Shown piece after piece: positions 1 to 64,000 of a DNA stretch of 64,000 bases (the stretch's first letter is position 1; the number at the start of each line of letters is the position of its first letter). The stretch comes from Liolophura sinensis. Taxonomy: Eukaryota > Mollusca > Polyplacophora > Chitonida > Chitonidae. Both the position numbers and the translations under genes were made by a program. The notes under the pieces were generated by a model that had not been told where the DNA came from, made no database searches, and saw only the letters and a program-made list of their open reading frames with translations. The stretch covers positions 13,687,717-13,751,716 of the forward strand of contig NC_088305.1 of the NCBI RefSeq assembly GCF_032854445.1, given 5' to 3'.

Positions 1-603
1 AAATGAATTAAGGCCACCAATACTCATACACGTGATGGATCAGTTCACTCACATTACAAGTAAGTGAATTAAGGCCACCAATACTCATACACATGATGGA
101 TCAGTTCACTCACATTACAAGTAAGTGAAGGCCAGTGAGAGATAACGCCATTCCCCCAGGCATCACTGAAGTATTCAAGTGTGTTATTTATCATGATCTC
201 TCTTAACTAAAGCAACTCTAAATATTTTATGGAGTTTGAAATGTGTTAATGACACATTATTTTCAGTAACTGTGAACGAGTTAAATCTAATAATTTGCAC
301 TATAAAGCGACATTTTTCTCTTTTCCTCCTAATACAGCTTTAGCCATTTTGGCCATGTACATTTGTACAATTTGAAGTGTGTCACGTTAAAATAAACTCT
401 AGCTGAAATATATTGAGAAGAGACGGGATTTCACTGGCTACGTGTGACCATTGGCCCGATATCCCACTGTTGTTGCTGCCTTTGTTTGGGTCTCCACGTC
501 AATGTCTTTTGTATTTCCCGCGACTGATGTGAAAAGTTCACAAAGCACGGAACGTAGATTTTCACCACAAACCTTCATGTTTGGTTATTTTTGTTGTTGG
601 CAG
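1..603 (+). other. Epac intron sequence
   Basis: This is AT-rich intron 5' of the first visible Epac exon, ending in the acceptor TTGTTGTTGGCAG at 603. No Epac cAMP-binding or DEP exon is recognisable here. It opens with a 61-bp tandem duplication, listed separately. Confidence 0.7.
3..126. repeat. 61-bp tandem duplication
   Basis: Two nearly identical copies of a 61-bp unit (GAATTAAGGCCACCAATACT...), offset by exactly 61 bp and differing at about one base. The left copy may continue outside the window. Confidence 0.9.
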
Positions 604-3600
604 ATACTCTGTGATGGCCGGTACTCCGGAAAAAATGTTGGAACACTTGCTTGAAACACGGCTTGACTCTAAGAGTGAGGAAACCTCAGGTAACAGAGTA
701 TGGTTGAATGATTGATTGATACTTACATTTTGTGGCTTACTCTCTAGAGTTACACAGGGTTTACATATGTACTTACCATGCATATAAGCTCGTCCTTCAA
801 GAAATTCTTTGCTGGAAGTATCCGAACCCTGTTGAAAAAAGGGAAGGTTTTGTTTATTACTCTTGCCAATGAAAATTTGGAATGGAATGTCAAAAAGTTA
901 ATATTGAGAGATAAAGAAAAATGGGAAAATTTCATCAAACCCTAATCAAAAATTTATAGCACTTCCAGTATTGAATAAATCCCATCCATGCATAAATAGT
1001 TGAAATCCTTTCCGGTAGTAACCAAGGAAACATCTTTGAAAAGAGTGAAGTATTCAGAGCACATCTTTTAGAAATTCGCCTGCAGACGTATATATCAAAA
1101 TGCTAATCTACATGTAGCTACTGTCAAGCTCTTCTTTTCAAAATGGCTTACAACTCTCTTGAAAATATCATTTGTTCTACATAAAAGTATGTGTGTAGGT
1201 GAAGTCAGCCTGTCTTGGTTGAGTTATAGTTTCAGGAATACTGACACAACGGCAAAACAAAAAGCAAGTCTAGCCACATGAGGAGGTGCCATATGACCTA
1301 GGTGATCTGTCCTTGTCAACCTTGTGAGGAGTGATGACACTCTATATATGTGACAACAGATCGTGCAGACAGTGAAAATATGTTTCTTTTTTTTTTTTTT
1401 TTTTGTTTACTCAGGAATGGATTTGAATTATTTATGCATGTATGGAAATTAATCTAGCCAGAAGAACTTATCGCAAACCTCTAGGAGTGTTCGTTTTAAG
1501 AAAAATGGAATCTGACTGAACCAAGAGGAGATAACTCCTTCAAAACAATTGAACATACTTCTTACAGAGCATGCCACTGCTCACTACCTTTCAGTTTACA
1601 TCACTACCACCTATAGAAACAAAGCGTCTCAACATTTGCATGTAATAATACTTTATACACATGCATTCTCTTTATCTAGAGTATGTGCAACATGATTCTA
1701 AAACACCTAAAACAATTTTATTGATGAATGCTGATTAAATAGTTCCATGGAAGGACACAAGTGATGAGGCTAAGCCTCAGTAAGCCAATGTGCGTCTCAC
1801 AGGCTCCAGAGGTCAATCTTGTCTTTTGGTGGTAGTGATGTAAAGGGAAAGGTAAAGAGAGTGACGCGTGTGCAGTAAGGAGTATGACATTTAAAGTCAA
1901 CTGGATTCCCAGTACCAGCAGGTACATGTATTAGTATTTTTATCCCAGACTGACATTTTCTTTCTCTGTTTTCAGATAACTTCCAGGAAGACTTCATGCT
2001 CACCCACATTATCTTCATGGCCAGCAACTCTTTGTGTCCAGCACTCATGGCCTAGTATCCTTTTCCCATCAAGGTTTTGATGTATAATGTTAAGCAGTGT
2101 AATGATGCAACTTTCCAGACGTACATGTGATACATGGTATTTGCAGGGGTTAAGATCATAAGATCTGTAAAGTCATGGGAAGCTCTCCAGGCTGTTGTCA
2201 TCAGGTTTCTATAGACTGCCATTCTGGGGCCACTTTTAAAAAATTTCGTAAATCAAGTTTTTGTAACTCCTTTCTCGTAAATGACGTCGCCTTATGCCTT
2301 TATAACCTACACAACGTCTTTTACGAAAAAAACTGACTGGAAATGTGACTTACGAAGTTTTGTAAATGTGGCTCGTGAAGTTTGAGCGATTTGAACACGA
2401 GAGATAATTTAAAAAAGTGGACATTGTGAAATCGAACTGTTGTATACCACATAATCTTGCGAATAATCACTGACCTCCTACAACAGGGCAAGAAAAATGA
2501 GGTTTAGTGAAGGTTTGCACTTAACGAGGATTTGGATTACAAAAATTTTTTCATTGATCATTACCTTTATCTTGTGCATATAAACAGTAAATCAGTTTTC
2601 AAAAGTCACCTTTTCAAATGTGTCTCAAAGTTGGTTGAACACGTACTTCTGTGTTTAGTACGATTCACTTTCCCCAGTTTGAGACATTAGGCTCATATCT
2701 CTTTTTCCGGCTGTACGTGAGAAGGCCTGACAGCAACCTGCAGATTATCATGGGTTTCCTCCCACCAAAATGCTGGCCGTCGTCGTATAATTAAAATATT
2801 CTTAAGTATGCCGTAAAACACCAGTCAGATAAATAAATAAATAAATAAATCTTATCTCTAATGTGAGGACAATATACATAGATTGTACATTCTGTCCATG
2901 GAGCCCATTGATTGCTAGCAAGAAGACCTTAACGAGGTATCAGCTATCACGCTCAGGCAGCAGACACCACAGACCAGGACAGTGTGGATTACAGTGTCAC
3001 CCACAAATGCCGCGTCGTCCAGTTTGTACAGGATTGGCACAGAATCGCTCACAAGGCCTTTGAGGAGGACAAGACCATCAACTCATTTTTAGAGGTACGT
3101 AGAGATGCCTGGGCTCAGTGGTTCAAAAGTCTGCTTGCAGTTAGGCCTGATGTTAAATTTAGTCTGGACCAGAAGTCCCGTTAGTTTAGTATTAGGCCAA
3201 GACTGGTGTTAAGGCTTTAGCCTGGCTTAAGTTTTGATACACTTTTGGAAAACTGGACCCTGATCCTTATACATTCATGAGAGAACAATGTCGTTTGAAG
3301 TCATGAAGTGTATGACATGTACATAGGTAGATTTTTTGTTGACTTGAGTAGCTTGGAGTGGGTATAACGGTGCCAGTTTTTTTGTAAAACTGTTGAACAG
3401 TTATTAACCTCATGTGAGAAGGTGACAGATATTAAATATGTTGAAAACTTCAGAGCACTCATTTTCTTGTTGACCGTGATTTTAAAACATATGACATGAC
3501 AAAACTGTTAACATGACATCGTTAAAATTCCAGTCATTCATTAATTCATGTATTATCTGTTGATAATAAATGAAGGCATTCTGAATGGCTGGTACGAAGT

Positions 3601-6600
3601 TGCTTGTGTTGAAAAATGATGCTAGGGTCTGTAAGTGCCTGAAAATATTGCTGGTAACTTCTTCATGTTCTTAGTGTATTGAACTTGTGAATGAATAATG
3701 CTGAAAATGTGTTCTAAGAGAGTCAGGCAGACACGATGATGATGAATGTTGGTTAACTGTCAGGCAGACACAATCATGATGAATGTTGGTTAACTGTGTC
3801 AGGCAGACACGATGATGGTGAATGTTGGTTAACTGTGTCAGGCAGACACGATGATGGTGAATGTTGGTTAACTGTGTCAGGCAGACACGATGATGATGAA
3901 TGTTGGTTAACTGTGTCAGGCAGACACGATGATGGTGAATGTTGGTTAACTCTGTCAGGCAGACATGATCATGATGAATGTTTGTTAACTGTCAGGCAGA
4001 CATGATCATGATAAAAGTTGGTTAACTGTCAGGCAGACATGATCATGATGAAAGTTGGTTAACTGTCAGGCAGACATGATCATGATAAAAGTTGGTTAAC
4101 TGTCAGGCAGACATGATCATGATGAATGTGCTATCTTTATTTCAGGAATTACTCGAGGCTTTACGTGAAGACTGTCAGATGTTCCCAGTGCAGGAGGAGC
4201 TAGCTATCGTAGAAGAAATCTGTGCACAAAAGTCTCTGTAAGTGTTTCTATATTTATGGGATAATTTCATGTTGTCCAAATACCCCATCTTGGATTGAAA
4301 AGATAAGAGTGCCCCAGGAAAAGTTTTCTTTGTTAAACAGTGTGTACAATCAAGAAAAAATGTTCTGTGATTCAAATATGCTGTCAAAGAACTAATCAAC
4401 GTGCTTCATTTCAAGTCTCTGTAAGTGTAGTTTTGCGGGAAAATTTTGTGTTTTCTAGCCATCGTATAACAATTCTACAAACTTCAGGAAAAGCTTCTGC
4501 AAGTGTTCACTATAAAGGCAAAATTTCTGTTGTCGAAATATAACATCTGTCATTGATCGAATCTGCACTCTTCATTTCAAGAATCTTTCATATAAAAATG
4601 TGCACACTTCCGGAAAAGGTACTGTTATGTCAGTAAAATCAAGGCAAAATTTTGTGCTGTACAAATTTGTCATCTGTCTAAGAAAAGACCCACACTCTTC
4701 AAGAAATCTCTCCTTGTCCCATGAGGTCAGTGGATTGCACAAGTCTCACATAGAAAGAGTTTCTGTACATGTCTTTAATCTGACTGTTTTTAAAAAATTG
4801 GAGGGTGTATACTGTGACATCATATTCAAAGCAACAAAAAATTATTTATCAAACAAATAGGAAGCTGCAACCTTTTTATTACCTCATTTGCTTGTTATGG
4901 AGAACTGAAGAAATAAGTGTATAATCTAAATGAATGGCTGTTTCTTTGAAGAAATCCTGACTTGATGAGTGGGGCTAAATCTGGTAAACGTAAGATCGGC
5001 TCGCCTCATCTGATGCTGAGTCGAAAGTTCTCCAAAGAGGATCCGCCAGAGGGGGATGTGTTCAAGCGACGACAGCCAATCAAAGGCACCGATGAAAGTG
5101 AGTGTAAATTTGACACATGAGATATACCTTTGCTGGTTTTTGTTCTTTTTTCCCTTTATGAACGCGAGTTCATGTTGAGACATTTTATAATTCATATTTA
5201 TTTATATTTTTTATAGAACTGTTTATTTGCAATTAAAATGCTCAAATAAGTGAGTGTTTCTTCAAATGTTTTATAAATACATGTACATGTAAGACTTGTT
5301 TAAGTGTTGTGCAATGTGTAATTACAATGTAGGTTGAAACAAATCTTCCTGTATGATATGAATAAATTTTTCACTTTTCACTCGCCGACTCTCACATTTC
5401 CTGGGGATGAGGTGACAATATTAGTACAGTTGGTAGTGGGGCTGTGACAGCTGTGCATTTTAACATTCTGTTAAAACCACTTGTCTTTCAGCAGTACACA
5501 CTGCATACATATTCTATCACACATGGGAAGTTGATCAGTAAATTGCCCAAAGTCGCTGGTTTATACTGTGCTCTCCAGTTTCCTCCACTAATAAGTAAAA
5601 AGATCTTGAGTATGGCATTAAGAGATACTTGAAAAGGTACTATAAAAATGAATATTATTGTTTGAAGAAAAACGAAGAAGAGAATTTTCATTTTTCGGTC
5701 ATATTTTATGTATATTTTTCATGATTGGTTGAGAATATTGGGAAATGACATCAGGGATGAACATACAGGGAATGTGGGATTAGCTGAGTGAACCCCCCCA
5801 CCCCACCCCCACCCCCCCTCCCCTCCACCACAACAAAACAACAATGTTATTTTGACAGCTGTCAAAGTGGATGTCACCATAGCACTGTACCTAATGTCCG
5901 GGCTGACTGCTGAGGCCTTGTGAAATTTGTAATTTAAAGCCATTTATACATCCCAGAAAGAAGGTTTTTACACTTTTATATGTTATGCCACACCATAAAT
6001 TCCATGAAAAGCAGACATTTTATGCATCCTTGAAGAGGGTTCCTTGATAATGGGTTTTTACCTAGGCTCTTGTTGGTTAATTCCCACCATAATGCTGGTC
6101 ACCATGATGTAAGTAAAATATTTTTGAGTACGGTGTAAAACACGGGTTAAATAAATAAGTAAATAAGTATCCTTCAACCAATAACCAGATAAATGTATTT
6201 TAATTTTAATTTCAGATATTTTTAAGGTGTTTTGTGCTGACCACACATACACGACATTGCGGCTCCCTATGAACACCCCTGTGGGTCAGATCATCATCCA
6301 CGCTCAGGATAAGCTCTCCCTTGGGGTGGACCTGGTGCTCTGTGAGGTCAAGTCCACGGGAGGTAAGTTACCATGGTGACCAGCATACTAATCTGTTCAT
6401 TGTCTACAAAACTCATCATGTTTGAGAGTGACTTCAGTGGCAGAGGGGATTAGCACGCCAGAACAGCGCAATGGCCCAGGAGCTTAAGAGTATTTCACTT
6501 ATATGAAGGCAGCGAGCCTTATGGTGGGACGAAACAGGCCACAGCCAGGGGGAAACCCATGACCATCTGCAGCTTGCAGACAGATCTTCCCACTTAAGGG

Positions 6601-9600
6601 CTGGAGAAGAAGCCAGCATGAGCTGGACTTGAGCACACAGCAACGGCATTTGTGAGAGGCTTCTGGGTCATTGCACCGTGCTGTTGCATTAACCACCATG
6701 ACCCCTGGTGACATCAGAGGAAACAGCTGTGTTCTCTGGTTATAGAGATAACTCACACCTAATTGATTAATGCTGATAACATGGCGGCGCTTTCGATATT
6801 TTTAACGTGTGGGACTGTGCTTATTTTGAAATGGGATATCTTGTGTATTCAACATCACAAAATTATGTTTTTTAAACTTTATGTGGGCTATTTCATCTAT
6901 ACATATATATTTGGTCTGGTGTTATTTTTTAAGGGATGTTATCATTTTTGCACCTCCTCTCCGTGAAATGTAGTAAAGAAATGTGTCTTGTGTCATTGTT
7001 TCAGAGAGAGTGGTTTTCAAGGAGCCTGACCTGTGCATTACTACAGGCTTGAGTCTCAATGGTAGACTGTTTATAGTGCCTCGAGAACATCTAGATGCCC
7101 TGGTAAGTATGATTGTTTCGATGTCTTTCTAGGATAATAAAAGCGAGCCCCGATAACACAGCTGGTAGAGTGTTCGCTTCGTGAGCGGTAGATCCAGGGT
7201 CAGTCCTGGATCGAGTCACACCTGAGACTTTGAAAGAGGAAGTTGTAACTCCCTCGCTTGGCGTTCAGCATTAAAGGGATAGTGCAACAACTGGTTGACC
7301 TGCATCAGTATAAGGGCTTGGGCGGGGCAGCTTACTTGCCTTCAGTAAGGCGTCGCAGTGAAGCAGCACTAGATAAAAGAGCGGTGGAAATCCGTCCTGC
7401 AACAAGGAGGCACATTACATGCTCCCTAAGGATTCCTTCGTCGTTATATGACTGAAATATTGTGAAGTACGTTAAACCCCAAGCACTCACTCACTTGCAC
7501 GGATAATAAAAACAGTTTTATGGAACATTTCACACAGCTATTAGTTGTGGTGGGTGTGCAGATATACATATTAAATGGAGATGACCTTTCAAACAACATA
7601 AAGTGTGTCATTCAACACACCAGCCAATAGATTTACCTCCCAGGACCCAGAGTAATATCATTTCATGCTGTTTATGTCTACAAATTAAAATAATTTGAGT
7701 TTGTTTACTTGTTAGATTTGCTTCCTGATTTATATAAAGAACTCTTATTTCGCACAGTTTATAGATATCTCTTTTGTTTTTACAAATTTTGTACTTTACA
7801 CCCAAACGCCACGACATTAAAAAAGAAACATTTGTTTCAAGATGTCCCAATCTGAGCTCAGTGGTATGATGTCATAATACATGTACAGTAAACTTTTACA
7901 TTTCTACATCACACAACAATACATACATAGCTTTCACATATCTGGGTCAGCTGCCATGGAATAAGCTTGCCATTGATTGGTCTAAAATTTCATGACCTCT
8001 GTAGAGGGAGTAAAACAGAATGGAAGAATGAAATATGCAGTTTTTGCCTCATGTCTTTCAGTTTTGAGGGTAGAATAGACTTTCAGCACCTTCATCGTGG
8101 TGTTTGTTGTGTAACCCAATACCGCTGAACCTTGTTTCGTACCGAGTCAAATATGTACCGAGACTGTGCAGCATTCAAGGGATTTGATGAGTTTAGACCC
8201 TTAATTAAACACACATATGTAAATTAAAAACGAAGCCCAATACTGGTTATTGTTGGATTTTGTGGGTAATTAAAACGCACAAGTATAGATCTAGTTACTG
8301 TGTTTAAATTGAGGTCTCAGAGGTAATCGATTTTTATTTAATAAATTTACCAGGTTCCTTCTTAAAATACATATTTTTTAATGTTCTATATGATGGGACA
8401 AGAGAGCATACATGTAGTACACATGTAAGGTGATTTCATTGTCATCAGATCAAAGACTTTAAAAATGGTAGTTGTTGCTAACTCGCCTGGCGCTCAGAAC
8501 TCAGAGGTTAGAGCAAGGAAACATGAGCGGTTGGCGCACTATGAGTATAGTGAGATCAAACCTGGGTTGGGTCATTATAGTGTGACTGGGTGGAGTGTCA
8601 TGTCTGGTGTCTTCAGCATGATACTTCAGTAACGACAGCACTTGGCGACATTGACTCGCCCTGCCACAAGGAAACACAATATATCTGCACACACCTAAGA
8701 CTCCTTCTTATCATGTGACTGAAAAAACTGTGGAGTAAGACTCCAAAAATACAAACATAAATACCCAAGTATACTCCCAAACCTAACCCATGCACTAAGC
8801 CTCCGGCAGAAACTTTCACCTCATTGTAGACTGCTAACTGCATGCGCTAAATGTATCACCATGTAGTCTGTGCTATCTACTGATTTCAGACACCGTTGCC
8901 TGAGCAGGAGGGTCCTACGTCTGGGTCTGGCGCTGTCTTGGACCTGTTCAGCTCCCGGGAGATGGCCTATCAGATGACTCTGTATGACTGGGAGCTGTTC
9001 AGCTGTCTGCATGAGGTAACACTGTCATAGGCTATATGCACTTCACCGCAGTTCTCAAAAATACTGTATTTTACCTAAAGTTTAGCCTGTAAAAAGGCCT
9101 CGAAATGACACTTTTGATTTCCTCATTTATCTTTAATTTTCCTGATAAGATTTTAATCAAACTTCAGAAATAAAAAGACTTAATTGGCCCTGTAAGGTGG
9201 AATGAATCCATCAGAATCAACCAAAATATGTCACTAGAAAAAAAAGCTGAATTTTAGGTGAGACACAATACGGGGAGTTTTTTACTTGCATTATGGTGTA
9301 AGATTATTCTGACACATGAAAAAGAAACCCAATCAAACGCTGGCTCACTCAACCAATAAAAGATTATTCTGACACATGAAAAAGAAACCCAATCAAACGC
9401 TGGCTCACTCAACCAATAAAAGATTATTCTGACACATGAAAAAGAAACCCAATCAAACGCTGGCTCACTCAACCAATAAAAGATTATTCTGACACATGAA
9501 AAAGAAATCCAATCAAACCTTGGCTCACCCAACCAATAAAAGTCTTCCTGTCCCTGGAGCCTGTATCAATCTCAAGGTCACAGGGTCAATCTCAAGGTCA

Positions 9601-12600
9601 ACCAGCTCTGGCTGGTTTGGCTGCAGATGTAATTTAGGAAGTTTGTTGAATAGGCGACTATTAGGATGATAGGATAATAGGTAATAGGATTACTCCGAGG
9701 CCTCTGGTTTGCCCCGGCTCCAACCTTGAACCTGTGCAAAAAGTTCAGGGCCCTGAGTTTCATAAAGCTGTCATACATGTACGATAATCGCACATATAGA
9801 ACAGATATAGATATGGTACAGTAATAGCGATGCATAGAACATTGTACCACAGATGTGTGATAAATAAAACCCAGAACTCTTGGAAATGGGATAAACCCAC
9901 AATCAAATAAATAAATAACAATGAATAACGATACTTCTCTGCTTTTTTTCTCTTATGATTTAACCTTGTACTACACCAGTATGTTGTTCTTGCTGGGCAT
10001 GCAGTCACTATGCCAGTCTGTTTTGTTATTCTGCCTGGTGTGAATGCCACAGACCTTTAGATTTGACAGAGGTCATTTGAAAGGTCAAAGATATACTGGA
10101 TGAAGCGTTCTTTTTATTACTAAAACAGCTTATTTGGGCATGACGGTATTTGGTTTCATTTGTTGTTATTATTATTTGTTTGTTTTTGTATTTTCAGTAT
10201 GAGCTGATATATTTAGTGTTTGGGCGTCACAAGTTCGGTAAAATTACAGCTAACCTGGACCTGTTCCTGCGGAGATTTAACGAGGTTCAGTTCTGGGTTG
10301 TCACGGAGATGTGCCTGAGTCAGAACGTCAGTCGGAGAGTTCAGCTGCTGCGTAAATTCATCAAACTGGCATCCTAGTAAGTAACCATGGTAACCAGGTC
10401 TCCTGATTCACCATTGTTTTATGTGTATCTACATTTTAGGCACTGGTATAGTATACTTGTTTAAGCTTCAACCAATTATCACATAGTCCCGCAGACTCTG
10501 CCTGGTTTTCTCCCATTGTGAAATATTCTTCAGTGCGACTTAAAACACCAATTAAATAAATAAAGGAATAATAGCCTATTGGATGCATTTTGAACAGTGG
10601 AACTGTGAGCTACAGGTACAGGTAGGTATTTGAAGTAATCTAATATGGATCTCTGTGCTACAAGAGTGGTATTTGCAAATTTCCCTCCTTTTTTACCTCC
10701 AGTTGCAGAGAGTACCAGAATTTGAACTCCTTCTTTGCCATTGTCATGGGGCTCAGTAACATAGCTGTGAGTCGGCTGTCTCAAACATGGGAGGTAAGTT
10801 GTCTCCCTTGTGGAGCTCTTTTCTACCTAGAAAACTGGCCTCAGACCCCCATTAATTTTCCGTAAGCGACAATATTAACGTCTAGCGCTGTAGCTCAGTC
10901 CCAAACATTCCGTGGCCAATAAGCTTTGGTGCATACCTGGCCCAGCCTATGAGAAACAAGGCATAAAAATCTTGACATAGGTTGACCGTCAAAATCTGGA
11001 CCTTTCCATGCCGGCAGCTGGGAGGCGTGCCTAGCAACGCCAAGGGGATGTCACTCGCAGCCTCATCACTATCTCACACCTTGTGTCCTCTCGTCCAGAA
11101 TTTCAAACTTTCATCAATAAAGCTCATATCTCCTCAAAGTTTAGATAGTTTCCAGCATTTTAATACCAAGCATGCACCTGTACACCAAACATGGCTGCCT
11201 GGGAGCGAAAAAAGACTTTATACCCTAAAATACACAGAACTACAATCGTCCCTACCGAAAAATGGAAGTTGTAATAGGGGCCTGTGTCCATGTTATGGAG
11301 TTATTGGGCAAATTTTTTATGTACATGTAAGGTGATTTTGCAGCCTGTATGACTTCATCCTACATGTACATCACATGTTATAATTCATGCAGGACTTATA
11401 TGCATGTGGGATTTTTTTCATTTGGCATGTTCATCAACAGTTATGGCCCTCAAGAATCTTTGAGTTTTTTGTGCCATCAGTGTTCTTATGGCATGGGTGG
11501 AAATAAGCTGTTAGCAATACTAGAACAGTCATTTGGCTCGGTCTTACATGAAGTTTATAGGAGATCTCTTACCTTTTACCATTATGGCATGCTGTGCAGG
11601 TCTGTGAGTTACATAGGGGAAAGTTTGTCAGTTGCCAGTGAACGGCAGGTGCTTGGTTAACTTTGAACTTTCCAGTTTCCTCCACAGCAGTTGTATATTG
11701 AAATACTACTCCACCCCTAAAGAGAAATCAGGCGCAGATATCAAAATGACATGACGAATATCCCACGGAGCAGAGCTAACACCACGGTTCAAAAAGATTC
11801 TCTATAAATTTCTCTGTTTAACCCTTTTAAGTGAATAGTCTTCTGAAACAAAATTCTTGACAGTTTTCATAAAATTTTCCTGTGGTGATGAATCAGGCAG
11901 ATATGATGTCGAGCAAGGCAGTTACATATATGCTGGAATGGCGTCATGCACACGTGAAAATATACATGTATGAGGTGATATTGGCTATACTTTAAGGGTG
12001 GGTGAAGTCATGATGTCGCATGAGGCAAATTTGGAAAAGGCAGAAAACTTCTGTTTCCGTATTATCTTCTGAAACTAAAAACAGCAGTTTTAATACAAAG
12101 CAATTTTTGTTTTTAGAGTTTAGGAAAGCATTTCAAACTACCTTGATCCTTATCATTTAATCCTACTTTTAAGGAGTAGCTAGTTAAGTGAAATACTTCT
12201 GAGTACATAATTAAAGCCAACAATTAATTGTAATCAAATCTGATTTCTTGCAGAAACTTCCCAGCAAATTCAAGCGAACGTTTGCAGAGTTTGAGACGAC
12301 AATGGACCCGTCCAGAAATCACCGTGTGTACCGCCTGTCTGTGACCAAACTGAACCCTCCCATCATTCCATTTATGCCGCTGCTCATGAAAGGTGAGGTG
12401 TGCCTGTAGATTTGAAGGCACACGTGTTTCGTATTTATGCCAATGTGGTGAAACAGCAGACATAATTGTTGTGTGGTCATACCCAACAAACCTATAAATC
12501 TTCAGTTAATCAGTCAGAACCATAAGTGGAAAGGTCTGCCCACAACCTGCAGATGGTTGTGGGTTTCACCCGGGCTCTGCCCGGTTTCCACCCACCATAA

Positions 12601-15600
12601 TGCTGGCCGTTGTCATATAAGTGAAATATTCTTGAGTACGGCGTAAAACAATCCAATACCAATACCAATCAAATTAATCAAATAAATAATCAGTCAGAAA
12701 GCTGGGTTGGCCAACTGCAGCAAATTCTTATTTCGATGTGTAGGACCGATGTATTTGCAGGTTTTATCTCATTAATATGTCACACATGCACGGGAAAGTC
12801 TAACAACACATATGAATGACTTGTCTTTATTCTCAAATTAGTATTTTTCCCTGTCTGCCCAATGTTAATCCCTACTGTAGGAGGGACTTAGACTGCTAGA
12901 ACTGTCAATTGTAAGCGTGCATGTAACACTGTTCCTTGCTGAACAGCATTTAACGTACAGTACATATGGAGAGACCATCACATGCAACAACACAAATATA
13001 TATATACTGGTATAACAAATTCTTTGTTTACTGTTTCAGCTACTATATATAGGGCCTAACTGTAGATGATGAATCAGATATTTATTTACCTGATGGATGT
13101 TCACTGTATGTTTAGGCCTGTACACTACATTTGGTCTAAAAGGCTTTGCTGAGGTCATTTACCTCAATAAATCCGAGATAGCTTTAAACTGGTTTAGATC
13201 CAACCTTCATTGGGTATTTTATGTTTGTGTTTTCTGAAATTATGGGAAATGCATCAGAATGAGGTGTTAGTTCCTAGCTTCCTCAACCTTTTTCACATAT
13301 GAAATTAAGAGCAACTTTCAGTGCAGTTTTATGAACATTTTTAATTTGATTTTATAGACAAAACTACATCGGTTGGATTGGCCAATTTCAGGGCTTCACA
13401 AAAAGTATAACTTTACCAGTTCACACAGAATAATGCCTTCAGAATATGACTGAATAAAATCCTTGCAAACCTGTAAGAAGGTTGTAGAATTACAGTAGTT
13501 TATTATGGAACACTGTACACGTTAAGGCGCAGTGGTTTCCTCTATGCTTTGTCAATTTTCTTGTGTCACTCTTATATTAAAATATCTGGAGAGCAATGTG
13601 AACAAACAATGAAAAAACAGTTTCCTGGGTGACTACTGAATGATAAATGTGCCATTTTTTTTTCCTGGCAGACATGACTTTCACACATGAAGGAAACAAG
13701 ACATACTTTGATGGTTTAGTAAACTTTGAAAAAATGGTAAGTGGTCACATCATGTTTGTTTGACATGAGACACTTCACAGTAGATTTATATGTATATGTG
13801 TGAATGCACAAAACCCGTTCAAAAATTTTCTTCTACCTGTTTGTAGTTTTAATAAACATTGATTGTTTCATGTAGGCCTGTAATAATCACTGTAAATCAA
13901 CGTAAGAATAATCTCGAAGAAAAATTTGGGGCCTCCGTGGACGAGGGGGTTAGCACGTCAGCGCTGCACAACGACCCAGGAGCCTCTCATCATTAGGGCC
14001 GCTGTGAGTTCAAGTCCAGGTCATGCTGGCTTTCTCCAGGTCCGTATGTGGAAAGGTCTGTCAGTAACCTGTGGATGGTCGTGGGTTTCCCCCGGGCTCT
14101 ATCCAGTCTCCTCCCAAAATAATGCTGGTCATCGTATAATTGAAATATTCTTCAGTACGGCGTAAAACACCGATTAAATAAATAAATTAATACGTGTAAA
14201 GAATAAATGTGCAAGCCACGTTTTATGTTGGCTGATGAGCAATGATAACTGGAAGTTTCTTTCTTTATTTAGTTTGCATTGTTTATGCCCATAAAAATAC
14301 TTTCAGGACTGTTTGGTTTCAGGTACACTTTGATTAAGAACTAGCATGGGCTTAACAAAGTATTTGTTGAAATAAGTAGAATCGAAAAACACCAGTCAGA
14401 GGAAAAAATATAGTTGAAGAAGATGAACATGACATTGAGAACGTAATGTTGAAATTCTTGTGCGTTATGTTTTGATTATTTTCAGCATATGATTGCTCAA
14501 ACAATGAGAACTGTGAGATTCTGTCGCAGTCAGCCTCTAGGTGAGTACATGTCGAACTCAGTGAACGACAAAATACACTGTGTTGTCTGATATGAAAACC
14601 AAGAAAACATGAGACTGACAAATTATATGTACATTTTATACTGCAAAGTGATGAAGTTGAAAATCAATGTAAAGGTTTTTCTTTTTTAAAATTCCAAGAG
14701 AAAGAAGGAATGATAATACATGTACATGTATTTTGTTAGCACATCAGCAGTAATAATAACGCAGCAAATGCTTGTCAGAGGCAAACATTCCTTTTCCAGC
14801 TTACAGTGACCTCACATTAAACATGTTTAAGACAGAAATATATCACATTGGCCACTGATATATTCTGACATTGTTTAAGTTTTGTTACTAAAAAATTTTG
14901 ATGTAAGTGGCTTGAGGTTTTCCTTAAAGAAACGACCACCAGAAGGACTTTACAGTTGATACTGATATTGCAGAAGGTTTCCTGCAAATACTTTCTGATG
15001 TAACACTCTATCACCTTCTCAGAAGATTTACCAATGTGGTGGCTGTGAGTTCAAGTCCAGCTAATGCTGGCTTCCTCTCCGGCCGTAACTGGGAAGGTCT
15101 GGCAGCAACCTGCGGATGATCGTGGGTTTTCCCTGGGCTCTGCCCGGCTTCCTCCCACCATAATGCTGCCCACCGTCATATAAGTGAAATATTCTTGAGT
15201 ACGGCGTTAAACTCCAATCAAATAAATAAATAAATCTCAGAAGATTACCAGTAAAACATATACTGCTATGTTGTTGTTGTCAGATCTGGAATACCCTCCT
15301 TCCACGAAGCCTTCCTCAGATGTCAGCTCTTATGTCAGGTAAGTCAGCTAATCTTTAAGTCAACAAAAATTTGTTGTCTCTTTAAACCGCCTTTGAGATT
15401 TAGAGTGGGGTTTACAGCACAGACTAGAATATCATCTTTAACTTCTTGTTCAAATCACCGAGACTCTTTGCTAAGGACTTGTACACTTTCATTACAAAAA
15501 GTGTGACCAGAGTTAGGTGGTTGGAATACTGCAGAATCATTGCCACTAGATGAGGGTTTCATATTTTGTTTCATATGGTTACATAGAGGTTTTTGAGTTT

Positions 15601-17007
15601 CTCCAATGTAGGTTTCATTACATGATGGACAACTGAATGCTTTTTTTGTGTGTGATTGTTATCTTTTCCCAAGTCCTGGACTTTAGTTAATGATAGCTTT
15701 AGCCCCGTTCTGTAGGGTTTTGATGACTCCCAGTTTCTGATTTAATGGATGGTGTATATGGAAATCAAGGTACAGGTCCGTGTGTGTTGGTTTACAGTAC
15801 ACTGTAACATCAAACCCATTGACAGATATTCAAGTGTCCAAAAACGGAAGTTGGCCATCTGCCATCCATTCCATAGTGAATTTTACATTGCTATCCAAAT
15901 CATTAAGAAAGGAGAAAAACTTGTAAGGCTACATCCGATAATCTTTACCGATATGTCTTTGTTTTGGGTATTATAGATGTTTCATATTTTCTATTTTTTT
16001 ATACTCGTGACCTGTGGCCAATTTTACAAAGAAGTTAGAACTTAGATAAACCTCTCCTAATATCCATCGGAGCCTCTGTGGCCAAGGTTGTCAGCTTGCC
16101 AGCGCAGCGCAATGATCCAGGAGCCTCTCACCAATGTGGTGACTGTGAGTTCAAGTTCAGCTCATGCGCGCCCCCACTCCGGTGGTATGTTTGAAGGTCT
16201 TCCAGCAACCCTCGGATGCTTGCGGGTTTCCCCCGCGCTATGACGGGTTTCCTTCTGCCGTAATGCCGACGGCTGTCATACAAGGGAAATATTCTTGATT
16301 AAAAAGTGAAAAAAACAATCAAATAAGGTAAATAAATCAAAAGTTAGCATCCATAACAAGATTTGCTGAAGACAAAAACTTCACCAATGCAAATGTGCTT
16401 GCTGCAGCATAACTCACCCATGGGGCCTCTTACACATAGGGATCTAAGTTGATAAACTGCCTACCATGACGATATGTTTTCACTGTGTGTCACGATGGTA
16501 GTTACAACAAACTGAGCCTATGATCGCTTTGTGCAAGCAGCCTCTAGTCCTGTTGCATTCAAAAATGTAGGGGGCCTCCGTGGCAGAGGGTGTTAACATG
16601 CCACCATGGTGCAATGAGCCAGGAGCCACTCACCGATGCAGTCACAGTGAGTTCCAATCCAAGTCTTGCTTGCTTCCTGTCCGGTCGTATGTGGGAAGGT
16701 CTGCTAAACTCTAACAGGTTTCCTGTCATCATAATGCTGGGCACCATTGTATTAGTGAAATATTCCTGAGTACGGCGTAAAACACCAATCAAATAAATAA
16801 ATCAAAACTATATAGACATATACCACGCAAGTCTCCATGTTATTTCTACTACAAGTTATCTTTCCTGTTTTTCTGTAGGTAAGAGATTCTAGTTATTGAT
16901 CTGAACATTACAGATGTGTTTATTTTCTCCGCAGAAATCTCCAAGTCATAGACAACCAAAGGATCCTCACACAACTCTCTCACAAGCTGGAACCAAAGCG
17001 AACCTAA
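604..17007 (+). CDS. RAPGEF4: Epac-type Rap guanine nucleotide exchange factor (RAPGEF3/4, closest to RAPGEF4), 3' part, 15 exons
   Basis: Epac proteins are cAMP-activated exchange factors that load GTP on Rap1/Rap2. Seen: exons 604-689, 1976-2054, 2944-3094, 4146-4237, 4952-5097, 6216-6362, 7005-7102, 8890-9015, 10198-10376, 10703-10793, 12254-12392, 13672-13736, 14486-14540, 15284-15338 and 16935-17007 (TAA). All introns are GT-AG and phases agree, giving 526 codons plus stop. The order matches the Epac C-terminal half: REM/RasGEF_N (starting [14 protein letters not shown], then [13 protein letters not shown]), a linker ending [11 protein letters not shown], a Ras-association domain ([16 protein letters not shown]), then [15 protein letters not shown] leading into the CDC25-homology catalytic domain ([87 protein letters not shown]). 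The end, [20 protein letters not shown], is Epac-like. The cAMP-binding and DEP domains must lie upstream. RAPGEF3 versus RAPGEF4 is from remembered similarity; many invertebrates have a single Epac. Confidence 0.95.
2226..2384. mobile_element. foldback MITE, GGGGCCAC family
   Basis: About 159 bp whose ends are imperfect inverted repeats of roughly 60 bp (GGGGCCACTTTTAAAAAATT at the left; its complement, around TTACGAAG..AAATGTGGCTC, at the right). TTCGTAAA motifs recur in both arms. A half copy lies at 41598. It lies in an Epac intron. Confidence 0.65.
2690..2851 (+). mobile_element. SINE-A copy, 5' truncated
   Basis: Body and tail of the abundant SINE-A family: CGGCTGTACGTGAGAAGG through AATGCTGGCCGTCGTCGTAT to an AAATA tail. 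The tRNA-like head is missing. It lies in an Epac intron about 90 bp before exon 2944-3094. Confidence 0.85.
3722..4128. repeat. 37/39-bp minisatellite abutting an Epac 3' splice site
   Basis: About 11 copies of GTCAGGCAGACAYGATSATG...GGTTAACTGT, with spacing 39 or 37 bp (two unit subtypes). The array ends within about 20 bp of the acceptor of Epac exon 4146-4237. A 69-aa plus-strand reading frame through it is an artefact of periodicity. Confidence 0.9.
4225..4710. repeat. degenerate tandem repeat containing a duplicated Epac splice donor
   Basis: Roughly five decayed units of about 85-90 bp follow, and slightly overlap, Epac exon 4146-4237. Recurring pieces are CTGTAAGTGT, AAATTTTGTG, CATCTGTC and CACTCTTCATTTCAAG. 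The exon end plus donor (AAGTCTCT then gtaagtgt) recurs as a 16-nt exact match at 4413-4428, about 180 bp downstream of the real donor at 4238. Confidence 0.6.
6055..6168 (+). mobile_element. SINE-A copy, 3' fragment
   Basis: The CCCACCATAATGCTGGTCAC body and the TTTTTGAGTACGGTGTAAAA tail followed by AAATAAGTAAAT. The 5' part is absent. It lies in the intron just before the Epac RA-domain exon at 6216. Confidence 0.75.
6434..6705 (-). mobile_element. SINE-A copy fused to an inverted SINE-A head
   Basis: A plus-oriented SINE-A head (GTGGCAGAGGGGATTAGCAC, about 6434-6475) runs directly into a nearly full minus-oriented SINE-A (about 6488-6705), whose own head complement ends the element. The two tRNA-like heads are therefore inverted and could pair. 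Confidence 0.75.
7147..7497 (+). mobile_element. SINE-B copy, full length
   Basis: A tRNA-like head (GCCCCGATAACACAGCTGGT, box-A-like, with a box-B-like GGGTCAGTCCTGGATCGAG), a unique body, then a tail (GACTGAAATATTGTGAAGTA, CGTTAAACCCC) ending in CACT repeats. It starts about 45 bp after the donor of the Epac exon ending 7102. It is too degenerate and too long to be a functional tRNA gene. Confidence 0.8.
8475..8745 (+). mobile_element. SINE-C copy
   Basis: Shares TGTGACTGGGTGGAGTGTCA, CAGCATGATACTTCAG and an ATGTGACTGAAAAA tail with a minus-strand copy near 23.6-24.0 kb and a partial copy at 47.9 kb. Its 3' tail is related to that of SINE-B. Confidence 0.6.
9301..9540. repeat. 60-bp tandem repeat, 4 copies
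   Basis: Exactly four 60-bp units starting AGATTATTCTGACACATG. The first three are identical and the fourth has three changes, so the expansion is recent. It lies in an Epac intron. The 92-aa minus-strand frame across it exists only because 60 is a multiple of 3. Confidence 0.95.
10499..10563 (+). mobile_element. SINE-A tail fragment
   Basis: TGAAATATTCTTCAGTGCGA, then AAAACACCAATTAAATAAAT. Only the last ~65 bp of the element remain. Confidence 0.65.
12517..12690 (+). mobile_element. SINE-A copy, 5' truncated
   Basis: Runs from AAGTGGAAAGGTCTGCCCAC through GATGGTTGTGGGTTTCACCC to GTACGGCGTAAAACAATCC, with a CCAATA-expanded tail. It is intronic in Epac. Confidence 0.85.
13284..13484 (+). mobile_element. 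MITE, CAACCTTTT-family copy 1
   Basis: About 200 bp bounded by CAACCTTTTTCACATATGAA and its imperfect complement (AGAAGGTTG). The interior (ACAAAACTACATCGGTTGGA, TTCACAAAAAGTATAA) is shared with copies near 20.6 and 24.8 kb. Confidence 0.7.
13930..14190 (+). mobile_element. SINE-A copy, full length
   Basis: Complete: tRNA-like head (GCCTCCGTGGACGAGGGGGT, GAGTTCAAGTCCAG as box B), conserved body and GTACGGCGTAAAACACC tail with AAATA repeats. It is intronic in Epac, between exons 13672-13736 and 14486-14540. Confidence 0.9.
15030..15236 (+). mobile_element. SINE-A copy, 5' truncated
   Basis: Starts inside the head at the GAGTTCAAGTCCAGC box B and continues through the full body and AAATAAATAAAT tail. 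It ends about 50 bp before Epac exon 15284-15338. Confidence 0.88.
16069..16340 (+). mobile_element. SINE-A copy, diverged full length
   Basis: GGAGCCTCTGTGGCCAAGGT head, GTGAGTTCAAGTTCAGC box B, a mutated body and tail. An older copy, in the last Epac intron. Confidence 0.85.
16572..16804 (+). mobile_element. SINE-A copy with internal deletion
   Basis: GCCTCCGTGGCAGAGGGTGT head to the GAGTACGGCGTAAAACACC tail. The segment after GGTCTGCT is partly deleted. Last Epac intron. Confidence 0.87.
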
Positions 17008-20000
17008 TCCAACCCCAGTGTCATTAGTGGACTCACCTCAGTGGAGGCCAGAAGCGCTCACTGTTAGAGGTGTGAGTGGAAAACACGAGTGTGCCAGAAA
17101 TCTTAGATGATTCTGATTCGCAGGACAAATATGGCATATGAAACATCTGTTTTCCTATTATGTGGCAGGTAGTTGCTTGTTAGTGATTTTAGAATTGCCT
17201 TTTTCACAGCACGGAAATCAAATGCAGGTCCACAAAATCCAGATTGCAATTTTCAAACATATTTCAGTCATTATTAATGAACATGTATCAAGTATGCTAC
17301 CATGTTTGAGCAGGGCCCCACCAGATTACCTCCCTTGAGTTGACTCTCTTGTATAAATAAGGTTGTTGGGTGGGACGTCTGAAAGTAGTGGCAAGATTCA
17401 AAATGGAAGTATTCTGAGGTGAAGACCGACATCTACCAGATGCAACCCTGAGGAATTACAACAGACAGCTTTGTCTGAAAAGCATTGACTGATCTCATGA
17501 TAAATCTGCGCCTCTCAGTGGCTAATATCGTGATTTTGTACATTCTGTCGTTTGGAAAGTATTTGTTGTCATCCTGATATACACGTATCCTACAGTTTGC
17601 ATTCTTCACAATGTCACACTTTAAAGTGATAGACAGCACCTAACTGTGTGTGTCCACTGAAAGATTACCATTCAAAGTATCCTAAACTGGCATTAGATTT
17701 TTTTTTTTTTTTTTTTTGATGTTTTTCAACCCAGTAGAAGTTTAGTGAAACTTCGTCTTGTTACAGCTTCAGCACGTCTCCATTATTGAAAGCAAGGCGA
17801 TGTCACATTTATTCTAGCTCTCTTATGTCGAGGGTATTTCCTGTATAATAGTTTAAGCTATAGCCTATGGCAGGTTAAAGTTGTGGAGCAAGTGGTGAAT
17901 GGCTTTCTCTGAAGTTGGACATACTGGAAGGATATTTCTTCCACTGCTTGAACTGTTCATACATTAGACCTACTATATCTTTTATACAGTTTGCGAGTAG
18001 CCTGCAGATGCGCGGCTGTGGTATTCCTAGTTCAGGTCGTGGCCGCTGAAGGGGTTGTGCAGGTACCAGTAATTCTGACCCCTACCAAATCTGATACACC
18101 TGGAAAAAAAATCTAAGCACCACTGAGGCTGATCTAGGCATTCGACTGTCGCTGGATTTTATGCTGTAATTTTGTAGTGGTGGCTTCATTGATGAGAGTT
18201 GTGCTGACCTAGTTATCGCGGACGTCAGAGCAAGCATCTGGGCTTAAGCACAGCATTTCAGTGATTTTAGTGTATTTTATGAAAGAAAACGCTAACATCT
18301 CTTGTATGCAAAAAACACAAAGGGCAAAATTCAAATTCTTTAGTTCTATTAAATTCAGAGGAAAAAATTATATCATCAGGTTTAATTAATTTTAAGCATT
18401 GTCCGATGAGATGTAGTCTTCTCAGCCTTCGGCATCCATTGAATTTTGCACTGACTGACATTTGTTAATTAGCAATTGCATGCTGACTGAATGCTAACAT
18501 AAACGACAAAAAATGTATTTGTATAAGTTGAACAGCGTGTCTAAGTATTCCTAAGGTTTACTGGGCAGATGAATGCAGTTTGAGCTGAGACGTTATTCTG
18601 CTGTCTGACGTAATTTGTGATGCCGTCATTGAATACTAACCGGCTTGCAAATCAACTGATTTTACCTCTGTGGTGGTCCGTAAATGACACAGACCTGTCC
18701 CACAACACTCTGTGAAATGGCCCCTCAGCTACACGTAACGAAACGATCTCAAACAGATGTCTTATGCCCAATTTCTGTGTTATCATATGTCACTTCATTG
18801 AGTGAATGGGTTAAGGCTACATTACAGCTTAGGCCACCCAGTCTGATAGCGTCGTGTTTGATTGGATAAAATTCTCCGCAGGTTGTGTAGTACACGTATT
18901 GTTATTTTGTTCTACACGTTATTCCATAAAATCTCATTAAAATAATAGAGTATGACACTTTTTTAGAAAGCTTGAATATCTTGCTTTCAACTAAAATATG
19001 TTTTAGACGGGTGCTGTCTTGTCCTTTAATAGTCTTACACAGCAAAAACTAATCTAGTGTAAACTCACAGCTGCTGCATGACAAGGGAGGTAATTCTTTT
19101 TAGACATACAGATGTTTAATGTACAGCATAGATCCAAAATATAACTATATTTGTATTCTATACTAAAAGCCCAAGTTGGCAATCCCAGCTTTGAGTTAGT
19201 TGGCCTGATCTGTTTCATTTATTTGGATCAAGCTTTTAAAGAGTTTAGCCCATTGGCCTTACTCACTTTTGCTGCACCCATAATTTTCCAAGAATTTGAA
19301 TTTGATTTCGTTTATGAGGCTTGTGATTGTTTGGGAGAGGAAACATCAAACATTCCAATTATTTCAAAGAAAACTTTGAGTGCGAGCAAGAAGTACATCT
19401 ACCTGTATGTCCTTTGTTGTCGGATAAGTGAAATGTTATGGAGTATGGTGTAAAACACTTTTCAGATAGATAAATCTTTTCCTTGAAACACTTACATGTA
19501 TATGAAAGCTGTACTTCATAAGTCTTGCCATCTTGCTGAGTACATGTTTTTTACATGTACAAGATATATATGGTGCGATTTTGTGGATTAAAGAAAAAAA
19601 AAACGGATGTTAAGTCATCTGCTGTACTAATCAAGCTGATAACACATAAATGAATGTTTCACTAGACAGTTTTACAAATGTTGCTGTACTGGGTCTGATC
19701 TAAATGGATTCTGCCCTGGAATGATCCCAATTAAATTGATCAAATATTATTTATTATATAAGAAATCCACCAACTTTTTGTTACAGTATTAATTCCAAAA
19801 AGGAGATTTGAGCTGCCGCTAAATTTTGTGTGATCATTTTAATAAAACAAAAATTAAAAAAAAATGGTTTACATAATGATGAAAAAGAGTGAAGAGAATA
19901 CAATAAAAATTTAGTAACAATGGAAAGTCATTAATTAATCATGCAGTTGGCAGAATTTTGAAAACAGTTGTGACAGAATTTAGTACAATTATGAGGTGTT

Positions 20001-20266
20001 GCCATCAAATTTATAAAACATGAGAAAGCTGCTCTCATCATGGACTGAAGTAAACTCTGTCTACAAAACGCTGATAAAACCTAAGGAAAAGAATTTTAGC
20101 CATTCAAGTATTAACTATAGAATAAACCCAGCAAACATACAAATGTACAGCACCATTTTAAAACTAGAATTCGTTACATATTCTGAAATGGATAGAAAAA
20201 AGAGGGAACTATTTCTTCTTGAACACCTATGTTAAATGTGGCGTGCTCTGTTTTTCCTCTGGCATT
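17008..20266. other. Epac 3' flank / UTR candidate; no gene seen
   Basis: AT-rich sequence with many stops and no reading frame resembling a known family. The first canonical AATAAA motifs on the plus strand that I found are at 19841 and 19903, so the Epac 3'UTR end is not defined. A weak SINE-like tail (AAGTGAAATGTTATGGAGTA) lies near 19420-19475. Confidence 0.5.
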
Positions 20267-20552
20267 ATTTATTTATTTGATTTATTTAATTGGTGTTTCA
20301 CGCCATACTCAAGAATATTTCACTTACACGACGACGGCCAGCATTATGGTGGGTGAAAACCGGGTAGAGCCCGGGGGAAACCCATGACCATCTGCAAGTT
20401 GCTGGCAGACCTTCCCACGTATGGCCGGAGAGGAAGCCAGCATGAGCTGGACTTAAACTCACAGTGACCGCACACTCACCTTGAATTGGTGAGAGATTCC
20501 TGGGTCATTACGCTGGGCTGGCGCGCTAACCAATTTAGCCACGGAGGCCCCT
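20267..20552 (-). mobile_element. SINE-A copy, full length, inverted
   Basis: Reads tail first: ATTTATTTGATTTATTTAAT, the CATACTCAAGAATATTTCAC complement, the whole body, and ends at GCCACGGAGGCCCC, the complement of the head start. Confidence 0.92.
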
Positions 20553-20618
20553 CCTCTGGCATTATGCTGAATGTGAATGGAAACGCCAAGTCCATATCTT
20601 TGACATGCCCAAATTCCT

Positions 20619-20818
20619 CAAACTTTTCGGATATGAAAGATCAGCTTTCAGTCCAATTTATGTACATTTTTAATTGATTTTGAAGACAAAACTACATTGG
20701 TTGGATTGGCCCATTACAGGGGTTCACAAAAAGTATAATTAAAAATTTATCAATCAACACAGAATAATGTCTCCCGAATATGCTTGAATAAACACCTTAC
20801 ACTCGTGCAAAATGGTTG
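20619..20818 (+). mobile_element. MITE, CAACCTTTT-family copy 2
   Basis: Same orientation as the 13.3-kb copy. ACAAAACTACATTGGTTGGA and TTCACAAAAAGTATAATTAA are shared. Ends are CAAACTTTTCGGATATG and a diverged GCAAAATGGTTG. Confidence 0.72.
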
Positions 20819-21507
20819 AAGAATTACAGTAGGTGTTTGAGCTTCTGACCAGGCTTATTCCAGCACATGATGTTAATATAGGCTACTGATACCTTTGCAG
20901 ACAATTTCTGAATTTATTGTTGTGGCGTTTCTGAAAGATATATAATGTACATTTTTTGGATGCACTGTGCATTGGGTACCTAACAGGTTATATTCGTGAC
21001 ACTATTCCAGTATTTGTATGTTATTGAAGTGCCACAAGCACGTGTACCCGTAGGTTTCTTGGATCTATACACGAATTATACTGTGCATATGTACAATTGT
21101 AGTTTGCACCGCACCATGTGGCTTACCTGAACACTCCGTAGCATCCAGGCTCGTTGTCTGTTGGCCTTAATATTTACCCAGAATGCAGAGTCTATAGATT
21201 TTGATATGTTATAGCCTTGTGATGATGATGCTGTTGTTGTTGTTGTTCGACTGTTGTCATTCCATTTCTGGATCACATACCAGTCATTCCCAGAACTATG
21301 TATATTACAAGCACACTAACTGACTAAGGTGAATCACTAAAAACTTGTCAGAAATATTTTCACATGCAAGGATATGTTTAAGATTTCTTTCAACCAAAAG
21401 CAATAGGAAACAAAAGAACATGTAACTGGATCCCTAACTAAATTCCCTTTCTGTCAACTAAATGAAATCTAATCTATGTTTAGATGAAACTCCTCTGAAG
21501 TGAACTA

Positions 21508-21862
21508 TCTAATGCACAGTTTAAGCCAGCTGCTTACTCTTGAAACTCAAGCCAGCTGCTTACTTATGAGGATTAAGCCCGCTGCTTAATCATGAATCTT
21601 ATGCCAGCTGCAAACTCATGAGGCTTCAGACAGCTGCTTACTCATGAAGCTTAAGCCAGCTGCTTACACATGAAGCTTAAGCCAGCTGCTTACTCTTGAA
21701 GCTTAAGCCAGCTGCTTACTCTTGAAGCTTAAGCCAGCTGCTTACTCTTGAAGCTTAAGCCAGCTGCTTACTTATGAATCTTAAGTCAGCTGCTTACTCA
21801 TGAAGCTTTAGCCAGCTGCTTACTCATGAAGCTTAAGCCAGCTGCTTACTTATGAAGCTTGA
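21508..21862. repeat. ~27-bp minisatellite
   Basis: About 13 units of AAGCCAGCTGCTTACTCATG plus AAGCTT. The middle units are nearly identical and the flanking ones more diverged. Intergenic between Epac and SMARCAL1. Confidence 0.9.
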
Positions 21863-22542
21863 AAGTGTTTGAAGCTAGTTTGAGCAGAATGAGCCATGGG
21901 CCCAAAAGGCAATTCCATTTAGGTATCATTTTTAATTTAGAATGAATGCTTCAAATTTATGCCAACAGATACACAAGACTCGGTTGAAATTTGTTTCTGT
22001 TGCCTGATGGAAGTCATCAACTCTGCCTGTGCAGAATGTCTTCAGAAGAATGAATCTGATAAAATATTCATACCAGATTACTGCAAGTGCCCTTGTTGTA
22101 CGTTGCAGTTACCACATTATAGTGCTCATATTCATTCACTTCGATGGGTATGACATAACAGAGAGTTGTTGCATGTCTATTATCCTGCGTACACATACTG
22201 TGTGTACTGGAGATGCAGATAAGTTGAGTAGTTTTTGTGTTGAACTTCAATAGTTCATGAACAACAGTTGATGTCCTAGTCAAACATCATTGTGCAATTT
22301 TGTTGTTATTTATTTACACAGCAGTAGAAGATTTATATGTTGAGTAATAGTCACTTTGTACGTGGGTTTTGTCTCAGAAAAGAATTAATCATTTTAATAA
22401 TTAAAAGGGGATTCTTATTTCACGTGAATGTGAGGCAGTTATTTCTTGTTGTTGTTGTTTTTGTAAAGCTGCATTACTATTCATCCCTATTTTTGTTTGC
22501 TCTTCTTGGCAAATCGATATTTGCTTACCCCATGTATTTATG

Positions 22543-22600
<58 letters not shown>

Positions 22601-23617
22601 GACTTGTGCTATTAAACCTAGCAGATATATATTACATGATTTTTTTGTCTGAATGTAACAGTACATCTCAAGTCAGTATTATATTTTCCCCCACATAGAA
22701 TTTTGAACGATGTTTGTTTCCCAGTATTACATGCATAAGGGTGCTGATTCCTGCTATGAAGTACCCGTAGAATGTGAAATCCACGTGCTGTGATCGAGTA
22801 TCTTGTCTTTTCTTTAATTTTGCAATCTGTGGGAGTGCTTTCTACTTTTACTCTTCATAAATCTTACATCAGCACACATTTATTCTTTTTTAAATTGTGT
22901 GTAACCCAATGTATATGGTTTTTTGGGGGGTATTTATTTGTTAGTTTTCTCTTGTTGTTGGTAAATATAGTATTTATATGGCAAGGCTCACAATTGATTA
23001 TGGTTATTATTTCTGGGTTACATAACTTCATTCCATTTATTGTTCTTCAGAATTGTGTATTTCTATTCAAAACGTTTGAAGGCTATTTGCTTGTATGCGA
23101 AATCATATATGACTTTTTATTTACTGATGAAAATATGTCTCTTAGCATTGCCAAATTTGCTGTGACCTGTTATTTTGTATTTACATGACTATTCTATTAC
23201 ATATTCATTTCCATTTATAATAAATCTGTATCACTTTTCCATGTATATATATATATATTATATATATACAGCAAGTATTCCCTTGTCAAAACTTTTTACT
23301 GTGTTTCGTATAATGACGGTAATTGAAAGTGGACCACTTTTGTGACTTAGGATTTTAGGTCTGCACTCGGGTGGGACCTTCCGCCAGTGGAGAGTAGACG
23401 AAGGGATCATGTTATAGTGTTTGTATGCCATAGATTCTCATCTGTTCCGCCCAATAATGGAATATGTTGACCAACGAATAATGACATTAAAATCTTTTTC
23501 TATGCTCACTAGATACAGTGTGTTTGTGAAATCTTTACTGACGATTTATTGTAGAGTTTAATTTCTTTATACTCCAGCTGTACAGGACTGCCAGGAACTT
23601 GACCAATGAGTGAATTA
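21863..23617. other. AT-rich intergenic sequence, no gene supported
   Basis: The only long frame (22790-23188, plus) is AT-rich and hydrophobic, with no recognisable family or splice context. There is a (TA)n tract near 22551-22598, a shorter TATATA stretch near 23243-23270, and an AATAAA at 23219. Confidence 0.5.
22551..22598. repeat. (TA)n microsatellite
   Basis: An uninterrupted TA dinucleotide run after a TATGTATATGTA lead-in. Confidence 0.95.
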
Positions 23618-23990
23618 ATGAATGAATGCTTGGGGTCGTACTTAACAATTTTTGGGTCGTATGACAAGGAGGAGTCATTAGGTGTGTCTACATATACAGT
23701 GCCTTCTTGTAGCAGGGCCAGTCTATGCAGCTAAAGTGCTGCTGTCGTTGAAATATCTTGCCAAAGACACCAAACGTGACACCCCACCCAGTCACGTTAC
23801 ACTAACACCGTGTGAACCAGTCTTGTTTCGTTGCTCTAATCTTAATCTGTCAGTGCTGAGCACCAAGCCAGGCAGCAACAAGTACCATTTTGAAAGTCTC
23901 TGGTATGACCTGACCAGGTTTGATCTCGTGTCTTCCGACTTCAAGGGGGGCGCTCTAACCTTCAGGCTTCTGATGTGGTCCCCTTGACCA
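23604..23990 (-). mobile_element. SINE-C copy, inverted
   Basis: Tail complement first (GCTTGGGGTCGTACTTAACA, TTTTTGGGTCGTATGAC), then GTGACACCCCACCCAGTCAC, and a diverged 5' region to about 23985. The 3' tail matches that of SINE-B. Confidence 0.65.
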
Positions 23991-24805
23991 GTAACGCTGT
24001 GTTTAGGAGCAAAGCTCCCACTCAGCCACAGCTTTAAGTCAGGAGGTTTATAAGGGGAAGGTTTGGGTTTACAGAAAGCACTGTGGTTTCTTCTATCCAT
24101 AAACATTATCATTGTGGCATCAGTGCAAAACACTTTCTAGTAGATCCACCGAACAGCTTACATATGTAGTATAATAAATAAGCAAAGTAACTCTGAAGGA
24201 ATTCATTTTGATGATCTTAGTATTTTGACTTTAATTAAGTCATCCTCAGGAGAAGTGAGGCTGTATATACATGTATACAGTAGGCTCCCAGAAAAGCATA
24301 ATTAACAAACATGTCTCAAAAGATAAGCCTTGTAATAAATATTTATGATGTGGTTTTACTATCAGTTTGGCAGTGTATACAACAATGAATGGATTACAGT
24401 GTGCAGTATAATATGGCAGTTAACAGTTAATTGTCAATTAAGTGGATAATAAACACTGAAAAGGTCAATATGTTAAGAGTTTATTATAGTTTAGTTATCG
24501 TAAGATAATGTACTTTTGATGACATATACATGCAACTGTATGCATCTTTATATATATATACATACTGTGCACAGCCTTGAACACCAATCTATCAATCGAT
24601 TGAGGAGGAATGTGGAGGTGGGTCATCCAGTTTCAAATCTTGGAGCAATCAACGAATGTCAAATCTATGTGAATGGAAAGCAGACCTTGAGTATTGTATC
24701 TATGACAATGGTCTGCTGATTTGATTGGACCAAACCCAAATTTCACATTCAATCATGTAATTTTGCTGTTTCACTTAATCATATTGTACAATTAGTGTAA
24801 TTCTT

Positions 24806-24992
24806 CAACCTTTTCGCATGTGTGCAAGATGTTTTTTTGGGCATATTCTGAGGGCATCATTCTGTGTAGACTAACACATTTATACTTTTTGTGAAGCCCC
24901 AGGATTGGCCAACTCAACTAATATCTCCAAAATCAAATTAAAAAAATGTATACATGGGGATGGAAGTTGCTCTTTCATATGCGAAAAGGTTG
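24806..24992 (-). mobile_element. MITE, CAACCTTTT-family copy 3
   Basis: Cleanest ends of the family: CAACCTTTTCGCATGTG at the left and CATATGCGAAAAGGTTG at the right, an imperfect 17-bp terminal inverted repeat. The interior is the reverse complement of the 13.3- and 20.6-kb copies. Confidence 0.8.
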
Positions 24993-25332
24993 AGTGAGTG
25001 AGTGAGTGAGTGACTGGGGTTTAATGTCGTGCTTAACAATTTTTCAGTCATGTGACAACGAAGGAATCCTTGTTGCAGGACGGATTTCCTTCACTCTTTT
25101 ATCTAGTGCTGCTTCACTGAGACTACTTACCAAAGGTAAGTAAGCCACCCCACCCGTGCCATTATACTGATATGAGTCAACCAGTCGTTGCACTATCCCC
25201 TTCATGCCGAATGCCAAGCGAGGAAGTTACAGCTTAAGGTTAAGGTCTTAGGTGTGACTCGACCGAGAATTGATCCCAGATTTATCGTTCCAGAAGCAGA
25301 CACTCTACCAACTGTGCAATCCAGGCCAGTTG
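24993..25332 (-). mobile_element. SINE-B copy, inverted, full length
   Basis: Starts with (GAGT)n, the complement of the CACT tail, then GGGGTTTAATGTCGTGCTTA, the body, and the tRNA-like head complement (ACTCTACCAACTGTGC) at the right. It abuts the MITE ending at 24992. Confidence 0.82.
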
Positions 25333-25654
25333 AAAAGATTGAGAAAAGGGTAGAGATACTGTGTGGAAACTTTCAAGAAGTTACATGCAAATAACTACCA
25401 TGGTTATTTGACATCTTTAGTGCTTCCTGCCACTATTCACAAGTATTGCACTATTGAAGAGAATACTGAAATGAAGGTTTCTTGGTAGTAAATTAAGAAA
25501 TAGCAGAATTTATTTCTGCACTTCTGAATGGAAGACTGCTGTGTCAGTGGTGGAGATTTTACTGGTATGCAAAGCACATACTGATCATTGAAGCACATGA
25601 GATTTCTGTCTGTGCAGCTTTATGAAAAGAATGTCTCTACTACTAGATGATTGT

Positions 25655-25905
25655 AGCAGAGGTCCAGCCTTATAACTGGACGCAATGACCAGAAACATCT
25701 CACCCATGCGGTGGTTGTGAGATAAAGTCAAACTCTTGCTGGCTTGCTATCTGGCCGTACATGTCTGCCAGCAACCTGCGAATGGTGGTGGGTTTTCCCT
25801 GGGCTCTCCTCGGTTTCCTCCGGACCATAATGCTGGCCGCCATTGTATAAGTGAAATATTTGTGAGTACGGCATAAAACACCAATCTAATAAATAAATAA
25901 ATATA
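25655..25905 (+). mobile_element. SINE-A copy, diverged
   Basis: Degraded head (GCAATGACCAGAAACATCTC), then GCCAGCAACCTGCGAATGG, AATGCTGGCCGCCATTGTAT and GAGTACGGCATAAAACACC with an AATAAATAAATA tail. Confidence 0.85.
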
Positions 25906-26039
25906 ACTAGGCAACTGTCTATATAAATGTCCCTGAGACCTGCATCTTTCAGTACATCAGGTTAGTGTAACTGGCTTAATTCCAACCACTAATCCTTCTC
26001 CAGTGAGGTTGTGTGTTTCAATGAAGTCCTCTCCTGGCT

Positions 26040-26185
26040 TCTCCACCAGGAGGTTTGTCAGATATACATTGCATGAGGTGCACTGGTTTCCCCGGGGCCC
26101 TCCATGGTTTCCTCCACTCTCAACCTGACTGCCATCATAGAGACGAAATATTGTTGCGCAGGCCTTGAAAAAGCGATAAAACTAT
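26040..26185 (+). mobile_element. degraded SINE-like sequence
   Basis: GGTTTCCTCCACTCTCAACC and GACGAAATATTGTTGCGCAG resemble the SINE-A/B body and tail, but divergence is high. Confidence 0.35.
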
Positions 26186-26861
26186 TTGAAATTCACAGCG
26201 ACTGTCACAAATTAATGACAAAACACTAACTGTCTGTTTGTCCACATACAGCTTTCAATATGTGCGGATCAGGGGAGACAACCATGTAAAATATTCTCTC
26301 CTACATGGCAATCGCGGTGAAAAACAGCAGTTTCATCGAAATGACAGAGGGCATCGAAAACGCTGATAGCATACAGGAAGACGTTGTCACAGACATAACT
26401 ATGAACAATTAGCGTAATCGTGAATTGAAATAACCCAATAGAGTCTTACGGAAATTGCCCGCAGCTAGTTTTGGATGATGACGAGAAACAACAACAACAA
26501 CAACATCATTTGGGATTCAATGTGTTGATCACGAGAAAGCTTTCCAGTTACATTTATGTGGCTATGGTCGTAGTTGCCTAAGTTTAATACTACCCAGGGC
26601 GGTTCATATTTCAGGGGTCTTCGTATTGTATGCGCTGTATGTACACTTTAAGTCTTCGGCTTACTCAGTAAAATTTGATTGATATTGAAGATTAATTAAA
26701 GTTAATTCCATGCGAATCAGCATATGACTTTGCCGCGAAAGACTCACACATTTCTTGGTCTGCAATCGGCTCCTGATACTCTCATCCTGACCATTTCTTG
26801 TCCACGCCCCAGTAAAACTTGTTTGCAGCGATGTTTGCGAGCTCTAGTCCATTTTGCGCGC

Positions 26862-27420
26862 TAGTCCATCAAGATGCACTCCGTGTGATATTATAAAATT
26901 CTGACATTCATCGTAACACTAACGCATCTCAGAAAACATGGCACAAATTTCAAACTCGTATCTCCTCCCCACTTATGGCTCTAACTCACCTCCTCTGCTC
27001 ATTTTATAGTGGAATCTCTAATACTACCGGGTATATTTTCGTAATCTACTATCCTCACCTATGAAACTAATTAACTCGCTGCGTGTTGGTTACATTGACT
27101 GCTAGAACTTCTGCGGTGCCAAGTGCCTCGCCGTGGACAGCCTTTTTGAAGTTTAACACGACCTACGTCTGGGTTTGAATTGCAACTATGTTTTGGTATT
27201 GAAATCCTCAAGAAAACTATTATATTTCGATTGCCGTTTCCAAGAACAACTTTAATGTTCTTAATTCAATTCAGAAAGGCACAAAAAAGAACTTGTATTG
27301 ACTGCATCCAGTAGGAGTACGCAGGTATACGCTAATTTGTTGGAGAGTTGGCAATGGACTTAGTGTTACGATGAATGTCAGAATTTTAAAATGGCACACT
27401 GAGTCCATCTAGATGGACTA
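26862..27420. mobile_element. non-autonomous element with ~60-bp terminal inverted repeats
   Basis: Begins TAGTCCATCAAGATG and ends ATCTAGATGGACTA. The first ~60 bp (including AATTCTGACATTCATCGTAA) are the near-perfect complement of the last ~60 bp. Length is about 559 bp, with no transposase frame. TA at each edge is compatible with, but does not prove, a TA target. Confidence 0.8.
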
Positions 27421-28010
27421 TTTGCACACATTAACATGATGCAGAGCAAAGTAGTTTCCACAATTCTTCAAATTTTTCTTGCCCAGCGGCCAATTTTTAT
27501 TTGTGTAGAGCAGCTTTTAAAAAGTCTCCATCGTGGAGAACACTTGGCAAAGGGTCAAAAAGGCAAATGTGGCTTCCTGTTCAAAATTTCACTGTGTTTT
27601 AGCGTCTACATTGATCGATTTAAGCACAGCAGGAGCCAGTTTTGGTGAAAAAAAAAGTTTGATCCCCTCAGCTATGGATTGGCAAAAATGAATTTGAAGT
27701 TTTGTCACGTGGGAAATGTTGGGGAGGTTCTAAAATTGGATAAGAAAATATACAGTATTTTAGAAAGGGAGCTCTGTCCCCCAGATCAAAATTTGTCATT
27801 GCTGTCTTGAACTGATATCTTTAAAACCATGTATTGAGAATTCTCTGAGTGTTGTCCACTGCATCTAATACAGTATCATGTACACATATGACTGGTTTTC
27901 CAGACAGGATTGCAAGCATATACATTCATGTACAAGTATCAATTTGAATGTACAGTAAGGTTGAAATCTTAATAATTTTGTGTTTTTCAGGCTAGAACAA
28001 GGAATGGACA
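27421..28010 (+). other. SMARCAL1 5' flank and 5'UTR acceptor
   Basis: No gene in this stretch. A good acceptor (TTGTGTTTTTCAG, ending 27990) precedes the start codon at 28011 by 20 nt, so transcription probably starts in an unidentified upstream 5'UTR exon. No promoter motif is evident. Confidence 0.5.
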
Positions 28011-31000
28011 ATGAGTGGCCTGACGGAGCAGCAAAAACTAAGGATAGAGGAGAACAAAAAGAAGGCATTGGCCAGACTAGCAGAGAGACGTGGCAACATG
28101 GGGATGCAAGCAACTTCAGCAGTACAAGTTCAACGCCACCTACAGGGTCAGGACAGGGGGAAGGGAGACAACTGTGGAGGTTCCAGACAGATGAGTGCTG
28201 GGTCTGGATTGTGGTTGAATAAGGCCAGTGTTGGTAAAGACTGTTCTCAGTCGAGGGTTGACACAACACCTCTGGCTCAGGCTGGCTCCAATATGACATC
28301 CAAATTGTCATCATGCACAAAAACTTCAGAAAAGAATCAGGGCCTGGGGAATGGTTCTGAGAAAACGGTACCTGAGAAGACATCAGGATCAAGTGTGTCT
28401 TTATCGTGTGCAGGGACGAGCGGAAATGTTGTAAGACCTGCTCCAGCTGTTGCAAAGTCTGCCACTTTTTACGGGACTGTCTCGAAGACGGGACAAAATG
28501 CACAAAATCGATCAAGTTTGACGGCGACAGTGCCAAAGCCTGGTAACTTTGGTGTAACAAAGAGTTATGCTTCAACAGGAGCGAGTCATGTGAACAGTCG
28601 ACACAGTGCCATGAACACTCTGGCTTATGTGACAGGAAAACCAAACCTGTTCAATTCTATCAAGGGCAAATGTGTTCTTTGTTCACGTGAACATTTTAAG
28701 GTCGAGGTTGGATTTCACACAGCCATGGTGGAAGTGTTTAAGACTATGAAAACAAGGCAGTATGGTGAGTGGTAAATTGCATTAATGTGCAAGAAAACAT
28801 TAAACTATAATGCATCAATGGAAAGACAAATAAAAACTATGTTCACTTGTCTTAGTTCTTTTAATATTTATTTGCCAGAGTAAGATAGTGTGCTGAACTT
28901 TATGGAGCACTGTATTTGTGACGTCAACAGTTTCTTTTTTCATCCCACACAATGCATTTAGCATTTAACATCCCACACAATGCATTGAATGTTGGAAAAT
29001 TGAAAAACAATAAAAGAAAAATAAATGCAGTAAAATCAAAATGAATGCCGAGATTTTTGTGGGCATCAACTGGGTAGACAGCAGTTTAGATAGTTGCGCA
29101 GTTTTCGCCCTTAAAAACTCATATGACTGTATAGAAAAATCTACAGTTTTCTCAATATTTTGAAATCATAAATATTACAGATGTGGCAACCAGGCTGTGG
29201 TCCTTTAAGCTAGAAGAACATGATGCACTAAGTAAGTATTGCCTCAGCGCAAAGTTTTCCTTCAAACTCTGACTTAAGGAACCTCTGTTATGGCATGTAC
29301 TTATATCTCAGTGATCAGAACATCAAGGTGAACAAGAGAAAGATTTATATGCATCTATCATGGGTGTAAGCCTAAATGTATAAAGCCTGTATGAAGCATT
29401 AAGTACTTTTAAGTCTACAAAGCCCTTGATTGCCATTTTGCACCCATACTTCTAAACTGAGATGGCTGGAGTGAATCCACCGTGTACTGTAATTTGAGAT
29501 TTGGAGCACAGTTCAGAGTCATGGCTTACTTGCACTTGTATCTGTCAGAATTTAATGTTGAATGATATGTAATGCGACTACCTGCTTTGTACATGTATGT
29601 CTGACTGCAATACATGTTCAGTATACTAGAGCTTAATTTTTCTGAATGATGTGGCTAACCTTCAGTGTACATGTACACATATATCTGTTTAGTATACTGT
29701 GTATGTACATGTTTGTCTGTATAGTATACTGTGTATGTACATGTGTGTGTGTACAGTATACTGTGTATGTACATGCATGTCTGTACAGTATACTGTGTAT
29801 GTACATGCAAATAAACAAACATTATTGCTTAATGATCTGATGTGGTTGCTCTCTCTGTAGTGCATGTACAGTATGGAAACAAGCAGTATGGCTTTATGAG
29901 CTGATGCGTCTGCTCTCTCTATATGTCTGGTGACAGTGCATGTATAGTATGGAAACAAGCAGTATGGCTTTATGAGCTGATGTGTCTGCTGTCTCTCTAT
30001 GTCTGGTGACAGTGCATGTACAGTATGGAAACAAGCAGTATGGCTTCATGATCTTATGTGGCTGCTCTCTCTGTATGTCTGATGACAGTACATGTACAGT
30101 ATGGAGACAAGCAGTATGGCTTTATGAGCTGATGTGGCTGCTCTCTCTCTATGTCTGGTGACAGTGCATGTACAGTATGGAAACAAGCAGTATGGCTTCA
30201 TGATCTGATGTGGCTGCTCTCTCTCTATGTCTGATGACAGTACATGTACAGTATGGAGACAAGCAGTATGGCTTTATGAGCTGATGCGTCTGCTCTCTCT
30301 ATATGTCTGGTGACAGTACATGTATAGTATGGAAACAAGCAGTATGGCTTTATGAGCTGATGTGGCTGCTCTCTCTATATGTCTGGTGACAGTGCATGTA
30401 CAGTATGGAAACAAGCAGTATGGCTTCATGATCTGATGTGGCTGCTCTCTCTCTATGTCTGGTGACAGTACATGTACAGTATGGAGACAAGCAGTATGGC
30501 TTTATGAGCTGATGTGGCTGCTCTCTCTATATGTCTGGTGACAGTACATGTACAGTATGGAAACAAGCAGTATGGCTTCATGATCTGATGTGGCTGCTCT
30601 CTCTCTATGTCTGATGACAGTACATGTACAGTATGGAGACAAGCAGTATGGCTTTATGAGCTGATGTGGCTGCTCTCTCTCTATGTCTGATGACAGTGCA
30701 TGTACAGTATGGAAACAAGCAGTATGGCTTTATGAGCTGATGTGTCTGCTCTCTCTCTATGTCTGATGACAGTGCATGTACAGTATGGAAACAAGCAGTA
30801 TGGCTTTATGAGCTGATGTGGCTGCTCTCTCTATATGTCTGGTGACAGTACATGTACAGTATGGAAACAAGCAGTATGGCTTCATGATCTGATGTGGCTG
30901 CTCTCTCTCTATGTCTGATGACAGTACATGTACAGTATGGAGACAAGCAGTATGGCTTTATGAGCTGATGTGGCTGCTCTCTCTCTATGTCTGATGACAG

Positions 31001-34000
31001 TGCATGTACAGTATGGAAACAAGCAGTATGGCTTTATGAGCTGATGTGGCTGCTCTCTCTCTATGTCTGATGACAGTGCATGTACAGTATGGAAACAAGC
31101 AGTATGGCTTCATGATCTGATGTGGCTGCTCTCTCTCTATGTCTGATGACAGTACATGTACAGTATGGAGACAAGCAGTATGGCTTTATGAGCTGATGTG
31201 GCTGCTCTCTCTCTATGTCTGATGACAGTGCATGTACAGTATGGAAACAAGCAGTATGGCTTTATGAGCTGATGTGTCTGCTCTCTCTCTATGTCTGGTG
31301 ACAGTACATGTACAGTATGGAAACAAGCAGTATGGCTTTATGAGCTGATGTGGCTGCTCTCTCTCTATGTCTGGTGACAGTACATGTACAGTATGGAAAC
31401 AAGCAGTATGGCTTCATGATCTGATGTGGCTGCTCTCTCTCTATGTCTGATGACAGTACATGTACAGTATGGAGACAAGCAGTATGGCTTTATGAGCTGA
31501 TGTGGCTGCTCTCTCTCTATGTCTGATGACAGTGCATGTACAGTATGGAAACAAGCAGTATGGCTTTATGATCGGATGTGTCTGCTCTCTCTCTATGTCT
31601 GGTGACAGTGCATGTACAGTATGGAAACAAGCAGTATGGCTTCATGATCTGATGTGGCTGCTCTCTCTCTATGTCTGATGACAGTACATGTACAGTATGG
31701 AGACAAGCAGTATGGCTTTATGAGCTGATGTGGCTGCTCTCTCTCTATGTCTGATGACAGTGCATGTACAGTATGGAAACAAGCAGTATGGCTTTATGAG
31801 CTGATGTGTCTGCTCTCTCTCTATGTCTGGTGACAGTGCATGTATAGTATGGAAACAAGCAGTATGGCTTTATGAGCTGATGTGGCTGCTCTCTCTCTAT
31901 GTCTGATGACAGTGCATGTACAGTATGGAAACAAGCAGTATGGCTTTATGATCTGATGTGGCTGCTCTCTCTATATGTCTGATGACAGTGCATGTACAGT
32001 ATGGAAACAAGCAGTATGGCTTTATGAGCTGCCTCTGTGTGTTTACAGTGCAGCAGTTACGAGGACTGCGCCCAGATGTGCACATCGAGCCCCTACCTAC
32101 TGCCGTGAGAACGATATTCAAGGCACAGTTTGCTGGAAAGTATCCATCAAATCAAATCCCAGAGGCTGACCTTGCTGTGGTGGATCCAGTGTTACAACAC
32201 TCGCTCATGCCTTTCCAGAGGACAGGTGTTAGGTACATGTAAAATTCAGTGTGACAAAGCTGGGGATAGCTGTGGCTGGCTGGGGTATCTGTCATAGTTG
32301 AAATGTCCTGTTTGAATTTGGCTTTTGCTGTCTCCACTGTGCTTTTTTAATGAGGAACTGCAAACCTTTGAATTTTCCAAAAAATTTCTTCCAGAAGGCT
32401 TCCTAAAGACAAAGAAAACACTAGTTTAAAGTATTTAGCAGATAAAAGAGCATTTAACACTGCCCAGAAAAATAGTTTGGTTTATTTTTTTTTTAAGAAT
32501 TTTTCCAACCAACTAAAATACATTTAAAACACAGGATTCTATGGTGGTCTGTTGGGACCAGCAGGGTATCAGTGACGTCACAGCAATATTGTTGGCTTGG
32601 AATAGTTTGTTTCAAGGTCCATTTGTTAAATGCATTCATAGCTTTAAATGAATATGCATTTTGAATGTTTGAATATAACAGTCTGTGTGTGTGAAGTGGT
32701 AGAAAGCTGAAGTGACATTACTGGTCCCAATATGGCCAGAAATGGCCACAGTAGGATCCAAAGTTTCAAATGCATTTTACTAGGTCGAAATATATTCTGA
32801 AAAAATAAATCAAACTATTTTCCGGGGCAATATTTAATGGCCTTTCATCTGACATGGGCGTCATGCTAATGTGTTCTTTGCCTTGAAGTTATTGTTCTAA
32901 GATTATGTCCGTTTTCTTTATGAAAATAATTGAATAAGTTATTTTGATATAAATCTTTACAATTGACCAGCATAACGCTGTATCTAAAATGGCCGTTGCT
33001 TGGTTTCCTTTATTTCCCTAAAATTGGCAATGTCACTGGTGATTCCTGTTATTTATATTTTTAAAAAATGTAGCAGTTTTTGTGATGTTGTGTATGGCCA
33101 GAAGAACGAACCACGTTCACTTTGATGTCACGACATTCCAAAATCAAAGAGGAACAAGCCATGGTGTTTTGAGTAAATGTCTGGATTGCTGCTGGTTATT
33201 TCTGGCCAAGCATAAGCTACAGGTTGCACATATGTGTGCAAAATACTAGAAAAATGTAACAGAGGCATCACCATGTGTTTACTCAGATGACTTTCAGTTT
33301 TAGGTTAATAGTCTTTGTAATTCACCTTTAAGTACTGAAACATGTAAAGACGCATGCTATAAATAGACGCACATATTTTAGAGGATTGACAACCCAGGGG
33401 TATTCCATGATCTTTGCTAAGATTAAAAAAAAAAACAACAACACCTTACCATTGGTAAACACGATATTCTGGGTTTGTCTTATTATCATACAGGGGCCTC
33501 CGTGGCTCAGTTGATTAGCGCCCCAGCGCAGGGTAATGATGGTTGCTATGAGTTCAAGTCCAACTCATGCTGGCTTCCTTTCCGGCCGTACGTGGGAAGG
33601 TCTTTCAGAAACCTGCGGATGGTCGTGGGTTTCCCCCGGGCTCTGCCCAGTTTCCACCCACCATAATGCTGGCCGTCGTCGTATAAGTGAAATATTCTTG
33701 AGTACGGCGTAAAACACCAATCAAATAAATAAAAAAATAAATATTATCAGACATTCTAAGCACAAATGAAGGATATCACATAGACACAGAAAGAGAAAAA
33801 CAGATGAAAAAAAATCACATAGATACTGAATGAAGACGGAAATCAATGTTGAGAATAGGTGGCCATTGGATCAATGTTGAACACAGTTCAATAAACCTTG
33901 TACGAACTACCACAAAATTTGTTAGAATGCATGATAAAGAATATATAAAAAAATTGTTGTCTAAAAATTTGTTTCAGTAAGTCTCTTCAATATAAAGACG

Positions 34001-37000
34001 TTGGTATGAAAACATCTATAACATACATGTAAACTACCTGTACATGTTTGCCATCTATAATTAATCTTGCAGTGTTATGACTCCAATAGTACCAAAGAGG
34101 AGTTCAAACAATGGTCGTTCATTCATTCAAAAGTGAATCTGAAGACTCATACAAATAGAGAGTGAAAGAAGCCCTAAAAGCTGTCGATGCATCAGTAAAT
34201 TTCGTTTTGTATTTTACTGGCAAGAATCTGTTTTGTGTTATTAACCCATACTATTTTCCTGTCACTACAGTTTTGGTGTATGGAAGAAGGGCCGTGTGTT
34301 GATAGCAGATGACATGGGCTTAGGGAAAACAATACAGGCTATCTGTCTGGCCTCTTACTACAGACACGAGTGGCCACTCTTAGTGGTTGTCCCCTCATCT
34401 GTTAGATTTGACTGGGCTGAGGTATGTGCTTGGTCAGTTTCAGAATGTTAAATTGAAAAATGGAGAATTCTATATGAGCTATTGGAACATATTGCTAACA
34501 AAAGTTAATTTGTATTTTAGCAAGCTGCTTGTATTTTAACTTCTATGTGTATGAATTGTTGTAAGAGATTTAAGATAAGCTTCTGGTCCCAGGATCATAG
34601 TGCCATCTTAGACTTACGTCCAAATCTCAGTTATTGAACTGGTTATGTTCCTTTTCGTTATTTTAGCTGAAATTTGTTTTACTTACTCAGAATTTACAGA
34701 CAAGACATATTTTTACCTGATTATGTAAGAAATGACAATTTTAAAGATATTTGAGATTTTGATGCAAGTCTTAAGAACATTTTGTGATCCCAGATCTTTT
34801 TCAGTTTTTGCCATAGCTACTTATTTAGTATACCGACCCTGATTTTTGTGCTGTTCTGTTTTGTTTTTTGTTTTTTTTGGCCACACTGAAGAATATTTCA
34901 TTGAATTGATGAAACTTGACAGAGAGACAAGAAGAAACCATTGCAACTTACCAGATACCTAAACAAAACTGCTGACTGATAAAAATTATTTACCTGTTGT
35001 CGAACGCCTTTTTTGTTTTTTCTTCACAGCAACTGAGACGCTGGGTTCCAAGCCTCGATCCACAGTCCATTGTTGTGATAACAACTACAAAGGATGTGTT
35101 TTCCTCAGCACGTGTAGTTGTCATCAGTTATGATTTAATGGCTCGCAAAGCACAGGAACTCAAACAGAAGCACTTTGAGGTCATCATTATGGTAAAGACA
35201 AAGGCTTCTTATTAAATTTGGCGTGGGAAAGTCTGCCAGTAACCTGTGGACGGTCGTGAGTTTCCCCCGGGGCTCTGCCCCGCTTTCCACCCACCATAAT
35301 GCTGGCCGGCGTCCTATAATTGAAATATTCTTGAATATGGCGTAAAACACCAATCAAAAAAATAACAAAATAAATAAATACTAAATTTGGGATTCTTGAG
35401 TACGGCAAAAAACTATAGTCAAATAAATAAATACTTAATTTGGATTTCTTATTAAGTTTGAGCTAATCACCCTAGTGTAGAACTTATGGTAAAAACATAA
35501 CCTTCCAGTATAAAAAGTTTAATTTCTGCTCTGTGGTCTGCCAGTTAATATAATAATAATACAGTGTAATAGTGTATAACCTAGAAACTTGAATTGTTCT
35601 GTTTTTCAAGGATGAATCACATTTGCTGAAAAACATCAAGACAGCCAGAACTAAGGCAGCTATGCCCTTACTGCAGGTGGGTGTATCAGATGTGTAAGGA
35701 TTTTGTGTTCAGGTGCAGGTCTTTTAATCGTTCTGACAAACCAGATGTTGCCTGGATCAAGATTGTTTTTGCTTGTAGACAGAAGACTTAAACCCATTTA
35801 TTTTAAACCAGTGGCACCTGTGTCCGAGGTGGTTAGCGTGCCAGCAAGCCATAATGACCTAAGAGCCGCTCCCCAGTAAGGTGGTTGTAAGTTTAAGCCC
35901 ACCTCATGCTGACTTGAGAAGGTCTTCCAGCAACCTGCAGATGGCTGTGGGTTTTCCAGGAGTTTGCACGGTTTCCTCCCACCATAATGCTGGTTGCCAT
36001 CATATGAGTGAAATATTCTTGAGTACGGCCTAAAACACCAAATACATGAATTTGACTGAACCCCTGGACGTTTAATATTTATCTACATATCATGTAATTA
36101 CTTACCTGGAATATGGGACATTTTGTTTGATTGATTTATATATTTGATTGTTGTGTTAGGCCGTACTCAAGAACATTTTACTTATGTGACAGCAGCCAGC
36201 ATTATGGTAGGCGGAAACTGGGCACAGCCCGGGAGTAGCCCACGATCATCCGCAGGCTGCTGGGAGACCTTCCCATGTACGGTCGGAGAGGAAGCCAGCA
36301 TGAGCTGGACTTGAACTCACATCAACCACATTGGTGAGAGGCTTCTTGGTCATTACGCTGTGCTAGCGTGCTAACCACCTGAGCCACGGAGGCCCCATAG
36401 GACATTTTGTGAAGGTGTCCTAGGACCATGATCGGTTCCAAGAAGCATACTTAGTGTTAAGGCGCTCTTAGCTATAAAAGTGCACTTCACAACTCTACAA
36501 CATTTACAGTCATGGTAGTGAAGGGTTTACTTGAATAGCTATGTGAACTTTATGAGGTCTCAGGACACATGTACCGGGCTGCATCTTTTAGGCTGGGAAT
36601 CATACAAGGATTATTGTAGAGGAAAAGCCTTTCATGACCTCTTTGAGGGATTTGTTATTTACATGACCTGTATTTCTTACATATGTGACAAATATTTGTT
36701 ATTTATGTGATAATATATTTGTTATTTATGTGACAATATATTTGTTATTAATGGGACAAATACTTGTTATTTATGTGACAATATATTTCTTATTAATGTG
36801 ACAATAAATTTGTTATTTATGGAATTAATGTGACGATATATTTGTTATTTATGTGACACTGTATTTCTTATTAATGTGACAAGTATTTGTTATTTATGTG
36901 ACAATTTATTTGCTATTTATGTGACAATGCTTTTGCTATTAAAGTGACTGTATTTGCTCTTTATGTGACAATGTATTTGCTGTTTATGTGACAATGTATT

Positions 37001-40000
37001 TGCTATTTAATGACAATGCATTTGCTATTTATGTGACAAGGTACTTACAATTTATGTGACAATGTATTTGCTATTTATGTGACAATGCATATGTTATTTA
37101 TGTGACAATGTATTTGTTACCTTATGAGCAGGCTGCCCGTAGAGTGATCCTGCTGACAGGCACCCCCGCCCTCTCCCGCCCCAGCGAGCTCTACACCCAG
37201 ATTGTGGCCGTCTGTCCAGGCTTGATGAAGTTCCATGAGTTCGGTGTCCGCTACTGCGATGGCAAGGAGGTGAGGTGTGATTGACACATACACGTACAAG
37301 TAATGATCTAAAGTGGCGTTCTTTTGAACCAAAAAATGAATATTTTTTATGCATATTGATTAACCATGACATAGGAATAAACACCGTGTTGTGGTTGCAG
37401 GTACGTTTAAAGTACATTTTTATGCGTTAATGTTTTGAAAATAGAAGACAAGGTTCTCTCCTATCATAGAAGACTGACAGACACAGTTAATGTGTTGTTT
37501 TTGTGTTGTGGCTACCATGGGGTTGGGATTTCTCTGGCTGTTCTAACATGGGATAGTTACAGTTAGTGCAGCAGCCAGGTGACTGAGTGTTGGTGGTGCT
37601 GTAGTTACCCTGGGGTTGGGATTTCTCTGGCTGTTCTAACATGGGATAGTTACAGTTAGTGTATCAGCCAGGTGACTGAGTGTTGTTTGTGTTGTAGTTA
37701 CCCTGGGGTTGGGATTTCTCTGGCTGTTCCAACATGGAAGAGTTACAGTTAGTGTATCAGCAAGGTGACTGAGTGTTGTTTGTGTTGTAGCTACCCTGGG
37801 GTTGGGATTTCTCTGGCTGTTCCAACATGGGAGAGTTACAGTTAGTGTATCAGCCAGGTGACTGAGTGTTGTTTGTGTTGTAGTTACCCTTGGGTTGGGA
37901 TTTCTCTGGCTGTTCTAACATGGAAGAGTTACAGTTAGTGTATCAGCCAGGTGACAGAGTGTTGTTTGTGTTGTAGTTACCCTGGGGTTGGGATTTCTCT
38001 GGCTGTTCCAACATGGAAGAGTTACAGTTAGTGTATCAGCAAGGTGACTGAGTGTTGTTTGTGTTGTAGCTACCCTGGGGTTGGGATTTCTCTGGCTGTT
38101 CCAACATGGGAGAGTTACAGTTAGTGTATCAGCCAGGTGACTGAGTGTTGTTTGTGTTGTAGTTACCCTGGGGTTGGGATTTCTCTGGCTGTTCTAACAT
38201 GGAAGAGTTACAGTTAGTGTATCAGCCAGGTGACAGAGTGTTGTTTGTGTTGTAGTTACCCTGGGGTTGGGATTTCTCTGGCTGTTCCAACATGGAAGAG
38301 TTACAGTTAGTGTATCAGCCAGGTGACAGAGTGTTGTTTGTGTTGTAGTTACCCTGGGGTTGGGATTTCTCTGGCTGTTCTAACATGGGAGAGTTACAGT
38401 TAGTGTATCAGCCAGGTGACTGAGTGTTGTTTGTGTTGTAGCTACCCTGGGGTTGGGATTTCTCTGGCTGTTCTAACATGGAAGAATTACAGTTAGTGTA
38501 TCAGCCAGGTGACTGGGTGTTGGTTGTGCTGTAGTTACCCTTGGGTTGGGATTTCTCTTGCTGTTCTAGCATGGGAGAGTTACAGTTAGTGCATCAGCCA
38601 GGTGACTGAGTGTTGGTGGTGTTGTAGTTACCCTGGGGTTGGGATTTCTCTTGCTGTTCTAGCATGGGAGAGTTACAGTTAGTGTATCAGCCAGGTGACT
38701 GAATGTTGTTTGTGTTGTAGTTACCCTGGGGTTGGGATTTCTCTGGCTGTTCCAACATGGGAGAGTTACAGTTGTTGCTGGAGGAGAAATTGATGATCAG
38801 GTATGGTACCTTGTACTCTATTTGTATATGACAAGTTAAGTTTATATCAAATTAACAGGTCCCTTCAGAGTTTTGATAGTGAAGGACTTCCACTCATAAA
38901 TCTGACCCTCGTTGTACAAATGAAATATTCATCAGGACGAAGTTAAACCTCATTTATTTCCCCCCAAAAATAAATCAAATAAATATGAAATATTTCCATT
39001 TGAATGGTTCAAGATTTTCAGAATTTTAGTACAAAATATAAAAATAATTTGAGACCCAATAGACATGCATAAACCTAAATCTATTACAGTTGACATGTAG
39101 GTTACTCAGACATATGTAGGTAAATGTGAAAAAATTATTTAGGTCTTTAACTGCATGTTTGTCTGATGTAAAGCTGTGAATGAATGAATGAATCCTTGGG
39201 GTTTAATGTCCTATTTAATGATTTATGAGTCATTAACTGTAAATAAACAGACTGCATGTTAGAGCGGTGTTACCGGTGTCTTCAGAACCTTGTGAAACCA
39301 AGGAAGAAATCTTGTCTGCAAACTCTCAGGCAAGAGCTGAAACATCACTCCTTCTTCCATTTATTTCCAGACGATTGAAGAAAGAAGTCCTGTCTCAGCT
39401 GCCTTCAAAGCTGCGCAAAATGGTCCTGTTGGATCCCTCTTCTATCAAAATATCGAAGGAAATGAAAAGAACGTCAACCACAGAGAACTTTGAGAAGCTA
39501 AAGGTAACGCTCTACCTGTGTGTGGTTTAGGTAGATTGGTTTATGATGACTCAAGGATGGCTACGTGATTCTGGAAGGGTTCATTTATTTATTTTATTTA
39601 TTTGAGTCGTGTTTCTCGTCATACTCAAGACTTTTTCACTTGCATTGGAAACATTGCAGACTGAATTTTATGTTGATATGTTAACTTGTTCGATTATTTC
39701 CATTATGATGATATCTTTTTCAGGGAATGAAGGGAAGAAAAATGCTGCTGGAATATTTCCATGATACAGCTCAGGCTAAAGTGGACGCTGTCAGGTATGG
39801 AAGGAGGGCACCTGCAGGAGTTACTGTAAAAGACCTACTGGTTGACTCGTATCAGTATAATGGCTGCGGCGGGTTGGCTTACTTGCCTTTGGTAAAAGCA
39901 TCTCATTGAAGCAGCACTAGATAAAAGAGCGGTGGAAATCCGACCTGCAACAAGGAGACACATTACATGCAATCTAAGGATTCCTTCATCATCATATGAC

Positions 40001-43000
40001 TGAAAATTGTTAAATACGACTTTAAACCCCAAGCACTCACTCACTCACTCACTCACTCACTCACCAACAACTGGAATGGGGTAAGAATGCTTTTCCTGCA
40101 TACAGCTAAATGGGCAGGCTAAAGACACATTCCTTTATCATGATGTTGTACATGAAGTTCTGTATTTCATGATGTATTTATTACCTTTTAATCTATTTAT
40201 GGAAATGTTAGGGGACAGAAGAGGGGGTGTTTCAGACATCCTGATTCTAGCCATGTATAATGTTAAAATCAAATAATTATGAAATGAATTGTTCCTGATT
40301 TTTTCAGAGGTTATGTTTTGGATTTGTTGGAGAGTGGTCAGAAATTTCTGTTGTTTGGTCATCATCAGGAGTTATTGGATGCCTTAGAAACTGCCCTTGA
40401 CAACAAGGTATTCCAGATATTGCTACGTATGTGTGGAAATATGGTTCTGCTCATTGCTTTATTCCTTGAATTTCCAATCATTGGTAATGGGAGTTTCAAA
40501 AATGTCTGCCTTGAGCATCTATCAGTATTTCTCTTTCAAGTCTGTTTGAAATTACTGCCCAGTACTAATGATATATCCTACGCATATCTTCCGCCCATCA
40601 AAGGTGCATTCTGATCGGATGTGGTGCAGATCCTATGTAGATCATACAGATATTGGTCGGCCCATGCCGAAATAGCGGGAACAGCCAAAGCGCAATCTCT
40701 ATCTTGCGTACACCATGTGTGGGCCTATTGGATGTTGCCACTTGAAAATAACAGGGTTATCCTGAGAGTACAAAGAGAGTGACTACTGAGAGTTTAGACT
40801 ACTTTTCACAAGTGGATCCTGTTATACAAATCCCTATGCGAATGATGGTTGGATCCCACGCCCATTATGAGGAGCCTGTCTTGGCCGTTTTATTGGCATA
40901 TGATGTCACCATCTACCTCATTTATTATAACCATGCTGCACGGATATTCCGGCTAACATCCATGCAAGATATATCATTAGGATCGGGCAGTACAGCATCT
41001 ACCTCACAAAAATATTTATTTATTCATTTGATCGGTGTTTTACGTCGTACTCAAGAATATTTCGCTTATACGACGGCAGCTAGCATTATGGTGGGTGGAA
41101 ACTGGGCAGAGCCCGGGGGAAACCCATGACCATCTGCAGGTTGCTGGAAGACCTTCCCATGTACGTCTCACGAAAATATGATAACTGTGTTATTGCATTC
41201 TCAAAATGATAAGAACAGAAACTCTGTTATTCTGTCACCACAATATGGCTGGAAAATAGCCAGTGTGGCGTTTAACCGTAATCATTCTGTTATTCTTCTT
41301 AATCCTTGTTTCCGCTAATGTCAGAAGATTCTGTGAATAGGTAGAAAAGATTCTGTTTTAGAAATATGTCACCATCAATGAAAGCACTGAATGTTTTTAT
41401 TGAAGTTGTCGTTGTCACAAGTAGTTATGGAAAATAGGTTTTTAGTGAATGGCAGGAAGAAACTCATGTCCTTTTATGTCCACATATTCACAGATATTTC
41501 ACATGATGAAACAAATTTAGAAGCATGAAACGTAAAAATGCATGCCATGCATTGAGGCAAGGTCACCAGACTTCTGGGTCAGTGTACATACGTCTTAGGG
41601 GCCACTTTCCAGAAACTTCGTAAATCAATTTTTCATAACTTTTCTCGTAAATGAAGTCGACTCATGGCGCTAAAGCTTACAGAGTTGTTTCTTTTGTTGT
41701 TGCTACAGGAAAGTGGCTGTTTTATCAGGATCGATGGTCGTACACCTTCAGAGCAGAGGAAGTCTCAATGTGACAGATTTCAGACCAATGACAGCGTGCG
41801 CGTGGCATTGCTGTCAATCACAGCCGCCAACGCAGGCCTCAACCTGACGTCCGCCTCTCTAGTCGTGTTTGCTGAACTGTTCTGGAACCCTGGGGTAAGC
41901 CGTATGTCACATGACTGCTTTTGTATCAGATTTTGCACTGATTACAGAAATCTGGTTTAGAACTATATGTACATGTTGTTGACAGTTTGTTATTTTTTGA
42001 TTGGTGATTTACACCGTACTCAAGAATATTTCACTTATACAATGGCAGCCAGCATTATGGCGGAAGGAAACCGGGCAGAGCCCGGGGGAAACCCACAACC
42101 ATCTGCAGGTTGCTGGAAGACCTCCCCACTTACGGCCGGAGAGGAAGCCAGCATGAGCTGGATATTGACAGTTTGAAATGAGAGTTTAATCTTTGACCAT
42201 TATGAGCTGTTGCCGATTTCCAACACAACACAGGCGAGTACAATGCCGATTTCCAACACAACACTTATGAATACAATGCCGATTTCCAACACAACATGAA
42301 CGAGTACAATGCCGATTTCTAACACTTCACAATGACCTATTTATTATATACCTGAACCTGTCCGAGGATTTATTTATTTATTTATTTCATTGGTGTTTTA
42401 CGCCATACTCAAGAATATTTTACTTAAACGACGACGGCCAGCATTATGGTGGGAGGAAACTGGGCAGAGTCCTGTGGAAACCCACGACCATCCGCAAATT
42501 GCTGCCAGACCTTCCCACGTATGGTCTAGGACTTAAAGCTGGTGCAAAAAAAAACCAATCAAATATACACGAACAGATTTATTTAAATAAATAAATATTT
42601 TCTATCCTAATGGAACAGATTTGAATACATTTATATGTAACAGACATGACATTAGAGTATCACAGACAGTGATTCATTAATTTTTTTTTTACCACATGCA
42701 GATTCTTGTTCAAGCAGAAGATCGTGTCCACCGTATTGGTCAGAAAGACTCTGTCAACGTTCATTACCTAGTCGCACCTGGAACAGCTGATGACCATATA
42801 TGGTAAGGATTCGTGTAACGTGTGGGAAGGTGTGTTAAACTGGCTGTGGACAGCATGTGTATGGTAAGAAGTCAGGAAACAAGTATTCATGTTCCAGTTA
42901 GTTCAGAACTGAGTGTGACAGTGTATGACAATTATATCTGTATCATGTATTGTGTATAAAAATCAAACATGGACCACAATTCAAACTGGCACGCCTGTCT

Positions 43001-46000
43001 ACGGAAGCTCGAAAGCGTGACACTTAAACATGTTATAGGGCTGGTCGGTTTCCTGCACTCATAAATCTGACAGCTGTTATGTACAAAAATTACAAAAATT
43101 CTTGGGAAAGGCATTTAGTGCCGGTAAGTCAATCAATCAATCAATCAAATATGTTACAGATGTATTAAAAGCGTCACAGTTTAATGTACATCAACATGAG
43201 GCATACCTAACCACCAAATCCTGGGAGCCTCTCTTCAATGTGGTCGTTGTGAGTTCAAATCCAGCTTATGCTGGTTTCATCTTCAGTCTTATGTGTTAAT
43301 GTCTGCGCCCACCATAATGCTTGTCGCATGTGGTATAAGGGAAATATTCTTGAGTATGGCATAAAACACCAATCAGGTCAAATGAATAAACTCATCACCA
43401 AATCCCCCCCCCTTCACCCCGCCCCAGTGGTATAGTCTCATAGCCCCAAAAGTTTAAGTGCCTTATACATGAATTTAATTAACAATGAGAAAATGAAGTG
43501 TTTTCCCGAAACAATATTTTAGAAGTATATTTAATGATCTCAAATTTTGCCCTTGATTATGGTGCAGAAGTTTGTCTGAATTTTCTGAGAGCTCTGTTGA
43601 TTCTTAGAAAGGTGTTTTGAGATTCGTTTAAAAGTTAGGATGATACTCTGCTGGAAAAAGAGAAATTCAGCACCAAAATTAAGATTTTATTGCACGTGTA
43701 GATAATAACAAAGTGGAGAAATTTATTTTTAAATTATGCACTGTGAAGTTTTGGCTGTTTTCAGGCCGCTTGTACAGAACAAGCTGAGTGTACTGAGTAA
43801 GGTGGGTTTGTCCAAGGAAGACTTCTCTGAGGCTGACACATGTCATCAACAGGTACGAATTGAAATGATTTCAATAGGAACAAAGGGGGACTCTGTGACC
43901 CAGGTGGGTAGCAAACCAGCGTGGCACAATGACCCGGGAGCCTCTCACTAATGTGGTCGCTGTGTGTTCAAGACCAGTTCATGCTGGCTCCCTCTCCTTC
44001 TGTACGTGGGAAGGTCTTACAGCAACCTGCGGGTGGTTGTGGATTTTCCCCGGGCTGCGCCCAGTTTCCTCCCACCATAATGCTGACCACTATCTTATAA
44101 GTGAAATATTCTTGAGTACGGCGTAAAACACCAATCAAATAAATAATAAATCAAAAGGAACAAATTAAAAACTCCAGAAAAGTAAGGTAGAACAAAGTGA
44201 GCTTTTCAAACTGAACATAGAATTCATGACACTGGTAAAATTACTCAAACTGTACTGTAACTACTTCAGTCATATAAATTGAGACAGTTTGGGGGGCATT
44301 TACATGTATTCACTTTGTGATATATGTAGATATGTGTATTATACATACATGTTTTTTTTGGCTGCAACCCTTTTTTTTAGATTTTCTATCTTGTTTTCAC
44401 CCAGGTAAACTTAGGCCAAAACATGTTGGACTTGGCTCAGAGATCCCAGCTTTCCCATATTTCCTGTGATTTCCTATATTTTATGTAGGATCCTCGAAAT
44501 GTCCAATATTTTCCAAAATATCCCTTTTTTGTCCTTTATTCTCCATTGTCTATTACCTTGTGTAAATTGGTTTCTTTGTTGTTCATTCCACATTATAACT
44601 TTTGCTGCTTTTTTCCATTGCCTATCACAACATGTCTGTTATAACATTTGCTGCTTATTCTCCATTGCCTATCACAACATCTGTTATAACATTTGCTGCT
44701 TATTCTCCATTGTCTATCACAACATGTCTGTTATAACATGTGCTGCTTATTCTCCATTGCCTATCACAACATCTGTTATAACATTTGCTGCTTATTCTCC
44801 ATTGTCTATCACAACATCTGTTATAACATTTGCTGCTTATTCTCCATTGTCTATCACAACATGTGTGTTATAACATGTGCTGCTTATTCTCCATTGTCTA
44901 TCACATGTCTGTTATAACATTTGCTGCTTATTCTCCATTGTCTATCACAACATGTCTGTTATAACATTTGCTGCTTATTCTCCATTGTCTATCACAACAT
45001 CTGTTATAACATTTGCTGCTTATTCTCCATTGTCTATCACAACATGTCTGTTATAACATTTGCTGCTTATTCTCCATTGTCTATCACAACATGTCTGTTA
45101 TAACATGTGCTGCTTATTCTCCATTGTCTATCACAATATGCCTGTTATAACATTTGCTACTTATTCTCCATTGCCTATCACAACATCTGTTATAACATTT
45201 GCTGCTTATTCTCCATTGTCTATCACAACATGTCTGTTATAACATGTGCTGCTTATTCTCCATTGTCTATCACAACATCTGTTATAACATTTGCTGCTTA
45301 TTCTCCATTGTCTATCACAACATCTGTTATAACATTTGCTGCTTATTCTCCATTGTCTATCACAACATGTCTGTTATAACATTTGCTGCTTATTCTCCAT
45401 TGCCTGTCACAACATCTGTTATAACATTTGCTGCTTATTCTCCATTGTCTATCACAACATCTGTTATAACATTTGCTGCTTATTCTCCATTGTCTATCAC
45501 AACATGTCTGTTATAACATTTGCTGCTTATTCTCCATTGTCTATCACAACATGTCTGTTATAACATGTGCTGCTTATTCTCCATTGTCTATCACAACATG
45601 TCTGTTATAACATGTGCTGCTTATTCTCCATTGTCTATCACAACATCTGTTATAACATTTGCTGCTTATTCTCCATTGTCTATCACAACATGTCTGTTAT
45701 AACATTTGCTGCTTATTCTCCATTGTCTATCACAACATGTCTGTTATAACATTTGCTGCTTATTCTCCATTGTCTATCACAACATGTCTATTTTATCTTT
45801 TGCTGCTTATTCTCCATTGTCTTTCCCAACATGTCTGTTATAACATTTGCTGCTTATTCTCCATTGTCTATCACAACATGTCTGTTATGACATTTGCTGC
45901 TTATTCTCCATTGTCTATCACAACATGTCTATTATAACATTTGCTGCTTATTCTCCATAGTCTATCACGTGTCTATTATAACTTCTGCTGCTTATTCTCC

Positions 46001-47616
46001 ATTGTCTATCACAACATGTCTATTTTAACGTTTGCTGCTTATTGTCCATTTGTCTATCACATCAACTCTATGTCAGTATCCTTTATTGACATTAATTAAC
46101 TTATTTCACTGTGTCCCAGAGGTGCAAATGACACCTCTTTCCATTAGAAATGTCTCAAGTTTAGAAATGTTCAGCTCCTCAGTTTTCTCCATTGTTCCTC
46201 CACCTGAATAACGTTTTTTGTGACTTTTGTTAGAAGTCCATGTTATAGGAGATGTAAACATGAATAATTGCCGAACGTTTTGGCAAGTCACATGATACAG
46301 TAAGACTTTTTTACCTTCAGCGATAAAAGAGTTTGAAACTACCCTATTGCTTTCTTTCATTACCCCATATCTATTCCATTTTTTGTTCTTTATTCTCCAC
46401 CGTCTATCATTCCATGTACATTGCGTTCTTTGTTGTACTCCTTTTGTCTATCAACCATGTTAATTGAACTATTTTAATTTCCTGGCAGAATTCTAAACAG
46501 GAAGATTTGAGGAAGTTTTTTGAGGAATCTTTCTTTGAAGACTCCAGCGCCACAGATGAACAAGGGGAGATAACTGGAGATGTTGTGTGTTCAAGTCCTA
46601 AAAAAGAGTCAAGTCCAGCCGACAAGTATCCAAAAAGTCAGTGAAGCTTACTGAGTGAATACATGATCATGACATCAACTAAAAAAGTAAAAAAAGAGAT
46701 ATGCAAATTATTACCATCCTTAGCCTTTCACCACTGAGGTTCCTGTCCATCTCATGCTGGCTGTCCTTGGAAGGTCCCTCAGCAACCTGCAAATGGTTAT
46801 TGGTTTCCTATAGGCTCTGCCCTGTTTCTTCCCACCTTAATGCTGGCCGTCATCATATAAGTGAAATATTCTTGAATAAATGAATAAATATTACCTTCTT
46901 TATGGTGCCAGGTTTTGCACACAGGTGGAGCACAATGACACGGGGATATTCAAGTATTGATTTGCTGTGTGTATATTACTTACCGTAAATTACCAAATTC
47001 ATGACTTAGTATGTATTGTATATAAGCATCAGTGTTAAAGCAAATGTCATGGTTAGTATCTCAAATAGCACTGCAGGTATTGACCATGCATATAAAGCAC
47101 AGTGACACAAGGGGATTGTTCCAACGCTGATGCCGTATGTGCATATTAATTACCATTAATTACCAAATTCACAAAGTCAGGACTTTGAGCTGAAGTTTGC
47201 ATTCGTGCGCCTCCCATAGGTGAGGGGCCGGTTTCAGGAAGCTCGCTGAGCTAAGTTTGCCCTTAACTACCATGCCATATATCGTAGAGATGTAAAGTGC
47301 ACTTAGCTAAGGGCTACTTAGCACTAAGTATGCTTCATGAATCCAGCCCCTGGTCTTTGACAGCCTTGTTACCAAATCTAAGTTAAACATGTACATGTAT
47401 TTCCTTGTTTTCTTATTAGAGAGCCCGACCAAACAGTCAAAGATCGGTCAGTTTTTCAAGCGGCAAACAGGTGTTGCCATTGGCAACCAGAGTGACATTA
47501 AGTTTGACCAACCAGATGCGTCAGATGAGATTGAGGATGATTGTGATTGGCTGGATGATATCGTTGAGTGGGAAGAATCTAATGGACAACCACAGGCCAA
47601 GAAATTAAAACTGTGA
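28011..47616 (+). CDS. SMARCAL1: SMARCAL1/HARP annealing helicase, complete, 16 coding exons, 869 aa
   Basis: SMARCAL1 is an SNF2-family, ATP-driven annealing helicase that binds RPA and remodels stalled replication forks in the nucleus. Exons: 28011-28764, 29181-29231, 32049-32232, 34271-34421, 35030-35191, 35611-35676, 37132-37269, 38721-38800, 39371-39503, 39724-39794, 40308-40407, 41709-41894, 42702-42802, 43765-43852, 46489-46636, 47420-47616. They sum to 2610 nt with consistent phases. Seen: RPA-binding motif at residues 4-28 ([18 protein letters not shown]); Ser/Thr-rich linker; one HARP domain about 213-268 ([18 protein letters not shown], then [11 protein letters not shown]); motif I DDMGLGKT with K349; DESH at 435-438; LLTGTP at 463-468; [14 protein letters not shown]; motif [13 protein letters not shown] at 696-706; C-terminal PIP-box QSKIGQFF at 810-817. 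The first exon has an acceptor at 27990, so a 5'UTR exon lies upstream. ATG 28011 is chosen because it opens the RPA motif. Human SMARCAL1 has two HARP domains. The exon 15 donor (gtcagt) is weak. Confidence 0.96.
29668..29815. repeat. ~32-bp minisatellite
   Basis: About five units of TATACTGTGTATGTACATGT plus GTCTGTACAG in SMARCAL1 intron 2, just before the 76-bp array. TACAGTATACTG is itself palindromic. Frames on both strands are artefacts. Confidence 0.85.
29845..32035. repeat. 76-bp minisatellite, 29 copies, abutting SMARCAL1 exon 3
   Basis: The AAGCAGTATGG word occurs at 29881 and last at 32009, exactly 28 x 76 bp apart; intermediate copies that I checked keep the 76-bp step. Each unit has a pyrimidine tract and AG (CTCTCTCTCTATGTCTG then ATGACAG). 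Sub-types (GAGACAAG versus GAAACAAG; CTGGTG versus CTGATG) alternate, suggesting higher-order units. The array ends about 20 bp before the real acceptor at 32048. Confidence 0.95.
33494..33743 (+). mobile_element. SINE-A copy, full length, well preserved
   Basis: GGGGCCTCCGTGGCTCAGTT head (box A), GAGTTCAAGTCCAACTC box B, an intact body and GAGTACGGCGTAAAACACC with an AATAAATAAA tail. A short internal head deletion follows GGTAATGATGG. SMARCAL1 intron 3. Confidence 0.93.
35219..35432 (+). mobile_element. SINE-A copy, 5' truncated, with duplicated tail
   Basis: Starts GGCGTGGGAAAGTCTGCC only ~28 bp after the SMARCAL1 exon 5 donor (exon ends 35191) and runs to an AATAAATAAATA tail near 35380. 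A second partial tail (TTCTTGAGTACGGCAAAAAA) follows. Confidence 0.85.
35814..36045 (+). mobile_element. SINE-A copy, diverged full length
   Basis: GGCACCTGTGTCCGAGGTGG head through AATGCTGGTTGCCATCATAT and the GAGTACGGCCTAAAACACC tail. SMARCAL1 intron 6. Confidence 0.87.
36127..36397 (-). mobile_element. SINE-A copy, inverted, full length
   Basis: Tail complement at the left, GAGCCACGGAGGCCCC head complement at the right. Inverted relative to the copy ending at 36045, with an ~80-bp spacer, so the pair could form a long RNA hairpin in intron 6. Confidence 0.9.
36431..36540 (-). mobile_element. fragment of the GGGGCYGG foldback MITE
   Basis: GAAGCATACTTAGTGTTAAG and TAAAAGTGCACTTCACAACT match, in reverse, the complete 129-bp element at 47223-47351. 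The ends have decayed. Confidence 0.5.
36650..37120. repeat. ~22-bp AT-rich minisatellite abutting SMARCAL1 exon 7
   Basis: About 20 units of TTATGTGACAATGTATTTGCT with small indels. The array runs to within ~15 bp of the acceptor of exon 37132-37269 (TTATGAGCAG), so the exon's polypyrimidine/branch region consists of repeat sequence. Confidence 0.92.
37490..38774 (+). repeat. 93-bp minisatellite made from the SMARCAL1 exon 8 splice acceptor, 14 copies
   Basis: The word GGTTGGGATTTCTCT starts at 37521 and then every 93 bp through 38730, 14 positions with no net indel. Each unit carries intron end TTTGTGTTGTAG, then TTACCCTGGGGTTGGGATTT and on to about 53 nt of exon 8, then ~40 bp beginning AGTGTATCAGCCAGGTGACT. 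Copy 14 continues into the genuine exon (38721-38800). Other copies lack the exon's true 3' end and donor. Copy 1 has GTGG instead of the GTAG acceptor. Confidence 0.97.
39178..39245 (-). mobile_element. SINE-B/C tail fragment, inverted
   Basis: TGAATGAATGAATCCTTGGG and GTTTAATGTCCTATTTAATG, the complement of the shared SINE-B/C 3' tail. Confidence 0.6.
39584..39646 (-). mobile_element. SINE-A tail fragment, inverted
   Basis: TTATTTATTTGAGTCGTGTT and CATACTCAAGACTTTTTCAC. Only the 3' ~60 bp of a SINE-A copy remain. Confidence 0.65.
39815..40066 (+). mobile_element. SINE-B copy, 5' truncated
   Basis: Body (GGTTGACTCGTATCAGTATA, AGCAGCACTAGATAAAAGAG) and tail (ACGACTTTAAACCCCAAGCA) ending in (CACT)n. 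It begins ~20 bp after the donor of SMARCAL1 exon 39724-39794. Confidence 0.85.
41013..41165 (-). mobile_element. SINE-A copy, inverted, 5' truncated
   Basis: ATTTATTTATTCATTTGATC tail complement through TGGGCAGAGCCCGGGGGAAA to ACCTTCCCATGTACG. The head is missing. SMARCAL1 intron 11. Confidence 0.88.
41598..41690 (+). mobile_element. half copy of the GGGGCCAC foldback MITE
   Basis: GGGGCCACTTTCCAGAAACT and TTCTCGTAAATGAAGTCG match the left arm of the element at 2226-2384. The right arm is absent. It stops ~20 bp before the acceptor of SMARCAL1 exon 12 (starts 41709). Confidence 0.6.
41997..42165 (-). mobile_element. SINE-A copy, inverted, 5' truncated
   Basis: TTGATTGGTGATTTACACCG to AGCCAGCATGAGCTGGA. 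The head is missing after box B. SMARCAL1 intron 12. Confidence 0.88.
42205..42335. repeat. ~42-bp tandem repeat, 3-4 copies
   Basis: Units containing TGCCGATTTCCAACACAACA and GAGTACAA; the last is decayed. SMARCAL1 intron 12. Confidence 0.85.
42370..42530 (-). mobile_element. SINE-A copy, inverted, 5' truncated
   Basis: ATTTATTTATTTATTTCATT tail complement through the body to ACCTTCCCACGTATGGTCT. It is the second SINE-A in this intron. Confidence 0.87.
43220..43395 (+). mobile_element. SINE-A copy, internally deleted
   Basis: GGGAGCCTCTCTTCAATGTG, GAGTTCAAATCCAGC, then a jump to CCCACCATAATGCTTGTCGC and GAGTATGGCATAAAACACC. SMARCAL1 intron 13. Confidence 0.82.
43889..44154 (+). mobile_element. 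SINE-A copy, full length
   Basis: ACTCTGTGACCCAGGTGGGT head, GTGTTCAAGACCAG box B, the complete body and GAGTACGGCGTAAAACACC tail. It begins ~36 bp after the SMARCAL1 exon 14 donor (exon ends 43852). Confidence 0.9.
44585..46060. repeat. 45/47-bp minisatellite, ~32 copies
   Basis: Units of TCTATCACAACATGTCTGTT plus ATAACATTTGCTGCTTATTC plus TCCATTG (47 bp), or a 45-bp form lacking one GT. Overlapping 60-135-aa frames ([18 protein letters not shown]) appear in every plus frame and end where the unit phase shifts, so they are not genes. SMARCAL1 intron 14. Confidence 0.95.
46090..46350 (+). mobile_element. MITE, GACACCTCTTTCC family, copy 1
   Basis: ATGACACCTCTTTCCATTAG, the TTTTTTGTGACTTTTGTTAG region, ATAATTGCCGAACGTTTTGG and ATAAAAGAGTTTGAAACTAC are shared with 53.6-54.0 kb; the first parts also with 63.5-63.8 kb. 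SMARCAL1 intron 14, 140 bp before exon 15. Confidence 0.7.
46740..46890 (+). mobile_element. SINE-A copy, 5' truncated
   Basis: TCTCATGCTGGCTGTCCTTG through GCAACCTGCAAATGGTTATT to AAGTGAAATATTCTTGAATA, with an AATGAATAAATA tail. Last SMARCAL1 intron. Confidence 0.83.
46915..47185. repeat. diverged ~170-bp tandem duplication
   Basis: Two blocks (about 46918-47005 and 47093-47175) share GCACAATGACACGGGGAT-like, GCATATTAATTACC-like and TTACCAAATTCA segments in the same order. Last SMARCAL1 intron. Confidence 0.6.
47223..47351. mobile_element. foldback MITE, GGGGCYGG family, complete
   Basis: Starts AGGGGCCGGTTTCAGGAAGC and ends with the complement of AGGGGCTGGATTCATGAAGC. The arms pair over about 50 bp, and total length is ~129 bp. 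It lies ~70 bp upstream of the last SMARCAL1 exon. Confidence 0.72.
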
Positions 47617-47785
47617 CGAGAGAAAGAAGGAACTGTGGCATTAAAAACATTCATGTTATGTCTGTATAGATGTATATGCATGTATAAACTTAAGTGCTAT
47701 TTTTTTTTTCGAGTTATGTGAATTTTATAATTCATTTTGATATTTCATATACAAACTTTCTGAAAGAGCTTATCACATATTGTTG

Positions 47786-47815
47786 AATAAACAAAAAAAT
47801 AAACACTGAAATAAA
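47786..47815 (+). terminator. SMARCAL1 poly(A) signals
   Basis: Three overlapping-spaced AATAAA hexamers at 47786, 47798 and 47810, about 170-200 nt after the stop codon, in an AT-rich stretch. This is the most probable 3' end of the SMARCAL1 transcript. Confidence 0.7.
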
Positions 47816-47894
47816 GCAAGTGCAAGGTGATTACTACAAAAATCCCAACGTCAGAAGAGCTGGGTACAAACCCTATTTGGGCCAGACCCAAAGA

Positions 47895-48110
47895 CATGAC
47901 AAAAGTTGATCTGGTTGCTACCTCCCTTGGCTATTACTATTGAGAGGTTAGAGCAAGGAAAGAGGACTGGTAGCTGGCTAGGTGTCAGTATAGTGTGACT
48001 GGGTGGATTGTCATATCTGTGTTTTCAGCATGATACTTCAGTGGCAACCGTGACCTCCAAGGCTGAGATGGTCAGTGTCCTAGCACAGCGCAATGACCCA
48101 GGGGCCTCCT
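47895..48110 (+). mobile_element. SINE-C fragment joined to a SINE-A head
   Basis: SINE-C body (GAGAGGTTAGAGCAAGGAAA, TGTGACTGGGTGGATTGTCA, CAGCATGATACTTCAGTGG) runs directly into a SINE-A-like head (GACCTCCAAGGCTGAGATGG, GCGCAATGACCCAGG) and then stops. Confidence 0.6.
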
Positions 48111-48424
48111 ATAAATGTTTATACTGTGTGTTACAAATGTAACCTTACAGTAGACACCTGAATGTCACCTTGAACCAAGGAAAAATTAGTCAAAAGCTGG
48201 GATTGAACCGTGCAACACCTCACACATTAGACCACCATTGAGTGTGAGGATGGTGATAACCATATCATCTCTGTACAAACCTCCAGATGCTCCCGCCACA
48301 CCTGGGTGACTTGCCAGGCAATGCCATCAGTCTGGATGGCTGGAAGACTGAAATACACAGCATCGTGATGGTTTTACTTTATAATCTTTAGTCATTCTGC
48401 ATCTCCTTCAAAAATTTACTAATT

Positions 48425-48600
48425 GATCTGATTGGCGTTTTACGCTGTACTCAAGGATATTTCATTTACATGACAGAAGCCAGCATTATGAGGGAAGGAA
48501 ACCGGGCAGAGCCCAGGGGAAACTCATGAACATGCATGGGGGAAGGAAACTATGCTCAGGGGAAACCCAAACCCATCTGAAGGTTGTTGTCAGACCCTTA
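48425..48600 (-). mobile_element. SINE-A copy, inverted, with internal duplication
   Basis: GATTGGCGTTTTACGCTGTA through GGGCAGAGCCCAGGGGAAAC; the GGGGGAAGGAAAC..CAGGGGAAACCC part is then repeated before GGTTGTTGTCAGACCC. Intergenic. Confidence 0.78.
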
Positions 48601-48702
48601 ATATCCTTCAAATACAGCACTGACCTGAGAAATGTACACTTCCTGAAAAGGCCACAACTCATTTTCAGGTGACTTGTGCTGGTAGTACAGAAATCAACTA
48701 AT

Positions 48703-48800
48703 TGGATTTATTTGATTGGTGTTTTACGCTGTACTCAAGAATATTTCACTTACACGACAGCGGCCATAATTATAGTAGGAGGAAACCGGAGAAAGCCCCA
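48703..48800 (-). mobile_element. SINE-A copy, inverted, 3' half
   Basis: GATTTATTTGATTGGTGTTT through TACTCAAGAATATTTCACTT to GGAAACCGGAGAAAGCCCC. Intergenic. Confidence 0.8.
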
Positions 48801-48991
48801 TAACTCAGTGGGAGGTGGTTAATCTGTAGGTGTTATGGTAATGAAAAACGGTGTGCTTTCAGACAGATGGAAGCGTCGTGACATAATACAATACCTCGTT
48901 GATACGAATGGGAATATCAAAATGACCTTTTTTGTTGACCAAGTAAACGAATCACTACTGCTGGTTTTTTTCATGGCCTCTATAAACTGAT

Positions 48992-49253
48992 AGGGGCTTT
49001 TGTCGCTTAGTTGGTTAGTGTGCTAGCGCAACGTAATGACCCAGGAACCTCTCACCAATGAGGTCGCTGTGGATTCCAGTCCATACTGGCTTCTTCTTCG
49101 TCGGCCTAAGTGGAAAGGTCTGCCAGCAACCTGGGGATGGCCGTGGGTTTGCCCCAGGCTCTGCCCAGTTTCCTCCCACCTTAATCCTGGCCGCCGTCGT
49201 ATAAGTGAAATATTCTTGATTACAGCGTAAAACACCAATCAAATAAATCAAAC
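48992..49253 (+). mobile_element. SINE-A copy, full length
   Basis: GGGGCTTTTGTCGCTTAGTT head, CAATGAGGTCGCTGTGGATT, an intact body (GCCAGCAACCTGGGGATGGC) and GATTACAGCGTAAAACACC tail. Frames on both strands across it are artefacts. Confidence 0.91.
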
Positions 49254-50287
49254 ATATATAAACTGATAAGGTGGCAGAATGGAATCCAGCTTTAAGTCAG
49301 AGTTGTCAGACATTCGCAGATGTGCAGTGATTCCCTGCTCTTATTTCCTGCTCGAGTATTTGGACATCACAGAAACAGAAAAAATTCTGCAGTGTAAATT
49401 CGCAAAAGTAATTCCATCCCACGAAAGTCCATATGTTGCACTGCATTACGGTCCCTCGTGAAGTGAATGGCCCATATCAAAAGGTAGAATGTCAAAGCTT
49501 ATACCAGCCGACCATCAGAGCAGCATAGAAGACCCCAAATCAACACAGAGTTTGGTTGAGCAGTTCTACTTATAGAACCTTTAATAAGCTGTCTTTCAGT
49601 TGACTCGGGTAGTGTTTCATTCCGAAAGAATTCACCTGTTGTTTAATTAACAGCTGTCAATTTTATGGCAGGAAATGAAGCCGATGAAACCAGAGGAAAG
49701 CTGTCACACCTTATTTACAAAGAAAAAAATTCTCACAATCGAAGTAGGCATCACTAAACAGACCACTTAAAATTACATATAAATATACTTTCATTTATCT
49801 TTTTAGATTTTTGTGAAAAGAGTAAAAGGTATTCGAACATTTGAATTCCAAGGTGGACATTATGAGTCTTATAATCAGAGGTTAGGAACTCGGTTTTTCC
49901 AACTCAAATCATGACACTGAATGTTGGAGTAACTCTTCATCCAGGAGTAAACGATTACTAAAATGTTGGAGTAACTCTTCATTTAGGAGTAAAGGATTAC
50001 TGAAATAATGTTTCCAAAAATTTCTTTTCCTGTGATGAACGTCAGAGTCCCTGGATTCAGTCAGAATGGCTCATAAAGCCCGCCATAGTATTCAAATATT
50101 ATAATATATAAAACTCTTCAATAAATCTGTAAAAAAAAAAGTATTTTAACACACAGTTTTCAGTTGCCTGTATGATGAACTTCACTTCGTAAGTTAGCTT
50201 AAAATGATTATGTGAGAAACAATTCAGTATTTGTACTCTAAGCACAGATAGCAAACAGAATCACACAAATGGATGCATTTCAGGAGA

Positions 50288-50293
50288 TTTATT
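50288..50293 (-). terminator. candidate ZNF622 poly(A) signal
   Basis: AATAAA on the minus strand about 750 nt beyond the ZNF622 stop. No nearer canonical hexamer was noticed outside the coding exon. If used, the (TA)n tract lies inside the 3'UTR. Confidence 0.4.
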
Positions 50294-50340
50294 TGTGCAA
50301 TTTAACAAGTGCTGACTACCAAAGTCAGACTGAAAACTGT

Positions 50341-50346
<6 letters not shown>

Positions 50347-50397
<51 letters not shown>
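50347..50397. repeat. (TA)n microsatellite
   Basis: An uninterrupted TA run of about 25 dinucleotides. Confidence 0.95.
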
Positions 50398-50404
<7 letters not shown>

Positions 50405-51040
50405 ACCATATACCAGTCTGATCTTACACAGTGCAAGTTTATGGAATCATTAACCATTCTCAAAACTGTGTAGTCAAAAACAAAAACAATATCCCTTAAT
50501 TCTGAATAATTAACAAAAACAAACATGCCTACATAATATATAACATGTAGGTGAGGGTCAAAAAAGGGGGTGGGGAAGGAAACAAGACGTGTACACCCCC
50601 AAAAACGCATAATACATGTCAACCTGACATTGTTGAGAGGTGAATCATCGAACTGATATTTTAAACTATAATTGTGTAAATCAGGTCACTTTAATTTAAA
50701 TAAATGAAACAAGCCGCTCATCGCAAACAACTGAAACAATGTAACAAGCAATGGATTCATCCGATTTCGTGAAAGTGGCCCCAGAGTATAGTCAATATGA
50801 AAGGCTGAATGTGATTTGAACGAAAATCATCTGTGCACCCGGCTCTACATGTAACTCTCCTCAATTTACTATAATCTTAAATCAAAACTCTCACGATCAA
50901 AGAAACTGTGGGTTATATTTATCATTTTGAAAAAAAGAGCATGAAAAGAAAAAAAACCAAAAAAACCCCCCAAAATGGGCTTCATCCACATGTAGCCTCT
51001 CCATTAGAGCTGATTATGTCTCACTGTCCTCTTTGTCCAA

Positions 51041-54000
51041 TCAGAAGATGACTTGGCAGCGGAAATGATGCTGTAGTTTATTGGCCTTGACCCCGAGTTT
51101 CATGTAGTGATGATGGCGCAAGCGGCGGAATTCGGCCAGGTCTTTGGCCTTCTGTACAGCTGCTTCCCCTGAAAACATATAGTTTAGTTATTTAGGTTTT
51201 TAGGCCGAGTGTACAATCATGCACTTTTCAGTTTTCTGCTAACTACATCTTTAGTTTACAGCTAACTACATCTTTAGTTTACAGCTAACTACATCTTTAG
51301 TTTACAACTAACTACATTTTTAGTTTTCAGTTATCTACATCTTTAGTTTACAGCTAACTACATCTTTAGTTCCTCGCTTATATGCAAGCCTTCCATATTC
51401 CTTAACTATGTGTGTCATCTGCCGACATTTTTGGGGGTCTCAGTTGCCCAGTTGGTTAGCGCGCTAGCGCAGCATAATGATTCAGGAGCCTATCACCAAT
51501 GCGGTCGCAGTGAGTTCAAGTCCAGCTCCTGCTGGCTCACTCTCCGGCCGTACGTGGGAAGGTTTGCCTTCAACCTGCGGATGGTCGTGGGTTTCCCCCG
51601 GGTTCTGCCCAGTTTCCTCCCGCCACAAATCGTCTCCTCAACATGCCAAGCACAAGTTTCCTATAATCTTGCAGGAATTCTGATTTCACATTACCTAGTC
51701 ACGCATGAATGCTGAAGGCCATTACTTAACACATCACATCTAAAGCCTGTCAAACTAACCAGCATTTTTGAGTTGGCCGCACTTGTCATCTAAACCTTGA
51801 AAATATACACCATTAAAAAGGTGATAACATGTTTGGGATTTAACTTTAATTACTGTTTTGATGATGAACAGAACCATCTAACACTAGCTATAAATTATAA
51901 TTGTGACAAAAAAATAGACAATCTTATATTTGGGAAGTGCAACCGAACGCTTGATTCATTTATTTATTTATTTATTTGATTGGTGTTTTAGGCTGTACTC
52001 AAGAATATTTCACTTATACGACGGCGGCCAGCATTATGGAGGGAGGAAACCGGGCACAGCCCTGGGGAAAACCCACGACCATCTGCAGGTTCCTGCCAGA
52101 CCTTCCCACTTACGGTCGGAGTGTTAATTGCAACAGTATTTATTATTCATGAACTATGAGGCAATATGAATTCGCGGTTATTTTAAAAAATCACAGGATT
52201 TATGGAAAATCTTTTTTTGTGCTTTAACCCTTTGAGGACAGTGTATGAGCCCATGCTCCAGCTTACTGAAGGGTAACATGGCAGCTGAGCCGGGAACATG
52301 CCCAACCAATGAACTTTTTTCGCCCATGACCTCACAAGCAGAAATGAACAGCATTTTGAGGAAATGACAGGTTTACCTTTGATGCCAGTCCATCCCAGCG
52401 CCTTGTACTGAGCCAGAAGGCGTGGCATGACAGACTGTCCCCGGGGGGCCCTCCGCTGTGGCAAGTTCTGGCAATAATACCGCTGTAACGAGCGATGACC
52501 CACGGTCACCCCTGTCACAATCAAGCATACATAACAGTGCATCAGCATGAAGAACATTGTATATGGTCAATCTTTACACGTAAAATCAGAAAAAAATGCC
52601 ATGGCAATCGTGATAAATCTCGCAGAAAAAAGCCTTTATATCTACAGTACACCACAAAAACAGAACAATAAAAACTGAAGGACAAAACGGTACTGCGCCT
52701 CATGTTCCACCAGTCTACTTTTACACCTCATCGTGCCAACATGATGTCGGCATCATGTCAAATAAATACTGACGCATAATTTTTTCAAATCCAATTTACG
52801 TTTCAAGCAGCTGCAAGACATCGAGCCGGGGTCAGTAAACTAAGCCCACTTGTTTTAACCTGTATAATACTTACCCAAACAAATAAATGTCACAAAATAC
52901 TACGTTTGATTTTGCTGAAATTTACTATTTTCTAGTACTATGATATCATTCTACCATCCAAACAAACATCAAAACACCTTTCTAAAATCAATAAAGCTTT
53001 CAAACTGCGGCAAAAACAACTAACTTATGTCTCTGATGATTTGTCGCTGAATCATGAGGTCAGCTTCAGGTGCATGAATTAAGTTACCACTGGTTTAAGC
53101 AAGGCTGTCAACTTAAAGGGCAGAGGTTAAGACCAGATTTCTCCACCCATAAACCATACTGTCACCATATACATGTAAGTAAAGCATACCTGACGGTAAG
53201 ACCAGCTCATATCCGTCACTCTCCAGTGGCTCCTCATCCACTTCCTCCTCATCTTCTTCCATTGGCTCCTCCCCCACACCAGGGGACGCTGCAGCCCCAC
53301 CCTCAGACTCAGCAAAGTCTGGGTAACTAGTCCTACAGTTGGAAAAAAAAAAAAACACCAATGATTTTAATGATTCACTTAAACCGTGTCTACATGTATT
53401 TTTGTTAAAAATCAAAGAAAAATTTTGAATGGTTCTGTTGTATTTAGGTCATTTTTAAGATTTTTTGTTAGCGAGTAACTGTTTACTAAATACATTCAAT
53501 CCGATCACATGGATATCCTGGTGAAAGTGTTACTATCAACGCAGTCAGCTCGTTTTTGCCTGCCCTATCCTCCACATTCAACAATGTAACATGTCCAGCA
53601 ATAGGGGAGTTTCAAGTTGAACTCCTTTGTTGCCGAAGAATAGAACAGTTCTACAACAGTCCTTGTCATGTGACCTGCGAAAAATGTTAGGCAACCTTTG
53701 ATGACATTAATTTACTTATCACCTGTCTCATCCTTTTCCAGAACCACATATGACACCTCTTTCCTTTAGGAACTTCTCCAGTTCACACATCATCAGCTTC
53801 TCAATTTTTTTCCATCATTCGTCTAATCTAAATTACTTTTTGTGAAACTTTTTTCAGATGCCCCATGTAATAGTAAATGTGACTAAAAACAATTGCCTAA
53901 CATCAGTGAGAGGTCACATGATGCAGCTGAACTATTTCTACCTTCATCAATAAAAGAGTTTGACCTCGAAACTACACTACTGGTTAAACAGCAGAGTTAA

Positions 54001-57000
54001 ATTGATTGGTTGGAGAGCATGTTGTGGGTTGTAACAGCACAATGCAGAAGTTTCAATTCTGTTTGGTCACATCGATGTTGCTTGTCCACCTTGTGTCGTA
54101 AACGCAGTCCAAATACAAATACAATCATTCTGTCATATTTACCTGTAGTCATAAAAGTTCACATACCCCAGAACTGCCTCGCCTTTAAATTTACCTGTGG
54201 TGACAGAAGTCTGCATAGCCTAGCACTGTTTACCTGTAGTCACAGAAGTCTGCATATTCCAGCACTGCTTCCCCTTTATGTTTACCCGTAGTCACACAAG
54301 TCGGCCTACTTCAACACTGCCTCCACTTCATGCTTACCTGTAGTCATAGAAGTCGGCATACTCCAGCACTGCTTCCCCTTTATGTTTACCCGTAGTCACA
54401 CAAGTCGGCCTACTTCAGCACTGCCTCCACTTCATGCTTACCTGTAGTCATAGAAGTCGGCATACTCCACCAATGCCTCCCTTTTATGTTTACCCGTAGT
54501 CACAGAAGTCGGCCTACTTCAGCACTGCCTCCACTTCATGCTTACCTGTAGTCATAGAAGTCAGCATACTCCAGCACTGCCTCTCCTTCATGTAGCATCT
54601 TACAGTGTCCCTTGTCCACCATGTGCCTCTGTACAGCCTGTGTAGACTGGAACCTGCGACCTTTCTCATTACACCACAGGCAAACGTTACCCTCCCCAAC
54701 CTTCTGACCTGGAGCACAAGAAAAGAGGTATATTTGTCTTGTTTATGATTAGACGATACCAGAGGGAGGCTTAGAAAGGCCTGAGGAAACCAGATGGACG
54801 CATGAGGAAACCAGTAGTAGGCTTAAGGAAACTACTGGGAGGCCTGTGGAAACCACTGCGAGTCCTGAGGAAACAGGAGGTAAGCCTGAGGAAATCAGAG
54901 GGATGCCTTACTGGTAGAAGACACAACTGGGAGGCCAGAGGAAACCAGATGGAGACCTGAGGAATCCAGATGGCGGCACGAAGAAACCAGATGAAACCAG
55001 AGGTAGGCCTGAGAAACCAGAGGGAGGCTACAGGGAGGCCTGAAGAGAACAGAGGAAGGGTGAAGGAAACCAAAGCTGGACAGACCTCTTAACTGTACCA
55101 GCTCTTACGTGTATCAATTCAGAAGAAATTGAACTGAATGATTTTAACATTTCATTACGGTGTGTATTTTTTGTTTCTGCAAATCCGACAAAGTGCTAAG
55201 ATATTTATGGTGCTGTCAAACGATAGCGCCAAGCCAAAGACAGCAGAACCTACAACCTCTTCAGAATTTCGTCAAACTTGTGCCGTATTCATCATTTTGT
55301 TTCGTAACTTTCTAACAACAACGTCATGGCTTACGATTTACCTGTTGTTTCCATTGGTCAATCTGGATCATGTTAAACCAGCCATCTGTATTGGAGCTGT
55401 GAGCTCTTTCAACAGTATTTGGAACAGCTATGAGCCTGTGTATGAGGAGAGTTCAGCAAAACCTCACTTACCTAGATATGAAATGAGCCCCTCCAGGTCA
55501 GAGATGTACTCGGCATCGGGGAGGAAGAAGCCGTGCTTGACGGTCATGTGTCTCAGGTTGTCCTCCATGGATTGGCTGACCTGTGAACAGAACAGACACT
55601 CTTCCACGCCCAGGCCTTCCCCGTCAAAACTCTCCCAGGATTCTGCATCAGAATCGTCCTCAACCATGTCTGAAACACACAAAGACAGGGATAAGAAAAC
55701 ACAAACAAAGCTGAATGATTCTCTGTCTCCGTCTTTTTGACGATTAACGTTGTACACGTACTTCTGAGTTTTTCACTGTTAATACAACTGTAGTCAGTCT
55801 TATATGTGTGGGTGGAGTACACAGCCCAGAGTTCACCACACACCATCACTGGCTGACTTTCCCACAAGTGAAATACATCATACTGGTAGGAGGCAAATGG
55901 CCTACGGTTGAATTCATGCTAACTTGTCACCACAGAGCACTTCTTCTTCCGACCAAGAATGTTGGCATGTATGCTTCAGTTTCACATCGTACTTAACCAG
56001 AGTCATTAGGTGAGTAAACACCTGCGTCTTCTTGTGCTAACCTCTCACTGCTCAGAGTCAAGAAAGACAGCAACAACTACCATTATTAAAGTCCTGACAA
56101 AGGCATGATCATGGAAGCACAGGGATGATAGGAAGCATAGGGGTGATAGGAAGCATGGGGATGATAGGAAGCATGGGATCATTTGAAGCATGGGGATGAT
56201 TGGAAGCAGGGGGATGATAGGAAGCATGGGGGGTGATAGGAAGCATGGGGGGTGATAGGAAGCATGGGGGATGATAGGAAGCATGGGGTGGATAGGAAGC
56301 ATGGGGATCAATTGAAGCACAGGGATGATAGGAAGCATGGGGATGATAGGAAGCATGGGGATGATAGGAAGCATGGGGGGTGATAGGAAGCATGGGGGGT
56401 GATAGGAAGCATGGGGGATGATAGGAAGCATGGGGATGATAGGAAGCATGGGGATGATAGGAAGCAGGGGGATGATAGGAAGCATGGGGGGTGATAGGAA
56501 GCATGGGGGGGTGATAGGAAGCATGGGGGGGTGATAGGAAGCATGGGGGATGATAGGAAGCATGGGGATGATAGGAAGCATGAGGAGGATAGGAAGCATG
56601 GGGAGGATAGGAAGCATGGGGATCAATTGAAGCACAGGGATGATAGGAAGCATGGGGATGATAGGATGCATGGGGATGATAGGAAGCATGGGATCATTGG
56701 AAGCATGGGGACTATTGGAAGTATGGGGATGATAGGAAGCATGGGGATGATAGGAAGCACAGGGATGATAGGAAGCAAGGGGATGATAGGAAGCACAGGG
56801 ATGATAGGAAGCATGGGGATGATAGAAAGCATGGGGATGATAGGAAGCATGGGATCATTGGAAACATGGGGATCATTGGAAGCATGAGGATCATTGGAAG
56901 CACAGGGATCATTGGAAGCATGAGGATCATTGGAAGCATGGGGATCATTGGAAGCATGGGGATCATTGGAAGCATAGAATCTTGAAAATACCTCCAAGAA

Positions 57001-58921
57001 TCTGAGTCCACAATTTAGGTGACATTTTTTGGGGGTTTGATCGCCTTCCAGGAAGGCAATTACAAAGATGGCACTGACACAGGGAATTCACTAGGCCGAC
57101 CTTCACGGACATGATTCAACAGTCAAACTTACCATGTAAATAAATGCATAATATTCAATACTTCATACCTTCGTCATCTAGCTCTGTCAGAACTCTTTCC
57201 TGCGCCTTAACTGCTGACTGTCCTAATTGGTCGATACCTACAGACTGGCCATCTTCCTCACCAATGGAAGGCTGCGTACCTTTCTTAGACGTTTCCTTAG
57301 CTGTATTTTTATCCCCAGCTCTTGGCTGGCTTTTGTGTTTGTTGATTTCGTTTTTTCGGTCCACATCGGCTTTCACTTTCTCTGCCTCGTTTTTACTCTG
57401 TAATTCTTTGTGTTTCTTGGACTGGAGGTGATTGCTGTAGGCATTTAGAGAACTGAAATGTTTGTTACACAGCTGGCAGTGACTTGATGTGGTCTTTTCT
57501 TGCTCAGAAACCTGAATAATGATAAATACAGGAAAAAAAGCTGCTGTAAATATATTTACAAGTTGTTATATGCTTCATCAAGCACATTAAGGCAAAGAAA
57601 AGACAACTATGAAGTTTATACATTTGATGAAAAATTATTAAACACTGGAAAACAATTCCACCTCCTTTTTAAATTTTTTTTCTAACCAAGTAAAATGGTT
57701 TTAAATCATCAGATTCTACAGCTTCTGTTGAGACCCAGAGGGTATGCATATTAAGGAAAATGCTACATCCACCTTAAAAAGCTGATTATCAAAAATTACA
57801 AAGAAGTTTGCAAGCTTAATATTTAGTTCTCCTCAACTAAAGCTGTTTCAAAAAATGTGATAATGGAAATCCATAAATATAAAATTTAATCAGGATCATC
57901 CGCCTTTTGAGTTAGCTAAATGCCAACAAATCCTGGCATACAGATGTCATGTATCTCTAGTTTCATAATGTTAATGGATGTTTAACGCTGAACAAAATGT
58001 TCAGTTCACTTAATACAAGAATCTGGCTTCAGTAAATCACCATTCTTCAGGAAGCTGATATTAGATGTATATCACCAAGGGTGACAGGTCCACCCAGCGA
58101 AAGCTGGATCATACCCTGCAACCTCATTAGTTATGTTAATTCACTGAAGCAAGATCTACATGTTATTATTTATTTCTTTATTTGATTGGTGTTTATGCCA
58201 TACTCGAGAATATTTCGCTCGTATGACGGCGACCAGCATTGCGGGTTGGAGGATATGGTGTCGAGCCCTGTGGGAAGGGTGGGGGAAGTACCACGTACGG
58301 CTGAAGAGGAAACCTTGGACTTTGCCTCACAGTGACCTCCTTGGTGGGAGGTTCCTGGACCAATGCGCACTGCTGGCCTTCTGGCCATGGAGAACCCCCA
58401 GATCTACATATAAGCTTTAGACACCACAGCCTGTGAGTCCCTTCATTTATGTACTAATCTGATAGTTTTTAAACTCCATACTTGATCTTTGCTAAATAAA
58501 GACCTAAAACACAAATTAAAAAAAATAACATAGAGGGAAATATAAGCACCATATACACCTAAGAGCTGAAGGGAATTTTCTCATTAAACAGATCAGTCCA
58601 ATGGCAGAAGCCTGGACTCAAATTTTTAGAAATTAATGGTTCAAATTCCAAGCTAGTAAGCTGAGTTAAAATATCTTTTATTTTGGTCCGAAAGTCAGGC
58701 TGAATCAGACAAATGCTTCTCCCTTTTTAATTTTTTTCTTTTACCTTTTCCCTCTGTGCCAGCACTCGTTGTTGAAAGTTCTCTGCCGTGACTGGTGGCA
58801 TCTCAGCGACTTTCCTCTTCAGATTATATCGGTGCCAGTCGCTCTTGTAATGAGCTCGCTGGGTGTCGGCATCGTGGAACGCTACACGACATGTGATGCA
58901 CGTAAACAGTGCATCTGCCAT
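51041..58921 (-). CDS. ZNF622: ZNF622 (Rei1-type 60S ribosome assembly zinc-finger protein), complete, 7 coding exons, 428 aa
   Basis: The ZNF622/Rei1 family acts in late cytoplasmic maturation of the 60S ribosomal subunit; mammalian ZNF622 (ZPR9) is also reported to bind kinases. Exons, 5' to 3' on the minus strand: 58921-58745, 57511-57169, 55669-55472, 54708-54546, 53332-53190, 52511-52377, 51168-51041 (TGA). They sum to 1287 nt with consistent phases. Seen: finger 1 C8-C11-H24-H30 (MADALFTCITCRVAFHDADT at the start); finger 2 C71-C74-H87-H93 (CQLCNKHFSSLNAYSNHLQS); acidic linker; finger 3 C198-C201-H214-H219 (CLFCSQ); finger 4 C249-C252-H268-H274 (CLWCNEKG); acidic stretch; then LPSGVTVGHRSLQRYY, LAQYKALGWTG and the basic C-terminus HHHYMKLGVKANKLQHHFR. 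It is shorter than the human protein mainly in the acidic linkers. An in-frame ATG at 58948 exists, but an acceptor-like site (TTTTAG, ending 58933) lies between, so 58921 is preferred. Confidence 0.96.
51236..51375. repeat. 23-bp tandem repeat, ~6 copies
   Basis: Units of CTAACTACATCTTTAGTTTA plus CAG, the last ones diverged. ZNF622 last intron, ~70 bp from the exon 7 acceptor (51169-51170). Confidence 0.9.
51431..51630 (+). mobile_element. SINE-A copy, 3' truncated
   Basis: Well preserved head and body (GTCTCAGTTGCCCAGTTGGT, GTTAGCGCGCTAGCGCAGC, GTGAGTTCAAGTCCAGCTC) that stop at CCTCCCGCCACAA, before the usual tail. The lack of a 3' tail is unusual for a SINE and suggests a later deletion. 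Confidence 0.87.
51957..52121 (-). mobile_element. SINE-A copy, inverted, 5' truncated
   Basis: (TTTA)n tail complement, GATTGGTGTTTTAGGCTGTA through ACCTTCCCACTTACGGTCGG. Opposite orientation to the copy at 51431 in the same ZNF622 intron, 330 bp away. Confidence 0.9.
53605..53978 (+). mobile_element. MITE, GACACCTCTTTCC family, copy 2 (most complete)
   Basis: Starts GGGAGTTTCAAGTTGAAC and ends GAGTTTGACCTCGAAACTAC; the ends are imperfect inverted repeats (GTAGTTTCGAG-like). The interior matches copies at 46.1 and 63.5 kb. No coding capacity. ZNF622 intron 4. Confidence 0.75.
54130..54595 (-). repeat. 52-bp minisatellite made from the ZNF622 exon 4 splice donor, ~9 copies
   Basis: GTAGTC words occur at 54236, 54288, 54340, 54392, 54444, 54496 and 54548, all 52 bp apart; two more diverged copies lie near 54145 and 54197. 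On the minus strand each unit is about 46 nt of exon 4 end (GGCAGTGCTGGAGTATG..., GACTTCTATGACTACAG) plus the donor GTAAGC or GTAAAC. The copy at 54546-54595 is the functional exon end. Two unit subtypes alternate, giving a 104-bp higher-order period. Confidence 0.96.
54760..55070. repeat. degenerate ~25-bp minisatellite
   Basis: Variable units around GAGGCCTGAGGAAACCAGAG. It begins ~50 bp upstream of ZNF622 exon 4 in transcription order (intron 3). The 100-aa minus frame is an artefact. Confidence 0.8.
56105..56985. repeat. 18-bp minisatellite, ~45-50 copies
   Basis: Units of GATGATAGGAAGCATGGG with indels in the G run; the last quarter changes to GATCATTGGAAGCATGGG. Open frames of up to 214 aa (MLPIIP repeats) arise in several frames because 18 is divisible by 3. 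ZNF622 intron 2. Confidence 0.95.
58165..58385 (-). mobile_element. SINE-A copy, inverted, diverged
   Basis: TTATTTGATTGGTGTTTATG, CATACTCGAGAATATTTCGC, GACGGCGACCAGCATTGCGG, then a rearranged 5' region to GGACCAATGCGCACTGCTGG. ZNF622 intron 1. Confidence 0.8.
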
Positions 58922-59089
58922 CTTGATGACCTCTAAAACTGTCAACAAATATCACACGTGTTACTCTTAATCCTCATGTCATTATCTCAGTTACTGTATG
59001 ACGAGGGTTTTGTTGGGGTAAAGAGACGCTGATTAGATCTACCATACACACGTACATAACTAGACATCTTGTTGGGATTTAAGTTGATA

Positions 59090-59935
59090 CAAATAGAGGC
59101 CTCATTGAGGTTAAGAGGTCTTATTGAGATGTACTGTGGTGTACACACATATAAATGTCTTGTTGGGATGAAGAGGTTTTGTTGAGATGAAAAGGTTTGC
59201 TTGAGATGTGCCGTACACACATGAAGAGGTCTTGTTGAGGTGAAAAAATTTGGTTGAGATGTGCCGTACACACATGAAGATGTCCTGTTGAGTTGAAAAG
59301 GTTTGGTTGAGATGTGCCGTACACACATGAAGAGGTCTTGTTGAGGAGAAAAGGTTTGGTTGAGTCGGACATACACTCATTAAGATGTCCTGTTGAGGTG
59401 AAAAGCTTTTGTTGAGATGTGCCGTACACACATGAAGATGTCTTGTTGAGGTGAAAAGGTTTTGTTGAGATGTGCCGCACACCGTGAAGAGGTCTTGTTG
59501 AGGTGAAAAAATTTGGTAGAGATGTGCCGAGGTGAAAAGCTTTTGTTGAGATGTGCCATACACACATGAAGATGTCTTGTTCAGGTGAAAAGGTTTTGTT
59601 GAGATGTGCCATACACACATGAAAATGTCTTGTTGAGGTGAAAAAATTTGGTTGAGATGTGCCATACACACATGAAGATGTCTTGTTCAGGTGAAAAGGT
59701 TTTGTTGAGATGTGCCATACACACATGAAGATGTCTTGTTCAGGTGAAAAGGTTTTGTTGAGATGTGCCATACACACATGAAAATGTCTTGTTGAGGTGA
59801 AAAAATTTGGTTGAGATGTGCCGTACACACATGAAGATGTCTTGTTGAGAAGAAAAGGTTTTGTTGAGATGTGCCGTACACACATGAAAATGTCTTGTTG
59901 AGGTTAAAAGGTTTTGTTGAGATTTAGTCCAATTA
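59090..59935. repeat. ~53-bp minisatellite, ~16 copies
   Basis: Units of AGATGTCTTGTTGAGGTGAA plus AAGGTTTTGTTGAGATGTGC plus CRTACACACATGA, with some internal deletions. Isolated unit pieces continue on both sides of the foldback element at 60039-60593. Minus-strand frames up to 254 aa are periodicity artefacts. Confidence 0.92.
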
Positions 59936-60038
59936 AATTTAGTGTTGAATGAGGAAGTAAATATCAGAAATTCTTGAAAACAGGCCTCAACATTTAACTT
60001 AATTGGACCAGTTGAGATGTACCATACACACATATAAA

Positions 60039-60593
60039 TTAGCAACCCCGAAAGACTCCAACTCCTTTTCTTATAATCACCTAGCGCCATTGGAATCAAA
60101 ACACTTACAATGCTAATTTCGTACTCAAAAAAGATCCAGGCCGATTGTCTTTGTTATCGAACAAGTCTCGCACAAATAAAAGACACCAACTTAAAGACCT
60201 GCTTTCTGCACCCACTGCATCGTGACTATATGTGTCCCTAGTCCATTCAAAATAGATTTATTATAGCCAAGAAAGCTTGAACGGTATACGCACATGTCTT
60301 GCTTCATAGAGGAGCAGTAGGTAGATAGCGACATTCGCTGAGGAGCGTATACCACGGAAGCCTTAATGGGTATAATAAATCTACTCTAAATCGCATTGGG
60401 ACGTATGGTGGCGGTGTGGTGGGTGCAGAAAGCAGGTCTTTAAGTTGGTGCCTTTTGTTAGCGCAAGACTTGCTCTATAACAAAGACAATCGGCCTGGAC
60501 CTTCATTGAGTACGAAATTAACACTGTAAGCGTCGAGACCCCAAAGACGCTAGGCTACTCTAAGAAAAGGAGTTGGAATCTTTCGGGGCTAAT
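60039..60593. mobile_element. 555-bp foldback element with ~255-bp arms
   Basis: Left arm (TTAGCAACCCCGAAAGACTC to about 60300) and right arm (about 60335 to GAATCTTTCGGGGCTAA) are reverse complements at roughly 80% identity, including exact blocks such as AAAGACCTGCTTTCTGCACC and GGCCGATTGTCTTTGTTAT. Loop about 35 bp. No protein-coding capacity. It interrupts the 53-bp minisatellite. Confidence 0.88.
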
Positions 60594-60879
60594 AGATTAG
60601 ATGTCTTTTTGAGGTGATGTGCCGATTATCGTTGAGAATTTTAATAGACATCTTCAACTTAAAAAGATAAGGATTTCCAGTATCTCTAAAATCATGTAGG
60701 CCTAATGAATTTACTAAACTCCATACACTGTCACTGCCACACTGCCAGATACTTAGATGGTAGAGATACTCACAGTCTCGGAATTTATTATTTCGTCTAC
60801 AGCCAGTGTCATTTGTTATCACCCCAGAAAACGAACCAAACATTTGAACCAAACATCCAATGTAAGGATTCAGACACGG

Positions 60880-60903
60880 TATGACGCTGGAAACATACTT
60901 ACC
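60880..60903 (-). other. candidate ZNF622 5'UTR exon with strong donor
   Basis: On the minus strand AGATCAG is followed by gtaagtatg, a near-ideal 5' splice site (exon side ends at 60903). With the acceptor-like site at 58933-58934 it would remove a ~2-kb intron in the 5'UTR of ZNF622. Inferred only from splice consensus; the transcription start would lie at or above ~60.95 kb. Confidence 0.4.
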
Positions 60904-62773
60904 TGATCTGACAAACTAAAGAGACTTTCACCACCTTTACCCAATCACACGTTGGGTTTAGTGTAAAATAAAAACCTGTGAAAATGCTAATCCGATGGTT
61001 TTTGTTTAATAACGTTTTCCTCTACAATCGGCAGAATGAAATAAATATAATATAATTTCCAATAATATACGTACAGATTCTTGTAGAAAGATGTTTGTTT
61101 TCATTGTCAGTGTTGAGCGTTCAGATAATCACCGCTCTGTTTTATTTAACATGTTCGTTTCATTATCAGGTTTTTATTTTGAACTTTATTCTAGTCTCTA
61201 GAATTTCCAGACGTTTCCTCTTTTACCATGTGTAACTATGACGAAAGGTCTGGCTCTGCCTTTCATGCACTTCCATGTGAAATGTTGCGAAGGTGAAAGC
61301 AGCTGAAATATTATCGAACCTGTCGGGTGGTTTGTAATGATTCAGTATGTGTACATGGCCTTAAACAAACGTCTTTAAATATGATGGCGTCACACATATG
61401 TAATTTTAAGTAAATAAAGGCCAATTTTGAAAAGCGCGCTGCGGCGATCGGGTTTTACTAAAATGTTTTACCTTACATCGTAAGAAATTTAGTCCGATAA
61501 ACGTACACATTCGACAGCTAAGCCTACTAGTGAAAAAGAAAATAAAAAGAACTTCCCTAGAAATATTGCTATCCTTGCAAAGATATACATGGGGGGAAAT
61601 TGTGAAATAAGCCTGACTCGAACGTCTATGTTGAGTTATAATTGAAGGCCTACGTAACTTTTCCCGCACAGTGGCACCTCAGGTCCAAGCTGAACTGAAT
61701 TTCTCTTGCAGCCTTCGGATAGTCACGGTATAGTAACCATGCAGTTTGTCCACAAATAACCATCATAAGTATAGGCAGGATCGATTAACAATATTCTATA
61801 TACATGTATAATACATTCCAACTACTACTTTAGGCGAGAAACGTTATCTAATGATTTACTCATAAAATAAATTAAAAAGTTTTGATTTTAACGGCAGGAT
61901 CCTATACGCATGTACATCTCCGCGCGCAAGGCCTTAATATAATTAGTGCTGATGTTATATAAGTCTATTCCAGTCCACATGCGTCGCATGGGGTCGAAAG
62001 GTGAAACTTAACTGTCTAGTCAATGGTGTTATATGTCAATGATGTAAAACGGAAAGAAAAAAACGAACGAGTTTCACATGGGGCTAATATAACAGTGTTA
62101 TGTTAGTCCTAGCATAGGTCTACCTTTCCACGCAGGTCTATCCAAGATTCAAAGTCCTAGGCTAAATGCTAAAGGATAAAGTTATCAAAATTATTACGGG
62201 ATAAAAAAAAATGTAAATGGCTTCTTATTAAAACCCCTACTAAACCGTCTCCGCCCTTATATTTAGCCATATTTTCTCAAAAAAAAAAATCGTCGGGCTT
62301 ATATTGAGTCTAGGAGACGTTGCAAAATGCAAGACCCTATCTCCTGAATCCGGCTTATATGCTAGGCTACGAGATATCACTTCCCACAGTTCCCTGTCTT
62401 TTTGACACCGTCTCAGCTACCGTAATGGTGGGTTGTGTGAATAGCTGAAAGTAAATCTAGAATAATCCCGAACCAACCATGTCTTTGAAATAAATATCGA
62501 CATAAATAATTTGTAGTATGATGTTTTTGCTATTTGTGTGTGGCTGTTTTAACGATTATATGTAAGAAGAAGTAGATTAATAAGTTCGGTGAATGTACGT
62601 GTCGGTTGATAACAACAACAACTGCATTATGTAGAGTCTCGGCGATCTTGAGTTTATTTATGTCCCATCTCGGGAAGTGTAGGTTCAAGTTGTCAGCGAC
62701 GAGAGAACAATGTGGTACTGTAACGTTGTAGAGGGACGTCAGTCGGTTAAATAAATCTGCTTGTTACTGTTCC
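60904..62773. other. ZNF622 upstream region, no gene supported
   Basis: About 1.9 kb of AT-rich single-copy-looking sequence. No frame shows a recognisable domain or good splice context. The ZNF622 promoter presumably lies near its right-proximal edge (~61 kb), but no TATA or initiator can be defended. Confidence 0.45.
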
Positions 62774-63314
62774 ATTAAGCTCTATGGGGCTGTTTATATA
62801 GAGACGTTGCACTGTATCATGCTTGTTTTACCGGTTCTCAGTGTGTAGTCTTCAGCATACTGTTGTTGTCTGCTGCATGACGTGGGTGTCCGGAATCCCT
62901 CTCCAGTTTTGCATCCAATGGATGTCAGTGTACTGATACGCTTCACCTTGCAAGTGTGCAGTGGCCAAAACTTCTCTTTGGAGGCCTACCAGCATTATAT
63001 GTCATTCATGCGCCAGGTTTGAAATTAACATATAATGGGTCAGTAACTCTCGGAATTGCTCTACTGTTCGCGATGCTTTTTGTGGAGGCCTGCAGTAGGC
63101 TGTCTCTGAGCGAACATCCCGGGAACACTGGGATATGTCATACATGTTGGATCACCGGTGTTAGCCTTGCGAACGAAGAAGTATTGGTCCAGTACACTGT
63201 CATATATGGGACGCAGAAATGGACAAGGGTTACGAATAACCACGTCATGTAGCAGACAACAACAGTATGTTGAGAACAGCAAACGAGAATTAAAACACAG
63301 CCCCATAGAGCTAA
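62774..63314. mobile_element. 541-bp foldback element with long inverted arms
   Basis: Left end AGCTCTATGGGGCTG and right end CAGCCCCATAGAGCT are complements. The arms stay alignable over ~180 bp, including CATACTGTTGTTGTCTGCT and CATGACGTGG in both. A small inner hairpin (CATTATATG..CATATAATG) lies near the centre. The 98-aa frame inside is not supported as a gene. Confidence 0.82.
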
Positions 63315-63542
63315 AGTCATCTTGAGGTGTATTTTCAGCAATTTCTAATATTTACCTGTCTCTTAGATGCCTCTCTTGTACAATGTGAAATTTTTTCACT
63401 GGTGCAGCATTGCTGTATAAGTGTGCTTTGAACCAAATTGAAGCTAAAAATGTAGAAGCTGACTGTCTCGTTTTGAACTCTGAGCTTGTGACAGTTTTTG
63501 GTCTTTAAATGTAGGCAGAGCACATTGCCTTATGGGTTTGAA

Positions 63543-63815
63543 TAGGGAGTTTCGAGTTGGAAATCTGAAAATGAAGGTAAAAACAGTCCACCTGTGTCAT
63601 GTGAAAAATGTTAGGCAATCTTTGTAGACATTATTAAATTACTGATCACTTATCCTACCGTGTTCCAGAGGCACAAATGACACCTCTCTCCTTTACAAAC
63701 TTCTCAAGTTCAGCTCTAAAGTTTTGTCCACTGTTAGCCTGCTCTATATAACTTTTTGGGAAATTTTTTCAGATGCTCATGTCATAGTAAACAGGGCTCT
63801 CCATACTTTTTGAAA
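63543..63815 (+). mobile_element. MITE, GACACCTCTTTCC family, copy 3, 3' truncated
   Basis: TAGGGAGTTTCGAGTTGGAA start, ATGTTAGGCAATCTTTGTAG, ATGACACCTCTCTCCTTTAC, then loss of the right end after TCAGATGCTCATGTCATAGT. Same orientation as the 53.6-kb copy. Confidence 0.72.
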
Positions 63816-64000
63816 CACCTGTATGATGGCGCTCGGCAAGCGTTAGCAAAAGGGGCGGGGGTCTAGAGACCGCAGGCCTAAAATACATTCATTCTAAGCC
63901 ATTTGCTATTGCATATAACCAATTATCTGTCACTATACAGTGAATTTGTGATATTCAAGACAATAAGTAACATTGGAAAGCAAGGAACCAGGCTGCTAAA
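63816..64000. other. unassigned right edge
   Basis: Short stretch with no recognisable gene or repeat. Confidence 0.5.

Follow-up and report, generated by a model that had tools for sequence, protein, structure and literature searches.

SMARCAL1 and ZNF622 in the window

The window analyzed here, a 64,000-nucleotide stretch of the Liolophura sinensis genome (C11:13687717-13751716), contains the DNA-repair gene SMARCAL1 on the forward strand and, as its neighbor on the reverse strand, the gene for the ribosome-assembly factor ZNF622. We built an exon model of SMARCAL1 by reading frame and splice signals. The model and the parts of the gene that matter below are as follows (a slash marks the exon-intron junction).

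28011 to 47616, forward strand: coding region of SMARCAL1, with 16 coding exons and a product of 869 aa that equals the annotated protein P0001.
37132 to 37269, forward strand: SMARCAL1 exon 7, the upstream splice partner, with donor GAG/GTGAGG.
38721 to 38800, forward strand: the real SMARCAL1 exon 8, which is copy 14 of a tandem array, with donor CAG/GTATGG.
38774 to 38800, forward strand: the 3' part of exon 8 beyond the repeat homology, which includes GGAGGAGAAA and the exonic part of the real donor.

When copy 14 alone is used, the model matches the NCBI-annotated SMARCAL1 protein P0001 letter for letter over all 869 aa. The annotated product therefore uses copy 14, in agreement with the first of the two original suggestions, that the last copy is preferred by the spliceosome. 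A comparison of homologues finds the exon 8 stretch in many related proteins, several of them molluscan. In the last 27 nt of exon 8, GGAGGAGAAA resembles a purine-rich splicing enhancer, and we take it to be a candidate for one. A second locus in the genome, C6:16999965-17004804, gives SMARCAL1 matches at 42-55% protein identity; it is perhaps the ZRANB3-like relative.

A 93-bp array repeats the boundary of SMARCAL1 intron 7 and exon 8

Intron 7 of SMARCAL1 contains a tandem array that extends into exon 8.

37486 to 38773, forward strand: 93-bp array of 14 copies, each joining the end of the intron to the initial 53 nt of SMARCAL1 exon 8.
37512 to 37578, forward strand: copy 1, a degenerate edge copy in which GTGG replaces the acceptor TAG and which has an in-frame TAG inside.
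37605 to 38694, forward strand: decoy acceptors of copies 2 to 13, each followed by a 67-nt pseudo-exon that runs to a CAG/GTGAC(T/A) or AAG/GTGACT donor.

These outer limits follow our unit frame; TRF places the array at 37496-38773, with a period of 93, 13.8 copies, 94% matches, 0% indels, and a score of 2241. The anchor GGTTGGGATTTCTCT occurs 14 times between 37521 and 38730, and all 13 spacings are exactly 93, confirming the originally described 14 copies at a 93-bp period without net indels. The 93 nt of a unit comprise 26 nt of intron end, a 53-nt stretch similar to the beginning of exon 8, and a junction of 14 nt. Across the 53 nt of exon homology, exon 8 and the consensus of copies 2 to 13 are identical at 52 positions, and the homology stops 27 nt short of the exon 8 donor. 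The original description of each copy as an intron end plus about 53 nt of exon 8, with the real exon as the last copy, is borne out.

The splice signals are well kept among the decoys. The acceptor TAG is present in copies 2 to 13, i.e., in 12 of the 13 decoys, in line with the original description of a GTGG in copy 1 followed by a dozen decoy acceptors; the first exon-like base recurs every 93 bp from 37605 to 38628. The GT of the decoy donor is kept in all 13. A CCAG/GTGACT donor had been ascribed to each copy, which holds for the eight decoys with CAG/GTGACT but not for the two with AAG/GTGACT (copies 3 and 6) or the three with CAG/GTGACA (copies 5, 8, and 9).

A DNA search of the species' own genome (609,464,459 bp, 632 contigs) with the array sequence returned six matches, all within the array; the search tool skips common words, so these matches do not prove the array sequence to be unique. 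A degenerate copy 0 to the left of copy 1 (37456-37480) was rejected as weak, its score being reached by 21 of 1,000 shuffles and, on a slightly longer stretch, by 76 of 1,000.

Splice-site strength and the choice of copy 14

Matrices trained on splice sites of both genes in the window (18 donors, 17 acceptors) score the real exon 8 acceptor at 5.22 and the acceptors of copies 2 to 13 at 1.19-3.93. The real donor, CAG/GTATGG, scores 10.05 and the decoy donors 5.05-7.37, which overlaps the range of the real donors when these are left out one by one (2.9-11.3). By these scores, the decoys would be plausible splice sites. Four AGs that lie off the register of the repeat outscore the real acceptor (8.8 at 37401, 6.4 at 38570 and at 38663, and 5.4 at 37473), indicating that acceptor strength alone does not explain site choice. 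Exon definition, rather than the acceptor alone, would pick exon 8 by virtue of its stronger donor and the 27 nt beyond the repeat homology, and we infer that copy 14 is chosen in this way. RNA structure hiding the decoys was discarded as an explanation: 38628-38820 folds no better than shuffled sequences do (z = -0.53; 50 of 200 at least as good). With 12 near-identical decoy acceptors against one real site, and the downstream exon body and donor as the main differences, the array is a natural test of splice choice.

Products of decoy use

When any of the 12 intact upstream acceptors is used and read through, translation would end at a stop 14-30 codons beyond exon 7. TGA, the stop originally named, accounts for 7 of the 12, and the other five stop at TAG; in four of these five, that TAG doubles as the acceptor of the following copy. 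Inclusion of a single pseudo-exon from any of copies 3 to 13 leads to the same stop in exon 9, and the pseudo-exon of copy 2 has a stop inside copy 2 itself. Among the 4,095 non-empty combinations of the 67-nt pseudo-exons of copies 2 to 13, none keeps the frame open. Given these sites, every enumerated mis-spliced product meets a stop, so the decoys add no protein variety and can only be silent or feed decay. The structure, the gene, the exon, its phase, and the frame-breaking nature of the 67-nt pseudo-exon had been read correctly.

These properties are compatible with a regulated poison-exon array, in which decoys and pseudo-exons lower SMARCAL1 via nonsense-mediated decay at a dose set by copy number. 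Such a role would fit the retention of TAG and GT among the decoys, the premature stop in every enumerated product, and decoy donor scores within the range of real donors. However, the conservation of the signals is what recent homogenization alone would yield. A search with the hypothetical read-through product gave P0001 as the best match and no second near-identical protein among the best 120 of 437 matches, and the P0001 cluster has one member. Further, comparable arrays in amphioxus are reported to leave splicing undisturbed (PMC3902484). The suggestion that SMARCAL1 output is tuned by pseudo-exon inclusion and nonsense-mediated decay gained no support; no protein with decoy residues was present among those best 120 of 437 matches. 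Regulation of SMARCAL1 by the decoys along this route is possible, and we judge a regulated poison-exon array to be unlikely.

Divergence among the copies

The copies are not equally divergent. Copies 3 to 11 differ from one another at 0-4 of 76 columns, and the most divergent are the edge copies 1, 2, 12, and 13, so that the array has a homogenized interior and divergent edges, with copy 14 as the exception. Part of the interior stems from a block duplication.

37672 to 38229, forward strand: copies 3-5 and 6-8, a recent three-unit block duplication with 2 differences in 279 bp.

The real exon is nearest to copies 3, 4, and 7 (2 differences in 76 columns) and not to its neighbors 12 and 13, a relationship that simple nearest-neighbor growth does not explain. 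In the column partition of the comparison script, the variable columns among copies 2 to 13 number 5 of 26 in the intron-like part, 8 of 49 in the exon-like part, and 2 of 18 in the junction. Changes in the decoys include W>L, G>C, N>S, and G>E and one nonsense change. The similar variability of exon-like and intron-like parts, together with changes of this kind, gives no sign of coding constraint in the decoys. To judge from the alignment, the pattern resembles the turnover usual in minisatellites, the functional copy staying at the array edge.

A mirrored donor array in ZNF622

The neighboring gene carries a second array of this kind.

54138 to 54593, reverse strand: ZNF622 donor array of exon end plus donor, with 52-bp spacing and one step of 39 bp; the real copy comes first and eight decoys follow.
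54546 to 54708, reverse strand: the real ZNF622 exon heading the array, with donor CAG/GTAAGC; TAA stands as the first complete codon after the junction.

The exon (54708-54546) ends in ...ADFYDYR, followed by GTAAGC and then the eight copies of exon end plus donor. GTAA is kept in all eight in-register decoy donors, of which five read CAG/GTAA and three CGG/GTAAAC; two are identical to the real donor. Read-through past the real donor meets TAA immediately, as the first whole codon. The annotated ZNF622-like isoform X2, one of three members of its cluster, uses the first donor. In these two neighboring genes, the real copy closes an acceptor array (SMARCAL1) and opens a donor array (ZNF622).

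Relation to known boundary repeats and proposed origin

Repeats termed "mirage" minisatellites are known from the amphioxus genes for Adh3, the globins BflGb6 and BflGb9, troponin C, and PGBD5, where splicing is reported as undisturbed and the regular boundary is used (PMC3902484). As in the chiton, these are tandem repeats over an intron-exon boundary, at acceptors or donors, with many units keeping AG or GT. The annotated chiton proteins would fit use of the regular boundary, and BflGb6 is likewise reported to have a homogenized interior from which the edges are excluded. The differences are that one host is a cephalochordate and the other a mollusc, and that two BflGb6 haplotypes contain 6 and 3 units, each 150-160 bp long, whereas the SMARCAL1 array has 14 copies with an exact 93-bp period. 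The units of both chiton arrays span a boundary, at an acceptor in SMARCAL1 and at a donor in ZNF622; many units keep the signals (AG in 12 of 13 SMARCAL1 decoys, GTAA in 8 ZNF622 decoys); and the annotated SMARCAL1 and ZNF622 isoform X2 proteins would fit use of the authentic boundary at the array end. On these sequence features, both arrays would best be filed as mirage minisatellites.

We consider it probable (roughly 0.83) that the SMARCAL1 array is a mirage minisatellite in which a boundary segment was duplicated and then homogenized, and that the two arrays, in a genome rich in minisatellites, are most likely passengers of nearly neutral selective effect. A segment over the boundary of intron 7 and exon 8 would have been tandemly duplicated; the motif ACAGTT is common to the left (intron) flank and exon 8, which would fit a possible microhomology join at the birth of the array. 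Expansion and homogenization would then have proceeded by unequal exchange or slippage. The extra copies all lie on the intron side, with the terminal copy alone retaining the complete exon, so that SMARCAL1 still works. Mis-spliced RNAs, which meet stops, would be degraded, and the array would thereby be tolerated. The ZNF622 array would reflect the same process, mirrored at the donor. Rather than acting as a switch, the SMARCAL1 array is most likely a by-product that this repeat-rich genome tolerates.

Two other systems are related. Human internal tandem repeats at exon-intron boundaries, in genes in segmental duplications, also have units of minisatellite size and could alter splicing; they differ from one recent paralogue to another and are able to give rise to new introns (PMC2812944). 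By contrast, the DNA search with the SMARCAL1 array found no second locus, and the annotated protein shows no new intron. Nor is the array common to near-identical paralogues: all six DNA matches, with common words skipped, lie in the array, and the paralogous C6 matches have 42-55% protein identity. In the Rogers model, as cited in PMC3087553, introns are gained via tandem duplication of AGGT segments. Each decoy unit has CAG/GT or AAG/GT and 12 of 13 have an acceptor, the raw material of such a gain, but the extra chiton copies lie within an existing intron, and the annotated protein equals a model in which a single intron separates exons 7 and 8. The array is possible raw material of intron gain, caught early.

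A limited search of the open-licence PMC literature found no mirage case in a mollusc among the hits listed; the chiton arrays may, tentatively, be the first outside cephalochordates. They would extend mirage-type minisatellites beyond amphioxus, with acceptor and donor arrays in adjacent genes.

Chance seeding and other arrays

Minisatellites are frequent in this region: 264 kb contain 63 arrays, after merging, with a period of at least 20. SMARCAL1 and ZNF622 hold ten arrays of period 18 or more (the ZNF622 part covering 10 splice sites of six modelled exons). Random placement of the founding unit gives 0.73 splice-spanning arrays expected among these ten, compared with two observed; the chance of at least two is 0.16, and the arrays therefore call for no special origin. 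This expectation, and several similar amphioxus genes (PMC3902484), lend no support to the earlier view that a conserved exon is an unusual seed for a minisatellite. The calculation also supplies a simple null for the frequency of minisatellites at exon edges.

Two further arrays end near SMARCAL1 acceptors. A 76-bp array (29859-32031, 28.6 copies) ends 18 bp before the exon 3 acceptor, and its unit has a pyrimidine-rich stretch and ACAGTGCA, the latter present at that acceptor too (score reached by 1 of 500 simple shuffles); given this resemblance, it may be a third boundary-derived array. A 23-bp array (36650-37119) ends 13 bp before the acceptor of exon 7; the final, degenerate unit seems to continue towards that acceptor, with a score that 1 of 500 simple shuffles reaches. 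By a post hoc count, 4 of the 10 arrays span a splice site or end within 18 bp of one, which may hint at non-random placement.

We also surveyed two Pfam families across the genome. Neither the 57 Cpn60_TCP1 matches nor the 84 Myosin_head matches (65 of 213 candidates scored) showed short-period repetition of an exon stretch, at a low power illustrated by the exact SMARCAL1 protein, which showed just 3 of 13 decoys as separate matches. Two myosin-head matches at C1:26642195-26643386, which lie about 1.1 kb from each other, align to one stretch of the model (118-152 and 121-152) and could be alternative exons.

Splice boundaries might instead be preferred birth places of minisatellites in this genome, e.g., via transcription- or RNA-linked breaks. 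The two splice-spanning arrays among ten and the 76-bp and 23-bp arrays ending 18 and 13 bp before acceptors would suit such a preference. It is weakened by the chance probability of 0.16, by the choice of the window for this very feature, and by the 141 matches in the two Pfam families, which at low power show one myosin stretch twice but no short-period repetition. We regard preferred birth as about as improbable as the poison-exon array. Less credible still is the broader proposition that many chiton genes keep splice-boundary minisatellites, and that the number of decoys sets splicing accuracy in a heritable way, a higher number giving more poison-exon or read-through RNA and less SMARCAL1 or ZNF622. 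If it were true, copy-number differences would bring dosage differences of a replication-repair helicase and a ribosome-assembly factor, with the coding sequence unchanged.

Soundness of the assembly

Expansion of one or few copies by the assembler is very improbable. Tandem arrays are prone to assembly error, and the coverage of the published assembly is just 14x (609,495,693 bp in 632 scaffolds), but its HiFi reads average 8,347 bp (PMC11068029), exceeding the 1.3-kb array. The copies are mutually distinct, their variants form a structured pattern, and the mean read is several times the array length, which together make an artifact unlikely; the ZNF622 array is, moreover, a second of its kind in the same window. 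The species of the published chiton assembly has been corrected from Liolophura japonica to L. sinensis (PMC12441733).

Finally, the idea that the copies are Dscam-like cassette exons in tandem, any of which would serve as an alternative exon and diversify the protein, has virtually nothing left to commend it: copies 2 to 13 do offer an acceptor and a possible donor, but 67 nt is not a multiple of 3, the exon homology ends 27 nt before the exon 8 donor, and the enumeration of 4,095 subsets, given these donors and acceptors, rules it out for protein diversity.

Other intronic arrays are also present in the window. A 47-bp array (44593-46061, 31.8 copies) lies in a SMARCAL1 intron, away from exon edges, and an 18-bp array (56113-56975, 47.4 copies) in a ZNF622 intron. 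In a crude codon-usage scan of 127 open reading frames crossing array edges in the 200 kb upstream, two exceed the SMARCAL1 exon mean of 0.275, at 0.356 and 0.313, and the frame scoring 0.356 resembles a repeat-derived open reading frame of the window.
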